A stretch of DNA of 54,377 nucleotides, taken from positions 1-54,377 of IMG/VR virus record IMGVR_UViG_3300044712_000791, one strand, 5' to 3'. The stretch comes from a virus. Below, one piece after another: positions 1 through 54,377 of this stretch. A program made the translations under genes and the position numbers. Position 1 is the first letter of the stretch. Each line of letters begins with the position of its first letter. A model generated the notes under the pieces. The model saw only the letters and a program-made list of their open reading frames with translations, did not search any database and had not been told where the DNA came from.

Positions 1-20
1 GGTAATTCGGCCCCCGCGCG

Positions 21-39
21 TCCGCCAGTGGCTGGCGGA
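21..39. other. Perfect short hairpin near the left edge
   Basis: An 8-bp perfect stem (TCCGCCAG and CTGGCGGA) with a 3-nt loop. It is not followed by a T-run on the plus strand, so it is a weak terminator candidate. If the genome is circular or joined end to end it lies between the replication-origin-like repeats at the right edge and the packaging genes, where a lambda-type phage could carry cos. The exact role cannot be read from sequence. Confidence 0.35.
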
Positions 40-89
40 TTCGATTGCTTGACGCCCGGCTTTACAGCGTGGCTTTTCTTCACGAATTC

Positions 90-131
90 AACGCTTTACA
101 GCGTGCGCAACATAACGCAAAGCGTTAGAAT
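90..131 (+). promoter_or_regulatory. Promoter with AACGCAAAGCGTT palindrome fused to the -10 box
   Basis: The 13-bp palindrome AACGCAAAGCGTT at 114-126 ends in the first T of a -10-like hexamer TAGAAT (126-131). No good -35 box lies 16-18 bp upstream. A looser copy (AACGC, spacer, AGCGT) is at 90-104, and GCTTTACAGCGTG is present twice (59-71 and 93-105). The same palindrome and -10 fusion recurs at 32920-32937 and 35333-35350, which argues for a shared regulator. The first downstream gene starts at 163. Confidence 0.6.
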
Positions 132-162
132 CGAGGCAAAGACAACGACACCGGAGCCCTCG

Positions 163-468
163 ATGACCCTTCCGACCATCCGCACGATCGACGCCGGCAT
201 GCTGCAGCTGGCCCTCGTTGCCCGGCGCCTGAACACGACCCGCGCGCTCTGGTGCGCGATGTCCGACCACGTGCACACCCAGCCCTGCAGGTTTTCCGCC
301 GGCACCTACCGCCTGCCCCAGAAGTCGGCGGCCGGCCCGCTGTCGCGCGGCGACTGGTACCGCGTCTTGTGGCGCGTCGAGGCCCAGGGCGCGAAGGCCT
401 GCCGCAAGACCTTCGGCATCGGCATCCGCGCGCTGCGCGCGGAGAACCACTACCTGATCGAGCGCTGA
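163..468 (+). CDS. Hypothetical phage protein, 101 aa
   Basis: First gene after the palindromic promoter. I chose ATG 163 because GGAG at 153-156 is well spaced and a longer upstream reading would cover the promoter. The product is small and basic, with scattered Trp and Arg and a C-terminal half rich in RxxxG patterns. No signal peptide, membrane segment or known motif is visible. It lies just before another small gene and the PLD-like gene, so it belongs to the packaging-side transcript. Function is unknown. Confidence 0.6.
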   Translation: MTLPTIRTIDAGMLQLALVARRLNTTRALWCAMSDHVHTQPCRFSAGTYRLPQKSAAGPLSRGDWYRVLWRVEAQGAKACRKTFGIGIRALRAENHYLIER

Positions 469-471
469 GCC

Positions 472-690
472 ATGGCCGCCGACAAGTCGCACGTCATCGC
501 CTTCGCCAGCACCGTCACCCGGGGCTACGTCCGCGCCATCGGCCACGACGGCAGCTGGACGGCCACCTGGGATGCGGAGAAGGCCCGCCGCTTCACCCAG
601 ACCGCCGCCGACGCGGCCGTGGCCCGGCTGACCGCGTCCGCGTGCCTCGCGCGCTTCGAGGTCCAGCAGCTCACCACCGAGGGCGCCTGA
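472..690 (+). CDS. Hypothetical phage protein, 72 aa
   Basis: Starts 3 nt after the preceding stop and ends 2 nt before the next ATG, so it is probably translationally coupled to both. The small protein opens with a hydrophobic, strand-like segment (HVIAFASTVTRGYVRAIG), followed by an alanine-rich helical part. No catalytic motif is visible. Codon use matches the neighbouring packaging genes. Function is unknown. Confidence 0.6.
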   Translation: MAADKSHVIAFASTVTRGYVRAIGHDGSWTATWDAEKARRFTQTAADAAVARLTASACLARFEVQQLTTEGA

Positions 691-692
691 CC

Positions 693-1355
693 ATGTTCGC
701 CACGTCCGACCTGTTCGACGACTTCGACCCGGCCCAGGTGGCCGCCATCACGTCGGGCATCACCCGCCAGCACCAGGCCGACGGCGAGGCCCGCGCGATG
801 CGCAAGGCCTCGAAGATCCAGACCCGCCGCGCGAACGCCGAGAAGCACCTGGCCGACATCCTGCCGGCGCGCTTCCAGGCCGGCGAGTCCTGGCACGTGG
901 TGAGCCGCGGCGACATCGACGCGCTCAGCTACCTGCGGCACGCCCTGAACGGCACCACGCACTTCGACCACGTGCTGCTGTCGACGTGGTGCATCGCCAA
1001 GCCCGACCTGCAGGAAATCGAGCACTGGCTCGACGCTGGCCGGATCGACCAGTTCGAGCTGTACGCGGGCGAAATCTTCCCCAGCCAGTACGGCGACGAG
1101 TACGAAACCATGCTGCGCCTGTGCGACACCTACGGCGCGCGGATGGTGGTGGCCCGCAACCACTCGAAGATCACGCTGGCCTCGAACCTGGCCGAGGAAT
1201 ACCGGCTGGTCGTCGAGTCGTCGGCCAACGTCAACACCAACCCGCGCATCGAACAGAGCGCGATCCACTGCAGCGACGAGCTGCACGCCTTCTACCTCGA
1301 GTTCTTCCATGGCATCCGCAGCATCGACAAGCATTCGGCGCGTCAAGCCCGCTGA
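693..1355 (+). CDS. PLD-like (HKD-type) phage protein
   Basis: 220 aa. The central and C-terminal part resembles phospholipase-D-like phage proteins found upstream of small terminase genes: an NHSKI segment, then SSANVNTNPRIEQ, then the end FYLEFFHGIRS. In PLD enzymes an HxK motif followed by a Gly/Ser-Asn region forms half of the active site; here only one such half is present, so an active enzyme would need to dimerise. It overlaps the terminase small subunit gene by 47 nt. Nuclease or phosphodiesterase activity is inferred. It could also be a catalytically dead fold used in packaging. Confidence 0.65.
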   Translation: MFATSDLFDDFDPAQVAAITSGITRQHQADGEARAMRKASKIQTRRANAEKHLADILPARFQAGESWHVVSRGDIDALSYLRHALNGTTHFDHVLLSTWCIAKPDLQEIEHWLDAGRIDQFELYAGEIFPSQYGDEYETMLRLCDTYGARMVVARNHSKITLASNLAEEYRLVVESSANVNTNPRIEQSAIHCSDELHAFYLEFFHGIRSIDKHSARQAR

Positions 1356-1959
1356 GCTGGCCCGCGAGCTGGGCGTGTCGCGCCAGGCCATCCAGGACCT
1401 GATCGGGCGCGGCATCCTGAGCAAGGACGGCGACGGCCTGATCGACGCCGACATGGCGAAGATCGCGCTGGCGAACCGCGTGCGGCCCAGCGGAAAGACG
1501 GCCGCCGCCGTGCTGTCGCCGGCCCCGCCGCCCGCAGGCCTGCCGGCGCCGGTGCCGCCGCCGGCTGAGCACCAGGTCGACCCGGCCGCCGCGACCAGCT
1601 ACCACGTGGCCCGCACGCTGCGCGAATCCGAGGAAGCGCGGATGGCGAAGATCAAGCGCCTGCAGCTCGAGGGCTCGCTCACTGAGGTCGAGCCGGCGGT
1701 GCAGGCCACGTTCACCGCTTTCCGCCAGCTGCGCGACGCGTGCATGCCCGTGGGCCGGCGCATCGCCGCGAAGGCCGCGACGATGACCGACGCGCGCGAG
1801 ATTCAGCTCATGGTCGACGAGGCGCTGCGCGAGGCCTTCCGCACCTTCGCCGACCGCACGCTGAAGTCCCTGTCCGGCCAGCTTGCCGGCGCCCCTGTTC
1901 CCATCCCGGCCGACCTGGCCGACAACACCGGGCCGAGCCCGGAGAAAGCCGCTCCGTGA
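1309..1959 (+). CDS. Terminase small subunit (Nu1-like)
   Basis: 216 aa. The N-terminal 50 residues form a winged-helix-like DNA-binding domain (PAELARELGVSRQAIQDLI), as in lambda Nu1. A Pro/Ala-rich linker (about residues 65-90) and a helical C-terminal assembly part follow. It would recognise the packaging site and recruit the large subunit. It overlaps the PLD-like gene upstream and ends in a GTGA overlap with the P-loop gene downstream. The GpA-type large subunit nearby supports a cos-type packaging system. Identity of the family is fairly sure; the exact DNA site is unknown. Confidence 0.8.
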   Translation: MASAASTSIRRVKPAELARELGVSRQAIQDLIGRGILSKDGDGLIDADMAKIALANRVRPSGKTAAAVLSPAPPPAGLPAPVPPPAEHQVDPAAATSYHVARTLRESEEARMAKIKRLQLEGSLTEVEPAVQATFTAFRQLRDACMPVGRRIAAKAATMTDAREIQLMVDEALREAFRTFADRTLKSLSGQLAGAPVPIPADLADNTGPSPEKAAP

Positions 1960-2333
1960 ACATCCCCACGATCCAACCCGGTCGAGGCCTGCTGCTGATC
2001 GGCCCGCAGGGCGCCGGCAAGACGCGGCTCGCGCTGAAGATCGCCCAGGCGCGTGGCCCCTACTTCACGATCGAAGCCGACGACTTGCAGCGGCCCGGGC
2101 TCGAAAACGTCGTGCTGGGAGCGCACACGCTGATGGTCGACGGTCTGCCAACGAAGCCCCGAGCGCAGGAAATCCTGAAGCAGCTGGTGACCGAAAAGGA
2201 CTGGCCCGTCCGCATCCCCAGCGGCAAGCTGGTGAGCATCAAGCCGCCTGCGGTGATCGTGTGCGCGACGGAAGCGCCCGACGACATGCTGCGCCACTTC
2301 GACGTCGTCAACGTCGAGCTGGCCGCCGCCTGA
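1956..2333 (+). CDS. Small P-loop ATPase between the terminase genes
   Basis: 125 aa, starting at GTG 1956, which overlaps the previous stop (GTGA). A clear Walker A motif, GPQGAGKT, begins near residue 14. A hydrophobic strand ending in VIVCATEAP near residue 107 could be a sensor-like segment. There is no clear Walker B Asp-Glu pair, and no HTH or nuclease domain. Its place between the small and large terminase subunits suggests a role in packaging or DNA remodelling; lambda has no matching gene here. ATP binding is supported by motif; function is inferred. Confidence 0.7.
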   Translation: MNIPTIQPGRGLLLIGPQGAGKTRLALKIAQARGPYFTIEADDLQRPGLENVVLGAHTLMVDGLPTKPRAQEILKQLVTEKDWPVRIPSGKLVSIKPPAVIVCATEAPDDMLRHFDVVNVELAAA

Positions 2334-2340
2334 CCGCCGC

Positions 2341-4428
2341 ATGTCCCTGGCCGACGCCAACGCCACCGTCCTGCGCGCCGCCGCGCAGGCCGTGCTGCCC
2401 GACCCCGAGCTGAAGCTCGACGTGTGGTCGGAAGAGAACGTGGTCATCCCGAAGGGCAGCGCGTTCGCGGGCCCGTACCGGCTCGCGCACACGCCGCCGG
2501 CCCGCCGCATCCTGCAGGCCCTGAGCCCAGGCCATCCCGCCGCGCGCGTGGTGGCCATGGTCGCCTCGCAGATGCTGAAGACTCAGATCTTCATCAACGC
2601 GGCCCTGGGCTGGATCGACGCGGCGCCGGCCAACATCATCGCGCTCGAGCCGACCGACGGCCTGGCCAAGCGCCTGTCCGCGCGCTTCAGCAAGGCCGTC
2701 GAGGCCTGCGACGCCGTGAAGGAGAAGATCGCAGCGCCGCGATCGCGCGACAAGCGCAACACGATGGACGCCAAAGAGTTCGACGGCGGCACCATCTACA
2801 TCACGACGGCCGGCGCCGATGCCAACCTGGCCGAAATCCCCGCGCGCTACCTCTTCTGCGACGAGGTCGACCGCGAGGGCTGGCGCGCGAAGGGCGGCGG
2901 CGAGGGCGACAAGATCAAGCTGGCCGAGGCCCGCCTGACGACCTACGAGGGCATCAGCAAGGCCTACCACGTCAGCTCGCCGACGCTGCTGGGGTCCTCG
3001 AAGATCCACGAGCTGTTCCAGCAGGGCACCCAAGAGCACTACCACGTGCCGTGCCCGCACTGCGGCCACCTGCACGAGCTGGTGCGCGAGAACTTCCGCT
3101 TCGACTACGACCCCGACACCGACCGCGTGTCCCGGGCCGTCTTCGTCTGCCCCGAGTGCGGCGCGGAAATCGAAGAGCACCACAAGACCACCATGCTGCC
3201 CGACGAGGCCATGGGCGGCCAGGCGCGCTGGATCGCCACCGCGCCGGGCGACGGCGAGACCATCAGCGTGACGCTGTCGGCCTACTACGCGCCGCTGGGC
3301 TCGATCACCTGGCTGCGGCTGGCCAAGGAACTGGCCCAGGCCCAGGCCGCCAACGAGCGCGGCGACCCGAGTCTGCTGCAGGTCTACGAGAACACCCGCG
3401 AGGGCGTGCCGCACCAGCCGGGCGAAGTGACCAGCACCGCGCGCGAGCTGCAGCAGCGCGCCCAGGCCGAGAAGCTGCCGCCGCGCATCGTGCCCGACCG
3501 CGCGCTGGTCCTGACCATGTACGCCGACACCCAGCCGAACCGGCTGGAAGTGACCGTCGAGGCCTGGGGCCCCGGCCTCGAGCGCTGGACGATCGACCAC
3601 CAGATCCTCTGGGGCTCGCCGACCGACGAGCCGACCACGCCGGGCAGTGTCTGGGCCCAGCTCGACGAGCTGCGGCGCACCCCGTTCGCGCACGCGTCCG
3701 GCTCGCTCATCCGCATCAGCGCCTACGGCATCGACTCCGGCGGCGCCAACACCCAGGACGTCTACAACTACGGCGCCGCGCGCGAGGCCTACGGCTGCGT
3801 CGTCACCAAGGGCGCGAGCCTGCGCAACCGGCCGATCATCGCCAGCAAGCCGACCGTGCAGGACATCGACTGGCAGGGCAACCGCGTCGACGGCGGCGTG
3901 AAGCTCTGGACCATTGGCACCGACACGGCCAAGGACGCGATCTTCAACCGCATCCGCCTGACCGGCGGGCCGGGCGCGATGCACTGGCACCAGGCCCTCG
4001 AGCTGGAATCGTTCGAGCAGCTGCTGATCGAGAAGCCGCAGGTCCGCTGGCACAAGGGCCGCGCCATCCGCGAGTACGTCAAGCCCAACGGCGCCCGCAA
4101 CGAGTTCCTGGACTGCGCGGTCGGCAACCTGGCCCTGGCCTACTACCTGGGCCTGCACAAGTGGTCCGGGCTCGACTGGCAGCGCCTGCGCGACAACCTC
4201 GTGCCCAAGCACGCGACGCCCGACCTGTTCGCCGCGGCGGCCGTCGCTGGCCTGCCGACCGAGGCGCCCGAGCCCGCGCCGGCTCACACGCGCGATCCGA
4301 TCGCGCCGACCCCGACACCCGCGCCACCGCCGCCGCCCGCGCCGGCACCGCGCCCGGTCCCCGTTCCCGTCCCGCCGCCGCCCTCGAGCGGCCGGCGGAT
4401 CCTTTCCCGTGGCCTCGCTCCCCGATGA
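2341..4428 (+). CDS. Terminase large subunit (GpA family)
   Basis: 695 aa, near the size of lambda gpA (641 aa) plus a Pro/Ala-rich C-terminal tail (about residues 655-690). The N-terminal packaging ATPase carries a Walker A-like VASQMLKTQ (residues 74-82) and a Walker B strand LFCDEVDREG (171-180). Two CxxC pairs (VPCPHCGH and VCPECGAE, about 237-270) suggest a zinc site typical of GpA proteins. The C-terminal half should hold the nuclease that cuts the concatemer. It ends in an ATGA overlap with the next gene. Family assignment is strong. Confidence 0.92.
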   Translation: MSLADANATVLRAAAQAVLPDPELKLDVWSEENVVIPKGSAFAGPYRLAHTPPARRILQALSPGHPAARVVAMVASQMLKTQIFINAALGWIDAAPANIIALEPTDGLAKRLSARFSKAVEACDAVKEKIAAPRSRDKRNTMDAKEFDGGTIYITTAGADANLAEIPARYLFCDEVDREGWRAKGGGEGDKIKLAEARLTTYEGISKAYHVSSPTLLGSSKIHELFQQGTQEHYHVPCPHCGHLHELVRENFRFDYDPDTDRVSRAVFVCPECGAEIEEHHKTTMLPDEAMGGQARWIATAPGDGETISVTLSAYYAPLGSITWLRLAKELAQAQAANERGDPSLLQVYENTREGVPHQPGEVTSTARELQQRAQAEKLPPRIVPDRALVLTMYADTQPNRLEVTVEAWGPGLERWTIDHQILWGSPTDEPTTPGSVWAQLDELRRTPFAHASGSLIRISAYGIDSGGANTQDVYNYGAAREAYGCVVTKGASLRNRPIIASKPTVQDIDWQGNRVDGGVKLWTIGTDTAKDAIFNRIRLTGGPGAMHWHQALELESFEQLLIEKPQVRWHKGRAIREYVKPNGARNEFLDCAVGNLALAYYLGLHKWSGLDWQRLRDNLVPKHATPDLFAAAAVAGLPTEAPEPAPAHTRDPIAPTPTPAPPPPPAPAPRPVPVPVPPPPSSGRRILSRGLAPR

Positions 4429-4913
4429 CACACGCACCACGACTGGCAGCACCTGCGCCCGAGTCCGACCCGGACGACGACGCAGCCGATCAACACGACG
4501 CGAGCACCGCGCACATCGACGACCTATGCAACCGCTGGGCCGCGTGGTGCCGCACCCGCCGCTACTACGGCCCGCCGCCGCTGGGCGCTGGCGTGCTGGG
4601 CAAGCTGACCGCCAAGGGCAACCGCCGCAGCAAGGGCGGCCCCAACGCAATGAACAGCGCGGAGCTGTCCGCTCTGAACCTGGCGATCGCCGCGCAGCCC
4701 TACGACACCGCGCGCCGGGTCTTCGAGCTGCACTACCTCTACGCCGTGAGCAACATCAAGACGGCCGCCACCGAGCTGGGCATCAGCCGAGGGCACTGGT
4801 ACCGCCTGCTGCACGACTTCCGGGCCCGGGTCTTCAGCGCGCACCATCGCATCCTCGCCGCGAACCTGGCCGCCGCCGACGCACTGCCTCACATCCACAC
4901 GCACCAGCCATGA
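4425..4913 (+). CDS. HTH protein, possibly a Q-like antiterminator
   Basis: 162 aa, starting at ATG 4425 overlapping the terminase stop. The first 30 residues are acidic and probably disordered. Next comes a WAAWCRTRRYYGPPP segment, and at the C-terminal end a helix-turn-helix (IKTAATELGISRGHWYRLL). This layout resembles phage late antitermination proteins and sigma region 4-like regulators. It is encoded just upstream of a tandem-hairpin terminator region (5519-5601) that separates the packaging genes from the head genes, which fits a protein acting there. The DNA- or RNA-polymerase-binding role is inferred. Confidence 0.55.
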   Translation: MTHAPRLAAPAPESDPDDDAADQHDASTAHIDDLCNRWAAWCRTRRYYGPPPLGAGVLGKLTAKGNRRSKGGPNAMNSAELSALNLAIAAQPYDTARRVFELHYLYAVSNIKTAATELGISRGHWYRLLHDFRARVFSAHHRILAANLAAADALPHIHTHQP

Positions 4914-5428
4914 GCAAGTCCAAGAAGCCCCGCAAGGCCTACCGGCCGCGCCCCGTGCACCTGAACAGCATCCAGCGCGCGATCGAGAACGCCTCGAAGC
5001 TGGACCCGGCCGACGTCGCCAAGGCCGTGGCCGGCGTGGACGAAGCCTTCGACCGCTTCCGCCAGGCCGTCGACCCGGTGCAGGCCTGGCGCGTCATGGC
5101 CGACGCCCTGAACATGGCCGAGACCATGAGCGACCTGGGCATCTGCAGCGACGCCGACAGCCTGCAGCTGATCCTCGACGGCCAGGCCGTGCTCGCGCGC
5201 GCGGCCGACCAGCGCGCGGCCATCGGCACCTGGGCGCTGCGCGCGGCCGACATGACGACGCTGCGCGAAGCGCTCGACCGCCACCACCTGCAGCTGCAGT
5301 TCGTGAGCCTGTCCGAGTACGAGCGCGCGATCGAGCTGACCCGGGCACGCGTCGACGCGGCCAGGCGAGGGCAGGGTAAGCGGCCGGTCCTGGCCATCGG
5401 CGACCTGGGCCGACTGCAGCCCGCCTAA
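4910..5428 (+). CDS. Conserved-looking phage protein, 172 aa
   Basis: ATG 4910 overlaps the preceding stop (ATGA). The basic N-terminus (MSKSKKPRKAYRPRPVHLN) is followed by an all-helical body with repeated Ala/Asp/Leu heptad-like stretches. It has no membrane segment and no recognisable catalytic motif. It is the last gene of the first rightward operon; beyond its stop lie repeated CGAGACAAAA elements, a hairpin and an intrinsic terminator. Function is unknown. Confidence 0.65.
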   Translation: MSKSKKPRKAYRPRPVHLNSIQRAIENASKLDPADVAKAVAGVDEAFDRFRQAVDPVQAWRVMADALNMAETMSDLGICSDADSLQLILDGQAVLARAADQRAAIGTWALRAADMTTLREALDRHHLQLQFVSLSEYERAIELTRARVDAARRGQGKRPVLAIGDLGRLQPA

Positions 5429-5429
5429 G

Positions 5430-5481
5430 TGTCACGCGAGGACGAGACAAAAAAGGCGGGAAGGTGCGAGACAAAAGCGGG
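5430..5481 (+). repeat. Repeated CGAGACAAAA element downstream of the first operon
   Basis: CGAGACAAAA begins at 5443 and again at 5467, about 24 bp apart, followed by GGCGGG or GCGGG. The first copy with its upstream flank (GTGTC from 5430, then GA and ACGAGACAAAA) matches a minus-strand sequence just before the repressor start codon (50736-50761) at about 19 of 26 positions without gaps. The function is unknown; a regulator binding site is one possibility. Confidence 0.45.
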
Positions 5482-5518
5482 CAGAATCGCGGCCAATTCG
5501 GTTAGTAGCCGGACCGCG

Positions 5519-5548
5519 CCCGCAGAGAGCGCACCAATTCTCTGCGGG
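5519..5548 (+). other. Perfect 10-bp hairpin upstream of the terminator
   Basis: CCCGCAGAGA (5519-5528) pairs exactly with TCTCTGCGGG (5539-5548) around a 10-nt loop. It lies 17 nt upstream of the intrinsic terminator. With no T-run after it, it is more likely a pause, antitermination or RNA-stability element than a second terminator. Confidence 0.5.
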
Positions 5549-5565
5549 GGAACCACGAGAGCTTG

Positions 5566-5601
5566 AAGCCCCGGCCGGGCCACCTGCCGGGGCTTTTTTT
5601 T
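5566..5601 (+). terminator. Rho-independent terminator after the packaging operon
   Basis: AAGCCCCGGC (5566-5575) pairs with GCCGGGGCTT (5586-5595) around a 10-nt loop, followed by an unbroken run of eight T (5594-5601). This is the clearest intrinsic terminator in the window. It sits only 10 nt before the start of the next gene, so transcription from the first promoter must be antiterminated, or the head genes need their own promoter. Confidence 0.88.
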
Positions 5602-5610
5602 GGGGATCAC

Positions 5611-6417
5611 ATGGCCGACGCCTTCAGCATCACAGCGACCCGAACCGGTCGGCTGGACGCTGTCGTTGCCCAGATGCGTGACATCCCCGCCCGCGTCATC
5701 CCCTTCGCCGCGTCGACCGCGCTGACGCGCACCGCCCGCGACGGCCAGCGCGCCATCGTGGCCGAAATGCCCCGGGTCTTCGACCGGCCCACCCGCTACA
5801 CCCTGAACGCCACCCGGCTGGTGCCGGCCAGCGTGGACAACCTCGTGGCCACCGTCGCCGTGAAGGACCAGGGCACCGGCGGCACGCGGCCCGAGTCCTA
5901 CCTGCTGCCCGAAGTCGAAGGCGGCCCGCGCCGCGAAAAGCGCTTCGAGCGCGCGCTGCGCTATGCCGGCGTGCTGACCCGTGGCCAGTACGTGATCCCA
6001 GGCGGCAACACCCGACTTGACGCATCCGGCAACGTCAGCGCCGCGACGTCGCGCCAGGTGTTGAATGCGCTGCGCGACGTCCGTGCTGCTGCAGTTCTGC
6101 CGAAGCTGAAGAACCAGCGCGCCGTTTCTTCGGCCGGTCGCGGCCGTCGCAAGGGCCGCAAGCTCGCCAATGACCTGTTCGTCGGTGTCCCGGTCAACGG
6201 ACGCGGCCCGAACGCTCGACCACGTCCAGGCGAGCCCGAAGGCATCTACCGCCGGGAAGGCAAGCGCCTGCGCGTCATGTTCGTGTTCACCAGCCAGCCG
6301 CCCAAGTACGGCCGCGTGCTGGACTTCAAGGGCACGGTCGAAGCCGTCGCGCGTGAGCGCTTTGCCATCGAGTTCGAGCGCGCCGCCACCGCGCTCATCA
6401 ACCGCCGCCGCCCATGA
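5611..6417 (+). CDS. Phage structural protein, likely head or head-tail (268 aa)
   Basis: I chose ATG 5611 because an earlier in-frame TTG would lie inside the terminator. The protein is basic, with a helical N-terminus of the type seen in neck or minor tail proteins (ALTRTARDGQRAIVAEMP), a loop-rich centre and a strand-rich C-terminus (LRVMFVFTSQPPKYGRVLDF). The end ERFAIEFERAATALI also recalls neck/gpZ-like proteins. It overlaps the gpW-like gene by 4 nt. A role in connector or minor tail assembly is inferred from position only. Confidence 0.6.
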   Translation: MADAFSITATRTGRLDAVVAQMRDIPARVIPFAASTALTRTARDGQRAIVAEMPRVFDRPTRYTLNATRLVPASVDNLVATVAVKDQGTGGTRPESYLLPEVEGGPRREKRFERALRYAGVLTRGQYVIPGGNTRLDASGNVSAATSRQVLNALRDVRAAAVLPKLKNQRAVSSAGRGRRKGRKLANDLFVGVPVNGRGPNARPRPGEPEGIYRREGKRLRVMFVFTSQPPKYGRVLDFKGTVEAVARERFAIEFERAATALINRRRP

Positions 6418-6644
6418 CCCGCGAACAGCTTCAGTCCCGGCTCGACGCCTACGTGGCGGCCGAAGCCAAGATCCTGCGCAACCAGGAATACACGATCGGC
6501 GACGGCGCGACCGCGCGCCGCCTGCGCCGCGCCGACCTGGCCGAGGTCCGCCAGGCCATCAAGGACCTGCAGACCGAGCTGGCCCGCATGGACGCGCAGA
6601 GCGCCGGCACGCGCCGCGTCTACTACGCGCGCCCCTTCAACTGA
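6414..6644 (+). CDS. gpW-like head-tail joining protein
   Basis: 76 aa, close to lambda gpW (68 aa). It shows the family pattern of two helices around a polar turn (AEAKILRNQEYTIGDGATAR, then RRADLAEVRQAIKDLQ). gpW-type proteins sit in the connector under the portal and prepare the filled head for tail joining. It lies directly before the portal gene, as W lies before B in lambda, and overlaps the upstream gene (ATGA). Confidence 0.8.
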   Translation: MTREQLQSRLDAYVAAEAKILRNQEYTIGDGATARRLRRADLAEVRQAIKDLQTELARMDAQSAGTRRVYYARPFN

Positions 6645-6654
6645 TCGACCGCCG

Positions 6655-8286
6655 ATGAAGCCCAACATCCTCGACCGCCTGATCGGCTACGTGAGCCCGC
6701 AGGCCGGCGCCGCACGCCTGCGCGCCCGTGCTGGCTTCGAGGCCTTCAGCGGCCTGGGATCCGACGGCGGCTCGCTGTCCCCGTCGAACGGCCGCTGGGC
6801 CGTGTCCCCGCGCAGCGCGGACGCCGACAACCTGCGCGCGCTGAAACGCCAGCGCGCCGAGGCCCGCGAGCTGCGCCGGACCAACCCGATCGCCACTGGC
6901 GCGATCCAAACCAACATCGACCGCGTCGTCGGCACCGGCCTGCAGCCGATCCCCGAGCCCGACCGCGATGTCCTGGGCTGGACGGAAGAGCAGGTCGCCA
7001 CCTTCAAGGCCCAGGTCACGCGTGAGTTCAGCCTCTGGGCCGACTCGAAGGAATGCACGCTCGACGGCGGCCAGAACTTCTACGAGCGGCAGCAGATGGT
7101 GCTGGGCGCGCGGCTCGACAGCGGCGACTGCTTCACGCTGCTGCCCGACGGCACGCCGACGACGACCATGCCGTACAAGCTGCGGCTGCAGATCCTCGAG
7201 GCCGACCGCTGCGCGAACCCGAGCGGCACGACCGACACCGAGAACGTCGTGGCCGGCGTGCGCTTCACCACGTTCGGCGCGCCGGAGGCCTACCACATCC
7301 TGGACAAGCACCCGGGCGGCCTGGCCACCGGCACGTCCAGCTTCACGGGCCGCTGGATCACCGCCGTGGGCACGTCCGGCCGCCGCCGGATCCTGCACCA
7401 CTACCGCCCGACCCGGCCCGAGCAGACGCGCGGCACGCCCTACCTGGCGCCGGTGATCCAGGCCATCAAGGACCTGGGCCGCTACACCGAGGCCGAAATC
7501 ACGGCCGCCGTGCTGTCCGCCTTCTACACGGTCTTCATCGAGCAGGAAGGCAGCAGCAAGCCCGCCGCCGTCTTCGGCGCCGACGGCCCGACCGATGCCG
7601 CCGCCAACGGTCCGACCGCCCCGCAGGGCGGCGTCGAGCTGGCCATGGCACCGGGCGCCATCATCGGCCTCGAGAAGGGCGAGAAGGCGACGTTTGCCGA
7701 TCCGAAGCGGCCCAACACCGCCTACGAGCCGTTCGTCACCGGCATCCTGAAGCTGATCGGCATGGGCCTGGGCCTGCCGGTCGAATTGCTCATCAAGTCC
7801 TTCAACAGCAGCTACAGCGCGAGCAAGGCGGCGCTGCTGGACGCCTGGCAGCACTTCAAGACCGAACGCCAGTGGCTGGTCCTGAGCTTCTGCCAGCCGG
7901 TCTATGAGACCTGGCTGGCCGAAGCCGTCGCCGCCGGCCGCATCGCGGCGCCCGGGTTCTTCAGCGACCCGCTGGTGCGCTGGGCCTACACGCGCGCCAC
8001 GTGGCACGGCGACAGCCAGGGCTCGATCAACCCGAAGGACGAAGTCGAGGCCTACACCGCCGCGATCGACGCCTCGCTCATGTCGCGCGAGCGCGCCGAG
8101 TGGGAGCTGTTCGGCAGCGACTGGCACCGCACCTTCCCGGCCAAGCGCCGCGAGCGCGACATGCTGAAGGCGGCCGACATGCTGCCCGCCCCGAAGGCCG
8201 GCGCACCGGCCCCGGCGCCGGCCACGCCCGCACGCAACGCACCGCCGGCCCGCCAGGCCGTCGCCGACGTGGAGACCGCAGCATGA
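6655..8286 (+). CDS. Portal protein (lambda gpB family)
   Basis: 543 aa against 533 for lambda gpB. Typical family segments are AREARELRRTNPIATGAIQT near the N-terminus, DGGQNFYERQQMVLGARLDSGD in the middle (part shown only by key residues DGG and GARLDSGD), and SFNSSYSASKAALLDAW in the second half. Twelve copies should form the DNA channel at the head vertex. The C-terminus is Pro/Ala-rich. It overlaps the next gene by 4 nt. In lambda the protease gene follows directly, but here about 5 kb of appendage-like genes intervenes. Confidence 0.93.
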   Translation: MKPNILDRLIGYVSPQAGAARLRARAGFEAFSGLGSDGGSLSPSNGRWAVSPRSADADNLRALKRQRAEARELRRTNPIATGAIQTNIDRVVGTGLQPIPEPDRDVLGWTEEQVATFKAQVTREFSLWADSKECTLDGGQNFYERQQMVLGARLDSGDCFTLLPDGTPTTTMPYKLRLQILEADRCANPSGTTDTENVVAGVRFTTFGAPEAYHILDKHPGGLATGTSSFTGRWITAVGTSGRRRILHHYRPTRPEQTRGTPYLAPVIQAIKDLGRYTEAEITAAVLSAFYTVFIEQEGSSKPAAVFGADGPTDAAANGPTAPQGGVELAMAPGAIIGLEKGEKATFADPKRPNTAYEPFVTGILKLIGMGLGLPVELLIKSFNSSYSASKAALLDAWQHFKTERQWLVLSFCQPVYETWLAEAVAAGRIAAPGFFSDPLVRWAYTRATWHGDSQGSINPKDEVEAYTAAIDASLMSRERAEWELFGSDWHRTFPAKRRERDMLKAADMLPAPKAGAPAPAPATPARNAPPARQAVADVETAA

Positions 8287-8669
8287 CCGCGACCATCGGC
8301 ACGATCGGTGAACGGCTCGACCTGCTGATCCGGCAGGGCGCCACCCTGGGCCCGTTCATCTGCACCATCAGCAACCCGGACGGCTCGCCGGTCAACCTGA
8401 CCGGCGCGACGATCCGCGGCCAGATCCGCAAGCAGGCATCCGACACGTCGCCGACCGCGACCTTCGCGGTGCTCATCATGGACGCCGCCGCCGGCCGCTA
8501 CTCCTTCGCGCTGGATGCGGCCACGACCGCCGGCATCCCGGCCGGCCGCGACATCACGAAGCCGGAATCGCTCTACGTCTGGGACATGGAGCTGCAGGAC
8601 AGCCTGGGCCGCGTGATCCCCCTCTACTGGGGCGACGCCCGGGTGCATCGGGAGGTGACGCGTGCCTGA
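8283..8669 (+). CDS. Beta-sandwich appendage protein (BppU-like N-terminus)
   Basis: 128 aa, ATG 8283 overlapping the portal stop. The pattern ISNPDGSPVNLTGATIRGQI followed by YSFALDA and YVWDMELQDSLGRV is common in phage baseplate or fibre-attachment domains with an Ig-like fold. It is followed by a collagen-like protein and fibre proteins, so it may be the attachment base of an appendage. Position inside the head module makes a head-mounted fibre possible; that is inference. Confidence 0.6.
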   Translation: MTATIGTIGERLDLLIRQGATLGPFICTISNPDGSPVNLTGATIRGQIRKQASDTSPTATFAVLIMDAAAGRYSFALDAATTAGIPAGRDITKPESLYVWDMELQDSLGRVIPLYWGDARVHREVTRA

Positions 8670-8961
8670 CATCGTCATCCAGCCGCCGGCATCCCTGCAA
8701 CTGTCGCTGGCCGTCGGCCAGGGCCCCGCCGGCCCGCCGGGACAGCCCGGACCGGGCGGCGGATCGGACGCGCACTACGTGCACAACCAGCCGATCCCAT
8801 CGGACACCTGGACCATCGTGCACGGCCTGGGCAAGCGCCCCGCCGTGTCGATCGTCGACAGCGCTGGGGACGAGGTCGAGGGCACCGTGCGCCACGACTC
8901 GAGCACCCAACTGACCATTTTCTTCAGCGCCGGATTCGCCGGCCAGGCCTTTCTCAACTGA
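8662..8961 (+). CDS. Collagen-like short fibre protein
   Basis: 99 aa from GTG 8662, overlapping the previous gene by 8 nt. Residues about 19-35 carry Gly-x-y triplets (GPAGPPGQPGPGGG). After that comes a receptor-tip-like domain (SDTWTIVHGLGKRPAVSIVD, ending FFSAGFAGQAFLN) seen at the ends of many phage fibres. It is probably a trimeric short fibre. The stop is 12 nt before the next gene, which has a GGAG-type site. Confidence 0.65.
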   Translation: MPDIVIQPPASLQLSLAVGQGPAGPPGQPGPGGGSDAHYVHNQPIPSDTWTIVHGLGKRPAVSIVDSAGDEVEGTVRHDSSTQLTIFFSAGFAGQAFLN

Positions 8962-8973
8962 CGGAGCAACACC

Positions 8974-9957
8974 ATGGCCCGCAAATTCCTTACCCCTGTC
9001 GACCTGGCGCAGAACGAACTGCAGAACGTCCGGCTGCAGAACCTGGCCACCGCGCCGGGCTCGCCGGTCGTCGGCCAGGCTTGGTACAACACGACCACCG
9101 GCCGCTTCGAGTACCGCGGCGCGAGCGGCACGATCGACCCGACCTCGCGTGCCAACCACAGCGGCACGCAGACCGCGTCGACCATCAGCGACTTCGACAC
9201 GCAGGTCCGCACCAACCGGCTGGACCAGCTCGCCGCGCCGACGGCCGCCGTGTCGATGAACAGCCAGCGCCTGACCACGGTCGCCGACCCGACCAGCGCG
9301 CAGGACGCGGCCACGAAGAACTACGTCGACGGGCTGGTGAACGGCACCGACTGGAAGCAGTCGGTCCGCGCCGCCACGACCGCCAACATCACGCTGAGCG
9401 GCCTGCAGACGATCGACGGCATCAGCCTGTCGGCCAACGACCGGGTGCTGGTCAAGGACCAGACGACCCAGTCGGCCAACGGCATCTACACGGCGCAGTC
9501 CGGCGCCTGGGTCCGCGCGACCGATGCCGACACCAGCGCCGAAGTGACCGCCGGCCTGGCCGTCATGGTGACGGAAGGCACCGCAAACGGCGACACCCAG
9601 TGGCGCCTGACGACCAACGACGCGATCACGCTGGGCACGACCGCGCTGGTGTTCGCCCAGATCGGCGCCGGCACCAGCTACTCGCAAGGCACCGGCATCA
9701 GCATCACGGGCAACACGATCGCCATCGACACGACCGTGACGGCCCGCCGCTTCGCCACCACGGTCGGCGACGGCAGCAGCACGAGCCTGACGGTCACGCA
9801 CAGCCTGGGCACCAAGGACGTGATGACCCAGGTCCGCCAGGTGTCGGACGACGCGGTCGTCGAGTGCGACATCGTCAACACGAGCACGACCGCCGTGACG
9901 CTGACCTTCAGCGCCGCGCCGGCCAGCAACAGCCTGCGCGTGGTCGTGCTGGGCTGA
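8974..9957 (+). CDS. Fibre protein, 327 aa
   Basis: Good Shine-Dalgarno sequence (GGAGCAAC) before ATG 8974. The N-terminal part (about 1-110) repeats the NLATAP, GQAWYNTTTGRFEYR and DAATKNYVDGLV patterns of phage fibre proteins. The middle is a widespread fibre domain with TIDGISLSANDRVLVKDQTT and GIYTAQSGAWVRATDAD. The C-terminal 60 residues form another tip-like beta domain similar in style to the preceding short protein (VTHSLGTKDVMTQVRQ). Recognition of a cell surface or decoration of the head is inferred. Confidence 0.75.
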   Translation: MARKFLTPVDLAQNELQNVRLQNLATAPGSPVVGQAWYNTTTGRFEYRGASGTIDPTSRANHSGTQTASTISDFDTQVRTNRLDQLAAPTAAVSMNSQRLTTVADPTSAQDAATKNYVDGLVNGTDWKQSVRAATTANITLSGLQTIDGISLSANDRVLVKDQTTQSANGIYTAQSGAWVRATDADTSAEVTAGLAVMVTEGTANGDTQWRLTTNDAITLGTTALVFAQIGAGTSYSQGTGISITGNTIAIDTTVTARRFATTVGDGSSTSLTVTHSLGTKDVMTQVRQVSDDAVVECDIVNTSTTAVTLTFSAAPASNSLRVVVLG

Positions 9958-9963
9958 TAGACC

Positions 9964-10446
9964 ATGCGTGCCCTTACCCCATCGGGCCTCGTGTCCCTGG
10001 CGATCACGCCGGGCGACACGGCGCCCAATCCCGGATTCGCGGCCGTCGCGTGGAGCACGGTCGTGTCCGGCGTGGTCTGGTGGAACGGCACGTCGTGGCA
10101 GCACCACCCGTGGGACGCCCAGGTCTTCTACCCGGGCAAGCCCACGGCCAGCGCCTTCGCGCTGCGCATCGCATCGGTGCGGACTGTCCGCTTCCCGGCC
10201 AACTTCACGAACAGCCTGGCGATCGCCAGCGCCGCCGCGACCGCGTCGACTGTCTTCCAGATCCTCAAGAACGGCTCGAGCATCGGGACGATCACCTTCG
10301 GCGTAGGCGCCACCACCGGGACGTTCGCATCGTCTGGCGGCGTGGCGCAGTCGATCGCATCGGGCGACATCCTCGCCATCCAAGCGCCGGCCAGCCCGGA
10401 CGCCACGCTCGCCGACATCGGCATCACCATCACCGGGACTCGCTGA
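9964..10446 (+). CDS. Beta-rich appendage protein, 160 aa
   Basis: Contains a C-terminal domain of a type I have seen in many phage fibres: ASVRTVRFPANFTNSLAIAS, STVFQILKNGSSIGTITFG, and the end DATLADIGITITGTR, with alternating strands and small residues. The N-terminal 50 residues include WWNGTSWQHH, a short fibre-linker motif. It lies in a tight run of fibre-like genes. It is probably a carbohydrate-binding tip or decoration protein; the ligand is unknown. Confidence 0.65.
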   Translation: MRALTPSGLVSLAITPGDTAPNPGFAAVAWSTVVSGVVWWNGTSWQHHPWDAQVFYPGKPTASAFALRIASVRTVRFPANFTNSLAIASAAATASTVFQILKNGSSIGTITFGVGATTGTFASSGGVAQSIASGDILAIQAPASPDATLADIGITITGTR

Positions 10447-10447
10447 C

Positions 10448-11260
10448 ATGGCAATCACCACCGCCGACGGCTACTACGCGGCCGCTCGCCAACGTCTTGC
10501 CCTCTCGAAGACCGGCACCGTGACGACAGTCGCCGCACAGCCTTTCTCGCTCTGGGGCGTCGCAGGCAACCCGGGTGCGGGCACGCTGGCCGTCGGCAAC
10601 ACGACGGCCGGCGTGCTGTTCGACGACACGACGGCCGGCGCGCCGCTGTTGACTGCCTTCGGCTCCGGCAACACGGGATACCTGGCGCAGGCCTCGATGC
10701 GATCCAACGTCGCGACCGGCGTGACGTTGTACGACCGCATCTGGGGAGCCGGCGCCGTCAACCTCAACTCGCTGGCCACGACCAATTTCTCAGGTCAACC
10801 GTCGATCACCGGCCGACTGCCGGGCGGCAATCAGTACGCCGGCCTAGAAATCTGGATCGAAATCACGACGACCGTGAGCGCCACGGCGACAACGGTCTCG
10901 GTCGGCTACACCAACGAGGCGGGAACGTCCGGCCGCACGACCGGCGCAAGCGCGTCGCTTTCGGGCCTGACCACGCCTCGCATCATCCGCATGCCGCTAC
11001 AGGCCGGCGACAAGGGCGTGCAGCGCATCGACAGCGTGACCGTCGGCGGCACCGTGGCGACTGCCGGCGCCTTCAACGTGCTGCTGGTGCGCCCGCTGGC
11101 CGAGTTCGACGTGCGCGCGAACAACGGCGCGGACATCCAAGGATGGGATGTCCTGGGCGGCCCGATCGTGTTCGACACGTCCTGCCTGGCTCTTGCCTGC
11201 AGCGCGGACTCGACGACATCCCCAGTGTGCTCGCTGGGCGCAACGATCATCAACGGCTGA
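10448..11260 (+). CDS. Appendage protein, first of a duplicated pair (270 aa)
   Basis: Mostly beta strand with many Gly, Thr and Ser. It opens with a helix (DGYYAAARQRLALSKTG). It shares most of its length with the next gene: LYDRIWGAGAV, TTNFSGQPSI, GRLPGG, GYTNEAGTSGRTTGA and GVQRIDSVTVGGTVATAGAF are identical or nearly so. The C-termini after about residue 225 differ. It starts 1 nt after the preceding stop. Structural appendage or decoration role is inferred from neighbours. Confidence 0.7.
   Translation: MAITTADGYYAAARQRLALSKTGTVTTVAAQPFSLWGVAGNPGAGTLAVGNTTAGVLFDDTTAGAPLLTAFGSGNTGYLAQASMRSNVATGVTLYDRIWGAGAVNLNSLATTNFSGQPSITGRLPGGNQYAGLEIWIEITTTVSATATTVSVGYTNEAGTSGRTTGASASLSGLTTPRIIRMPLQAGDKGVQRIDSVTVGGTVATAGAFNVLLVRPLAEFDVRANNGADIQGWDVLGGPIVFDTSCLALACSADSTTSPVCSLGATIING
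11018..11093 (+). repeat. Near-identical 76-bp segment, copy 1 of 2
   Basis: This stretch matches 11835-11910 with one mismatch (C at 11066 against A at 11883), while the surrounding parts of the two paralogous genes differ at many synonymous sites. The offset is 817 bp. It encodes the segment around QRIDSVTVGGTVATAGAF. Confidence 0.85.
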
Positions 11261-11264
11261 TCGC

Positions 11265-12098
11265 ATGCCCATCGCATCCGCCGCCGACGTCTACGAGAAC
11301 GCCGCGCGACAGTTGATCCGCCTGAACAAGGGCCCGCTGACCACGCAGCTCGGTTTGACGTCGTTCTGGGCAGCAGGCGGCAACCCCGCAGCCGGGACCC
11401 TGGCCGTCGGCAACACGACGTCGGGGGTCCTGTTCACGGATGCCACCGCGGGAGCGCCGCCGATTCGCAACTTTGGCGCCGGCAATACGGGCCACCTGTC
11501 GGCCGCTCGAGCGCATGGCAGCGGCGTTGGACTCATGACGACCCTGTACGACCGCATCTGGGGTGCGGGCGCGGTGTCGCTCACGACGTTGGGAACGACT
11601 AACTTCTCCGGCCAGCCTTCGATCGCCGGCCGCCTGCCAGGCGGTAACGACTTTGGATCGGTGGAAATCTGGATCGAGCTGACCACGACGGTCAGCGCGA
11701 CGGCGACGACCGTCAGCGTGGGCTACACCAACGAAGCCGGAACCTCTGGCCGGACGACGGGCGCGACCGCATCGCTTTCCGGTACGAACACCCCGCGCAT
11801 CATCGTGATGCCGCTGCAGGCCGGAGACAAAGGAGTGCAGCGCATCGACAGCGTGACCGTCGGCGGCACCGTGGCGACTGCCGGAGCCTTCAACGTGCTG
11901 CTGGTGCGCCGGATCGCCGAGTTCGCGCTGCGAGGGCTAGGCGGACTTGGTCAGTCAGCCTACGAGGCGTCCCTGCAAACGTGGGAAACGTTAGGCGGCC
12001 CCGTCGTGTTCGACACGTCCTGCCTGGCGTGTGCCGTCCAATTCAACGGCACCACGTCCAGCACCGTGAACATCAACCTCACCATCGTCGACGGGTAA
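11265..12098 (+). CDS. Appendage protein, second of a duplicated pair (277 aa)
   Basis: Paralogue of the gene ending at 11260, in direct tandem, 4 nt apart. Shared blocks cover about residues 30-225. The C-terminal 50 residues are different and the N-terminal 25 moderately different, so the ends may specify different partners or ligands. I chose ATG 11265 because it follows the previous stop closely and aligns with the start of its paralogue. No enzyme motif is visible. Confidence 0.7.
   Translation: MPIASAADVYENAARQLIRLNKGPLTTQLGLTSFWAAGGNPAAGTLAVGNTTSGVLFTDATAGAPPIRNFGAGNTGHLSAARAHGSGVGLMTTLYDRIWGAGAVSLTTLGTTNFSGQPSIAGRLPGGNDFGSVEIWIELTTTVSATATTVSVGYTNEAGTSGRTTGATASLSGTNTPRIIVMPLQAGDKGVQRIDSVTVGGTVATAGAFNVLLVRRIAEFALRGLGGLGQSAYEASLQTWETLGGPVVFDTSCLACAVQFNGTTSSTVNINLTIVDG
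11835..11910 (+). repeat. Near-identical 76-bp segment, copy 2 of 2
   Basis: Second copy of the segment at 11018-11093, with a single mismatch. The very high identity limited to this block suggests recent gene conversion or recombination between the two tandem genes. Confidence 0.85.
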
Positions 12099-12102
12099 GA
12101 GC

Positions 12103-12966
12103 ATGACCAGCCCGCGCCGCGCTTTTGGAGGCAATCGACGTCTGGGTGCTGGTCGCCCGCGCGATGGTGTTCAGCCTGCGCTCTTCCGTCCGCTGAGCCA
12201 GGACCTCTGGCTCGGCTCGCCAACGATTCCGAATGAAAGCGCGCCGCCCTGGCCGACCGTGCTGCTGGGCAGTGCGACCTACTGGGCGGACGTGGCTGGC
12301 GACGGGAACACGAACGCGACGTTCTCGAAGCCCGTCGGCGCTCAAGCAGGCGACTACTGGGTCGTCTTCCTCGAGGCGGACGGGAGCGCGGCCGACATCA
12401 CGGCCAGCACCTACACCGCGCCGACCGGCTGGGTGCAGGCCGGGACCAAGCTGGTGAGCAGCGTCGATGGCGCTGGCGCGCTGTGCTACTACAAGCTGCT
12501 GGACGGCAGCGAAGGCAGCACGGCAACCTTCAACAGCACCTCGGTCAACAGCGGCATGATCGGCGTCTCGTTCCTTGTCAGGAACGCCGGCAGCGTCACC
12601 GCGACGACCGAACTGGTGAACACGGCGAGCACCCCCATCGTCGTCGGTCCAAGCATCACCACGACGGAGAACAACAGCACGATCGTCTGGATCGGCGCCA
12701 CCGACTTCGGCGCATTCGGCACGCCCACCTGGCGCGAGCCCACCGGATACGACGCGCTGACAACCTACGTCGACACCGTCGGAGCTTGGTGGTCTTCGAT
12801 CGCGGTTGCATGGCGAGCAGCACCAACACCAACGACGGACACCGCCAAGGGCTCCGCAACCATGGGCGCGACCACCGGTGGCGGCTTCGGCTTCAAGCTC
12901 GCATTTGCACCCTACGTCGCGCCCGTCGCCTCTGACGACTTCCGCGTCCTTTTCGTCTGCATGTAA
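12103..12966 (+). CDS. Beta-sandwich appendage protein, 287 aa
   Basis: A short basic N-terminal stretch (RRAFGGNRRLGAGRPRDG) precedes a strand-rich body with AGDYWVVFLEADGSAADI, YTAPTGWVQAGTKL, and a C-terminal GSATMGATTGGGFGFKLAF. This composition is typical of Ig-like or lectin-like phage decoration and fibre domains. It shares its stop base with the next start (TAATG). It is the last of the beta-rich appendage genes inside the head module. Confidence 0.6.
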   Translation: MTSPRRAFGGNRRLGAGRPRDGVQPALFRPLSQDLWLGSPTIPNESAPPWPTVLLGSATYWADVAGDGNTNATFSKPVGAQAGDYWVVFLEADGSAADITASTYTAPTGWVQAGTKLVSSVDGAGALCYYKLLDGSEGSTATFNSTSVNSGMIGVSFLVRNAGSVTATTELVNTASTPIVVGPSITTTENNSTIVWIGATDFGAFGTPTWREPTGYDALTTYVDTVGAWWSSIAVAWRAAPTPTTDTAKGSATMGATTGGGFGFKLAFAPYVAPVASDDFRVLFVCM

Positions 12967-13361
12967 TGGCTGACCCAATGAACCCGCAAGAATCCAACTG
13001 GGGCGACCTGGACCCGCAGACCATCACGCAGCTGAAGCTGGACATCCGGCGAGCTGTCGCCGACGGCGTCGACGACGCGCTGCGCCACGGCGCGCTGCGC
13101 GACGCGATCGCGGAGGGCGTCACGATCGGCCTGAGCCAGACCGCCATGGACGAAGACCTGTTCGACAGCATCGTCGAGCGCACGGCCGCCGCCTTCCGCC
13201 GCAGTGCGACCCAGGCCAGCGGCCGGATCGTCGTCGATGGCGTCACCGGCCTGGCCAAGCGCGCCGCGTGGTTCGCTGTCTTGGGGATCCTCGTTTACGC
13301 CCTGGGCGGATGGACCGGACTGGCCGCCCTCTTCAAGACCTTCACCTCACACACCGCATGA
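12966..13361 (+). CDS. Helical protein with one C-terminal membrane segment
   Basis: 131 aa. Residues 1-95 are acidic and helical (TITQLKLDIRRAVADGVDDAL). Residues about 100-123 form a hydrophobic stretch (AAWFAVLGILVYALGGWTGL), which is a likely transmembrane segment or a coat-buried helix. It sits between fibre-like genes and the capsid protease, an unusual place for a membrane protein, and overlaps the protease start (ATGA). It could act in infection, superinfection exclusion, or as a membrane-penetrating virion protein. Function is unknown. Confidence 0.6.
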   Translation: MADPMNPQESNWGDLDPQTITQLKLDIRRAVADGVDDALRHGALRDAIAEGVTIGLSQTAMDEDLFDSIVERTAAAFRRSATQASGRIVVDGVTGLAKRAAWFAVLGILVYALGGWTGLAALFKTFTSHTA

Positions 13362-14860
13362 CCACCACCAACACCACCGCCACCACGAGCCCCGCCACCG
13401 AGCGGGGCTCTTCGCTTCTGGACCCGGCCGTGTTCGGCGGCCCCATGCGGCTGGCCGACCTGGTCGGCGGCTACTGGGCCATCACGGACCCGATGTTCGA
13501 CGAGGTCCAAGGGATCTACGACGCGCACATGCGCGGCGAGAAGATCGACATCAAGGGCGTCGAGGCGCGCCTGGGTCGGCCGCTGGCCAACGACCGCCAG
13601 TCCTACATCGTGCAGGACGGCGTGGCCATCATCCAGATGGCCGGCGTCATCGGCCCGAAGGCCAACCTGATGATGGACATCAGCGGCGGCACGTCGGCCC
13701 AGGCCCTGCGCAACGACATCCTGACCGCGCTCGACGACCCGAAGGTCAAGTCCGCGATCCTCTACGCCGACAGCCCCGGCGGCAACGTGCTGGGCATCGC
13801 TGAGGCCGCGAGCGCCTGGCGCCAGTTCGCGGAGAGCAAGCCGGCCGTGACCTTCAGCGACGGCACCATGGCGAGCGCCGCCTACTGGATCGGCAGCGCC
13901 GCCTCGAAGGTCTTCATCAGCGGCCCGATGGTCAACGTCGGCAGCATCGGCGTGCGCACCGAGCATGTCGACACGTCGATGGCCGACGCGGCGCGCGGCG
14001 TCAAGCGCACCGTCATCAAGGCCGGCACGTACAAGGCGGCCGGCGACGGCCCGCTCGACCCGAAGACCCTCGAGTACCGCCAGGCCCAGGTCGACTACCT
14101 CTACACCCTGTTCGTCGACACGGTCGCCGCGCATCGCGGCACCAGCGCCGAACAGGTGCTGCAGGACATGGCCGACGGCCGCGTGTTCATCGGCCAGCAG
14201 GCCGTCGACGCGGGCCTCGTCGATGGCTTCGCAAATCTCGAAAACCTCGTGGCGATGATGGCCGACAATCCGGCCGCCGTAGCGCCACTACGCAAGCCGG
14301 CAGGCAGCACGAAGGCCCCGCAGAAGCGGACCACGCGCGCTGTCTACCTGCCCAACGCATCCGCCGCAGCCGGTGCTGCTGCAGCCGATGCAACCGCCCA
14401 AGACGAGCCGGTGCCGCCCGTCGATCCCGCAACCACCGCACAGGAGAGCCACATGGCCGACACCCTGACGCGTGAGTCGTTCGAGCGAGACCACGCGGCC
14501 CTCTACGGGCAGATTCGCTCCGAAGCCCTGGCCGATGGTGCCGCGCAGGAACGCGCGCGCATCCAGGCCGTCCGCGCCCAAAGCCTGCCCGGCCACGAGG
14601 CGCTGATCGAGACCCTGGCCTTCGACGGCAAGACCACGGGCGAACAGGCCGCCATGGCCATCGTGACCGCGCAGCGCGAAGCCCTCGGCAACGCCGCGCG
14701 TGCGCACGCCGCCGACGCCCCGCCGGCCATGCCGACCGGTGCGCGCGGTGCCGCCGCCGACGAAGAGACCGGCGCGAGCGACGCCAAGCCCAGCAAGGGC
14801 AAGGCCGTCATCGACGTGGTCAAGGCCTACGCCGGCTTCAACAAGCCGACGACGGCCTAA
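13358..14860 (+). CDS. Head maturation protease, S49 family (lambda gpC-like) with scaffold tail
   Basis: 500 aa. I chose ATG 13358, which overlaps the preceding stop. The peptidase domain covers about residues 85-310. Family motifs include YADSPGGNV (136-144), the nucleophile region GTMASAAYW with Ser173, and the general base region KAGTYKAAG with Lys226, matching the Ser/Lys dyad of SppA and gpC. A Pro/Ala linker (about 325-365) leads to a scaffold domain with its own start at 14453. It cleaves scaffold and capsid proteins inside the procapsid. Confidence 0.88.
   Translation: MTTTNTTATTSPATERGSSLLDPAVFGGPMRLADLVGGYWAITDPMFDEVQGIYDAHMRGEKIDIKGVEARLGRPLANDRQSYIVQDGVAIIQMAGVIGPKANLMMDISGGTSAQALRNDILTALDDPKVKSAILYADSPGGNVLGIAEAASAWRQFAESKPAVTFSDGTMASAAYWIGSAASKVFISGPMVNVGSIGVRTEHVDTSMADAARGVKRTVIKAGTYKAAGDGPLDPKTLEYRQAQVDYLYTLFVDTVAAHRGTSAEQVLQDMADGRVFIGQQAVDAGLVDGFANLENLVAMMADNPAAVAPLRKPAGSTKAPQKRTTRAVYLPNASAAAGAAAADATAQDEPVPPVDPATTAQESHMADTLTRESFERDHAALYGQIRSEALADGAAQERARIQAVRAQSLPGHEALIETLAFDGKTTGEQAAMAIVTAQREALGNAARAHAADAPPAMPTGARGAAADEETGASDAKPSKGKAVIDVVKAYAGFNKPTTA
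14453..14860 (+). CDS. Nested scaffold protein (Nu3-like), internal in-frame start
   Basis: An in-frame ATG at 14453 (Met366 of the protease) is preceded by AGGAG at 14432-14436, an unusually good ribosome site inside a gene. The product would be 135 aa, helical and acidic (RESFERDHAALYGQIRSEAL, then EALIETLAFDGKTTG). This copies the lambda C/Nu3 design, in which the scaffold is translated separately from the end of the protease gene. Spacing from AGGAG to ATG is about 16 nt, long but followed by no better start. Confidence 0.65.
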   Translation: MADTLTRESFERDHAALYGQIRSEALADGAAQERARIQAVRAQSLPGHEALIETLAFDGKTTGEQAAMAIVTAQREALGNAARAHAADAPPAMPTGARGAAADEETGASDAKPSKGKAVIDVVKAYAGFNKPTTA

Positions 14861-14898
14861 GCCCCGCCACCATCCCATCAGCTACAGGAGCACTCACC

Positions 14899-15270
14899 AT
14901 GCCGACCAAGACCGAAACCCTCGGCCCGGGCGCCTTCATCAAGTCGGAAGGCAACGGGGACATCAGCCGCGACACGCTCACCGTCGTGTCCGGCGCCGGC
15001 TCGCTGATCGCGGGCACCGTGCTGGGCAAGATCACCAGCTCGGGCAAGTACAAGCCCTACGACAACGACGCCTCGGACGGCTCGGAAGTCGCGGCGGCCA
15101 TCCTCGTCTACGACGTCGACGCCACCAGCGCCGACAAGCTGGCTGTCGGCATCGTCCGCGAGGCCGAAGTCTTCAAGTCGCGCCTCGTCTGGGGCGCTGG
15201 CGTCACCACCGACGCCGAGAAGACCGCCGCCTACGCCGACCTGGCCGCCAAGGTCGTGATCGCCCGCTGA
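14899..15270 (+). CDS. Head decoration protein (lambda gpD-like)
   Basis: 123 aa against 110 for lambda gpD. It has the family pattern with ISRDTLTVVSGAGSLIAGTVLGKIT early, then DASDGSEVAAAILVYDVDAT, and ends with AAKVVIAR. Trimers stabilise the expanded capsid. It follows protease and scaffold and precedes the major capsid gene, which is exactly the lambda order. It has a good Shine-Dalgarno site (AGGAG at about 14885). Confidence 0.85.
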   Translation: MPTKTETLGPGAFIKSEGNGDISRDTLTVVSGAGSLIAGTVLGKITSSGKYKPYDNDASDGSEVAAAILVYDVDATSADKLAVGIVREAEVFKSRLVWGAGVTTDAEKTAAYADLAAKVVIAR

Positions 15271-15331
15271 TCCGCCTCGAGCTGATCCACCAGGCGCCAC
15301 ACACACACCACCGATCACAGGAGCCCATCAC

Positions 15332-16324
15332 ATGGCCACCCAAGACGTTTTCAACCCCGACGGCTTCACGCTCAGCGAGCTGACCGCCGCCATCAACGAA
15401 CTGCCGCACGTCCCGACCCAGCTCGGCGACTCGGGCCTGTTCGAGTACGCCGGTGTCTCGAACCTGACCGTGCAGATCGAGAAGCAGGGCGAGGTCCTGG
15501 CCCTCGTGCAGTCCGCCCCGCGCGGCGCGCCCGGTGCCGAAATCGGCCGCAACAGCCGCAACCTGCGCTACTTCGGTCTGGCCCACCTGCCGCTGAAGGA
15601 CGCACTGATGGCCGACGAGGTCCAGGGCGTGCGCACCTTCGGCGACGAGAACGCGCCGCTGCCGATCGACACCAAGCGCAACGAGATCCTGAACAAGGGC
15701 CGCCGCCGCTACGACCTGACGCTCGAGTACCACCGCGTCAACGCGCTGAAAGGCATCCTGCTCGATGCCGATGGCTCGGTCATGTACAACTTCTTCGACG
15801 AGTTCGGCGTCACGCAGAACACGCTCGACTTCGAGCTGGACCAGGCCGGCACCGACGTGCGCCTGAAGTGCGACACCGCGATCAACATGATCGAGGACGA
15901 GCTGGGCGGCAACCCGTACAGCGGCATGGTCGCCTACTGCGGCCGGACCTTCTGGCAGTCCCTCATCGGCCACAAGTCGGTGAAGGAGACCTACCTGAAC
16001 CAGGCCCAGGCCGCGCAGCTGCGCAACAGCCCGGTCGACGCGCTCGACTTCGGCGGCGTGCGCTGGATCAAGTACCGCGGCGCGGCCAACGGCTCGCAGA
16101 TGATCGGCGCCAACGACGCCTACATCGTGCCGACCGGCGTGTCCGGCCTGCTGCTGGGTCGCTTCGGTCCCGCCAACTACATGGAGACCGTCAACACGAT
16201 CGGCCTGCCGATCTACGCCAAGGGCATCCCGCGCCCGAACAACACCGCCGTGGACATCGAGATGCAGTCCAACCCGCTGCACCTGCTGACCCGGCCGCGC
16301 GCGGTCATCAAGGCGTCCATCTGA
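15332..16324 (+). CDS. Major capsid protein (lambda gpE family)
   Basis: 330 aa against 341 for gpE. The N-terminal FTLSELTAAINELPHVPTQL, the segments TKRNEILNKGRRRYDLTLEY and VMYNFFDEFGVTQNTLDFEL, and the end HLLTRPRAVIKASI follow the gpE family closely. It forms the HK97-fold capsid shell. AGGAG at 15319-15323 lies upstream of ATG. Next in order are the connector genes, as in lambda. Confidence 0.92.
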   Translation: MATQDVFNPDGFTLSELTAAINELPHVPTQLGDSGLFEYAGVSNLTVQIEKQGEVLALVQSAPRGAPGAEIGRNSRNLRYFGLAHLPLKDALMADEVQGVRTFGDENAPLPIDTKRNEILNKGRRRYDLTLEYHRVNALKGILLDADGSVMYNFFDEFGVTQNTLDFELDQAGTDVRLKCDTAINMIEDELGGNPYSGMVAYCGRTFWQSLIGHKSVKETYLNQAQAAQLRNSPVDALDFGGVRWIKYRGAANGSQMIGANDAYIVPTGVSGLLLGRFGPANYMETVNTIGLPIYAKGIPRPNNTAVDIEMQSNPLHLLTRPRAVIKASI

Positions 16325-16347
16325 CCGACGGCTGAGGCCCTGACGCC

Positions 16348-16674
16348 ATGAGCTTCGACAACGACCTCGCGGACTTCTTCGACGTCACCGAGTTCGCCGT
16401 GACCGTCACCCGCTCGCGCCTGCTGGCCGACGACGTGACGTTCACCGCGATCCCCGGCGTCGTCGACCAGGAAGCCCTCGACGGTCGTGTCGTCGCGGCC
16501 ATGCGCCAGATCGCCTACGCCACTGGCCCGGACGTGATCGAGGGCGACACCGTGACCCTGGCGGGCACCGGCGCGGCAGCGGCCTTCAACGGCAGCTACC
16601 GCGTCATCCAGCCCGAACGGGTCAACGACGGCGCCGAGTCCCGCGCCTTCCTGCAGCTGATCGCCGCCTCATGA
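16348..16674 (+). CDS. Head-tail connector protein (lambda FII-like position)
   Basis: 108 aa, matching the size of lambda gpFII (117 aa). It begins with an acidic helix (DNDLADFFDVTEFAV), followed by strands ending GSYRVIQPERVNDGAESRAF. This resembles small phage head-tail joining proteins that read a position from the drilled neck. It overlaps the next gene by 4 nt. Identification depends on place and size as well as pattern. Confidence 0.7.
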   Translation: MSFDNDLADFFDVTEFAVTVTRSRLLADDVTFTAIPGVVDQEALDGRVVAAMRQIAYATGPDVIEGDTVTLAGTGAAAAFNGSYRVIQPERVNDGAESRAFLQLIAAS

Positions 16675-17126
16675 GCCAGTCCATCCCCTTCCAGCTGTCG
16701 GCCGCCGTCATCGGCGCCCTGCGCGAACAGCTCGAGGCCGATGGGGTCGTCGTGCGCGACAACCCCACCAGCCGGACGCAGCTCGACACGGGCCCGCGCG
16801 TCGTCTTCATCGAAGACGCGGACGACGACCTGCTGAACAAGCCGGGCCAGGCTGAGGGGCGGACGTTCGGCTTCGTGATCGGCGTCATCAACCGCACCGA
16901 CGACCCGCGCGCCGGTGCGGACGCTGACATGCAGCGCGCCAAGGGCATCGCCACCCAGGCGCTGCTGGCGGCGTGCCGTGCACTGCAGGCGACGAAGGAC
17001 ATCGCCACGTTCCAGGCCCCGCGCGAAGGCCGGCGCACCTACCGACACGAGCACATCGACGTCGGCGGCGCGCTGATCCTGACCCGCTACGAAATCGACT
17101 ACCGACTGCCCGCCGTTCGCGGGTGA
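16671..17126 (+). CDS. Tail completion / tail terminator protein (gpU-like position)
   Basis: 151 aa. Mixed alpha/beta protein with LSAAVIGALREQLEADGVVV near the start and HEHIDVGGALILTRYEIDYR at the end. This is the usual pattern of minor tail proteins that cap the tail tube next to the head (lambda U or Z). It lies directly before the tail tube gene. Which of the two lambda roles it plays is not decided. Confidence 0.65.
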   Translation: MSQSIPFQLSAAVIGALREQLEADGVVVRDNPTSRTQLDTGPRVVFIEDADDDLLNKPGQAEGRTFGFVIGVINRTDDPRAGADADMQRAKGIATQALLAACRALQATKDIATFQAPREGRRTYRHEHIDVGGALILTRYEIDYRLPAVRG

Positions 17127-17146
17127 ACCACTTCTAGGAGCCAACC

Positions 17147-17899
17147 ATGGCACTTTCGACCGCACAGGGCTTCATCGGCGCCGGTGACGTCCTCATCGCT
17201 CCCATCGACTCTGCCGGCGTGCGCGGCAAGCTGGTGGACATCGGCAACACCACGAAGCTGGGCATCAAGCCCGCCTCGACCATCAAGGAACAGAAGAGCA
17301 AGAAGCGCGACAGCTACGGCCAGATCCTCGAGACCACCGCGCTGCAGGAGCCGGCCGAACTGTCGATGACCCTCGAGACCGTCAACCGCGAGGGCCTGCG
17401 CTACGCCTTCATGGGCGAGGACACGGCCTACAGCCAGGCGTCCGGCACCGTGAGCAACGAGGCGGCCACCGCCGTGCTCGACGGCTGGGTGCAGCTGTCG
17501 AAGGAGGAAATCAGCTCCGTCGTCATCACGAACAGCGCCGGCACCACGACCTACGTGCTGGGCACCGACTACGAACTGAACCCCCGCCTGGGCATGTTCA
17601 AGGCGAAGACCGGCGGCGCCATCACCGACGGCCAGGCGCTGCAGGTGGACTTCGCCTACGCGGCGTTCACCGGCGCGGCCATCCGCGGCAACGTGCAGCC
17701 GCAGATCCGCGCCTATCTGCTGCTGGACGGCGTCAACAAGGTCGACGACTCGATCGGCATCCTCGAGGTCTGGGAAGTCGTGCTGACCCCGTCGAGCGAG
17801 TTCGACTGGTTCAAGGACGACTTCAACACGATCGAGCTGACCGGCAAGCTGAAGACGCCGGCCGGCAAGACCGAGCCGTTCCTCTTCAAGGCCCGCTGA
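17147..17899 (+). CDS. Major tail tube protein
   Basis: 250 aa against 246 for lambda gpV. It has GFIGAGDVLIAPIDSAGVRG, KEQKSKKRDSYGQILET, an Ig-like second half, and the ending IELTGKLKTPAGKTEPFLFK, all typical of phage tube proteins. AGGAG at 17135-17139 is a strong ribosome site, as expected for a very abundant protein. It builds the tube whose length is set by the tape measure protein. Confidence 0.85.
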   Translation: MALSTAQGFIGAGDVLIAPIDSAGVRGKLVDIGNTTKLGIKPASTIKEQKSKKRDSYGQILETTALQEPAELSMTLETVNREGLRYAFMGEDTAYSQASGTVSNEAATAVLDGWVQLSKEEISSVVITNSAGTTTYVLGTDYELNPRLGMFKAKTGGAITDGQALQVDFAYAAFTGAAIRGNVQPQIRAYLLLDGVNKVDDSIGILEVWEVVLTPSSEFDWFKDDFNTIELTGKLKTPAGKTEPFLFKAR

Positions 17900-17925
17900 C
17901 GCGGCGCTGACCCGGTCCCACCACC

Positions 17926-18138
17926 ATGGCACAAGGCGATCCCTGGCTCTTGCCAGACGGTCGCCGTGCCGTGGAAGTGGGCCGCACCGCGCGCCTGCTG
18001 CGCGCGGTCCCGATCCTCGAGACGGCGCCCTTCATGGCGCCGTCTGTCCTTGTGTGGCGCGCCGACTGCACCCCGCTGCCGGCCCGCTACCTGCACGGCG
18101 ACATCCCCAGCGCGCCCCAGCCCGAAAGCCCCGCCTGA
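17926..18138 (+). CDS. Small protein between tail tube and tape measure
   Basis: 70 aa. Contains PWLLPDGRRAVEVGRTARLL and a Pro-rich C-terminus. In most siphophages this slot holds tail assembly chaperones, often made with a frameshift. Here there is a single short gene that ends 3 nt before the tape measure start, and I see no slippery heptamer. It may be a reduced chaperone or an unrelated protein. Confidence 0.5.
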   Translation: MAQGDPWLLPDGRRAVEVGRTARLLRAVPILETAPFMAPSVLVWRADCTPLPARYLHGDIPSAPQPESPA

Positions 18139-18141
18139 CCC

Positions 18142-21100
18142 ATGGCCACTGCCGCACGCATCCGGTACGACATCGAGGCCAACGCCACGGGCGCGGCCGA
18201 AGTCGAGCGCCTGGCCACTGAGCTGGAACAGCTCGACGGCGCCTTCCCGTCCGACCTGGCACAACAGGCGCGCGACGCGTCCCGCCAGCTCGCCGCGCTG
18301 GGCGAACAACAGGCGGCCATCGACGTCTTCGTCCAGCTCAAGCGCGATGCCGAGGGCGCGCGCGACGGACTGGACCAGGCCCAGGCCGCCGCCCAGGCCT
18401 TCGCGCGCGAGCTGGCCCAGTCCGGCACGCCGACCCGCACGCAGGCCGGCCAGCTCGAGCGCCTGCGCGACGCGGTGCGCACCGCGAAGGACGAGCTGCT
18501 GGCGCAGACGCGGGCCGTCGAGACCGCGCGCGCCAACCTGGCCCAGTACGGCATCACCGGCGCCGACGTCGCCACCAAGAGCGTGCAGCTGCGCACCCAG
18601 GTGGCGGCCGTCCGGTCCGAGGTCGAGCAACTGGCACGCACGGGCCAGACCGCCAGCGGCTTCGGGCAGCTGGTGCGCGACACCGACAGCGCGCGCACCC
18701 GCATGGAAGCTGCTGCGCGCGCGGCCGACGAGTTCGGCAGCAGCATCGGCCAGTCCGGCCCGCCGACGGCCGCCCAGGCCACCCGCCTGCGCGAGCTGCG
18801 CGCCGCGGCCGACTCTGCCCGGTCCGAGTTCGAGCAGCTGCAGCTCAGCACCGTCGAACAGGCCCAAGCGCTGCGCCAGGCCGGCGCGAACACCGAACAG
18901 CTCACGATCGCGGCCCGGCAGCTCGCCGCCGCGCAGCAGGCCAACACCGCCGCCGGCCGCGCCACCGCGAACGCCTACGCAGAGCAGGGCGCCGCCGCGC
19001 AGCGCGCCGCCTCGCAACAGGCCCAGGCGCAGACCACCGTCCGCGAGGGCCTGAACGGCATCGCCGGCCAGCTGCGCACCCTACAGCAGCTCGCAGGCGC
19101 CGCACTGGGCGGCCAGCTTCTGGGCGGCGTGATCGGCGACATCAGCCGCACCGCCGACGCCTACAGCAACCTGGCCGGCCGCATCCGCCTCGTGACCGGT
19201 GAGGGCGCCGCCTTCGACCAGGCCTTCCAGGGCGTGTTCGACATCGCGCAGCGCACGAACAGCCAGCTGGAAAGCACGGGCCAGCTCTTCACGCGCATCG
19301 CGCAGGCCGGCCGCCAGATCGGCGTGTCGACGACCGACGCGCTGTCGCTGACCGAGACCATCAACCAGGCCATCCAGGTCTCCGGCGCGTCCGCAGAGTC
19401 CGCCGACGCGGCGATCATCCAGCTGATCCAGGGCCTGCAGTCCGGCGTGCTGCGCGGCGAGGAATTCAACAGCGTGATGGAACAGGCCCCGCGCCTGGCC
19501 CAGGCGCTGGCCGCCGGCCTGGGCGTCACCACCGGCGAGCTGCGCAAGCAAGCCGAAGCCGGCCGCCTGACCAGCGAGGTCGTGATCGGCGCGCTGCAGG
19601 GCCAGGCCGACGTCGTCGCGCGCGAGTTCGAGCGCCTGCCGCCCACCGTCGGCCGCGCCATCACCAACCTGACCACGAGCTGGACGCGCTACGTCGGCGA
19701 GGTCGACCAGGCCAACGGCATCAGCGCCGCCGCCGCCAGTGCCATCAATGCGCTGGCCGGCAATCTCGACACCCTGGGCACCGTGCTGCTGGCCGCCGGC
19801 AAGGCCGCCGCCGCCTACAAGGCGATCCAGCTGGCCCAGACCTTCCTGGGCAACGCGCAGGCCGTCGCAGCCGTGACCACCGCCCGCCAGGCGGAAGCGC
19901 TGGCCACCACGCGCGCGACCGCCGCGACCGTCGCCGACACGGCCGCCACGGCGACCAACACCGCCGCGAAGAACGCGGCAGCGGCCGGCCTGGCCAACGT
20001 CGGCAGCGCCGCCGCGAACGCCGTGACCCTGGGCGCGCGGCTGGCCGGTATCTTCGCCACGCTGCGCACCTTCACGCTGGTCGGTGTCGTCACCAACCTG
20101 GGCACCATCGGCACCGCGCTGGGCGAGGGCATCGCCAAGTGGATGGGCTACGGCAAGGCCATCGAGGACGCCGAGCGCACGCTGCGCGTCGAGGAAGCCA
20201 CCGCACGCGAGAACGCCCGCCAGGCCCAAGCGCTGGCCCAGGCCAAGCAACTGGCCGCCGAGCGTGCGCTCGAGCTGACCGCCGCGTCAAAGCAGCTGGT
20301 CTCCGAGTTCGAAGGCGTGCGCGCGAAGGGCGGCACCGTCGTCGACGCGCTCGACAAGGTGTCGAAGAGCCTGCAGCTGGGCGACATCCAGAGCATCCGC
20401 GACGCGGCGACCGCGCTGGACGCGCTGGCCGTCAAGGGCCAGATCACCGGCGAGCAGGTGCGCGGCGCGCTGGCCAGCGCACTCGAAGGCGCCGACCTGC
20501 GGGTCTTCGAGACCAACGCGCTGGCCGCCTTCGACAACAGCGAGCAGGGCGCCCGGCGCCTGGCCGCCGCCCTCGAGTCGGTGACGATCGAGGCCCTGCG
20601 CCGCGCCGGCACCAGCGCGCAGGAGCTGCAGACCGGGTTCAGCAGCGCGACCAACAGCGCGCTGAACGACGTCGACATCCTGGGCCGCGAGCTGCAGCGC
20701 CTGGGCACGAACGCATCCGAGGCCGGCCGGCTGCTGTCAGGCAGTCTCGACCGGGCCCTCGACGCCTCGCGCACCGAGCGCGCGGTGCAGGCCGTGATCG
20801 ACCGATGGGAAGAGCTGGGCCGCCAGGGCCTCGTCACCGGCGAGCAGCTGGCCGCCGGCCTCGAGCAGGCGCGCGGCAAGCTCGACGAGCTGCGGCCCGG
20901 CGTCAACTCGCTCGACGAGGCCCTGCGGACCTTCGGCCTGCGCAGCCAGGCGCAGCTGCAGGCCACGGCCGCCAACTTCCAGCAGGCCTGGGACCAGATC
21001 CGCAACAGCACGCAGGTCGGGCTCGCCGACAAAATCCGCGCCTTCGAGCAGTACCGCGACGCGGCGACGGCCGCCAACGGCGGCGTGGTGCCGTCGGAGC

Positions 21101-21744
21101 TGCGCCTGCAGGAAGAGCTGCTGAAGTCGGCCGCCGCAGCGCGCGACCTGAAGACCTCGTTCGACGAAGTCGGCCGCGCCGGCACCAGCAACCTCGACCG
21201 CATCAGCGAGCGCGCGAACCAGACGGCCGGCGTGCTCGACTCGCTGGCCGAGCGCAACCGCCGCATCACCGAGGAAAGCGCCGCGAGCGACGCGGCCCGC
21301 CGGTCGATCAACCGCACCGCCAGCGACAACAGCGGCCTGCAGACCCTCGAGCAGAAGATCCGCGACGGCACGCTGAGCGCGAACGACCTGCAGCTCGCGC
21401 AGACCGTGTTCAGCGCCTCGCGCACGAACGCCGAAGTAGCCAGTCAGAACAGCAGCGCCTTCAGCCTGCAGGGCCTGCGCAGCGTCGAGGACACGCTCGC
21501 GCGATCGCGCACGATCCTCGAACAGGTGCAGAGCCTCGTGCAGGCGAACACGCAGGCGCAAGAAAGCCGAAACCCCCGCAACACGCGCGGCACAATCCAG
21601 ACCGCCCCGCAGTCCACGAGCCACACCGTCACCATCAAGATCGGCGGCCGGGACACCACGATCAACGCAGCCAGCGCACAGGACGCCCAGGCCCTCGCGG
21701 CCCTCCTGCAGCAGCTGGGCACCGCCTCATCCCGAGCATCCTGA
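18142..21744 (+). CDS. Tail tape measure protein
   Basis: 1200 aa. Residues 1-310 are coiled-coil-like with many Ala, Gln and Arg. About 310-540 hold the tape measure domain (GGVIGDISRTADAYSNLAGR, GLQSGVLRGEEFNSVMEQAP, VGRAITNLTTSWTRYVGEVD). A hydrophobic part near 635-670 may be a membrane-active segment, and a long helical tail follows. At roughly 1.5 angstrom per residue it would set a tail of about 180 nm. It ends in a TGATG overlap with the next gene. Confidence 0.93.
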   Translation: MATAARIRYDIEANATGAAEVERLATELEQLDGAFPSDLAQQARDASRQLAALGEQQAAIDVFVQLKRDAEGARDGLDQAQAAAQAFARELAQSGTPTRTQAGQLERLRDAVRTAKDELLAQTRAVETARANLAQYGITGADVATKSVQLRTQVAAVRSEVEQLARTGQTASGFGQLVRDTDSARTRMEAAARAADEFGSSIGQSGPPTAAQATRLRELRAAADSARSEFEQLQLSTVEQAQALRQAGANTEQLTIAARQLAAAQQANTAAGRATANAYAEQGAAAQRAASQQAQAQTTVREGLNGIAGQLRTLQQLAGAALGGQLLGGVIGDISRTADAYSNLAGRIRLVTGEGAAFDQAFQGVFDIAQRTNSQLESTGQLFTRIAQAGRQIGVSTTDALSLTETINQAIQVSGASAESADAAIIQLIQGLQSGVLRGEEFNSVMEQAPRLAQALAAGLGVTTGELRKQAEAGRLTSEVVIGALQGQADVVAREFERLPPTVGRAITNLTTSWTRYVGEVDQANGISAAAASAINALAGNLDTLGTVLLAAGKAAAAYKAIQLAQTFLGNAQAVAAVTTARQAEALATTRATAATVADTAATATNTAAKNAAAAGLANVGSAAANAVTLGARLAGIFATLRTFTLVGVVTNLGTIGTALGEGIAKWMGYGKAIEDAERTLRVEEATARENARQAQALAQAKQLAAERALELTAASKQLVSEFEGVRAKGGTVVDALDKVSKSLQLGDIQSIRDAATALDALAVKGQITGEQVRGALASALEGADLRVFETNALAAFDNSEQGARRLAAALESVTIEALRRAGTSAQELQTGFSSATNSALNDVDILGRELQRLGTNASEAGRLLSGSLDRALDASRTERAVQAVIDRWEELGRQGLVTGEQLAAGLEQARGKLDELRPGVNSLDEALRTFGLRSQAQLQATAANFQQAWDQIRNSTQVGLADKIRAFEQYRDAATAANGGVVPSELRLQEELLKSAAAARDLKTSFDEVGRAGTSNLDRISERANQTAGVLDSLAERNRRITEESAASDAARRSINRTASDNSGLQTLEQKIRDGTLSANDLQLAQTVFSASRTNAEVASQNSSAFSLQGLRSVEDTLARSRTILEQVQSLVQANTQAQESRNPRNTRGTIQTAPQSTSHTVTIKIGGRDTTINAASAQDAQALAALLQQLGTASSRAS

Positions 21745-22145
21745 TGGCCATCACGCTGACCGCTGACGCGACCGCCCTGGCGCTCGCCGAAGACCTGCGC
21801 TGGACCGACGAGGCCGAATGGTCGCCCGTCGAGCAATCCGTCGAGCGCAGCATCACCGGCGCGCTGATCGTGTCCGTGGCCGACCGCAGCAACAGCGGCC
21901 GGCCCATCACCCTCGCGCCGCCCGACGAGTCGAGCGCATGGATGCCGCGATCGGCCCTCGAACAGCTGATGGCCTGGGCCGCCATCCCGGGCAAGCAGAT
22001 GGTGCTCACGCTGCGCGGCGTCAACCGGACCGTGATGTTCCGCCACCAGGACGCCCCGGTCCTGCAGGCCGAGCCGGTCCTCTTCATCGCGGATCCGCAA
22101 GCGGCGGACCCGCACCTCATCACGCTTCGCCTCATGCAGGTCTGA
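21744..22145 (+). CDS. Minor tail protein, 133 aa
   Basis: ATG 21744 overlaps the tape measure stop. The first half has RWTDEAEWSPVEQSVERSIT and the centre MAWAAIPGKQMVLTLRGVN. The end carries FIADPQAADPHLITLRLMQV. Proteins of this size and place connect the tape measure to the tail-tip complex (lambda gpM-like position). There is no enzyme motif. Assignment is by place. Confidence 0.65.
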   Translation: MAITLTADATALALAEDLRWTDEAEWSPVEQSVERSITGALIVSVADRSNSGRPITLAPPDESSAWMPRSALEQLMAWAAIPGKQMVLTLRGVNRTVMFRHQDAPVLQAEPVLFIADPQAADPHLITLRLMQV

Positions 22146-22148
22146 CCC

Positions 22149-25100
22149 ATGGCCATCACTTCCGCCGACATCAAGCTCATCGAGTCCGAGCGCATGACCG
22201 ACACCAGCGACGGCGGCGGCCGTCGCACGGCCACCGTCATCCCTGACGGCGCCGACATCTTCCCGAAGGTGTCGCGGCTCGACGCGGTCTATGGCCGCGT
22301 GAACCTGCGCAAGGTCTACGGCACCGTCGACACGGCCAACGTCGACACCTACGCGGGCGCCCACGCGATCGTCACCGACCCGCCCGACAACAGCCGCATC
22401 AGCGTCTGCCTGTTTAGCACCGGCAGCGACTTCGACGTGCGCAGCGGCGCGCAAGACCGCGTCGAGTCCTACGTGGTCGCAGGCCCCGAGTCGCGCATGT
22501 GGCTCTACGGCCAACAGCCGGTCGGCGCGAAGGCCATGCTGGTGTTCCAGCAGCCCGAGGAACCGCTGCCCGAGGTCGGCGACGTCTACGCGCTGACCCA
22601 AGAGAACACCGCCGGCACCATCCTGCAAACCCAGTACGTGCGCATCGACTCGATCACCCACGAGGTCCGCAACTTCGAGGACGACAAGGGGATCTACGAC
22701 TTCCGCGTCATCACGCTGGGCCTGACCAGCCCGCTGACCTATGCCTTCCGAGGCCAGGAAACGCCGGTGCGCAACAGCGCATCGAACACGCGCCTGGGCA
22801 AGGTCCGCACGACGTCGGTCGCCGACGCGGCCCGCTACTTCGGCGTGCAGCCGCTGTCCGAGCCGATCGCATCCGGCGCGCTGAGCCTGCGCGTGCCGTC
22901 GGTCTACACCTACATCGTGCCTACGACCCAGCGCGAGACCGCGCTGAGCCTGGCCGAAATCGCGGGCGCGCGCGGCTACATCGAAGCCGGCGCGACGTTC
23001 TCCGATGTTGTCAGCGGCTTCACCGGCGACAACTACTTCTTCCCGTCGGGCGTCATGCCCAACACCATCGTCATGAGCAACAGCCGGGCCGGCTGGCCGG
23101 CCACGGACGACGGATCCGGCGCGCTGGTGTTCGCGGCTTACCCGGCCGGCGGCGGCGCGATCGACTACGACGCCGGCAGCATCACCAGCCTGCTGACGCC
23201 TGGCGCCGACGGCGGCGTGAGCGTCGCCGCGCGCCACGCCGTGCCCGCCGCGCAGCCCTCGCACACGAAGCAGATCGCCGTGACCCTGGCCACGCGCGGA
23301 TCGCTCTACACCGCCACCCTGAGCCCGCCGCCGGCCCCTGGCACCGCCGTCGTCGACTACCGCGCCCTGGGCAAGTGGTATCGGCTGCGCGACGAAGACG
23401 GCAGCGGCACGCTGCGCGGCACCGATCCGGCCTACGGGACCGGGACCATCGACTACGCCACCGGCGGCGTCGTCGTGACCCTGGGCGCGCTGCCCGACGT
23501 CGGCAGCTCCGTCCTCTTCGCCTGGGGCAGCGCGACGCACTACACCCAGCGCGTGGGCGCCACCGTCGATGCGGACACCCGGTGCCGCCAGACCATCCAG
23601 CTGGCCGACAGCCCGGTGCAGTCCAACAGCGTGGTGCTGACCCTGCAGTACGGCAGCGCGCCCGTGACGGTTTCGCTCAACAGCTCGAACACCGGCGCCA
23701 ACGCCAACCTGCAGGCCAGCGTCGACATCAAGAGCGGCCTGGTGTCGATCCTCTACATCGGCAACCTGCCGGACCCGGGCTCGACCATCGGCGTGGCCTA
23801 CAGCGCGCGAAACGCGGCCGTCGGCTCGCCCGAACCCGTCGACCAGACCGGCACGGCCGCCATCAGCTTCGCGGTGTCGTCGATCGACAGCGGAAAGGAA
23901 ATCGCGCCCGGCACCCTGCGCATGAACCTGCCCATGGTCGGATCGCTACAGGCCTCCGGCGGCGCCTACGTGGTGCGCGCGATCTACGAAGGCACCGTGC
24001 AGCTGGTCGACGACGGCCTGGGCGCGCTGCGAATCGCCGATGGTCAGTTCCTGACCGTGTCGGGCGCTTCGACTCAGACCGGCAACCCGACGGCCACCCT
24101 GACCGCCGGCACGTCCATCGGCTCGATCAACTACACGACCGGCTCCATCAGCATCAGCGGCTCGATCCCACTGCAGGGCAAGGTCTGGCAGACCCCGCTG
24201 GGCATCCGGCCCGGCGCCTGGGTCGACGCCACCGGCACCGCGACCCGCTACGGCAAGCTGTTCGGACTGGACTGGATGCCGACCGACAAGCCGGCGACCT
24301 ACAGCTTCGAGCCCGCCGACGCGACGACGACCAGCTCGAGCGTCACCGAGTCCTTCACCTGGGCGCAGGCCCCGCTGCGCGTGAACATCGCCAAGTCGAC
24401 CGGCGATGCGGTCGTGCCCGGCAGCGTGGTCTTCCGCATCGGCGCGAACCTGGGAACCAACGTCAACCAGTACATCGACCGCGGCGGCGTGATCGTGCGC
24501 AACGTCGACACCGACACCGGCGCCGCGACGTCGTGCGGAACGATGAACTACCTGTCCGGCGAGGCGACGGTCACGGACTGGTATGCCGTCGCCCTGGGCG
24601 GCAGCGTGCTGGTGCAGTCCTGCCTGACCAGTCGCGGCGAGTTTGTCGCCGATGAAGCCTTCTTCCGCACCGCCGGCTCGCCCGTTCGCACCGGCTCGCT
24701 CTTCGTGCAGGCAACCACCGAGGACGGCCTGGTGGCCTCCGGATCGGCCAACGTCGACGGCGACGTCACCGGCACCCTGATCGAAGGCACGATCGAGCAG
24801 GACATGGGCGTCGTGTCCCTGCGCTTCGGCGAGTGGAAGCCGGTCGCCGGGAACGAGACCGAGCCCTGGTATGACCCCGCGCTGATCGACCCGAGCGACA
24901 GCACGCGCGTCTGGAAGCCGACCCGGGTCTTCCCGTCGACCATCCGCTACTCGTGCATCGTGACCAGCAACGTGGCGCTGGACACCGCGATCCTGGGCCT
25001 TGACCCGGTGCGCCTGCCGCTCGACGGCCGCGTGCCCATCTTCCGGCCGGGCGACGTCGCGGTGATCCACAACACCCAGTCGATCGTGCTCACCAACCCG

Positions 25101-25847
25101 GTGTCAGCCGGTGCCACCTACAGCGTGGGCCGCACGAACCTTTCGGACCTGTGGCTGGTGTCGGCCGGCAACATCCGCGTCGACCCAAGCAAGTACACGG
25201 TCGACCTGGCCGCCGGCACCGTCACCATGGCCGCGCCGCTCGACCTGACCGGCGTCGCGCAGCCGCTGACCGCGAAGCACCGCGTCGAGGACATGGTGCT
25301 GCTGTCCGACGTGCGGATCGACGGAACGCTCGAAACGGCCGGCGCCGTGACCCGGTCCTATGCCACCAGCGGCACCTACGTGTCGAGCGCGCTGCTGTTC
25401 GGCGACATGGCCGCACGCGTGGCCAACGTCTTCGACCAGGCCACGTGGCTGGGCACCTGGGCCGACTCGCTGACCGGCGACGGCGCAACCGCCCAGTACA
25501 ACGACGTGCTGTACCCGATCGAGGTTCTGAACAGCGGCGCAATCACCGAGCGCTGGCGCATCGCCTTCACGTCGACGACCTCGTTCCAGGTCATCGGCGA
25601 GAACAGCGGCGTGATCGCCACCGGCAACACGTCGACCGACTGCGGCCCGGTCAACCCGCTGACCCTCGAACCCTACTTCGTGATCCGCGCGGGCGGCTGG
25701 GGCTCCGGCTGGTCGGTCGGCAACCAGCTGCGCTTCAACACCCGCAGCGCCGCCTCGCCCATCTGGATGGCCCGCACGATCCTGCCGGGCGCCGCGCTGA
25801 CCGGCGACTCGATCGACGTGCAGCTGCGCGGCGACGTCGACGCATAA
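22149..25847 (+). CDS. Very large repetitive tail protein, 1232 aa
   Basis: Beta-rich throughout. The first 240 residues look like a separate head domain. From about residue 330 a module recurs whose core is Gly-x-Ile-Asp/Asn-Tyr-x-Thr/Ala-Gly followed by a Val/Ile strand; examples lie near residues 337 (AIDYDAGSI), 433 (TIDYATGGV), 658 (SINYTTGSI) and 797 (TMNYLSGEA). Such repeats suggest a long chain of Ig-like or baseplate-type domains. It probably takes the place of a tail-tip or central fibre protein; no lambda gpJ homologue is visible elsewhere. Confidence 0.75.
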   Translation: MAITSADIKLIESERMTDTSDGGGRRTATVIPDGADIFPKVSRLDAVYGRVNLRKVYGTVDTANVDTYAGAHAIVTDPPDNSRISVCLFSTGSDFDVRSGAQDRVESYVVAGPESRMWLYGQQPVGAKAMLVFQQPEEPLPEVGDVYALTQENTAGTILQTQYVRIDSITHEVRNFEDDKGIYDFRVITLGLTSPLTYAFRGQETPVRNSASNTRLGKVRTTSVADAARYFGVQPLSEPIASGALSLRVPSVYTYIVPTTQRETALSLAEIAGARGYIEAGATFSDVVSGFTGDNYFFPSGVMPNTIVMSNSRAGWPATDDGSGALVFAAYPAGGGAIDYDAGSITSLLTPGADGGVSVAARHAVPAAQPSHTKQIAVTLATRGSLYTATLSPPPAPGTAVVDYRALGKWYRLRDEDGSGTLRGTDPAYGTGTIDYATGGVVVTLGALPDVGSSVLFAWGSATHYTQRVGATVDADTRCRQTIQLADSPVQSNSVVLTLQYGSAPVTVSLNSSNTGANANLQASVDIKSGLVSILYIGNLPDPGSTIGVAYSARNAAVGSPEPVDQTGTAAISFAVSSIDSGKEIAPGTLRMNLPMVGSLQASGGAYVVRAIYEGTVQLVDDGLGALRIADGQFLTVSGASTQTGNPTATLTAGTSIGSINYTTGSISISGSIPLQGKVWQTPLGIRPGAWVDATGTATRYGKLFGLDWMPTDKPATYSFEPADATTTSSSVTESFTWAQAPLRVNIAKSTGDAVVPGSVVFRIGANLGTNVNQYIDRGGVIVRNVDTDTGAATSCGTMNYLSGEATVTDWYAVALGGSVLVQSCLTSRGEFVADEAFFRTAGSPVRTGSLFVQATTEDGLVASGSANVDGDVTGTLIEGTIEQDMGVVSLRFGEWKPVAGNETEPWYDPALIDPSDSTRVWKPTRVFPSTIRYSCIVTSNVALDTAILGLDPVRLPLDGRVPIFRPGDVAVIHNTQSIVLTNPVSAGATYSVGRTNLSDLWLVSAGNIRVDPSKYTVDLAAGTVTMAAPLDLTGVAQPLTAKHRVEDMVLLSDVRIDGTLETAGAVTRSYATSGTYVSSALLFGDMAARVANVFDQATWLGTWADSLTGDGATAQYNDVLYPIEVLNSGAITERWRIAFTSTTSFQVIGENSGVIATGNTSTDCGPVNPLTLEPYFVIRAGGWGSGWSVGNQLRFNTRSAASPIWMARTILPGAALTGDSIDVQLRGDVDA

Positions 25848-25859
25848 GGACCCTTGACC

Positions 25860-26273
25860 ATGGCCACCATCCGCCTTCATCCCGACGACCTGGCGACGAT
25901 CGCCGCGACGATCATCAACGGCATCGACGCCGGCCCGTCCGCCGGCACGCTGGACGTCTACAGCGGCACCATGCCGGCCAGTCCGGCCGTCGCCATCACC
26001 GACCAGGTGCTGCTGGGCACGCTGACGCTGTCCGACCCGTGCGCGAGCTACGCGTCCAAGGTCATCACCTTTGGCACCATCACCCAGGACGCGGCGGCGA
26101 ACGCCAGCGGCACGGCCACCTTCGCCATCCTGCGCACCAGCGCGGGCGCCGCGCGACTGATCCTCGACTGCGGCAACACCGCGAGCACCGCCGCGGTGAA
26201 GTTCAACACCGTGTCGATCGTCGAGGGCGGCCCGATCCAGGTCACGTCGCTGACCATCACGCTGGGCGGCTGA
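25860..26273 (+). CDS. Tail-tip protein, 137 aa
   Basis: I chose ATG 25860, which has AAGGA at 25846-25850. The product starts with a short helix (HPDDLATIAATIINGI) and continues as strands (GTLDVYSGTMPASPAV, then TASTAAVKFNTVSIV, then LTITLGG). It lies between the 1232-aa protein and a discoidin-like protein. A structural role is inferred; nothing suggests an enzyme. Confidence 0.6.
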   Translation: MATIRLHPDDLATIAATIINGIDAGPSAGTLDVYSGTMPASPAVAITDQVLLGTLTLSDPCASYASKVITFGTITQDAAANASGTATFAILRTSAGAARLILDCGNTASTAAVKFNTVSIVEGGPIQVTSLTITLGG

Positions 26274-26274
26274 C

Positions 26275-26940
26275 GTGGCAGGCGCGACCTACCGCTACTG
26301 GCGGATCTACGTCACCGAGGTCGACGGCAGCACCGACTTCGCCTCGGTCGGCGAGGTCGAGTTCTTCGGCGCCGTTGGCGGCCCGGACCTGACCACCGGA
26401 CTCGGCGGATCCGTCACGCAGTCAGGGAACAGCGCCGTCGGTGCGGCTTCCTTGGCGGTCGACAACAACATCGGCTCTGAGGCGGGTTCATCCTTTCCGC
26501 TGCCTTACTGGTGGCGGATCGACTTCGGCACGCCGACATACATCGACTACATCACCATCCGCGCGCAGCGGATCGTGCCCAACCGATCGCCCAAGACCTT
26601 CGTCGTTCAAGGCAGCGCCGACGGCACCAGCTGGACGGACGTGACCGCCTTCGGCCCGAGCACCGGCTGGGTCGAGTTCGAGCAGCGCATCTTCATCCTC
26701 GATGTCGCGTCGTTCGCGGTGTCTGGCACCGTGCTGGACAACACCGGCGCGCCGGCTGCGCGGACCGTGCGCGTCTACCGCCGCGACACCGGCGCGCTGC
26801 TGGGCTCGACGACGAGCAACGCCACGACCGGCGCGTACAGCGTGGCGTCGACCTACTCCGGCGAAGTGCAAGTCGTCTGCCTCGATGACAGCGGCGGCAC
26901 GGTCTACAACGACCTGATCCTTCGGGCCACCCCCGCCTGA
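26275..26940 (+). CDS. Discoidin-like plus CarboxypepD-regulatory-like tail protein
   Basis: 221 aa from GTG 26275. Residues about 5-145 resemble an F5/8 type C (discoidin) sugar-binding domain: YRYWRIYVTEVDGS, WWRIDFGTPTYIDYITIRA, KTFVVQGSADGTSWTDV. Residues about 150-221 are a small beta domain (GTVLDNTGAPAARTVRVYRR and DTGALLGSTTSNATTGAYSV) that recurs in the next gene. The pair suggests a receptor-binding tip that recognises a carbohydrate. The ligand is unknown. Confidence 0.72.
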   Translation: MAGATYRYWRIYVTEVDGSTDFASVGEVEFFGAVGGPDLTTGLGGSVTQSGNSAVGAASLAVDNNIGSEAGSSFPLPYWWRIDFGTPTYIDYITIRAQRIVPNRSPKTFVVQGSADGTSWTDVTAFGPSTGWVEFEQRIFILDVASFAVSGTVLDNTGAPAARTVRVYRRDTGALLGSTTSNATTGAYSVASTYSGEVQVVCLDDSGGTVYNDLILRATPA

Positions 26941-26942
26941 CG

Positions 26943-27464
26943 ATGGCCGACTTCTCGTTCGTCGGCCGGAGCGCCTACACCGCGCCCGCCAGCACCGCCC
27001 TCAACTTCAGCTTCAGCACCGCGCCGCTCGCCGTCACCGGCGTCGGTGCCGTCACGCTCGAGTTCATCCCGGCGGGCGCCGGCACCGTCACGCCACCGAC
27101 CTACACCGGCACCGGCGCCGTCGACCTGGCGTTCACGCCGGCCGCCGATGCGCGCCACGGCATCACAGGGGAGGGCGCCGCGACGCTGTCGTTCACGCCG
27201 GCCGGCGCCGGCATGCACCCGCGGTACGAGCTGCGCGGCCAGGTGCTGGACGGCGGCACGCTGGTCGATCGCCGCGTGCGCGCCTACCGCCGATCGACCG
27301 GTGCGCTCGCGCATGAGGTCGACACGGTCGCCGGCCAGTTCACGATCGCAGCAGGTTTCGCGCTCGACGAGTTCTACCTGGTGCCCATCGACCTGTCGTC
27401 GACGGCTGAGGACTGGGCCCCGCCGGTCGCCAACCGCGTGCTGTCGGTGCTGAAGGTCGACTGA
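26943..27464 (+). CDS. Repeat-containing tail-tip protein
   Basis: 173 aa. The N-terminal half holds three tandem units with a GAVTLEFIPAGAG-like core (GVGAVTLEF, GTGAVDLAF, GEGAATLSF, each followed by x-P-A). The C-terminal half repeats the small beta domain of the upstream gene (RGQVLDGGTLVDRRVRAYRR and STGALAHEV). The stop overlaps the next start by 1 nt. It is probably another receptor-binding or assembly tip part. Confidence 0.65.
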   Translation: MADFSFVGRSAYTAPASTALNFSFSTAPLAVTGVGAVTLEFIPAGAGTVTPPTYTGTGAVDLAFTPAADARHGITGEGAATLSFTPAGAGMHPRYELRGQVLDGGTLVDRRVRAYRRSTGALAHEVDTVAGQFTIAAGFALDEFYLVPIDLSSTAEDWAPPVANRVLSVLKVD

Positions 27465-29128
27465 TGCCCGCACAGTCCGGAACCGCCATCACGCTGGGCT
27501 ACGGCCCGCAGGGCTCGCGCCAGCTGGGTGGCTCGATCGTCCTCGAGTACCAGGTCGTCGCCACCCCGCGCGTGCGCGTCACCAGCGCCGTGCGCAGCCC
27601 GTGGGCGGCCTCGAAGCCCGGCCAGCAGGCCCTGAGCCTGAAGACCCCGCCGACGGCCCGCCTCGAGAGCGCGCGCCGCACGCCCTGGGGCATCGGCTCG
27701 CCGGTGTCGAGCAACCACCAGGCGCCGTGGACCATCGGCCGCCCGGTCGATCGGGCTCGCCGCGCGCCGTGGCGCTACTTCGGCCGCGCGCTGCAGCCCG
27801 AGCAGCACGTGCCCTGGGGCAAGTCGCGCGCATCGGACCGCGAGCGCTACGCGCCATGGGGCGCGTTCCCGCACGCGCCGCTGGTCGAACAGAACACGCG
27901 CTGGCCGGCCAGCCGTGCGGCCGACCGCGAGCGCTACGCGCCATGGGGCCGCTTCGTCACGCTGCGCGGCACCGACGTGCACTCGGTGATCCCCGCGAGC
28001 CGTGGCGCCGGAATCGTCCAGTGGGTCCCGTGGCTGCGCTACAGCCGGCCGCTGTCGCCTGGCTGGGGCGTCGTGTCGCCACCCGGCCCAACCCCCAACC
28101 CGGACGGCACCTACGTCGTCCCCTCGCTGCAGGTCTACATCGTGTTGAACACCCTGACCCTCGTGCGCGTGGACACCGGCCAGGCGCTGCCGGCGCTGGA
28201 CGTGTCGCTGTCGCTCGACACCGACTCATGGACGTGGACCTTCCGCGCCACCATGCCCGCCAGCACGCTGGCCAGCGTGCAGCCGACGGCCGGCGTGCCC
28301 GTAGTCCTGCAGGCCACCATCAACGGCGTGCCCTACCGCGCCATGGTCGAGGGCATCCGGCGCGATCGCACCTTCGGCCGCGATCGCATCGCCGTGACCG
28401 GGCGCGGCCTGGCCGCCGAGCTGGGCGACCCGTACTCGCCGACCCTGACCTTCGCCAACACGTCGGCCCGCACCGCGCAGCAGCTGCTGGGCGACGTGCT
28501 GACCGAGAACAGCGTGCCGATGGACTGGACGGTCGACTGGCAGCTGACCGACTGGCTGGTACCGGCCGGCGCGTGGAGCGTGCAGGGCAGTCGGATGGAC
28601 GCCATCACCGCGATCGCGGCGGCGGCCGGCGGCTTCGTGCTGCCTGACCCCGTCGCCAAGGTCCTGCGCATCAAGCACCGCTACCCCGTGGCGCCCTGGG
28701 ACTGGCTCACCACCGCGCCGGCCTTCGAGCTGCCGGCGGCCGTCGTGCAGTCCGAGGGCACCGAGTGGGTGACGCGGCCGACCTACAACCGCGTCTTCGT
28801 GTCCGGCCAGCGCGACGGCGTGCTCGCCCAGGTGACGCGCGACGGCACGGCCGGCGACCTGATCGCGCCGATGGTGACGGATCCGCTCATCACGCACGTC
28901 GACGCCGGCCGCCAGCGCGGTCTGGCAATCCTGGCCAACGTCGGCCGCCAAGCCATCCAGACGCTGCGCCTGCCGGTGCTGGACGAGACCGGCGTGATCG
29001 AGCCCGGCACGCTGATCCGCTACGTCGACGGCACGACGACCCGCCGCGGCATCGTGCGCGCCACCCAGGTGGACGCGCGCTGGTCCGAGGCCTGGCAATC
29101 CCTGAGCGTGGAGACCCACGATGCGTAA
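27464..29128 (+). CDS. Tail hub-like protein with a Pro-Trp repeat region
   Basis: 554 aa. Residues about 45-190 carry a Pro-Trp motif every 14-15 residues (46, 74, 88, 102, 117, 131, 160, 189, with Arg-Trp at 146). After a Pro-rich linker (about 200-215), residues 220-554 look like a tail hub or late-control domain: RVDTGQALPALDVSLSL, GVPYRAMVEGIRRDRT, DAITAIAAAAGGFVLPDP, and a C-terminal LIRYVDGTTTRRGIVRA. It probably closes the tail tip. The repeat region has no counterpart that I recognise. Confidence 0.7.
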   Translation: MPAQSGTAITLGYGPQGSRQLGGSIVLEYQVVATPRVRVTSAVRSPWAASKPGQQALSLKTPPTARLESARRTPWGIGSPVSSNHQAPWTIGRPVDRARRAPWRYFGRALQPEQHVPWGKSRASDRERYAPWGAFPHAPLVEQNTRWPASRAADRERYAPWGRFVTLRGTDVHSVIPASRGAGIVQWVPWLRYSRPLSPGWGVVSPPGPTPNPDGTYVVPSLQVYIVLNTLTLVRVDTGQALPALDVSLSLDTDSWTWTFRATMPASTLASVQPTAGVPVVLQATINGVPYRAMVEGIRRDRTFGRDRIAVTGRGLAAELGDPYSPTLTFANTSARTAQQLLGDVLTENSVPMDWTVDWQLTDWLVPAGAWSVQGSRMDAITAIAAAAGGFVLPDPVAKVLRIKHRYPVAPWDWLTTAPAFELPAAVVQSEGTEWVTRPTYNRVFVSGQRDGVLAQVTRDGTAGDLIAPMVTDPLITHVDAGRQRGLAILANVGRQAIQTLRLPVLDETGVIEPGTLIRYVDGTTTRRGIVRATQVDARWSEAWQSLSVETHDA

Positions 29129-29342
29129 CCCCTTCGTCGAGCTGCGCGAGCTGCTGGCCGCGCCGCCCCTGCAGGTCGGCACCGTCACCGCCTACGCCGA
29201 CGGCACCGCCACCGTGAGCCTGCCCGGCGGCGGCACGCTGCAGGCGCGCGGCGAGGCCAACGTCGGCGACGCGGTCTACGTGCGCGGCGACCTCATCGAG
29301 GGCATCGCGCCGGCCCGGACCATCGTGACGGCCACCGTCTGA
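29121..29342 (+). CDS. Small OB-fold-like tail or baseplate protein
   Basis: 73 aa, overlapping the hub gene by 8 nt. The sequence VGTVTAYADGTATVSLPGGG, then RGEANVGDAVYVRGDLIEG, follows the pattern of small phage baseplate OB-fold domains that sit at the tip. The next gene starts on its last base (TGATG). Its role is inferred from fold-like pattern and place. Confidence 0.6.
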   Translation: MRNPFVELRELLAAPPLQVGTVTAYADGTATVSLPGGGTLQARGEANVGDAVYVRGDLIEGIAPARTIVTATV

Positions 29343-29626
29343 TGATCGACGGCCACCGCGCCCCGCCGCCGGTCGACAAGCCGGCGTGCCCGCACTGCGC
29401 CGCCGGCCAGGTCAACCCCTGGCACGGCCTCTACGACATGACCTGCCTGGGATGCGTGGCGCGCCACCTGGCGCACTCACCGGACGCCTGGGCGGCCGTG
29501 CGCGAGCGCAAGCCCGCAGCCCTGACCGCGCGCATCCAGGCGGTCTGGGGCACCCGCTACGAGGACGGCCGTCAGGCGGTCTGGAACTGGATGCGGACGA
29601 TCCGCTCGAACAAGCCGACGGCATGA
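29342..29626 (+). CDS. Small zinc-binding protein
   Basis: 94 aa. Two Cys pairs, CPHC (about residue 16) and CLGC (about 35), with a DMTCLGCVARHLAHS segment suggest a zinc knuckle. The C-terminal half is helical and basic. It lies between tail and lysis genes. A phage gene of this look may act in regulation or in virion assembly; the function is unknown. Confidence 0.6.
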   Translation: MIDGHRAPPPVDKPACPHCAAGQVNPWHGLYDMTCLGCVARHLAHSPDAWAAVRERKPAALTARIQAVWGTRYEDGRQAVWNWMRTIRSNKPTA

Positions 29627-29664
29627 CGCCGGCACGACCTCGCAACCACCAGAGAAAGGCACCC

Positions 29665-29904
29665 ATGCTCGAGACCATCACCACCAAGGCCAGCGAGCCG
29701 TCCACGTGGACGGGCCTGGCCAAGATCGCGGTCGCGGTCGGCCTGCTGTACGCCGGCAACGGCTGCGCGGCGCCGACCGACATCGCGTCGCTGACGCTGG
29801 GCGACCTGGCCAGCAAGTTCGGCCTGACCGACGGCCTGGCTGCGCTGGGCCTGCTGATCGGCGCCTATGACGTGGCCCGCAAGGAAGGAGCCCCCCGTGT
29901 CTGA
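29665..29904 (+). CDS. Holin-like small membrane protein
   Basis: 79 aa. I chose ATG 29665, preceded by AGAAAGG; an in-frame ATG at 29623 would add 14 basic residues. There are two hydrophobic segments: KIAVAVGLLYAGNG (about residues 20-35) and GLAALGLLIGAYDVA (about 56-70), with a charged C-terminus (RKEGAPRV). The small two-helix layout before the cell-wall enzyme suggests a holin or antiholin. It overlaps the next gene by 8 nt. Confidence 0.55.
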   Translation: MLETITTKASEPSTWTGLAKIAVAVGLLYAGNGCAAPTDIASLTLGDLASKFGLTDGLAALGLLIGAYDVARKEGAPRV

Positions 29905-30841
29905 CCTCTTCCGACTGGTCCGCAAGGACCTGGCCCGCTGGGCCATCATGGCCGTCATCGCCCTGGGCGTGCTGCTGGCCGGCGCGCCGCTGGCCCTGGC
30001 CCTGAACGAGCCGTCGCTCGGATGGTTCGCCATGGTGACAGCCGGCTCGATCTTCGCGGCCGGCGCCGTGCCGGTGCTGCGCCGGCTGCTGTTCCCCTAC
30101 ATCGACCTGCGCATCGCCTACCTCGAGGCGATGAAGACCGACCCGGGCCGCGTCTTCGTCGGCGTGTGCATCGTCATCGCGGCGCTGGTCCTGTCGCTGG
30201 CCGGCGGCCGGGCGCAGGCGTCGACGATCCCGCGCCAGGCGCTCGAGCACCTGCCGACCCTGGGCCGCGAGCTGGCCACGCACTGGCCGGACGCGCCGGA
30301 ATGGTCGGTGCTCGCTGGCCAGGTCGAGAAAGAGAGCTGCATCACGCTGACGCACAGCCGGTGCTGGAACCCGCGCGCGGAGCTTCGGACGTCGCGCGAG
30401 CAAGGCGTCGGTCTGGGCCAGATCACGCGCACCGCCCGCTTCGACGCGCTGGCCGAGCTGCGCGCCCAGTTCCCCCGCGAGCTGGCCGGCTGGTCCTGGG
30501 ACAGCCCGAACCTGTACGACCCAGCCTTCCAGCTGCGCGCCGTGGTCCTGATGGATCGGCGCAACCACCGCGCGCTGGCCGACGTGCCAGAGCCCGACCG
30601 GATGGACATGGCCCTGGCGGCTTACAACGGCGGCATGGGCGGCCTGATCGGCGAGCGCAAACTGTGCGAGTCGACGCGCGGCTGCGACCCGCGACGATGG
30701 GCCGGGCACGTCGAAAAGACGTCGATGAAGTCCCGCGTGAAGAAGCCGGGCTACGGGCAAAGCTTCTTCGACATCAACCGCGGCTACCCGCCCGGCGTGC
30801 GTGCGCGCGCCGAGAAGTACCGCCCGCTGATGGGAGCCTGA
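29897..30841 (+). CDS. Membrane-anchored lytic transglycosylase (endolysin) with three N-terminal helices
   Basis: 314 aa from GTG 29897 after a strong AAGGAAGGAG. Three hydrophobic helices lie at about 16-36, 42-62 and 86-104, then a soluble domain. The soluble part has the SLT transglycosylase signature: a Glu in QVEKESC (144 or 146), GVGLGQITRTARFDAL (about 170-185), and LAAYNGGMGG (about 245). It should cut peptidoglycan from the periplasmic side. The membrane part may tether it or act as a fused holin. Confidence 0.75.
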   Translation: MSDLFRLVRKDLARWAIMAVIALGVLLAGAPLALALNEPSLGWFAMVTAGSIFAAGAVPVLRRLLFPYIDLRIAYLEAMKTDPGRVFVGVCIVIAALVLSLAGGRAQASTIPRQALEHLPTLGRELATHWPDAPEWSVLAGQVEKESCITLTHSRCWNPRAELRTSREQGVGLGQITRTARFDALAELRAQFPRELAGWSWDSPNLYDPAFQLRAVVLMDRRNHRALADVPEPDRMDMALAAYNGGMGGLIGERKLCESTRGCDPRRWAGHVEKTSMKSRVKKPGYGQSFFDINRGYPPGVRARAEKYRPLMGA

Positions 30842-30842
30842 C

Positions 30843-31172
30843 ATGGGCCTGTTGTCACACATCCTGCGCAGCGCGCAGGGCGACCGACTGACGTGGTGGT
30901 GCCCAGGCTGTGACGGTCCGCACCAGATTGCCCATGGCGCCGGCAATGGGCCGCGCTGGGGCTGGAACGGCAACGCGCAGAAGCCAACGTTCACGCCGTC
31001 GGTGCTGGTCCGCTACGACGGCCCGGATGCCGACACCGAGGACGGCCAGCCGTCGGTCTGCCATTCCTTCGTCGTCGACGGCCAGATGCAGTTCCTGACC
31101 GACTGCACGCACAAGCTGGCCGGCCAGACTGTGCCGATCCCCGCATGGCCCGTGCCGGAGTGGAACGACTGA
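30843..31172 (+). CDS. DUF6527-like phage protein
   Basis: 109 aa. Pattern WWCPGCDGPHQIAHG, WGWNGNAQKPTFTPSVLVRY, VCHSFVVDGQMQFLTDCTHK and LAGQTVPIPAWP match a family of unknown function often encoded beside endolysin genes. Two Cys-x-x-Cys residues and two later Cys/His pairs could bind zinc. The start of the i-spanin gene overlaps the stop (TGATG). Function is unknown. Confidence 0.7.
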   Translation: MGLLSHILRSAQGDRLTWWCPGCDGPHQIAHGAGNGPRWGWNGNAQKPTFTPSVLVRYDGPDADTEDGQPSVCHSFVVDGQMQFLTDCTHKLAGQTVPIPAWPVPEWND

Positions 31173-31696
31173 TGAACGCGCTGCTGGCCGCCATTCCCAA
31201 GCCGGTGCTGGCCCTGCTGGCGGTCGTGCTGGCGGCGCTGCTGGCCGCCCAGACCTTCGTCGCGCAGCGCACCGCCGGCAAGCTGGCCGACGCCCGCGCA
31301 GCGCACGCGGCCGACCGTGCAACCTGGGTCGAGGCCTCCGCATCGTCGGCCGCGCGCGAGCGCGCCCGCGAACAGGCCTGGGCCTCAGCCAACCAGGACA
31401 TCACCGATGCGTACCTTCACCTTGCGTCGCAGCTGGCCGCTGATCGTGCTGCCGCTGATGCTGCAGGCCTGCGGCTTCACCAGGCCGCCCGGTCCGCCGC
31501 CCGCGCCTGTCGAGGCGGCGCGGATCCCGCCGCTGCCGGCGACGGCACGACAGCCGGAGACGCCGGCTTTCTGCTTGCCCAGCTGTTCGAGGCAGCTGAC
31601 CAGCGAGCGGGAGAGCTGGCTGCGTTCGCTGACCGTGCCCACGCCGCCGGCAGCGAGTGCCAGCGGCGGTACGACGCACTGACCACGACGCGCTGA
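31172..31696 (+). CDS. i-spanin (Rz-like, DUF2514-type)
   Basis: 174 aa. Residues 7-26 form the single N-terminal membrane segment (IPKPVLALLAVVLAALLAAQ). The rest is periplasmic and helical, rich in Ala and Arg, ending QRRYDALT. This is the standard inner-membrane spanin. The o-spanin gene is embedded in another frame at 31407-31682. The pair joins inner and outer membranes in the last lysis step and fits a Gram-negative host. Confidence 0.78.
   Translation: MNALLAAIPKPVLALLAVVLAALLAAQTFVAQRTAGKLADARAAHAADRATWVEASASSAARERAREQAWASANQDITDAYLHLASQLAADRAAADAAGLRLHQAARSAARACRGGADPAAAGDGTTAGDAGFLLAQLFEAADQRAGELAAFADRAHAAGSECQRRYDALTTTR
31407..31682 (+). CDS. o-spanin (Rz1-like lipoprotein) fully embedded in the i-spanin gene
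   Basis: 91 aa, in a different frame of the i-spanin gene and ending 14 nt before its stop. The signal sequence LPLIVLPLMLQAC-type core (PLIVLPLMLQAC, residues 11-22) carries a lipobox LQAC with Cys22 as the lipidation site. It continues with a Pro-rich stretch (RPPGPPPAPV), typical of Rz1 proteins. It is anchored in the outer membrane and faces the i-spanin. Confidence 0.8.
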   Translation: MRTFTLRRSWPLIVLPLMLQACGFTRPPGPPPAPVEAARIPPLPATARQPETPAFCLPSCSRQLTSERESWLRSLTVPTPPAASASGGTTH

Positions 31697-31734
31697 AGCG
31701 CCGGACGCCTCAGCACCGCGCACCCATCACTTCA

Positions 31735-31771
31735 CCCACGGGGGGTTCATCCTCCCGTGGGCGCCCACGGG
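31735..31771 (+). other. Alternative hairpins from three CCCACGGG/CCCGTGGG units
   Basis: CCCACGGG (31735-31742), CCCGTGGG (31754-31761) and CCCACGGG (31764-31771) can pair in two exclusive ways: unit 1 with 2, or units 2 and 3, which form an 18-bp perfect palindrome. No T-run follows. The block lies in the short gap between the spanin and methyltransferase genes and could act as an attenuator, processing site or protein site. The rest of the gap (31697-31795) shows nothing else clear. Confidence 0.5.
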
Positions 31772-31795
31772 CCCCCCGACAACCGAGCCGGGCCC

Positions 31796-32872
31796 ATGAT
31801 CGTCGAACACGTCGGCAACGCCACCCTGTACTGCGGCGACTGCCGGGATGTCCTCCCCTCCCTCCCCACCGTCGACCTAGTCCTGACCGACCCGCCGTAC
31901 TTCAAGGTCAAGGGCGACTACTGGGACAATGAGTGGGACGAGCCGCGCGCCTTCCTCGAGTGGCTGGGCGGCGTGGTCGACCTGCTGGCCGCCCGCATGG
32001 CCAGCAACGCCAGCCTGTACCTGTTCGCCTCCCCGCAGATGGCCGGCCGGGTCGAGGTCGAAATCATGCAGCGGCTGCACGTCCTGAACCACCTGGTCTG
32101 GCGCAAGGGCGCGCCAGGCCTGCGCAGCACCAGCCAGGGCAACAAGGCCGACAAGTCCAGCCTGCGCGCGTGGTGGCCAGAGTCCGAGCGCATCGTCTTC
32201 GCCGAGCACTACAACAGCGACAACGCGGCGCGCGGCGAGTCGAGCTACGTGCGCGCATGCGACGAGCTGCGCGGCTTCGTCTTCGAGCCGATCCGGGCCT
32301 ATCTCGACGGCGAGCGCGAGGCGGCCGGCGTGACCCCGGCCGAAGTGAACCAGGCGACCGGCACCCAGATGGCCGGGCACTGGTTCACGCGCGTGCAGTG
32401 GGCGCTTCCGACCGAGCGCCACTACCTGACCATGCGCGCGCTCTTCAGCCAGCGCGGCGGCGAGCGACTGGCCCGCGAGCATGAGTCGCTGCGCCGGGAC
32501 TACCAAGCGCTGGCGACCGAATACGAGGCGCTGCGGGTCCAGTACGACGACCTGAAGGCGCAGTTCGAGGCCCTGCGGCGGCCGTTCGCGGCGCCCCTGA
32601 ACCAGTGGGCCGACGTCTGGGACTTCGACCCGGTGCCAGGCTACCCGGGCAAGCACCCGTGCGAGAAGCCGATGCCGCTGCTGGCTCACATCATCGCGGC
32701 CAGCACGAGGCCCGACGCGCTGGTGCTCGACGCCTTCATGGGCAGCGGATCGACTGGACACGCGGCGCTGACCCTGGGCCGGCGCTTCATCGGCATCGAG
32801 CGCGATCCGGCGATCTTCGCGCAGGCGGTCGAACGCATCCGCGCCTCGCACAACCAGCTTGCCCTCATCTGA
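31796..32872 (+). CDS. DNA methyltransferase, DPPY type (N6-adenine likely)
   Basis: 358 aa from ATG 31796. Catalytic motif TDPPYF is at residues 31-36, and the S-adenosylmethionine-binding end FMGSGSTGHAAL near 315-325, so the motif order is of the beta class. DPPY rather than SPPY points to adenine N6 methylation. An unusual insert at about 222-265 is a charged coiled-coil with heptads (LRRDYQALATEYEALRVQYD), probably for target recognition or dimerisation. No restriction partner is nearby, so protection from host restriction is the likely purpose. Confidence 0.85.
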   Translation: MIVEHVGNATLYCGDCRDVLPSLPTVDLVLTDPPYFKVKGDYWDNEWDEPRAFLEWLGGVVDLLAARMASNASLYLFASPQMAGRVEVEIMQRLHVLNHLVWRKGAPGLRSTSQGNKADKSSLRAWWPESERIVFAEHYNSDNAARGESSYVRACDELRGFVFEPIRAYLDGEREAAGVTPAEVNQATGTQMAGHWFTRVQWALPTERHYLTMRALFSQRGGERLAREHESLRRDYQALATEYEALRVQYDDLKAQFEALRRPFAAPLNQWADVWDFDPVPGYPGKHPCEKPMPLLAHIIAASTRPDALVLDAFMGSGSTGHAALTLGRRFIGIERDPAIFAQAVERIRASHNQLALI

Positions 32873-32906
32873 CCGTTCGTCGGACGACTGCCGGACGTGA
32901 CAAAGT

Positions 32907-32937
32907 AACGCATTGCGCTAACGCAATGCGTTATAAT
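32907..32937 (+). promoter_or_regulatory. Promoter with double palindrome and a TATAAT box
   Basis: AACGCAATGCGTT at 32920-32932 ends in the first T of a perfect TATAAT (32932-32937). An upstream near-copy AACGCATTGCGCT occupies 32907-32919. The two together form an 11-bp inverted repeat (AACGCATTGCG and CGCAATGCGTT) with a 4-nt spacer. No standard -35 box is present. It precedes the gene at 32968, and the layout equals that at 114-131 and 35333-35350. Confidence 0.72.
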
Positions 32938-32967
32938 GTCTTCACGGTAATCGAAACGGAGCGACAG

Positions 32968-33159
32968 ATGAACAAAGCCAAACCGACCCGCGCCTTCGTC
33001 CAGTTCGAGGACGACGTCACCACCGCCATCGAGTTCGCGCTCGAGGTCACGCGCAGCGATGCCCAGGGCATCGTCGAAGCGAACCAGGCGCTGCTGTCGC
33101 GCCTCTTCGCCGACGGCATCGACGCCGCCACCGCCGCCGACCGCATCGCCAACGTCTGA
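32968..33159 (+). CDS. Small acidic protein under the palindromic promoter
   Basis: 63 aa, with GGAG at 32958-32961 before ATG 32968. The product is acidic and helical (FVQFEDDVTTAIEFALEVTR, then ANQALLSRLFADGIDAATAA). There is no membrane segment or metal motif. It is the first gene of a new transcription unit that continues with another small gene and the cytosine methyltransferase. Its small size and place suggest a regulator or an anti-defence moron; this is not shown. Confidence 0.65.
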   Translation: MNKAKPTRAFVQFEDDVTTAIEFALEVTRSDAQGIVEANQALLSRLFADGIDAATAADRIANV

Positions 33160-33176
33160 TCGGACCCAGCCCCATG
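33157..33176 (+). repeat. Recurring gene-junction element (TGATCGGA...ATG)
   Basis: The stop codon of one gene and the start of the next are joined by TGATCGGACCCAGCCCCATG. Very similar junctions occur at 33411-33430 (TGATCGGAGCCCGCACCATG) and 35613-35631 (TGATCGGACCCGCACTATG), and a looser one at 36266-36286. GGA serves as a minimal ribosome site. The repeated junction hints at copying of gene cassettes or at a fixed coupling signal. Confidence 0.6.
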
Positions 33177-33413
33177 TTCACTGGCACCAACCCTTCCGGC
33201 CTCGAGTTCGACGTGATCGACGAGGACGGCGACGTCCTGGGCTCCTTCGCCAACTTCAGCGACGCCTGCGCGTGCGCAAAGGCCGCGCCGTGGTGGCACG
33301 GCCAGACGCGCCTGCGGCGCGATCGCGCCACCCTCGAGCGCCGGCACGCCGCCGAGCTGAAGTACCGCGCCGACGCCGAAGCGGCCTTCCAGGCCTTCTG
33401 CTACGCCTGCTGA
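33174..33413 (+). CDS. Hypothetical small protein, 79 aa
   Basis: Follows the previous gene through the recurring TGATCGGA junction. Contains LEFDVIDEDGDVLGSFANF, a beta-like start, then a helical, Arg-rich part ending FQAFCYAC. Four Cys are present, but no clear zinc pair. It lies directly before the cytosine methyltransferase. Function is unknown. Confidence 0.6.
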   Translation: MFTGTNPSGLEFDVIDEDGDVLGSFANFSDACACAKAAPWWHGQTRLRRDRATLERRHAAELKYRADAEAAFQAFCYAC

Positions 33414-33427
33414 TCGGAGCCCGCACC

Positions 33428-34342
33428 ATGGATGCAATCGACCTGTTCGCGGGCGCTGGCGGCTTCAGCGAGGGCGCCACGGCCGCCGGTGCGCGCGTGG
33501 TCTGGGCCGCCAACCATTGGCCGACCGCCGTCGAGTGGCACAGCGTGAACCATCCGGAGACCGCGCACGCGTGCCAGGACCTGCAGCAATGCGACTTCCG
33601 GACCGCGCCGCGGCATGACCTGCTGCTGGCGTCGCCGGCCTGCCAGGGGCACAGCCGGGCGCGCGGCACCGACAAGCCGCACCACGACGCGCTGCGGTCG
33701 ACCGCCTGGGCTGTCGTGACCTGCGCCGAGGTCCACCGGCCCTACGCGGTGCTGGTCGAGAACGTGCCCGAGTTCGCCGACTGGACCCTCTACCACGCGT
33801 GGTGCGGTGCGATGAACGCGCTGGGCTACGCGCTCGCGCCGCAGGTGATCGACGCGGCCGACCATGGCGTGCCCCAGCATCGGCGCCGGCTCTTCATCGT
33901 CTGCACCAGGTCGCAACACCCGATCGAGCTGGACATGCCCAAGCGCGAGCACGTGCCGATCGGCGCCGCGATCGACTGGGCCGCCGGCACGTGGTCGCAG
34001 GTGAACCGGCCGGGCCGGTCGCTGGCCACCCTGCAGCGCGTGGCGAACGGCCGCCAGCGCTTCGGCGAGCGCTTCGTCATGCCGTACTACGGCAGCGGGT
34101 CCGGCCTGACCGGCCGCAGTCTCGAGCGGCCCCTGGGCACGGTGACGACGCGCGCCCGCTGGGCCGTCGTCGACGGCGACCGCATGCGGATGCTGTCGAT
34201 CGACGAGAACCGTGCCGCCATGGGCTTCCGCCCCGACTACTGCCTCCCGGAATCGCCGGCTGAGGCCGTGCACTTGCTGGGCAACGCGGTGTGCCCGCCG
34301 GTGCCGACCGACATCATCACGGCGCTGAAGAAGGCCGCCTGA
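33428..34342 (+). CDS. DNA (cytosine-5) methyltransferase
   Basis: 304 aa from ATG 33428. Motif I DLFAGAGGF (residues 5-13), motif IV SPACQGHS (about 69-76, with the catalytic Cys in a Pro-Ala-Cys variant of the usual Pro-Cys), motif VI ENV (about 110), motif VIII QHRRRLF (about 150), and motif X GNAVCPP near 285 are all present. The target-recognition region (about 185-260) is short. No restriction partner is seen. With the adenine-type enzyme upstream it probably hides phage DNA from restriction. Confidence 0.87.
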   Translation: MDAIDLFAGAGGFSEGATAAGARVVWAANHWPTAVEWHSVNHPETAHACQDLQQCDFRTAPRHDLLLASPACQGHSRARGTDKPHHDALRSTAWAVVTCAEVHRPYAVLVENVPEFADWTLYHAWCGAMNALGYALAPQVIDAADHGVPQHRRRLFIVCTRSQHPIELDMPKREHVPIGAAIDWAAGTWSQVNRPGRSLATLQRVANGRQRFGERFVMPYYGSGSGLTGRSLERPLGTVTTRARWAVVDGDRMRMLSIDENRAAMGFRPDYCLPESPAEAVHLLGNAVCPPVPTDIITALKKAA

Positions 34343-34416
34343 TCCCCCGGACTGCGGGGTGCAAAGCGCCGACACGAAGACCGAACATCAGCGAGCCCAA
34401 TCAACAGGAGAACCCC

Positions 34417-35262
34417 ATGAACAAGGCCCTCGTGATCCTCTTCGCCGCTGTCGTCGCAGCATCCCCGACCCTGGCCAAGGACGGCAGCAAGTCCGGCGGC
34501 CGTGGCAGCTGCGGCTGCAAGTCCAGCCCGGCCCCGAGCCCCGCACCTGCACCGACGCCTGCCCCCGCTCCCGCGCCTGCGCCGACCCCGGCGCCTGCAC
34601 CGGCGCCCGCTCCGGCCCCTGCGCCCAGCCCGGCCGCTTCCCCCGCGCCCGCACCGAGCCCCGCGCCTGCGGCCCCGTCGGGCGGCAGCTGGAAGCCCGG
34701 CACCGGCCCGACCGACGGCCACCCGTTGACCTGGCGCATCGGCACGCCGCCGGTGATCGCGCTGCGCGATCCGGTCGACGAGCTGGAACTGGACCCGCCG
34801 GCCGCCGGCCAGCGCGAGCCGATCGTGATCTACAGCCCCCCGATGGTCGTGACGCTGCCCAAGGTGATCGAGGCGCCGGCCCCAGCCCCGCAGGCGGTCG
34901 TGCAGCGCGAGCTGGTGCCCGTCTACGGCACGCACGTGCTCTTCGACACCAACCGCTGGGACATGACGCCGCTCGCCCAGGTGTCGCTGAAGATCGCCGC
35001 GCAGCGCGCGCTGCAGATCCCGGGCTCGCGCATCGGTGTCGCCACCGGCCACGCCGACGTCCGGGGCTCGAAGGATCGCAACCGCGTGCTGGCCCAGAAC
35101 CGCGCCGAGTCGGTGATCGCCTTCCTCGTCGGCTTCGGCTACCCCCGCGACCAGATCGAGCTGGTCAACGCTGGCGACGCGCAGCCGCTGATGGCGGGTA
35201 CCACGCCGGCCGCGCACCAGGCGAACCGCCGGGTCGACGTCGTCGTGATGGGCTTGAACTGA
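34417..35262 (+). CDS. Exported OmpA-like protein with a Pro-Ala linker
   Basis: 281 aa. I chose ATG 34417 with AGGAG just upstream. A signal peptide covers residues 1-20 (ALVILFAAVVAASPTLA). After a short Gly/Cys segment (GSCGCK), residues about 38-85 form a long Pro-Ala-Ser repeat. Residues about 168-281 look like an OmpA C-terminal peptidoglycan-binding domain (VLFDTNRWDM, TGHADVRGSKDRN, NRAESVIAFLVGFG, ANRRVDVVV). There is no outer-membrane barrel. In a phage, a periplasmic cell-wall-binding protein could alter lysis or block other phages; both are inferences. Confidence 0.78.
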   Translation: MNKALVILFAAVVAASPTLAKDGSKSGGRGSCGCKSSPAPSPAPAPTPAPAPAPAPTPAPAPAPAPAPAPSPAASPAPAPSPAPAAPSGGSWKPGTGPTDGHPLTWRIGTPPVIALRDPVDELELDPPAAGQREPIVIYSPPMVVTLPKVIEAPAPAPQAVVQRELVPVYGTHVLFDTNRWDMTPLAQVSLKIAAQRALQIPGSRIGVATGHADVRGSKDRNRVLAQNRAESVIAFLVGFGYPRDQIELVNAGDAQPLMAGTTPAAHQANRRVDVVVMGLN

Positions 35263-35332
35263 AGCCCGCCGGCCAGGCCGGCACCCATTCAGGAAACACT
35301 GCGGCCGACGTGAGATTTTCACGCCGGCCGCT

Positions 35333-35350
35333 AACGCTTTGCGTTATACT
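35333..35350 (+). promoter_or_regulatory. Promoter with AACGCTTTGCGTT palindrome fused to TATACT
   Basis: AACGCTTTGCGTT (35333-35345) shares its last T with the -10 box TATACT (35345-35350). No -35 box is evident. This third copy of the palindromic promoter starts the next accessory unit; ATG 35382 has an AAAGGAAA ribosome site. Confidence 0.68.
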
Positions 35351-35381
35351 GTTTTCAACGAAAGCGGAAAGGAAAACCGAC

Positions 35382-35615
35382 ATGACCCCCGACCAGTCCT
35401 CCCTCTTGATCGAAGCTGCGGCCGACCGCGCCGCCGATGGTTCGGCCCTCATGCAGTCGAGCGCCGACCTGTGCCTGGCCGATGCCCGCAAGCTGCACGC
35501 CGAAGGCAAGCACGCCTACGCGGCGCGCCGCGCGCTGAAGTCGCTCGAGTACAGCGTCGGCGTTTTCCACCCGGCCTACACGGCCGCCGCCCGCGTCATC
35601 AACCCCGCCTACTGA
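35382..35615 (+). CDS. Small helical protein under the palindromic promoter
   Basis: 77 aa. I chose ATG 35382 because it is directly downstream of the promoter and a clear purine-rich ribosome site. The protein is helical and Ala-rich (LLIEAAADRAADGSALM, KLHAEGKHAYAARRALKSLE). No membrane or metal motif is present. It leads a unit of many short genes. Function is unknown. Confidence 0.65.
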   Translation: MTPDQSSLLIEAAADRAADGSALMQSSADLCLADARKLHAEGKHAYAARRALKSLEYSVGVFHPAYTAAARVINPAY

Positions 35616-35628
35616 TCGGACCCGCACT

Positions 35629-35835
35629 ATGGCCACTGCATCGTCCACCCTGAGCGCCGCCGAGCGCTACGCCCTCGAAGCCGCAGTGATCGAGCGGCAG
35701 CTGATCGAGCTGAAGGAAAAGCTCGCCGCCCACAAGAAGCGCCAGGCCGCCGACCCGCGCAACTGGGGCTATGCCGGCGACCTGGCGCACGTCGCCACGA
35801 AGCTCGACGAGCTGCTGCCGGCCCTGGGCGGCTGA
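35629..35835 (+). CDS. Small coiled-coil-like protein, 68 aa
   Basis: Joined to the gene before it by the TGATCGGA junction. A helical stretch with regular leucines (ALEAAVIERQLIELKEKLAA) suggests a short coiled coil. After it comes a Lys/Arg-rich patch. Function is unknown; DNA or partner-protein binding is possible. Confidence 0.6.
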   Translation: MATASSTLSAAERYALEAAVIERQLIELKEKLAAHKKRQAADPRNWGYAGDLAHVATKLDELLPALGG

Positions 35836-35873
35836 CCCTCGCTCCCTGCGCCTGCTGGGCGCAGCCGCGAGGG
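35836..35873 (+). terminator. Two-part GC-rich hairpin between small genes
   Basis: CCCTCGC (35836-35842) pairs with GCGAGGG (35867-35873) and, inside it, CTGCGCC (35846-35852) pairs with GGCGCAG (35858-35864). It starts at the stop of the upstream gene. No T-run follows, so it may be a leaky or Rho-assisted terminator, or an RNA-stability hairpin. Confidence 0.45.
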
Positions 35874-35905
35874 CCAGTGGTGGCCCCGACACCCGGAGAA
35901 GCACG

Positions 35906-36268
35906 ATGCACCAGAGTTCCCTGATCGCCCGCCTGGCGACGGCCGTCGCCGGCCTCATGGCCCCGACCGACCTGAGCACGATAGGCGGCGCCAACCTCCT
36001 GCAGGACATCCGCCGCCCGTCGGGCATCTGGCCCGGCCTGGGCCATCGTGGCCAGCCGGCCGCGCGCGGCATCCTGGGCGGCCCGGTCGACCCGATGTCG
36101 CTGGGCAAGAACATGGGCCGCCGCGACAAGCACCGCCAGCGCGTGGCCATGCAGAAGACCCGGACCAGCAACCCGCGCCCCGCGACCCGCCCCGACTTCC
36201 GCGCCCAGATCGCGCAGGAAGCCAAGGCCGCCCGTGGCCGCAAGGCCCGCGCCGCCCGCGCCTACTGA
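35906..36268 (+). CDS. Basic hypothetical protein, 120 aa
   Basis: ATG 35906 is preceded by GGAGAA. The first third has some hydrophobic character (IARLATAVAGLMAPTD). The second half is very basic (GRRDKHRQRVAMQKTRTSN, then KAARGRKARAARAY), which suggests nucleic acid binding. There are no Cys or His clusters. Function is unknown. Confidence 0.6.
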   Translation: MHQSSLIARLATAVAGLMAPTDLSTIGGANLLQDIRRPSGIWPGLGHRGQPAARGILGGPVDPMSLGKNMGRRDKHRQRVAMQKTRTSNPRPATRPDFRAQIAQEAKAARGRKARAARAY

Positions 36269-36283
36269 TCGCCGCGCCCAGCC

Positions 36284-36808
36284 ATGGACCTGCAGAACTA
36301 CGTCGAGCGCGAAGGCTGCCACGAGTGGCAGGGCGCGATGCGCATGAACGCCACCGGCGCGAAGTCCGGCCAGCCGGTCTGGAACACGACCGTCGATGGC
36401 GTGCGCAAGACCTTCACGATCATCCGTGAGGTCTGGAAGGCCGCCGGCCGGCGCATCCCGAAGGGCCACATCGTCTACCGCACCTGCTGCAACGACCGGT
36501 GCATCCGGCTCGCTCACCTGGCGTGCGGCCCGCGAGGATCCGCGCACAAGCACCGCGCGAAGCTGGGCCTGATGCGGCACGGCCTCGAAACGATCGCGAA
36601 GATCACCGAGAAGGCCCGCGCGCGGCCGACGACCAAGTACAACCCGGCGCTGGCCGCCCAGGTCCGTGAGCTGGTGCCGCTGGGCCTGACGAACGAGGAA
36701 ATCTCGAAGCGCACCGGCGTGAGCGTGCCCATGGTGAGCGACATCCGCACCGGCCACGCCTGGCGCGCCGCCGCGCGCGGCGCTTCCGTCTTCGACTTCC
36801 GCCCTTGA
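36284..36808 (+). CDS. HNH-like protein with a C-terminal HTH
   Basis: 174 aa. The first half follows the layout of phage HNH endonucleases (CHEWQGAM, IREVWKAAGRRIPKGHIVY, RTCCNDRCIRLAHLACG). At the place of the usual catalytic His in the HxC element it has Arg-Thr-Cys, so activity may be lost. The C-terminal half has an HTH-like unit (LTNEEISKRTGVSVPMVSDI) as in homing endonucleases. It may be a homing-type endonuclease, a decayed one, or a DNA-binding regulator. Confidence 0.62.
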   Translation: MDLQNYVEREGCHEWQGAMRMNATGAKSGQPVWNTTVDGVRKTFTIIREVWKAAGRRIPKGHIVYRTCCNDRCIRLAHLACGPRGSAHKHRAKLGLMRHGLETIAKITEKARARPTTKYNPALAAQVRELVPLGLTNEEISKRTGVSVPMVSDIRTGHAWRAAARGASVFDFRP

Positions 36809-36844
36809 CCCAAGGCGCCCGGCCATCCGGGCAGAAAGACCCCC

Positions 36845-37240
36845 ATGCAAGTCCGCCTCGTGGATCCGCAGACCTTGAAGGTGGTGCGGACCTTCCCCGA
36901 CATGACCGCAGCGCTCGCCGACAGCAGCTCGCCGCCGTCGGCCATCTGGTGCGAGTGCAACACCGACGAGGAAGCGCCGGCCATGGCCGTGCAGCGCATG
37001 CGCAGCGCGCAGGCGATCATGGAAGGCATACAGGCCGTCGCCGCCGCCGCCGGCACCAAGCCGGCCGCCGACATGGCGCGCCTGCTGATGCGCGTCCGGC
37101 CGCACCTGACCGCGCGCCGCGTGGTCCTCGAGTGGTCGCTGAGCAACGCCGTGACCGAGCACAGCAAGGCCGCCGACTCGCAGAAGCTGCGCGAGCTGCA
37201 GGCCCTGATGAACGACATCGACGCCGCGCTGGGCCGCTGA
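36845..37240 (+). CDS. Hypothetical helical protein, 131 aa
   Basis: Begins with a small beta part (QVRLVDPQTLKVVRTFPDM) and continues as helices (MRSAQAIMEGIQAVAAAAG, then LREL QALMNDIDAALGR-type repeats, given here in parts). It has no membrane segment, no metal site and no enzyme motif. It is followed 2 nt later by a tiny gene, and belongs to the run of short accessory genes under the promoter at 35345. Confidence 0.6.
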   Translation: MQVRLVDPQTLKVVRTFPDMTAALADSSSPPSAIWCECNTDEEAPAMAVQRMRSAQAIMEGIQAVAAAAGTKPAADMARLLMRVRPHLTARRVVLEWSLSNAVTEHSKAADSQKLRELQALMNDIDAALGR

Positions 37241-37242
37241 CC

Positions 37243-37392
37243 ATGAGCCGCCACCACGACCACGAGTATGCGCAGGGCCCGGTGTCGAGCCTGCAGGCCG
37301 GCCGGCACTTCGCCGCGCCGCCGCCCACCCGCAACCCCCGCCCGACCTGGCTGGCCCGCGTGCTGCGCTGGCTCTGGGTCAACGCCTGCTGA
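37243..37392 (+). CDS. Tiny protein, 49 aa
   Basis: ATG 37243 lies 2 nt after the preceding stop. The His-rich start (SRHHDHEYAQG) and Pro-rich centre (AAPPPTRNPRP) end in a short hydrophobic segment (TWLARVLRWLWVNAC) that might sit on a membrane surface. It is too short for a firm call. Context and coupling support translation. Confidence 0.45.
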   Translation: MSRHHDHEYAQGPVSSLQAGRHFAAPPPTRNPRPTWLARVLRWLWVNAC

Positions 37393-37399
37393 GGCCGCC

Positions 37400-37618
37400 A
37401 TGCCCATGACCGTGAAGCAACTGAAGGCCGCCATGGCCGAAGCCCGGCGCTTCCTCGATCGAGGCGACGCGCTGCTGAAGGCTCAAGACCGCGAGCCCAT
37501 CCGCGTGCTGGCCGGCGCCGACTTCGCGCTGACCGACAACCCGCGCGAGCAAGGCGCCGTCCGCCGGGCCTCGATGGACCTGACCCGGTCCCTGGCTGAC
37601 CTGCGCCGCCGCGGCTGA
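37400..37618 (+). CDS. Hypothetical helical protein, 72 aa
   Basis: ATG 37400 follows the previous gene by 7 nt; a second in-frame ATG is two codons later. The sequence is helical (VKQLKAAMAEARRFLDRGDA, then MDLTRSLADLRRRG). There is no known motif. The gene is 2 nt from the next start, so it is probably co-translated. Confidence 0.55.
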   Translation: MPMTVKQLKAAMAEARRFLDRGDALLKAQDREPIRVLAGADFALTDNPREQGAVRRASMDLTRSLADLRRRG

Positions 37619-37620
37619 CC

Positions 37621-37839
37621 ATGCGGCGCCAGGACAAGTCCAAGCGCGAACCGCGCCGGCCCGGCCTGGCCGCGCTGGCCAGCCTGCAGCATGCGGCCGA
37701 CATCGTCTGCCTGCGCTGCAACGAATCCGCCCCCCGGGCCACGGCTGAGCCGTTCAGGACCTGGGGCCACGTGTGCGAGAGCTGCGCGAAGCAGCTGCGC
37801 ACGATCGACGCCAAGGCCGCAGAAAGGGCCCGAGCATGA
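37621..37839 (+). CDS. Small zinc-finger-like protein, 72 aa
   Basis: Basic N-terminus (MRRQDKSKREPRRPG), then CLRC (about residue 30) and CESC (about 52) that can form one four-Cys zinc site. The end is helical. The start is directly downstream of the previous stop and the stop overlaps the next ATG (ATGA). Nucleic acid binding is plausible. Confidence 0.6.
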   Translation: MRRQDKSKREPRRPGLAALASLQHAADIVCLRCNESAPRATAEPFRTWGHVCESCAKQLRTIDAKAAERARA

Positions 37840-38105
37840 AACCCATCCCGAAGTGCACCACGGCGAGCCGCCGGCACGTCTGGGAGCACGTCAAGAACGT
37901 GACGCGCAGCACCCAGACCGGCAGCACCGTGCACATCCGCCTCGTCGGCCGCTACCGCTGCGCCTACTGCGCGCAGCGCAAGGACGGCCAGCCGACGCAC
38001 GAAGTCGCGCCCGGCCCGATCGCCGAAGCCCTGAACGCGGCTGTCGCCGCGCCTGCCGTCGATTCGATCCTGTTGCAAGTGGACTCGAAAGGCGGTGCGC
38101 TGTGA
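37836..38105 (+). CDS. Small protein with a CxxC pair, 89 aa
   Basis: ATG 37836 overlaps the upstream stop. It has a beta-rich centre (HVWEHVKNVTRSTQTGSTV, HIRLVGRYRCAYCAQRK) with a CAYC pair and an early Cys, and an Ala-rich end. It resembles small phage zinc-ribbon proteins. The stop overlaps the next GTG. Function is unknown. Confidence 0.55.
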   Translation: MKPIPKCTTASRRHVWEHVKNVTRSTQTGSTVHIRLVGRYRCAYCAQRKDGQPTHEVAPGPIAEALNAAVAAPAVDSILLQVDSKGGAL

Positions 38106-38350
38106 GCAACAACACCCCCGACCCTTGGAGCGCACGCGAGGCCGCGCACATGACGGCGACCGCCCGCATGCTGGCCGCCACCGAAGCAGACTTGCAGCGC
38201 CGGGCCGACCCGGTCCTGCGTGAGCTGCGCGCGCTCCGCGCCGACATCGACGAGCTGAAGAGCTACATCATGGCGCCCCAGACGTCGCTGATCGTCGGCC
38301 CGGAGGCCGTCGCCGCCTTCCGTCAACTGCAGAAGGGCGGTGCAGCATGA
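38102..38350 (+). CDS. Small helical protein, 82 aa
   Basis: GTG 38102 overlaps the previous stop (GTGA). The central part is a long Leu/Arg/Asp-rich helix (LQRRADPVLRELRALRADID). The next gene starts inside the stop (ATGA). Oligomerisation by coiled coil is possible; function is unknown. Confidence 0.55.
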   Translation: MSNNTPDPWSAREAAHMTATARMLAATEADLQRRADPVLRELRALRADIDELKSYIMAPQTSLIVGPEAVAAFRQLQKGGAA

Positions 38351-39045
38351 AGATGGCCAAAGCATCGAAGGAAGACCTGGACATGGCCTTCGACCTGGCC
38401 GGCGCGCTCGATTCGCTGACCCAGCGATGGTCGCCGACCATGCCGGAGGCGATCGAGCTGACCGACAACGAAGACGACCACGAGGACTTCGACCGCGACG
38501 ACGACGCCCAGTGCGGCCGGGCGCTGCGTCACCTGCTGGACATCGTCGAGCGCGGCAGCATCTTCCGGGTCGTCATGGGCCTGGCGGTCGTGCTGGACCC
38601 GAAGAACAAGTGCGTGGACCCCGATGCCGACACAATCGAGCACCACCCCGAGCTGGCGAAGAACGCGGCCGAAGTCGAGCGGCTTCAGGCAGAGCGTGAC
38701 GCGCTGGCCGACAGCTGCGCCGCGAAGGCCGACAGCATCGACCGCCTGGGCGAAACGGTGCAGCGACTGACCGCCGACTTGCGCCACCTTGAAGAAGTGA
38801 ACGCCGGCCTGATGCGCGCCAACGGCAACCTGGCAGGCAAGAACTGCGAACTGCATGCCGAGGTCGAGCGGCTGCGCGCGGATCCGGCCCGGGTTCCGCT
38901 GACCGATTCGCAGCGCGAGGCCCTGCTGTTCAACATGATGCTGCACGGCAAGATGACCAAGAGCACGGCGCAGAAGATCATCGCCCTGGTGCTGGACGGC
39001 GTCATCCTGATGAGGCCGGGGGGCCGGGAAGGCGGTGCAGCATGA
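38347..39045 (+). CDS. Coiled-coil phage protein, 232 aa, directly before the insertion sequence
   Basis: N-terminal globular part (DLAGALDSLTQRWSPTMP, RALRHLLDIVERGSIFRVVM, VVLDPKNKCVDPD) followed by a long coiled coil (about 105-185) and a helical end. The stop TGA at 39043-39045 lies inside the 8-bp target duplication ATGAAAGA, so the insertion sequence leaves the protein intact. In the uninterrupted phage its stop overlapped the ATG of the next gene. Function is unknown. Confidence 0.65.
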   Translation: MKMAKASKEDLDMAFDLAGALDSLTQRWSPTMPEAIELTDNEDDHEDFDRDDDAQCGRALRHLLDIVERGSIFRVVMGLAVVLDPKNKCVDPDADTIEHHPELAKNAAEVERLQAERDALADSCAAKADSIDRLGETVQRLTADLRHLEEVNAGLMRANGNLAGKNCELHAEVERLRADPARVPLTDSQREALLFNMMLHGKMTKSTAQKIIALVLDGVILMRPGGREGGAA

Positions 39046-39049
39046 AAGA
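39042..39049. repeat. Target site duplication, left copy (ATGAAAGA)
   Basis: ATGAAAGA is found directly before the left inverted repeat and again at 41015-41022 directly after the right one. Eight base pairs is the usual duplication length for ISL3-family elements. Confidence 0.92.
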
Positions 39050-39060
39050 GGGTATCCGGT

Positions 39061-40434
39061 TTAACGTGTTGAACGCTTCCGATGAGCAAGAAGCCTCTCC
39101 GTGTTGAATCGCTGCTCGCACAGGTCGCAGACCAGGGCGCGCTTCGCACGCTGTTCCCGGGTGACCGGCGGCAGGGTGACCGGGTGCATGTCCTCGGCTC
39201 GGCATGGCAGCCCGCAGTTCCCGCACGGGTTCCCAGCGTCCCGGATGAGGAACTCGAACTGGAGCGGCTTCTTGGGCGGCTCGCCGTACTTCGCCAGCGC
39301 CCGGGCACGCAGCACCTCGTAGCTGTAGCCCCGGCCGCCCTTGACGATGTGCTTGAGCAGGTTGTTCAGCGACTCCGTGTAGGCGTTGGTGTACGGGTGG
39401 TCGAAGACGGCCAGAATCTCCGTGCGCCAGTTCCGCATGGCCGTGAGCAGCGGCTTGAACTCCGTCTTGATGGCCGGCGTGACCAGCGAGGGGAACTCGT
39501 CCCAGGCCTTCAGGGCTTCCGCCTTGGGCAGCTCGAACAGGCTGTAGAACGCTTCCTTGGCCTTGTAGGCGGCGGCAATCTCCGGCTCGTTGTCCAGCCA
39601 CATCCCGAGGTTGAAGCGCTGCTTCTCGGTCAGGTTGCGGGGCCGCTTGTTGAGCTGCACCTTGGACCGAATCCAGGCCCTGCGCACCTCGTCGCCCTTG
39701 GTCTTGGCCAGCCTGATGCGCACGTCGTCCATCCCCTCGCCGGCCATCCGCAGGATGTGGAACTTGTCCACCACGATGGCCGCCTGGGGCAGCAGCTCGC
39801 GCGCCAGGCGCTGATAGGGGCGCCACATGTCGATGGTCACCACCTCGACCTTGGAGCGGTCCTTGAACTGCCCCAGCCACCGGGCCACGGTGTCCTTGTC
39901 CCGGCCGGGGAGCATGTCCAGCAGTCTCCGACCCTCCACGTCCGTGACCACCAGGCGCAGCTCGCCGGCAATCTGGGTCTCGTCCATTCCCAGCACCCGA
40001 GGAAGGCGGGGCCGGTGTTGGGCAGCCAGTTCGGCCATCCGCTCGGCAGCCACGGCCCGGACGGTCTTCTCGTCCACGCCCACCTCCCGGGCGACGTGCG
40101 CGAAGGTGTGCCGCAGGGCCGCCTTGGCGATGAACTCCGCACAGCGCTCCGTCATGCGCCGCTCGTCCAGAACGCCGCCCAGGGGCTGCAGGAAGGTCTC
40201 CCCGCAGTCCCGGCAGCGGTAGCGCCTCACCGTGGCCTCCAGCTTGGCCGAGAAGCCCCGGATGGGCGAGTCGGCGTAGGTGGTGGTCTTGGTGCCGTGC
40301 CGGTACAGGCTCATGCCCCCGCACTTGGTGCAGGCCCGCGGCTCGTGCAGGTACTCGGCCGAGAAGGTCTCCACGCCCTCCTCGGTCCTCTTGTCGGTCA
40401 GCGTCCAGCCGTCCATGTCCAGGATGTCTCTCAT
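39061..40434 (-). CDS. ISL3-family transposase
   Basis: 457 aa. N-terminal zinc-binding part with CTKCGGMSLYRHG and CRDCGETFLQP (residues about 35-85), then HTH-like FIAKAALRHTFAHVAREVGV, then the DDE catalytic region (VLGMDETQIAGELRLVVTD, VVTIDMWRPYQRLARELLP, VVDKFHILRMAGEG, and later TNAYTESLNNLLKHIVKGG with the final Glu). This matches the ISL3 transposase layout. The stop lies within the left inverted repeat. An extra C-terminal zinc part (CGNCGLPC, CDLCEQRF) is also seen. Confidence 0.93.
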   Translation of the reverse strand: MRDILDMDGWTLTDKRTEEGVETFSAEYLHEPRACTKCGGMSLYRHGTKTTTYADSPIRGFSAKLEATVRRYRCRDCGETFLQPLGGVLDERRMTERCAEFIAKAALRHTFAHVAREVGVDEKTVRAVAAERMAELAAQHRPRLPRVLGMDETQIAGELRLVVTDVEGRRLLDMLPGRDKDTVARWLGQFKDRSKVEVVTIDMWRPYQRLARELLPQAAIVVDKFHILRMAGEGMDDVRIRLAKTKGDEVRRAWIRSKVQLNKRPRNLTEKQRFNLGMWLDNEPEIAAAYKAKEAFYSLFELPKAEALKAWDEFPSLVTPAIKTEFKPLLTAMRNWRTEILAVFDHPYTNAYTESLNNLLKHIVKGGRGYSYEVLRARALAKYGEPPKKPLQFEFLIRDAGNPCGNCGLPCRAEDMHPVTLPPVTREQRAKRALVCDLCEQRFNTERLLAHRKRSTR

Positions 40435-40458
40435 TCCCGGATTGTCGTGTGGAAAGGG

Positions 40459-40935
40459 CTAGCTCTCCCGCAATCCGTAAGCAGCGCCGTACCGAGCGCG
40501 GTACGGACAGGTTCCGGCGTGAACCGCCGGATGAGGCTTGTTGTCGTGCAGGCAGTTGCACCCCGGTTGGACGGAGTACCTGTAGCGCGCGTTCTCGTAG
40601 GTGAGCAACGCTTGCTCTGCCTCGGCCAGCACCCGCGGCGCCACCTCGTGCGGCTCCAGCACCCCAGGGATGCCGGACAGCAGCGTGATGGCCGTCAGGA
40701 ACTCGACGCTGACCCCGTTCTCCTTCTTGCCGTCCTCGTACACCTTGCGGCTCCGCAGGATGCGCAGACGGTGCGCCAGCGTGGCTTTGAGGCGGTACAG
40801 CTCCAACTCCGCCTTGTCTGCTCTGGTGGACTCCTCGCACAGCTTGCAGCCCGCCACAGAGCCCAGTTCCTCGCCGCACAGCTCGCAAGGATTCGGTTCC
40901 GGGTCGGGCGGTGTGCCCCACGCTTCCCAACTCAT
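40459..40935 (-). CDS. Passenger gene of the insertion sequence, zinc-finger-like
   Basis: 158 aa. I chose ATG 40935, which has GGGAG 5 nt upstream. The N-terminal part has CELCGEELG and CKLCEES, one likely four-Cys zinc site. The middle is a helical segment (ADKAELELYRLKATLAHRLR) and the end has CNCLHDNKPHPAVHAGTCPY, a second Cys/His cluster. It lies upstream of the transposase in the same direction. It may regulate or target transposition; no function is known to me. Confidence 0.65.
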   Translation of the reverse strand: MSWEAWGTPPDPEPNPCELCGEELGSVAGCKLCEESTRADKAELELYRLKATLAHRLRILRSRKVYEDGKKENGVSVEFLTAITLLSGIPGVLEPHEVAPRVLAEAEQALLTYENARYRYSVQPGCNCLHDNKPHPAVHAGTCPYRARYGAAYGLRES

Positions 40936-41014
40936 AGCTCTCCCTTTCAACACGAAATTCCGTTCCAAGATGATAATGCAGCATCATGGTTTCCACACGC
41001 AATTCCGCTTACCC

Positions 41015-41022
41015 ATGAAAGA
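41015..41022. repeat. Target site duplication, right copy (ATGAAAGA)
   Basis: Second copy of the ATGAAAGA duplication. It supplies the start codon of the ASCH-like gene. Confidence 0.92.
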
Positions 41023-41671
41023 GCGCCCCATCTTGTTCAGCGCGCCGATGGTGCGCGCGCTGCTGTCCGGCACGAAGACCCAGACCAGGCGAGCGGTGCG
41101 CAAGCAGTTCGCCCCTGACGCGCTTGTCGCCGAAGTCGGCGCAACAACCCCCGAGGGCTGGCAAGTGTCCGGCCATTCCGGCCTGTGGTGGGATGACGCG
41201 GGCGCGTGCCTCGAGGATGCTGTTCGCTGCCCCTACGGGATGCCAGGCGACCGGCTATGGGTGCGCGAGACCTTCGCCAAGATCGACGGCCAGACCCAGC
41301 CGTGGATTGAGACCGACTACCGCGCGACGTACACCCACGGCGACCGCCTGGGCGACAGCCTGGGCATCAAGAAGCGATGGACGCCGGCCATCCACATGCC
41401 GCGCGCGGCCAGCCGGATCACGCTGGAAGTCACCGGCGTGCGCGTCGAGCGGCTGCAGGACATCAGCGAGGCGGATGCGATTGCGGAGGGCGTCGGCGAC
41501 CAGCCGCGACTGGCCGGCTACAGCCCCAAGGCCGGATGCCAATGGGAGCCGCAAGACCCGCGTGACCTCTACGCCCAGCTCTGGGAACAGATCAACGGCC
41601 CCGGGTCGTGGGAGGTGAACCCCTGGGTCTGGGTCATCCAGTTCAAGCGGCTTGAAGGCGGCACGGCATGA
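41015..41671 (+). CDS. ASCH-like phage protein, restarted by the target duplication
   Basis: 218 aa. The start KERPILFSAPMVRALLSGTK and the continuation TQTRRAVRKQ, GDRLWVRETFAK, ITLEVTGVRVERLQDISEAD and WEVNPWVWVIQFKR match a common phage protein with an ASCH-type RNA-binding fold. The ATG and the next five bases are the right copy of the 8-bp duplication, so the frame is whole. The former ribosome site (end of the gene at 39045) is now 2 kb away, and no good one lies upstream of 41015, so translation may be poor. Confidence 0.75.
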   Translation: MKERPILFSAPMVRALLSGTKTQTRRAVRKQFAPDALVAEVGATTPEGWQVSGHSGLWWDDAGACLEDAVRCPYGMPGDRLWVRETFAKIDGQTQPWIETDYRATYTHGDRLGDSLGIKKRWTPAIHMPRAASRITLEVTGVRVERLQDISEADAIAEGVGDQPRLAGYSPKAGCQWEPQDPRDLYAQLWEQINGPGSWEVNPWVWVIQFKRLEGGTA

Positions 41672-41877
41672 CCCCGAACACCGTCACTCTACCGTCCGGG
41701 CTGACGCTGGTTGCGCGCGCCAAGACCAGCGGCTGCAGTGGCTGCTGGTTTCATGTCCATCTGGGCGGATGCATCGGCTTCCTGTCCCATCAACCTGGCT
41801 GCGGCGACCTGACGCGAGCCGACGGCCAGAACATCATCTGGATCCAGAATTCCCAGGAAGGAGGCGGCAATGTCTGA
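41668..41877 (+). CDS. Small Cys-rich protein, 69 aa
   Basis: ATG 41668 overlaps the previous stop. Four Cys (GCSGCWFHVHLGGC and PGCGDLTRADG) could hold one metal or disulphides. Remaining sequence is beta-like (TVTLPSGLTLVARAK, QNIIWIQNSQ). It overlaps the next gene by 8 nt. Function is unknown. Confidence 0.55.
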   Translation: MTPNTVTLPSGLTLVARAKTSGCSGCWFHVHLGGCIGFLSHQPGCGDLTRADGQNIIWIQNSQEGGGNV

Positions 41878-42133
41878 CCTGAACGACGACATGCGCCAGT
41901 GGGGCGCGAAGATCCGCGCAGCGGCCGGCCTGCCGGCTGTGGCACCCATGCGCATCATCGTGACGCACAAGAAGACCGGCGGACTCTACGAAGTCATGGG
42001 GCCGGCGACCCTCGAGGCGTCTGGTGAGGCCGTGACCGTCTACCGATCCATGGCAGATGGCCGCGTCTGGGTACGCCCGACTGCCGAAATGCTGGACGGT
42101 CGTTTTGAGCTGCATGCAGGCGGCGCGGCATGA
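41870..42133 (+). CDS. DUF1653-like small protein, 87 aa
   Basis: The C-terminal half (GGLYEVMGPATLEASGEAVT, VYRSMADGRVWVRPTAEMLD, GRFE) follows a pattern common in phage and bacterial proteins of unknown role: a small beta domain that senses nothing known. The N-terminus is helical. The start overlaps the gene before and the stop overlaps the next ATG (ATGA). Confidence 0.6.
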   Translation: MSDLNDDMRQWGAKIRAAAGLPAVAPMRIIVTHKKTGGLYEVMGPATLEASGEAVTVYRSMADGRVWVRPTAEMLDGRFELHAGGAA

Positions 42134-42240
42134 AGGCGCACCTGCTGCTGGTCCTGATGAGCCTGGCCGCCGCCGGCTGGGTCGTCTGGACGATCGTCGA
42201 CCAGGTCCAGACCATCCTGGGGAGCCTGGCCCATGCCTGA
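42130..42240 (+). CDS. 36-aa single-pass membrane peptide
   Basis: A short frame from ATG 42130 (overlapping the previous stop) to TGA 42238-42240. It reads as a hydrophobic helix (LLLVLMSLAAAGWVVWTIVD) with a short polar end. The next gene starts 5 nt before its stop codon, at 42233. Tight overlap on both sides supports real translation. It could be a small membrane-active phage peptide. Confidence 0.55.
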   Translation: MKAHLLLVLMSLAAAGWVVWTIVDQVQTILGSLAHA

Positions 42241-42484
42241 CCTACGCCTCGAGGACATCCCGCCGGAAGTGATCCAGGCGGCCGAACTGGTCGGCCGGTT
42301 CTTCGAGGAACGCGGCGTCGAGGTCTGGGAGCTGGGCCCGGTGCGCAACCGCCACCAGCCGACCCCGCCATGCCGGCGCGGCCAGGCCTGCGCCTGCCAC
42401 AACGACTGCACCGACGATCCGAACCTGGCCCAGCCCCGCCGATTCATCGACCGGCCGCCGGTCTATCTGTACCACCGTCCGTGA
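42233..42484 (+). CDS. Hypothetical protein, 83 aa
   Basis: Helical N-terminal part (EDIPPEVIQAAELVGRFFEE) followed by a short Cys-rich part (CRRGQACACHNDC) and an Arg/Pro end (DRPPVYLYHRP). The start lies inside the gene before. It may bind a metal; function is unknown. Confidence 0.55.
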   Translation: MPDLRLEDIPPEVIQAAELVGRFFEERGVEVWELGPVRNRHQPTPPCRRGQACACHNDCTDDPNLAQPRRFIDRPPVYLYHRP

Positions 42485-42499
42485 CCGAGGACACACGCA

Positions 42500-42802
42500 A
42501 TGCGTGACCCATCGGCGACAATCGACGCACCGCCGCCCGAGTGCCCGACCATGCTTGAACTGACCACCCAGCCGACCCCCGAACAGATCCTGGCCGCCCG
42601 CCAGGCGGCCGGGCACACCCAGGCGCAGGCGGCCGAACTGGTCGGCCTGTCGGGCGGCATCCGCTGGTCCGAGTACGAGCGCCACGGGCCGACCGGCCGC
42701 CGGATCGACGCGGCCCGCTGGCAGCTGTACCTGCTGATGACCGATCAGCACCCGGAATGGCGCCTGGCGCGCCGCCGCAAGGCGGCCGTCAGGCCAGCCT
42801 GA
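42500..42802 (+). CDS. HTH protein, XRE-like
   Basis: 100 aa from ATG 42500 (GAGG about 10 nt upstream); an in-frame ATG at 42551 is an alternative. Residues about 27-60 look like an XRE helix-turn-helix (EQILAARQAAGHTQAQAAEL, VGLSGGIRWSEYER). The end is helical and basic. Its 3' end overlaps that of the convergent serine recombinase by 14 nt. It is a candidate regulator of the accessory operons or of the recombinase. Confidence 0.62.
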   Translation: MRDPSATIDAPPPECPTMLELTTQPTPEQILAARQAAGHTQAQAAELVGLSGGIRWSEYERHGPTGRRIDAARWQLYLLMTDQHPEWRLARRRKAAVRPA

Positions 42803-44396
42803 GCCGGCGTTTCCAGTCGCAATTGCGCGCCCCCGCAACCACTTCTAGAGACTCGCCGCCGGCCTGCATCACTAGGCGGACGGCCGGGTCGATCAACTCG
42901 GCGTAGATCGCGCCACCCTCATGCACCACCGTGACCTGGCCGACGATGTCGGCCAGGATCGCGCGCGTCCGGTCGCGGTCTTCGTCGTGCAGCACCGACG
43001 TGAGCTGTAGCAGCATGCGCCGGTACCGGGCCGTGACGTCGCCCACCAGGCCGGCCGCGTCGAGCGGCGGCTCGATCGTCAGCAGCAGGTCGGCGCGCTC
43101 AGTCTCAGCGGCGCGCAGCCGGGCCGCCAGCGCGTCGCTCGCGCCGATCGTGGCGATCGCATCGACCAGGCGCGCCAACTCCGCATCCAGGGCCACCAGC
43201 CGGCGCCGCGCCGCGTCCCCTGCGCGCTCAGCCTCGGCCTTCCGCCGCGCGACGACCGCGCGCACGGCCGCCTGAACTTCGGCGAGCGCGTCCTGGCTGG
43301 CCAGCTGGTCGCGCACTTCAGCCACCAGGCGCTGATCGACGAGCGTGCGCTCAATCGTGCGCCCGTCCGGGCAGACCGTCGGGCCGCGATCCTTGTGCGC
43401 GTTGCAGCCGTAGCGCTGGCGGTTGATGGCGATCATGGGGCCGCCGCAGGTTGAGCAGCGCAGCAGGCCCGAGAAGAGCGACTTGGGGACCGTGCCGCCA
43501 CCGGTGCGCGTGCCGCGCGCTGGCCCGCTGCGCATCCTCGCGTGCACCGCCTGCCAGGTCGACGCCGGCACGATGCGCAGCGCCTCGTCCTCGCGCACCT
43601 GCCACTCATGGCGCGGCCGGTCGACGTAGCGCCGCTTGCCGGTGTCCGGGTCCTTGATCCACTGCCGGCGGTTCCAGACCACGCGGCCGATGTACAGCTC
43701 ATTGTTGAGCATGCCCAGGCCCAGCCGCGCCGTGCCCTGCAGGGCGCTGACCGCCCACGTGCCGCCGCGCGCGCTGGCCACCCCGCGCCGGTTCAGGTCG
43801 TGCACGATCGCGCGGCAGGACTCGCCGTCGGCGAATCGGTCGAAGACCTCGAGGACGATGCGCGCCTCGTCGGCATTGATGACCATACGCCGGCCATGGG
43901 GCGTCTGTTCGCTCCCGTAGCCGTAGGACCGGCCGCCGGCCGACATGCCGCGGTCGAAGTTCCCGGCGAGCCCACGGTGCGTCTTCTCGCGCAGGTCGTC
44001 GAGGTACAGCTCATTGACCAGGCCGCGCGCGATCCGCATGACCTTGCGGCCGTGTGCCTGGCTGTCGTAGCCGTCGGCCGTGCCGATGATGCGGATGCCC
44101 CGATGCTCGAGGCGCTTCACCATGGTCTCGGCTTCGCCCAGTTCGCGCGACAGCCGGTCCAGGCCCTCGAGGATCAACACGTCGAACCGGCCGGCCAGCG
44201 CATCCGCCAGCAGGGCCTTCCCCCCCGGCCGGAGCGCGACAGGCGTCGAGCCGCTGATGCCTTCATCGGCATGCGTGGCGATGATGGTCCAGCCTTCACG
44301 CTGGGCGCGGTCGTGCGCGGCGCGCAGCTGGTCAGCGATCGAGGTTTCGCGCTGGCGGTCGGTGCTGTAGCGGGCGTACAGGATCGCGCGGTGCAT
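42789..44396 (-). CDS. Large serine recombinase (phage integrase)
   Basis: 535 aa. I chose the ATG at 44396. The resolvase domain (about 1-145) starts AILYARYSTDRQRETSIADQ with Ser11 as the nucleophile and includes LEGLDRLSRELGEAETMV. The recombinase domain covers about 150-300. A zinc ribbon follows (LLRCSTCGGPM, YGCNAHKDRGPTVC, about 325-370), then a coiled coil. This is the standard layout of phage integrases of this class. It should insert the phage into the host chromosome; the attachment site was not identified. Confidence 0.88.
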   Translation of the reverse strand: MHRAILYARYSTDRQRETSIADQLRAAHDRAQREGWTIIATHADEGISGSTPVALRPGGKALLADALAGRFDVLILEGLDRLSRELGEAETMVKRLEHRGIRIIGTADGYDSQAHGRKVMRIARGLVNELYLDDLREKTHRGLAGNFDRGMSAGGRSYGYGSEQTPHGRRMVINADEARIVLEVFDRFADGESCRAIVHDLNRRGVASARGGTWAVSALQGTARLGLGMLNNELYIGRVVWNRRQWIKDPDTGKRRYVDRPRHEWQVREDEALRIVPASTWQAVHARMRSGPARGTRTGGGTVPKSLFSGLLRCSTCGGPMIAINRQRYGCNAHKDRGPTVCPDGRTIERTLVDQRLVAEVRDQLASQDALAEVQAAVRAVVARRKAEAERAGDAARRRLVALDAELARLVDAIATIGASDALAARLRAAETERADLLLTIEPPLDAAGLVGDVTARYRRMLLQLTSVLHDEDRDRTRAILADIVGQVTVVHEGGAIYAELIDPAVRLVMQAGGESLEVVAGARNCDWKRRLRLA

Positions 44397-44514
44397 GGCG
44401 TGCAGTGGTCCCGGTAGATTCCGCCAGGGCATCGCGCACCAGGCGCTCAGCCAGCAGCTCGATGAGCTGCGACCGGGCGATCCTGCGGCGATCCGGAGCG
44501 GATGTCGGGTGCAT
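44332..44514 (-). CDS. Small leader protein overlapping the recombinase start
   Basis: 60 aa, in another frame across the first 65 nt of the recombinase gene. The first half (RRRIARSQLIELLAERLVRD, then ALAEST) looks like small phage proteins that often precede integrases. The rest is Arg/Pro-rich and may be fortuitous. The ribosome site is weak. It could couple translation of the recombinase. Confidence 0.45.
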   Translation of the reverse strand: MHPTSAPDRRRIARSQLIELLAERLVRDALAESTGTTARHAPRDPVRPLQHRPPARNLDR

Positions 44515-44520
44515 CTTATC

Positions 44521-44545
44521 GGCCCGGCTTGTGGACTGCCGGGCC
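44521..44545 (-). terminator. GC-rich hairpin between the leftward operon and the recombinase unit
   Basis: GGCCCGGC (44521-44528) pairs with GCCGGGCC (44538-44545) around a 9-nt loop. Read leftward it lies just after the end of the DUF6378-like gene (44554) and before the leader protein of the recombinase. There is no T-run, so it is likely a partial terminator or an RNA-processing site. Confidence 0.45.
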
Positions 44546-44553
44546 CTTCAGGT

Positions 44554-44904
44554 TCAAGGGGTCGCCTGGCCAGTCGGCGCCGACTCGCGCGCCATGGCCT
44601 CGCCCAGCAGGGCCGCGTAAGCGATGTTGTCCTCGGCGCTGTCCCGGTGGAACCCGGGCGCGGAGAACAGGCGCACCTGCTTGAGCAGCTGCAGGAACAG
44701 CCAGCCCTCGGCCTCGCTCAGCGCCGCCAGGTCGTCGCGCCGGGTGATCGCGTTGAAGGCCGTGACGATGGCCGACACGCTGCGCTCGCCCTGGGGCTGA
44801 TCGTAGGTCGCCGCGCGCTCGAGCATGTGCCGGTGCGCAGCGTCCAGCAGGCTGGGCGCCGTCACCAGGATCGGCGTGCCCAGAATCTCGTTCGGCGCGC
44901 TCAT
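44554..44904 (-). CDS. DUF6378-like phage protein, 116 aa
   Basis: I chose ATG 44904, which overlaps the upstream stop. The sequence shows MLERAATYDQPQGERSVSAI, VTAFNAITRRDDLAALSEAE, GWLFLQLLKQVRLFSAPGF and HRDSAEDNIAYAALLGEAMA, a family pattern widely found in phages, with conserved Tyr, Lys/Arg and Asp positions. The biochemical role is not known to me. It is at the end of the leftward operon. Confidence 0.7.
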   Translation of the reverse strand: MSAPNEILGTPILVTAPSLLDAAHRHMLERAATYDQPQGERSVSAIVTAFNAITRRDDLAALSEAEGWLFLQLLKQVRLFSAPGFHRDSAEDNIAYAALLGEAMARESAPTGQATP

Positions 44905-45932
44905 GCCTCGCCGCCTTCCGACTCGATGCCTGCAGCCGGCGCGTAGCGGCCCGCCGGGATCGCGTGCGCGGCCGACTGGCCAAGGGCGCCGCATGGCTCC
45001 CAGCACTGGCTCTGATCGGTGCAGGCGCTGTTGCCCATGGCCTCGCGCGCAGGGCATTGCGGCCGGCCGCCGGTGTCCTTGACGCCCATGGCCGTGAGCT
45101 GCGACCGCACGGCCGCCGCGTCCATGAACGAGGGCATGCGCAGCACCAGGCCGAAGGCAGTCGGGCCGGAGAACGGCGACATCGTCGTGCGGGTGAAGGC
45201 GGGCACCTGCGCTGCGGCGGGCGGGGCGTAGCGAAGGACAGCACGCACGACCTCGACCGCGTTGTCGTGCGTGCTGTCTGCCAGCAGCACCGTGATCGCC
45301 TCGTCAACATCGGGCTTCCCGCAGATGACCTCCGCTTCGGGCCACGGCACCGGCTCCCCGGCCGGCGCAGCGGCGGCGATCGGCTTGCGGAATTCCGACT
45401 CGGGCACGACCATGCCGGGCGCGCACTTGGGACAGCCGGTGCCGGACCCGTGCCGGTATGCCTTCTTGCACTGGGCGCACTGCGAGGGCAGCGCCACCGG
45501 AGCGGGGGCGGCGAGCGCGGCGCGGCCGGCCTTGCAGTCCGGATAGTCGCAGTCGTCCACGCTGTTGCGGCAGTCGCAGGCCGAAAGGTCAGCGGCCGGC
45601 GCCGGGCCGACGTTGACCTTCCCCACCGACTCAGCGCCGATGCGGTCGCACGACTGGCTCGCGCGGCACAGGCCCTCGTCGACACAGTCGGCGCCGCAGA
45701 ACACCGGCCGCACCGCGCCGTCGGCCGTGACCTGCAGCGGCGCGATGCGTGCACCCAGCGCGCTGGCCTGCGCGTCGAGCGCATCGGCCGCCGCCTGCAG
45801 GTCCTCGAGACGATCGGCCGTGCCAACGATCGACCAGGCCGGCCCGCTGCCGTCGGCGACCAGGTGCGGCCGTCGAGCCGCGAAGATGGCGCGCAGCGAC
45901 GCGGCCAGCTCCGTGGGTTGCTTGTTGCTCAT
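44901..45932 (-). CDS. Cys-rich hypothetical protein, 343 aa
   Basis: The first 75 residues include a helical part (DLQAAADALDAQASALGARI). Next are several Cys groups (CGADCVDEGLC, CDCRNSVDDCDYPDC, CAQCKKAYRHGSGTGCPKC), of which the last looks like a zinc ribbon. The C-terminal third has further Cys (QCPAREAMGNSACTDQSQC). The start overlaps the upstream tiny gene (ATGA). It looks like a mosaic of joined short pieces; function is unknown. Confidence 0.55.
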   Translation of the reverse strand: MSNKQPTELAASLRAIFAARRPHLVADGSGPAWSIVGTADRLEDLQAAADALDAQASALGARIAPLQVTADGAVRPVFCGADCVDEGLCRASQSCDRIGAESVGKVNVGPAPAADLSACDCRNSVDDCDYPDCKAGRAALAAPAPVALPSQCAQCKKAYRHGSGTGCPKCAPGMVVPESEFRKPIAAAAPAGEPVPWPEAEVICGKPDVDEAITVLLADSTHDNAVEVVRAVLRYAPPAAAQVPAFTRTTMSPFSGPTAFGLVLRMPSFMDAAAVRSQLTAMGVKDTGGRPQCPAREAMGNSACTDQSQCWEPCGALGQSAAHAIPAGRYAPAAGIESEGGEA

Positions 45933-46093
45933 GTCCAGACCTTTCTGGGGTGATGCTCGACCTGTTCGGATGCGGCCGGGCCGATGTAGAGCAGGACCTC
46001 GACGATGCCGAAGACCTGCAGAAGGATCACGAGGACAACGGCCCAGCCCAAGCCGCTGGCGATGACCTCGAGGATGTCGCGCAGCGTGCGCAT
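45929..46093 (-). CDS. 54-aa single-pass membrane protein
   Basis: Short leftward frame from ATG 46093 to TGA 45931-45929, whose stop overlaps the next gene's ATG (45932). It starts TLRDILEVIASGLGWAVV, continues LVILLQVFGIVEVLLYIG (a hydrophobic stretch at about residues 17-38), and ends in a polar tail (EHHPRKVWT). It fills an otherwise empty 160-bp gap in the operon. It is a small membrane protein; possible roles are superinfection exclusion or lysis control. Confidence 0.6.
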   Translation of the reverse strand: MRTLRDILEVIASGLGWAVVLVILLQVFGIVEVLLYIGPAASEQVEHHPRKVWT

Positions 46094-46095
46094 GG

Positions 46096-46521
46096 TCAGA
46101 AGCGCTTCCCGCCTTCGGCGCGGCGCGCTTCGGGCTTGTGGTCGGCGCGGTTCGCGTTGAAGGCCAGCTTTTCAGCGATGGCGCCGGCCACGTCGAGGCC
46201 CAGGCCGCCGGCCATGTCGAAGATCCGGATGACGGCGTCGGCGAGCTCGACTTCGAGCATGGTCCGGTGCGGCAGCTTGTCGTCGGCCAGGCCCTTGCGC
46301 GCGCCTTCCATGCCTTCGGCCAGTTCGGTGACGACCAGCATCAGCAGCTCGCCCACGTTCTTGTTCGGCGCGATGAGCGGGTAGCCGGTCGACGTCAGAT
46401 CGCGGCCCGTCAGCAGCTCGGTCCACCAGCCGTTCGCGCGCGCCTGGCCGTGGCAGAAGTAGTTCAGGGTCTCGCCGGCCTGGCGGATCTTGTCGGCGTC
46501 GAGGTTGAAGGTCTGGGTCAT
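46096..46521 (-). CDS. MazG-like NTP pyrophosphohydrolase
   Basis: 141 aa from ATG 46521, overlapping the upstream stop. The helical core KNVGELLMLVVTELAEGMEG, then MLEVELADAVIRIFDMAGG, carries the acidic pattern ExxExxE (from Glu66) and ExxD (Glu92 to Asp95) used by MazG-type enzymes to bind magnesium. Such enzymes hydrolyse nucleotide triphosphates or stress nucleotides. In phage they may delay starvation responses. Activity is inferred from pattern. Confidence 0.72.
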   Translation of the reverse strand: MTQTFNLDADKIRQAGETLNYFCHGQARANGWWTELLTGRDLTSTGYPLIAPNKNVGELLMLVVTELAEGMEGARKGLADDKLPHRTMLEVELADAVIRIFDMAGGLGLDVAGAIAEKLAFNANRADHKPEARRAEGGKRF

Positions 46522-47234
46522 GCGATCCTCTGCACGGTGCACTTCGTCTTGCCCAGGGCCACGCGGAACTTCACGCGGCCACCGGTGCTGATGCTGTAGC
46601 TGCGCGCGGCGGCCTGCAGGGCCTTGCCGTAGAGCGCCGGCATTTCGACCGTCGGCAGCTTGTCGTCGGTGATGCTGATGGCGGCCATCTTGTCGAAGAG
46701 CGGGCCCCACTTCGTTTCGCCCGGCGCCTTCTTCGCGTGGTGGTCGACCTTCGGGGCCAGCGTCACGCGGATGGACGACAGGTCCAGCTCGGGCAGCACG
46801 CTGCGCTTCGAGCCGTGCGGCACGCCGGGCTTCTTCCGCACAGGCGCTTCCTGCGCGACAGCGGGCGCCGGTGCCGGCGACGTCGCCAGGCCGCCACGAC
46901 CGCGCGTCGTGTGGCCGATGGTGCTGATGTCGACGGCCGGGGCGGTCTTCGCGGCCAGCAGGTTCGCCGCGGCTTCAGCGAGCGGCTGCGCGTCCGGATC
47001 GAGGGCGGCCGGCGACAGGTTCGGGCCCTTGCCGTAGACGATGCCGCGCGATTCGTCGCGGCGCCGGGTCAGCAGGCCCGCCGTCACCGCATCGGCGAGG
47101 ACAGACGACACGAAGGCCGTGGACTTGCGCTCGTCGGCCGCGATCGCATCCTCGCGCAGCGCGCCGACCTGCAGGACGGCCATGCAGACGCGATAGGCGC
47201 ACGAACCCTGGGGCGGGATGTAGGTGTTGCTCAT
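46518..47234 (-). CDS. Hypothetical protein with a winged-helix-like N-terminus, 238 aa
   Basis: N-terminal part (CAYRVCMAVLQVGALREDAI, AFVSSVLADAVTAGLLTRRR) suggests a winged-helix fold. An Ala/Pro-rich centre follows (about 85-135). The C-terminal half ends KALQAAARSYSISTGGRVKF and VALGKTKCTVQRIA, with a strand pattern. The stop overlaps the next gene's ATG. It is probably DNA-binding; the role is unknown. Confidence 0.6.
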   Translation of the reverse strand: MSNTYIPPQGSCAYRVCMAVLQVGALREDAIAADERKSTAFVSSVLADAVTAGLLTRRRDESRGIVYGKGPNLSPAALDPDAQPLAEAAANLLAAKTAPAVDISTIGHTTRGRGGLATSPAPAPAVAQEAPVRKKPGVPHGSKRSVLPELDLSSIRVTLAPKVDHHAKKAPGETKWGPLFDKMAAISITDDKLPTVEMPALYGKALQAAARSYSISTGGRVKFRVALGKTKCTVQRIA

Positions 47235-47280
47235 GGGGGAACTTTCTGCCGGCCGCGCGATGCGGCCGGCGGCTGCGGTG

Positions 47281-48129
47281 TTACTCGGGCGAGCCCAGCA
47301 GGATCGGCACGCCAGCGCCGGCCTCGATGCGGGACCACACGTCGCGGAAGGCCTGTTCGAGGACCTTGTGCGGGCGCACCAGCTCGAACCAGATCTTCAG
47401 CGCGCCGTTGGTGACGCGATAGCGCAGGCGGGCCTGCAGCGGCACGGGCGACTCGTTCTCGAACACCGGGATCGACAGGCCGATGAACTCGGGCAGCTTC
47501 ACGGTGCCGGCGCTGTTGTTGTCGGCCTTCCACTGCAGGTTGTGCGAGCCGTCCTGCAGGCGCTGGGTGGCGACGAAGGAACCCGACGTCGAGGCCTCGA
47601 AACTGAGGGCCGCGTCGTACAGCTCGGAGCCGGACGGATTCACGACGTCGGGCATGTTGTCCAGCAGGAACTCGGCGAACTCGGTCTGGGTCATGGCCTT
47701 CTTGTGCGCGCCGGTCCAGGTGGTCCATTCGTTCGACGCGGGCACGTCGAACACGGCCCGGAACTCGCGCCAGTCGGCCTGGCTGTCCACGTCGATGTCG
47801 ACCTTGTCGCCACGCGTCGAGCCCTCGAAGTCGTCGAAGACGGCCAGGAACTTCGCCGGCTGCAGCAGCGCGTAGATGCGCGAGCGCGGCACCTTGTGCT
47901 CGACGAAGTAGCGCGTGAAGCTCGCCGCGTCGCGCAGGCGCACCAGGCCCTTCGGGCGCTTCGGAACGGCCAGGACGGGCAGGTCCGCGATGCGGAAGCC
48001 CTCGGGGATGACGGCGTAGGAGCGGCCGTCGTTCTCCGGGTTCTTGCGGGGCTGCGCAAGCGCGGCGCCGGCCGACAGGAGCTGGCCCGACTCGGACTCG
48101 AGGATCGGGGAAAGGATTTCGCTGTTCAT
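47281..48129 (-). CDS. DUF2303-like phage protein
   Basis: 282 aa. The pattern YAVIPEGFRIADL, ASFTRYFVEHKVPRSRIYAL, KFLAVFDDFEGSTRGD, ADWREFRAVFD and MTQTEFAEFLLDNMPDVVNP, then LSFEASTSGSFVATQRLQDG, matches a common phage and prophage family (YfdQ type) of unknown function, often near recombination genes. It is the largest gene in the leftward early operon. A 36-nt gap separates it from the gene before. Confidence 0.78.
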   Translation of the reverse strand: MNSEILSPILESESGQLLSAGAALAQPRKNPENDGRSYAVIPEGFRIADLPVLAVPKRPKGLVRLRDAASFTRYFVEHKVPRSRIYALLQPAKFLAVFDDFEGSTRGDKVDIDVDSQADWREFRAVFDVPASNEWTTWTGAHKKAMTQTEFAEFLLDNMPDVVNPSGSELYDAALSFEASTSGSFVATQRLQDGSHNLQWKADNNSAGTVKLPEFIGLSIPVFENESPVPLQARLRYRVTNGALKIWFELVRPHKVLEQAFRDVWSRIEAGAGVPILLGSPE

Positions 48130-48165
48130 GGTGATGATGCTGGGTGTTGCGGGTTGTGCGCCGAC

Positions 48166-48483
48166 TTAGCCGGCCGACCGGGCCAGCGTGATGCCGGGGA
48201 GGTCGTCCTGCTTCGGGTGGTTGCGCTGCAGGTTGCCCTCGGGCGTCGGGAACATGACCGTGCCGGCCGACTTCAAGACGGGGGTCTTGCACTTGATGTC
48301 GTCGGTGACGACGACCGCCTCGGTCGAGCCCTTCATCGGCTTGACGCTGATCTTCAGCGACAGCTCGCCGGAACCGCCGGTGGACTGCACGGCCGCGACC
48401 AGCTCTTGCAGCTTGTTGCTCAGGTCCTCGAGCACTTCGCCGCCGCGCACGTCGCGCATGGTGTCAACGAATGAACGCCTCAT
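48166..48483 (-). CDS. Conserved-looking small phage protein, 105 aa
   Basis: N-terminal helix (RGGEVLEDLSNKLQELVAAV), then strands (GELSLKISVKPMKGSTEAVV, DDIKCKTPVLKSAGTVMFP). It often accompanies DUF2303-like proteins in phages that I recall. The start overlaps the upstream stop (ATGA). No enzyme motif is visible. Confidence 0.6.
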   Translation of the reverse strand: MRRSFVDTMRDVRGGEVLEDLSNKLQELVAAVQSTGGSGELSLKISVKPMKGSTEAVVVTDDIKCKTPVLKSAGTVMFPTPEGNLQRNHPKQDDLPGITLARSAG

Positions 48484-48905
48484 GGGGCGCTCCTTTCTCC
48501 GGGTGCGCCGATCCTGCCGGCGCGGTTGTGATCCGGGGCTTGCACCCCGGTGCGAATCTCGTGACGGATGGCGCGCAGCTCATCCTCGGTGCAGTCGGCG
48601 ACGTCGCGGGCCTCGAGCATCCGCGTCTCCGCATAGGCCGCCTCGCGCACCATGCCCAGCACCTGGCTGGGGTTCAGGCCGACGGATCGGCAGTAGGCGA
48701 CGAAGCCTCGATCCCAGAAGCCGCCGGTGAAGGGCTCGCGCCGATCGGCGCGGCCGGCCCGCTCAGCCCAGGCATTCCAGGCCGCGACGTCTGGGCCTTC
48801 CTCGTTGATCGCCTGAGCGATGACGAAGGTGAGCAGCCGCGCCTCGGGCATCTGACCGACCGGACTCATGCGCGTCAGGACCTTGTGCCAGACCAGGACG
48901 TGCAC
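48480..48905 (-). CDS. Hypothetical helical protein, 141 aa
   Basis: I chose GTG 48905, since GGGAG lies 6 nt upstream; ATG 48869 is an alternative. Helical protein with conserved-looking Trp and Arg (WNAWAERAGRADRREPFTGG, FWDRGFVAYCRSVGLNPSQV). It follows a small membrane protein gene by 2 nt. It is part of the leftward operon; function is unknown. Confidence 0.6.
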   Translation of the reverse strand: MHVLVWHKVLTRMSPVGQMPEARLLTFVIAQAINEEGPDVAAWNAWAERAGRADRREPFTGGFWDRGFVAYCRSVGLNPSQVLGMVREAAYAETRMLEARDVADCTEDELRAIRHEIRTGVQAPDHNRAGRIGAPGERSAP

Positions 48906-48907
48906 GC

Positions 48908-49096
48908 TCAGCTCCCGCAGGCCTTGACCAGCACGACGACCCAGACCGCGATGCCGCCAGCGATGACGCACGACGCCCAGGCGCGCTCGCGCCAGGTGAG
49001 CCATTCCGCGTCGTCCTCGCTGGGCCGGGCGGCCAGCTTCACGTCGTCGAGGGGTTCGGTCGGCTGCGGCAGCTCGCCGGGACGGTGCGCGCTCAT
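48908..49096 (-). CDS. 62-aa single-pass membrane protein
   Basis: ATG 49096 overlaps the upstream stop (ATGA). A soluble acidic part (PTEPLDDVKLAARPSEDDAE) is followed by a C-terminal hydrophobic helix (AWASCVIAGGIAVWVVVLVK, about residues 40-58). Tail-anchored layout. It adjoins a second, larger membrane protein, so the operon may modify the inner membrane of the lysogen. Confidence 0.6.
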   Translation of the reverse strand: MSAHRPGELPQPTEPLDDVKLAARPSEDDAEWLTWRERAWASCVIAGGIAVWVVVLVKACGS

Positions 49097-49578
49097 GCTC
49101 GACGGGCCCCAGGTGCCGGGCGGACGGCGCGCATCGGGATGCGACCCAGGGCCACCATCGCGCGATCGCGCACGACCGGCTCGACGTGTTCGCCCAGGTC
49201 GGTCGTCGAGGCCACGGCCTGCGCGAACGAATGCAGGCGGTTGCGCTCTTCCTGCAGCTCGGTCATCCGTTGCAGCAGCCGGCTGACGCGTGCATCGGCC
49301 GCGGCTCGCTCTTGCCGCTGGCGGGCGGACACGCCGACCAGCAGCGGATGGGCGAGCATGGCGCAGATGATCCCGGCCGGGCCGCCGACCAGGTAGGCAA
49401 CCAGCTCCGCGTTGCCCGTCGGGCCGGGCAGCGACTTGAACAGCACGAGGTTGGCGCAGCCGATCAACAGGGACGTCAGGCCGGCCGCGACGAAGTGCCG
49501 GCCGTTGACGTTCAGGCTCTGCAGTCCGAGCGCGAAGACGGCCACGAAGGTGGCCATGAACAGAACGAGGGCGTTCAC
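49093..49578 (-). CDS. Membrane protein with three hydrophobic helices, 161 aa
   Basis: GTG 49578 overlaps the upstream stop (GTGA). Hydrophobic segments: ALVLFMATFVAVFALGL (about 3-20), FVAAGLTSLLIGCANLVLF (about 28-46) and LVAYLVGGPAGIICAMLA (about 58-76). A long cytoplasmic helical part (RQRQERAAADARVSRLLQRM) and a disordered end follow. Exclusion or a holin-like role is possible; it lies outside the lysis region. Confidence 0.6.
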   Translation of the reverse strand: MNALVLFMATFVAVFALGLQSLNVNGRHFVAAGLTSLLIGCANLVLFKSLPGPTGNAELVAYLVGGPAGIICAMLAHPLLVGVSARQRQERAAADARVSRLLQRMTELQEERNRLHSFAQAVASTTDLGEHVEPVVRDRAMVALGRIPMRAVRPAPGARRA

Positions 49579-49859
49579 GGGCGGGTTCTTTCTCGGCCAA
49601 CGGGCACATAGCCGTAGCCGTTCCACACGACCTTGCGGCCGAACTTGGCTTCCTTCTCGGCGCGCTTCTGCGCGTCCAGCGCCTGACGCTTCAGCTGCGA
49701 CCCGAACGCGCGCACCACGCGGCCGATGGCCGGGTGCTCAAGCGCCTGATCCAGCGTCCAGCCCTGATGCGTCGCGCGCACGTCGCGCATCCGCTCCCAG
49801 GCCCTGGCCTGCCAGTCCCGATCCGTGACCGGGCTGTCGAGAAGGTCGCCGGTGCTCAC
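49575..49859 (-). CDS. Hypothetical protein, 94 aa
   Basis: GTG 49859 overlaps the preceding stop. Helical protein (WQARAWERMRDVRATHQGWT, LDQALEHPAIGRVVRAFGSQ) with a basic C-terminal part (KRAEKEAKFGRKVVWNGYGY). Possibly a nucleic-acid-binding early protein. No further assignment. Confidence 0.55.
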   Translation of the reverse strand: MSTGDLLDSPVTDRDWQARAWERMRDVRATHQGWTLDQALEHPAIGRVVRAFGSQLKRQALDAQKRAEKEAKFGRKVVWNGYGYVPVGRERTRP

Positions 49860-50077
49860 GACAGGCGCGGCGCCAGATCCAGCAGGGCCAGTTGACCCTG
49901 CAGGCGCTGTTCCTCGGACTTGAGCTGCAGGCCGTGGCGCTGCCAGGCGTCGATCGTGGCCGGGATGGTCTGCAGCTCTTCGCGCAGGCACTGGACGTCG
50001 AAGTCGACGGACGCGGCGCGATGCCGCAAGCGAAGGATGCGAAGGCGCAGCCAGGCGCGCTGGATGGCGAGGATCAC
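49856..50077 (-). CDS. First gene of the leftward operon, 73 aa
   Basis: ATG 50077. A helical protein with regular leucines (RAWLRLRILRLRHRAASVDF, then LREELQTIPATIDAWQRHGL), possibly a short coiled coil. It is the first gene after the operator-bearing promoter at 50172-50214, so it should be expressed when repression is lifted. No motif is seen. Confidence 0.6.
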   Translation of the reverse strand: MILAIQRAWLRLRILRLRHRAASVDFDVQCLREELQTIPATIDAWQRHGLQLKSEEQRLQGQLALLDLAPRLS

Positions 50078-50171
50078 GGTCGGACCTTTCGGTGTTCGGA
50101 GGACTGACCGGCATGGCGCCGGCCACGAGGCAGCGGGTCCGGTCGTCGCCGACCGCTTTCCGCATGGGCCG

Positions 50172-50214
50172 ATTATCAGCGCGACTACACACGCCGCGCA
50201 ATAGTCCGACTGAT
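50172..50214 (-). promoter_or_regulatory. Leftward early promoter with two repressor operators
   Basis: Read leftward, TTGCGC (50201-50196) and GATAAT (50177-50172) form a -35/-10 pair with an 18-bp spacer. Two sites of a partly palindromic sequence overlap these boxes: ATCAGCGCGACTACA at 50174-50188 and the inverted ATAGTCCGACTGAT at 50201-50214. A third site, ATCAGTCCGACTACA, lies at the rightward promoter (50810-50824). The core AGTCSGACT is a near-perfect inverted repeat. The remaining stretch 50078-50171 shows nothing else clear. Confidence 0.68.
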
Positions 50215-50238
50215 GTTTTTATGCAGGAGGGCTGCTAG

Positions 50239-50257
50239 GCGTCACGATCCGTGACGC
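50239..50257. other. Perfect 19-bp palindrome (GCGTCACG-ATC-CGTGACGC)
   Basis: Eight-bp perfect arms with a 3-nt centre. It lies between the leftward promoter and the end of the repressor gene. It could be a binding site or a stem in either transcript. Confidence 0.5.
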
Positions 50258-50279
50258 GGCGCGTCAATCACGAAACCAG

Positions 50280-50299
50280 ACCGGGTGCAATTGCCCGGT
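50280..50299 (-). terminator. Likely terminator of the repressor transcript
   Basis: ACCGGG (50280-50285) pairs with CCCGGT (50294-50299) around a GCAATTGC-centred loop. Read leftward it is followed by CTGGTTT, a weak T-rich tail. It begins 15 nt beyond the repressor stop codon. Confidence 0.45.
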
Positions 50300-50313
50300 C
50301 GAGGGATCGGGGC

Positions 50314-50730
50314 CTAGGGTTGGCGCCCGTTGATGACCCAGAGGGTGTAGCGCTCGACGGCGTGCCGGTCTTCAGGGCTGAGCTGGGCCCAGGTGTCGGG
50401 GCAAACCTTCTCGAACGGCCACGTGCGCGAATTCCCCTTGACCTTCGGGGTTTTTGGCAGGGTCTGCATGAGCTGCGACAGGCGGCGCGCCAGCACTGGG
50501 CTGACATCCGACATCGGCACCCCCAGGTGCAGGCACATGGCGCCCAGGGCGTCGATGTTGAGCGGGATGCGGCCGTTCGCGTACTGGCTGATGGTCGACT
50601 GGGAGTCCCAGCCGCAGCGGGCGGCCAGGTCGGCCTGGGTGATGCCTCGCTCGGCTTTCGCTCGAGCAAGCGCCGCCTTCAGACGTCGCGCGTCGTCGTG
50701 CTGATCGGCGGTAAGTGGTTTTGCGGGCAC
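50314..50730 (-). CDS. XRE-family repressor (CI-type, without protease domain)
   Basis: 138 aa from GTG 50730. An XRE helix-turn-helix lies at about residues 30-75 (ITQADLAARCGWDSQSTISQ, YANGRIPLNIDALGAMCLHL). The C-terminal part is short (LSQLMQTLPKTPKVKGNSRT, then LSPEDRHAVERYTLW) and lacks the self-cleaving peptidase of lambda CI. Induction must therefore use another route than RecA-driven cleavage. It is divergent from the Cro-like gene at 50834, and probably binds the AGTCSGACT sites. Confidence 0.8.
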   Translation of the reverse strand: MPAKPLTADQHDDARRLKAALARAKAERGITQADLAARCGWDSQSTISQYANGRIPLNIDALGAMCLHLGVPMSDVSPVLARRLSQLMQTLPKTPKVKGNSRTWPFEKVCPDTWAQLSPEDRHAVERYTLWVINGRQP

Positions 50731-50735
50731 GTGCT

Positions 50736-50761
50736 TTTGTCTCGTGATCCAGCGACACAGT
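50736..50761 (-). promoter_or_regulatory. Repressor leader element shared with 5430-5455
   Basis: Read leftward, GTGTC, then GA, then ACGAGACAAAA, ending 5 nt before the repressor start codon. About 19 of 26 positions match the region after the packaging operon (5430-5455). Shared sequence outside coding DNA suggests a functional site, perhaps for control of repressor translation or transcription. Confidence 0.45.
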
Positions 50762-50803
50762 AGATGGGGGGTCGATTCATGGCAACAAGTCGCGCCGATG
50801 GCC

Positions 50804-50824
50804 TACACTATCAGTCCGACTACA
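50804..50824 (+). promoter_or_regulatory. Rightward early promoter and operator
   Basis: TACACT (50804-50809) is a possible -10 with TGGCAA (50780-50785) as a weak -35. The operator-like sequence ATCAGTCCGACTACA (50810-50824) sits over the predicted transcription start, 9 nt before the ATG of the Cro-like gene. It equals the site at 50174-50188 in 13 of 15 positions. Confidence 0.6.
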
Positions 50825-50833
50825 GAAAAGGCC

Positions 50834-51088
50834 ATGAAACCGACCGAGCAAATCCGACACCGCCTGGGCTTGTCCCAGGTTGAATTCGCCAAGCTGCTGG
50901 GCGTGTCTCAAGGCAGTGTGTCCGCCTACGAACACGGCCGACAGGAAATAAGTCCGGCTGTCGCGCGGCGCATGGTGGAGGTCGCGCGCGCGACCCCTGA
51001 TCGGGGCTTCGAGCTGACGCTGGACCAGGTGTACGGCCTGCGGCCGGTCGAGCAGAAGCCGGTCGAGTTGGCTCGCTTCGGATCGTGA
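50834..51088 (+). CDS. Cro-like HTH regulator
   Basis: 84 aa. ATG 50834 is preceded by AAAAGG. An XRE helix-turn-helix at about 10-45 (RLGLSQVEFAKLLGVSQGSV, SAYEHGRQEI). It is a single-domain protein of Cro size, divergent from the repressor, so it likely competes for the same sites and starts the lytic program. The stop overlaps the next GTG. Confidence 0.78.
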   Translation: MKPTEQIRHRLGLSQVEFAKLLGVSQGSVSAYEHGRQEISPAVARRMVEVARATPDRGFELTLDQVYGLRPVEQKPVELARFGS

Positions 51089-51327
51089 CCATGCAAGTCG
51101 AGCACGAGCGCCTGGGCGAGGACGACCTGGCCGCCCTGCGCGATGGGCAGTTCACCGCCAGCGCGATCGCCGCGCAGTTGGCGCGCGGCGCGGTGCGCCA
51201 GTCCACGCCGGGCCGCTGCCTGAACTGCGCAGCGCAGATCCTGCCGCCGTCGATCTACTGCGACGACGACTGCCGCGAGGACCACGAGGCGCGCGAGAAG
51301 ATCGCGCGTCGAAAGGGCCGCCGGTGA
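51085..51327 (+). CDS. Small zinc-finger protein, 80 aa
   Basis: GTG 51085 overlaps the previous stop; ATG 51091 would give 78 aa. The C-terminal half has CLNCAAQILPPSIYCDDDC, a four-Cys finger, and a basic end (REKIARRKGRR). The first half is helical (EDDLAALRDGQFTASAIAAQ). It lies at the head of the replication genes. It may bind DNA, for example near the origin. Function is unknown. Confidence 0.65.
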   Translation: MTMQVEHERLGEDDLAALRDGQFTASAIAAQLARGAVRQSTPGRCLNCAAQILPPSIYCDDDCREDHEAREKIARRKGRR

Positions 51328-52352
51328 CGTGGGAGAACTACCACGAGGTGGTCAACCAGATGGAGTGCTACGGCATCCAGCTGCGAGACCGCGACCTGCC
51401 GCTGCGCGTCGACACCCCGAAGCGGGTCGGCTGCGGCAAGGCCGGCAAGTGGTGGTACTGGCTGCGGTCCTTCGAGGTTCGCGGTCGATCCTTCATCGTC
51501 GGCCGCTTCGGCAGCTACAAGACCGGCGACAGCGAGAAGGTCGAGTGGAACGCGCCGCCCCTGAACGAGGAAGACCGGGCCCGCTTCCGCGCTGAGCGCG
51601 AGGCGGCCGAGCGCGCCGCCGCTGAGGCCCGTCGCCATGAAGCCGAGTTCGCCGCGGCGAACGCTCGCCAGCAGTGGGCGCGAGGTTCCACGACGGGCTC
51701 GAGCGCCTACCTGGCGAAGAAGGGCGTCGACGCTGAGGCCTGCCGGTACATGCCCGACGGCTCGATCCTCATCCCTCTGCTGCGCTATGACTTCGACCGC
51801 GAGCACGCGCTGCGAGCCGTCCAGCGCATCTACCCGGGCCCGCGCACCGACCGCCGCACTGGCGAAGAGCTGCCAGGCAAGACCTTCACCAAGGGCTTCG
51901 ACCCGAACCGCTGCAGCCTGCGCCTGGGACTGGTCGAGGCCGGCGCGCCGATCCTCGTCTGCGAGGGCTACGCGACCGGCCTGACGCTGCGCATGGCCTG
52001 CGACCGTCGCGCGCCCGTGTTCGTGGCCCTGAACGCCGGGAACCTGGCCAGCGTGACAACGCTGGTCCGCGAGCTGAACCCGACATCGCCGATCCTCATC
52101 TGCGCCGACGACGACTGGCGCACGAAGAACCATGCCGGCGAGCCGGACAACGTCGGTCGACGCAAGGCGCACGAGGTCGCCAAGCAGCTCGACGACGTCC
52201 ACGTGATCTACCCCGTCTTCGGCGCCGAACGGCAACCGAAGGACACCGACTTCAACGACTTGCATGCCCGGCGCGGCCTGCTGGCCGTGCGCGCGCAGCT
52301 CATGCGCGCGCTGGGCTGGCTCGCGCCGGAGAAATACCGACATGCAGCGTAA
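51324..52352 (+). CDS. Toprim-domain DNA primase
   Basis: 342 aa from GTG 51324, overlapping the previous stop. The first 80 residues contain CGKAGKWWYWLRSFEVRGR. An Ala/Glu/Arg-rich helix links (about 82-115) to a Toprim-like primase part: LVCEGYATGLTLRMA (Glu214), then ILICADDDW (Asp262-264). These acidic residues bind magnesium for primer synthesis. It overlaps the helicase gene. It resembles phage and plasmid primases that act with an SF3-type helicase. Confidence 0.83.
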   Translation: MTWENYHEVVNQMECYGIQLRDRDLPLRVDTPKRVGCGKAGKWWYWLRSFEVRGRSFIVGRFGSYKTGDSEKVEWNAPPLNEEDRARFRAEREAAERAAAEARRHEAEFAAANARQQWARGSTTGSSAYLAKKGVDAEACRYMPDGSILIPLLRYDFDREHALRAVQRIYPGPRTDRRTGEELPGKTFTKGFDPNRCSLRLGLVEAGAPILVCEGYATGLTLRMACDRRAPVFVALNAGNLASVTTLVRELNPTSPILICADDDWRTKNHAGEPDNVGRRKAHEVAKQLDDVHVIYPVFGAERQPKDTDFNDLHARRGLLAVRAQLMRALGWLAPEKYRHAA

Positions 52353-54093
52353 CGCCTCGTGCAGCACCATGACCGACCAAGACGACAGCGGCGCACCGCC
52401 GCAGGAGACCCCGCCACCAGCTCAGGGCGCCGACGTGGTGTCGCTGGGCGAGCACCTCGAGGCGGCGCGACGACAGCGACGGGCCGCCTGGCCGGACGAG
52501 GTCCGCGCGATCGTCGACGCGGTGCAGGCCGGCGACGTCGGCGCGATGCTGCAGCCGGCCGCCCTGCAGGTCCTGATCGCACTCGAGCGTGACGCGCTCC
52601 CGCAGTGGGTCGAGGTCAAGGACGAGCTGAAGCGCCTGAAGGCCCCGGTGTCCGACCTGACGAAGGCGATGAAGGCCCTCGCGCCGGCGCCGACGCCCGC
52701 GCCACGGGGGGAGGGGGCCGGCCGGCAGAAGTCGGCGAAGCCGAAGAAGTCCATCAACTTCGGCGACGTGAACCGGCTGACCGAAAACTTCGCGCTGCTG
52801 TACGGCACGGACACGGTCTGGGATGGCGAGCGCCGCGTCATCATGAAGATCAACGCGCTGCGCCTGGCCTTCGGCAACGATGCCGTGAAGATGTGGCTGG
52901 GCTCGAAAGAGCGCCGGCTGGTGCCGATCGAGAACGTCGTCTTCGAGCCTGGCATCGACGTCGGCCCGGACTCGATCAACCTGTTCGGCGGCCTGCCCGT
53001 CGAGCCGGAGCCGGGCGACTGCAGCGTGATGATCGAGCTGCTGGCCCACCTGTGCAGCGAGTCGGCGACGACCGACACCGGCGTGGCCGCCGTGATGGAC
53101 TGGGTGTTGCGCTGGGTCGCCTACCCGCTGCAGCACCCGGGCGCGAAGCTGCAGACCGCGCTGGTCTTCCATGGCGCGCAGGGCACCGGCAAGAACCTCT
53201 TCTTCGACGCGGTGCGCGACCTGTACGGCGACTACGGCGTGATGGTCAGCCAGAACGAGCTGGAAGACAAATTCACGAGCTGGCTGTCCCGCAAGCTGTT
53301 CATCGTCGGCGACGAGGTCGTGACCCGGGCCGAGATGTACCACAAGAAAAACCAGCTGAAGTGGCTGGTGACGGCCGACAAGAAGATCCCGATCCGGGCG
53401 ATCCAGCAGGACGTGCGGCACGAGTCGAACCACGTCAACCTGGTCTTTCTGTCGAACGAGTCGCAGCCCCTGGCCCTCGAGGATGGCGACCGCCGCTATC
53501 TGGTCGTCTACACACCGATGAAGGGCCCCGAGGACCTGTATCGCCGCGCGTCCGAGTTCCTGGCCAGCGGCGGCGCGCGCAAGTTCCTGCACTACCTGTT
53601 GACGCTGGACCTGGGCGACTTCAAGCCCAGCACCAAGCCGCTGATGACCCAGGCGAAGGCCGACCTGATCGAGCTGGGGCTGAAGCCTGCCGAGCGCTTC
53701 GTGTCCGAGTGGCTGGGTGGCTTCCTTCCCCTACCGGTGCGGCCCTGCAGCGCAGAGCAGGTGTTCCAGGCCTTCCGCAAGTGGTGCGACAAGATGGGCG
53801 AGCGCGCGTGGACACCCCAGGCGACGTTCACCAAGACCCTCGAGCGCTGGGTGCTTGAACGGTCCGAGGTCGACGCGTCCGGGGAGCGCATGCCCCCGCG
53901 CCTGGCCTACAAGGTCGTGAAGCTGGTCCACGAGGATGGCGGGCGCAAGTGCGTGCGCTGCTGGATCCCGGTCGGCTGCGGCCCTCAGAACGGCGAGACC
54001 GAGGGCGCATGGATGGCTGGCTGCGTGCAGGACTTCCAGCCCATGGTGGACCGCTTCTGCCGCACCAACAGCCATGCCGAGGGGGAGCAGTGA
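52342..54093 (+). CDS. SF3-type replicative helicase (DUF5906-like)
   Basis: 583 aa from ATG 52342 (GGAG at 52328); ATG 52369 is an alternative. The N-terminal 130 residues are partly disordered. The ATPase has Walker A FHGAQGTGKN (about 276-285), Walker B KLFIVGDEVV (about 318), and a motif C-like LVFLSNES (about 367-374). The segment KKIPIRAIQQDVRHESNHVN is typical of phage and satellite primase-helicases. A helical C-terminal domain may bind DNA. It should unwind the origin directly downstream. Confidence 0.85.
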   Translation: MQRNASCSTMTDQDDSGAPPQETPPPAQGADVVSLGEHLEAARRQRRAAWPDEVRAIVDAVQAGDVGAMLQPAALQVLIALERDALPQWVEVKDELKRLKAPVSDLTKAMKALAPAPTPAPRGEGAGRQKSAKPKKSINFGDVNRLTENFALLYGTDTVWDGERRVIMKINALRLAFGNDAVKMWLGSKERRLVPIENVVFEPGIDVGPDSINLFGGLPVEPEPGDCSVMIELLAHLCSESATTDTGVAAVMDWVLRWVAYPLQHPGAKLQTALVFHGAQGTGKNLFFDAVRDLYGDYGVMVSQNELEDKFTSWLSRKLFIVGDEVVTRAEMYHKKNQLKWLVTADKKIPIRAIQQDVRHESNHVNLVFLSNESQPLALEDGDRRYLVVYTPMKGPEDLYRRASEFLASGGARKFLHYLLTLDLGDFKPSTKPLMTQAKADLIELGLKPAERFVSEWLGGFLPLPVRPCSAEQVFQAFRKWCDKMGERAWTPQATFTKTLERWVLERSEVDASGERMPPRLAYKVVKLVHEDGGRKCVRCWIPVGCGPQNGETEGAWMAGCVQDFQPMVDRFCRTNSHAEGEQ

Positions 54094-54101
54094 GCCCGAC
54101 C

Positions 54102-54350
54102 GGTTACGCATGCACCCCGCTGGTTACGGGTGCGGTTTCGCGTGGAACCCCCGTAGTTACGCGAGTTTCGCGAGTTACGCATGGTTCCCCGTACATGCGT
54201 GTGCGTGCGTGCGTAGGCGGGCGCGTGCGTGGCGTGCGTGCGTGCGTGTCTGTGTGCGCACACGAGGACACCATGCGTAACCGCGTAACTCGCGTAACCA
54301 CGGGGCATGCATGCGTAACCGCATGCGTAACCTGCACGGCCACGCGTAAC
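54102..54350. other. Inverted array of GTTACGC/GCGTAAC repeats: candidate replication origin
   Basis: Directly after the helicase gene. Forward units (GTTACGC-like) begin at 54103, 54123, 54156, 54165 and 54174; the last three are tandem 9-mers. Reverse units (GTAAC) end at 54281, 54289, 54298, 54319, 54331 and 54350. Arms 54149-54184 and 54271-54305 form a near-perfect inverted repeat of about 35 bp. Between them is an alternating purine-pyrimidine tract of CGTG units (about 54191-54263). Iterons and dyads next to a helicase gene are usual for phage and plasmid origins. No coding sequence is evident from 54094 to 54377. Confidence 0.62.
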
Positions 54351-54377
54351 CCGCCCCGCCCACGCCCCCCGCTTGTC

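Follow-up and report, generated by a model that had tools for sequence, protein, structure and literature searches.

The 54,377-nucleotide stretch of viral DNA analysed here, which we call the window, carries at 34417–35262 a gene whose product is predicted to be a secreted, barrel-less accessory protein that binds peptidoglycan. This description is well supported by the sequence, and we hold its biochemical core, an exported, wall-bound protein of the OmpA/RmpM type, with high confidence.

Gene and protein layout

The open reading frame encodes 281 amino acids, which divide into the following parts:

34406–34410, + strand: ribosome-binding site AGGAG, read from the sequence, 7 bases 5′ of the ATG
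34417–35262, + strand: gene for the secreted OmpA-like protein, 281 aa, ATG start (open reading frame, PF00691, phrog_7897)
34417–34476, + strand: predicted signal peptide, residues 1–20, type I site TLA^K, no lipobox (sequence reading and hydropathy)
34510–34518, + strand: Cys-Gly-Cys (CGC) motif, C32 and C34, identical in the one relative (L002, see below)
34519–34680, + strand: Pro-Ala-Ser arm, residues 35–88 (sequence composition)
34681–34929, + strand: spacer, residues 89–171 (83 residues), beginning GGSWKP, 44% identical to the relative, low model confidence
34939–35229, + strand: OmpA peptidoglycan-binding domain, residues 175–271 (PF00691, 44.3 bits)

Export is strongly predicted. The signal peptide proposed in the original prediction is borne out, on sequence reading and hydropathy, by a lysine at residue 3, a hydrophobicity maximum of 2.36 (15-residue window from residue 5) and a predicted cleavage site, TLA^K, after residue 20. 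Hydropathy over the whole protein gave no second transmembrane-like segment. Residues 1–171 comprise signal, CGC motif, Pro-Ala arm and spacer and contain no outer-membrane barrel, as had been claimed. The Pro-Ala-Ser repeat is also real, but it is 54 residues long (24 P, 20 A, 7 S, 2 T, 1 K) rather than about 48. C32 and C34 are the sole cysteines of the protein; through them it could conceivably dimerise or form a disulphide with a host protein. The lipoprotein reading was rejected because the RGS preceding C32 is not a lipobox. The full-length structure model (pLDDT 47.1) was too poor for a fold search.

The OmpA domain and its ligand residues

The protein scores 44.3 bits with PF00691, for which the cut-off is 27.2, and covers model positions 1–98 of 98, confirming the C-terminal OmpA-type domain that had been claimed; it also matches phrog_7897, a phage family with no assigned function, with 67.9 bits. 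Two residues within the domain correspond to the diaminopimelate-binding pair of AbOmpA:

35056–35058, + strand: D214, counterpart of AbOmpA Asp271 (GHAD motif and spacing; PMC12108004)
35101–35103, + strand: R229, counterpart of AbOmpA Arg286 (LAQNRAESV motif and spacing; PMC12108004)

D214 and R229 lie 15 residues apart within GHAD...NRxLAQNRAESV, and Asp271 and Arg286 of AbOmpA are likewise 15 apart (review PMC12108004). Both residues are retained in the window protein and in its relative, which settles in its favour the alignment check that the original prediction had proposed for the Asp and Arg contacting peptidoglycan. The domain and its ligand residues are strongly predicted, and from them we infer that the protein binds peptidoglycan through D214 and R229 in the cell.

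A structure model of the domain, built from a five-row domain alignment, reached a pLDDT of 70.7 and a pTM of 0.71. At E ≤ 0.001, Foldseek gave 107 matches for it in the PDB. The best were to E. coli Pal (1oap, 9.1e-9), A. baumannii Pal and P. aeruginosa OprF (5u1h); AbOmpA with its bound diaminopimelate pentapeptide (3td5) and TolB–Pal complexes were among the others. A profile search of PDB sequences also matched Pal. Among the NCBIfam families, YiaD, Pal, YfiB and Bordetella OmpA were all matched below their cut-offs, so the protein is a member of the domain family but of none of these equivalog families. YiaD had the top score, with only the OmpA part aligned; identity with YiaD was rejected on that score (64.3 against 175) and on the glycine zipper. 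Identity with Pal was rejected as well, since C32 is preceded by RGS rather than a lipobox and TIGR02802 scored 55.5 bits against 125.35.

A single relative and the pattern of conservation

One orthologue was found, a 262-aa protein with its parts in identical order, on the 56-kb IMG/VR contig IMGVR_UViG_3300022744_000033 (L002). The two proteins are 62% identical over residues 89–272 and 78% identical within the OmpA domain. Residues 1–40 are only 37% identical, yet the CGC motif and the Pro-Ala arm are retained. Comparison of the two genes gave dN/dS values of 1.2 for residues 1–40, about 0.74 for the spacer and 0.29 for the OmpA domain; the value of 0.14 for the arm is unreliable because the arm is a repeat. 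The OmpA domain thus appears to be under purifying selection, although the selection estimates and the motif conservation rest on a single comparison, only two members having been found.

The genomes around the two genes are largely unrelated (TerL 23%, portal 24% and head protease 33% identical). Local matches also occur in the small protein after the head protease (41% identical), in a segment of a methyltransferase (47%) and in a stretch of the protein at 38347 (42%). Could the gene be a neutral passenger, acquired and now decaying without a present role? The fast divergence of the N-terminus and spacer and the rarity of the gene among phages would fit, but decay is hard to reconcile with the low dN/dS of the OmpA domain, with an architecture kept whole in two such different phages, or with a good ribosome-binding site and a phage-typical third-position GC (0.91, similar to the neighbouring genes). 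We regard it as very improbable.

Judged by eye from the translations, the relative's gene is flanked by a nuclease-like gene and by genes resembling those for a single-stranded DNA-binding protein and a DNA polymerase. A small membrane protein frame (L002 10561–10782) starts across its stop codon and is a possible partner.

Operon, promoters and time of expression

The region around the gene, together with a distant copy of its promoter element, is laid out as follows:

113–130, + strand: third exact palindrome, with TAGAAT, before the packaging/structural genes
32906–32936, + strand: tandem palindromes overlapping TATAAT, presumed operon promoter (sequence)
32968–33159, + strand: 63-aa ORF, first in the presumed operon, no NCBIfam match (query from codon 2)
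33174–33413, + strand: 79-aa ORF of the presumed operon (ORF list), no NCBIfam match
33413–34342, + strand: C5-cytosine DNA methyltransferase preceding the OmpA-like gene (PF00145, 130.5 bits)
35301–35331, + strand: hairpin 3′ of the OmpA-like gene, 13-bp stem and 5-nt loop, possible terminator, no T-run on this strand
35332–35350, + strand: palindrome TAACGCTTTGCGTTA overlapping TATACT, next promoter

The palindrome TAACGCNNNGCGTTA is present in three exact copies in the window, at 113–127, 32919–32933 and 35332–35346, with a one-mismatch copy at 32906 in tandem with the second. No exact copy occurred in 100 first-order Markov sequences used as a control. Each exact copy lies upstream of a + strand gene, and its right arm runs into a −10-like hexamer (TAGAAT, TATAAT and TATACT, respectively); the three are a promoter family of the window phage. 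The OmpA-like gene does lie between two palindromic promoters, as originally described, and is likely to be the last gene of a + strand operon consisting of the 63-aa ORF, the 79-aa ORF, the C5 methyltransferase gene and itself. A sigma-70 scan of 31500–37500 found no site carrying both hexamers, and an activator or a phage-specific factor may therefore be involved. No exact copy of TAACGCNNNGCGTTA is present in the relative's contig, and the palindrome was not seen between the CI-like and Cro-like genes. The C5 methyltransferase gene and a second DNA methyltransferase gene, of the N6/N4 type (31796–32872), flank the palindromic promoter.

The original prediction had the gene expressed in the lysogen or early. 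The early part of this holds up better than the lysogenic part: lytic expression, early or middle, is more likely than expression confined to the lysogen, because the promoter element is also found at 113–127 and the relative's gene lies amid replication-like genes. The copy of TAACGCNNNGCGTTA before the block leading to the terminase and head genes suggests, without proving it, that the OmpA-like gene is regulated together with lytic genes.

Relation to lysis

29665–31696, + strand: lysis cassette of a small membrane protein, a membrane-anchored transglycosylase, a phrog_3362 protein and an Rz-like spanin, common to the relative

Three of the four cassette proteins are 55–75% identical to those of the relative, and the Rz-like spanin is 57% identical over part of its length. 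The shared cassette hints that the two phages face a common envelope. The endolysin (29897–30841) has about three hydrophobic segments in its N-terminal membrane part, which is fused to a lytic transglycosylase-like part; Bordetella phage FP1 has separate, overlapping genes for holin and endolysin. The spanin gene (31172–31696) contains an embedded Rz1-type lipoprotein frame (31407–31682, LQAC lipobox).

The strongest DNA matches between the window and the relative are this cassette and the OmpA-like gene. Such a pairing would fit a lysis helper, a soluble domain that competes with host Pal, OmpA or RmpM for peptidoglycan, and perhaps for TolB, and so loosens the outer membrane for the spanins. 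The nearest solved structures, Pal and the TolB–Pal complexes, are consistent with this, as is the lack of a membrane anchor, because of which the protein would not itself link wall and membrane. However, a competitor would have no need of the conserved arm and CGC head, and the window already encodes an endolysin and Rz/Rz1 spanins. Nor is the linkage close, the relative's gene lying about 8 kb from its lysis cassette. Linkage was also compared in four other contigs with related endolysins, one of them the known relative, and only there (1 of 4) was an OmpA domain found. Of the three contigs other than the relative, one, whose endolysin is 80% identical, has none within about 6 kb downstream; as the three are 6–29 kb long, absence from them is weak evidence. 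We consider a lysis helper rather unlikely. The arm and the CGC motif favour tether functions over simple competition, and the position of the relative's gene speaks for early or middle expression rather than for an exclusively late role in lysis.

Distribution and comparison with known systems

Viral contigs, searched with protein and alignment queries, and genome contigs yielded no second orthologue. The remaining matches were remote bacterial OmpA proteins, or a protein of 1260 aa with repeats and an OmpA domain. The latter, on a 132-kb viral contig (L029 2404–6186), has many Asp-rich calcium-type repeats and carries the domain at its C-terminus. Among 50,697 phage records a single one matched at E ≤ 1e-5; it aligned with 37% of the protein at 34% identity and is not a close copy. 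Nothing was found in a sample of 369 genomes from the class of one remote match, a test of little weight with no positive control. The window protein matched no defence family; the relative's protein gave weak ZorB and ZorF matches that fell on the generic OmpA/MotB domain and on the signal and Pro-Ala part. No protein of this build, short and exported with a CGC motif and a Pro-Ala arm, was found outside the window and its one relative.

RmpM-type proteins have no barrel. RmpM/PIII of Neisseria and BP0943 (RmpM) of Bordetella likewise consist of an N-terminal part followed by a C-terminal OmpA domain, and the window protein shares with them the lack of a barrel, the C-terminal domain and, as predicted from its sequence, export. 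RmpM uses its N-terminal part to associate with porins and with the Omp85 complex, and it is regarded as fixing the outer membrane to the wall through porin binding, which that part presumably carries out (PMC8610307, PMC4226279). The window protein differs in being phage-encoded and in having the CGC motif and long Pro-Ala arm as its N-terminal part.

This likeness (Bordetella BP0943, PMC8610307) raises the question of a captured host envelope gene of the barrel-less OmpA/RmpM type, retained by phages because it benefits the lysogen by strengthening its envelope. Both phage proteins do match OmpABordt (NF045787, NCBIfam), but the scores of 52 (window) and 56.6 bits are far below the cut-off of 200. 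Moreover, none of 84,980 species genomes held a close copy for the patterns used, and neither the promoter element before the packaging genes nor the position of the relative's gene suggests expression in a lysogen. Capture for this purpose thus seems unlikely.

Pal, the nearest solved structure by sequence and fold, shares the ligand motif with the window protein, which lacks the lipobox and hence the lipid anchor. E. coli OmpA and Pseudomonas OprF also carry a C-terminal peptidoglycan-binding domain after a linker; membership of this porin family was rejected because the window protein is without their N-terminal barrel.

OmpA-type domains are annotated or can be detected in a few other viruses, including Cellulophaga phage phi17:2 (R9ZWT8), virus sp. 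ctML55, Bacillus phage G (gp249/gp250), the Prevotella Lak phages and uncultured viruses; phrog_7897 is a phage family of this kind. The five best BFVD matches to the window protein are 16–25% identical to it, and the phage G proteins are about 520 aa long against 281 aa. The CGC/Pro-Ala arm was seen in none of these other phage proteins, as far as they were compared. In the literature found, no function is reported for the other viral OmpA-domain proteins, and no phage-encoded barrel-less OmpA with a function is described.

Proposed role

In the proposed mechanism, the phage would export a soluble periplasmic protein through Sec. Its Pal/OmpA-type domain would bind host peptidoglycan non-covalently, with D214 and R229 gripping diaminopimelate, while the Pro-Ala arm would keep the CGC head at a distance from the wall. 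A disulphide at the CGC motif, whose use we infer from the two cysteines, could link one molecule to another or to a host envelope protein. The result would be a wall-anchored tether without a membrane anchor of its own, working like a barrel-less OmpA/RmpM. Probably made in the lytic programme, it would most plausibly condition the infected cell's envelope, so that the wall stays intact and rival phages are kept out until the time set for lysis. This is the best explanation of the whole, and we put its chances at about even. Protection against superinfection, taken by itself, is speculative and somewhat doubtful; no sequence feature shows exclusion. T4 Sp acts in superinfection exclusion by preventing wall degradation by the incoming phage's lysozyme (PMC11436027); we propose it as an analogy only, its mechanism being different from that of the window protein.

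A more specific arrangement would be a disulphide-joined staple, in which two OmpA domains on Pro-Ala arms, linked through CGC and made lytically, hold or shield peptidoglycan against rivals until lysis. We think this quite improbable; if true, it would be a new class of phage envelope protein. Most phage proteins known to work on the cell wall from the periplasmic side are enzymes or spanins, together with a few exclusion proteins, and a non-enzymatic wall-binding phage protein would reveal another mode of envelope conditioning in infection.

Other features of the window

An ISL3-family transposase gene lies within the phage genome at 39061–40434 on the − strand (PF01610, 198 bits), suggesting an insertion sequence in the accessory region. 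The element had no near plasmid match, only distant protein matches, and did not trace the host. After the last gene, positions 54093–54377 hold dense GTTACGC/GCGTAAC repeats that resemble origin iterons.
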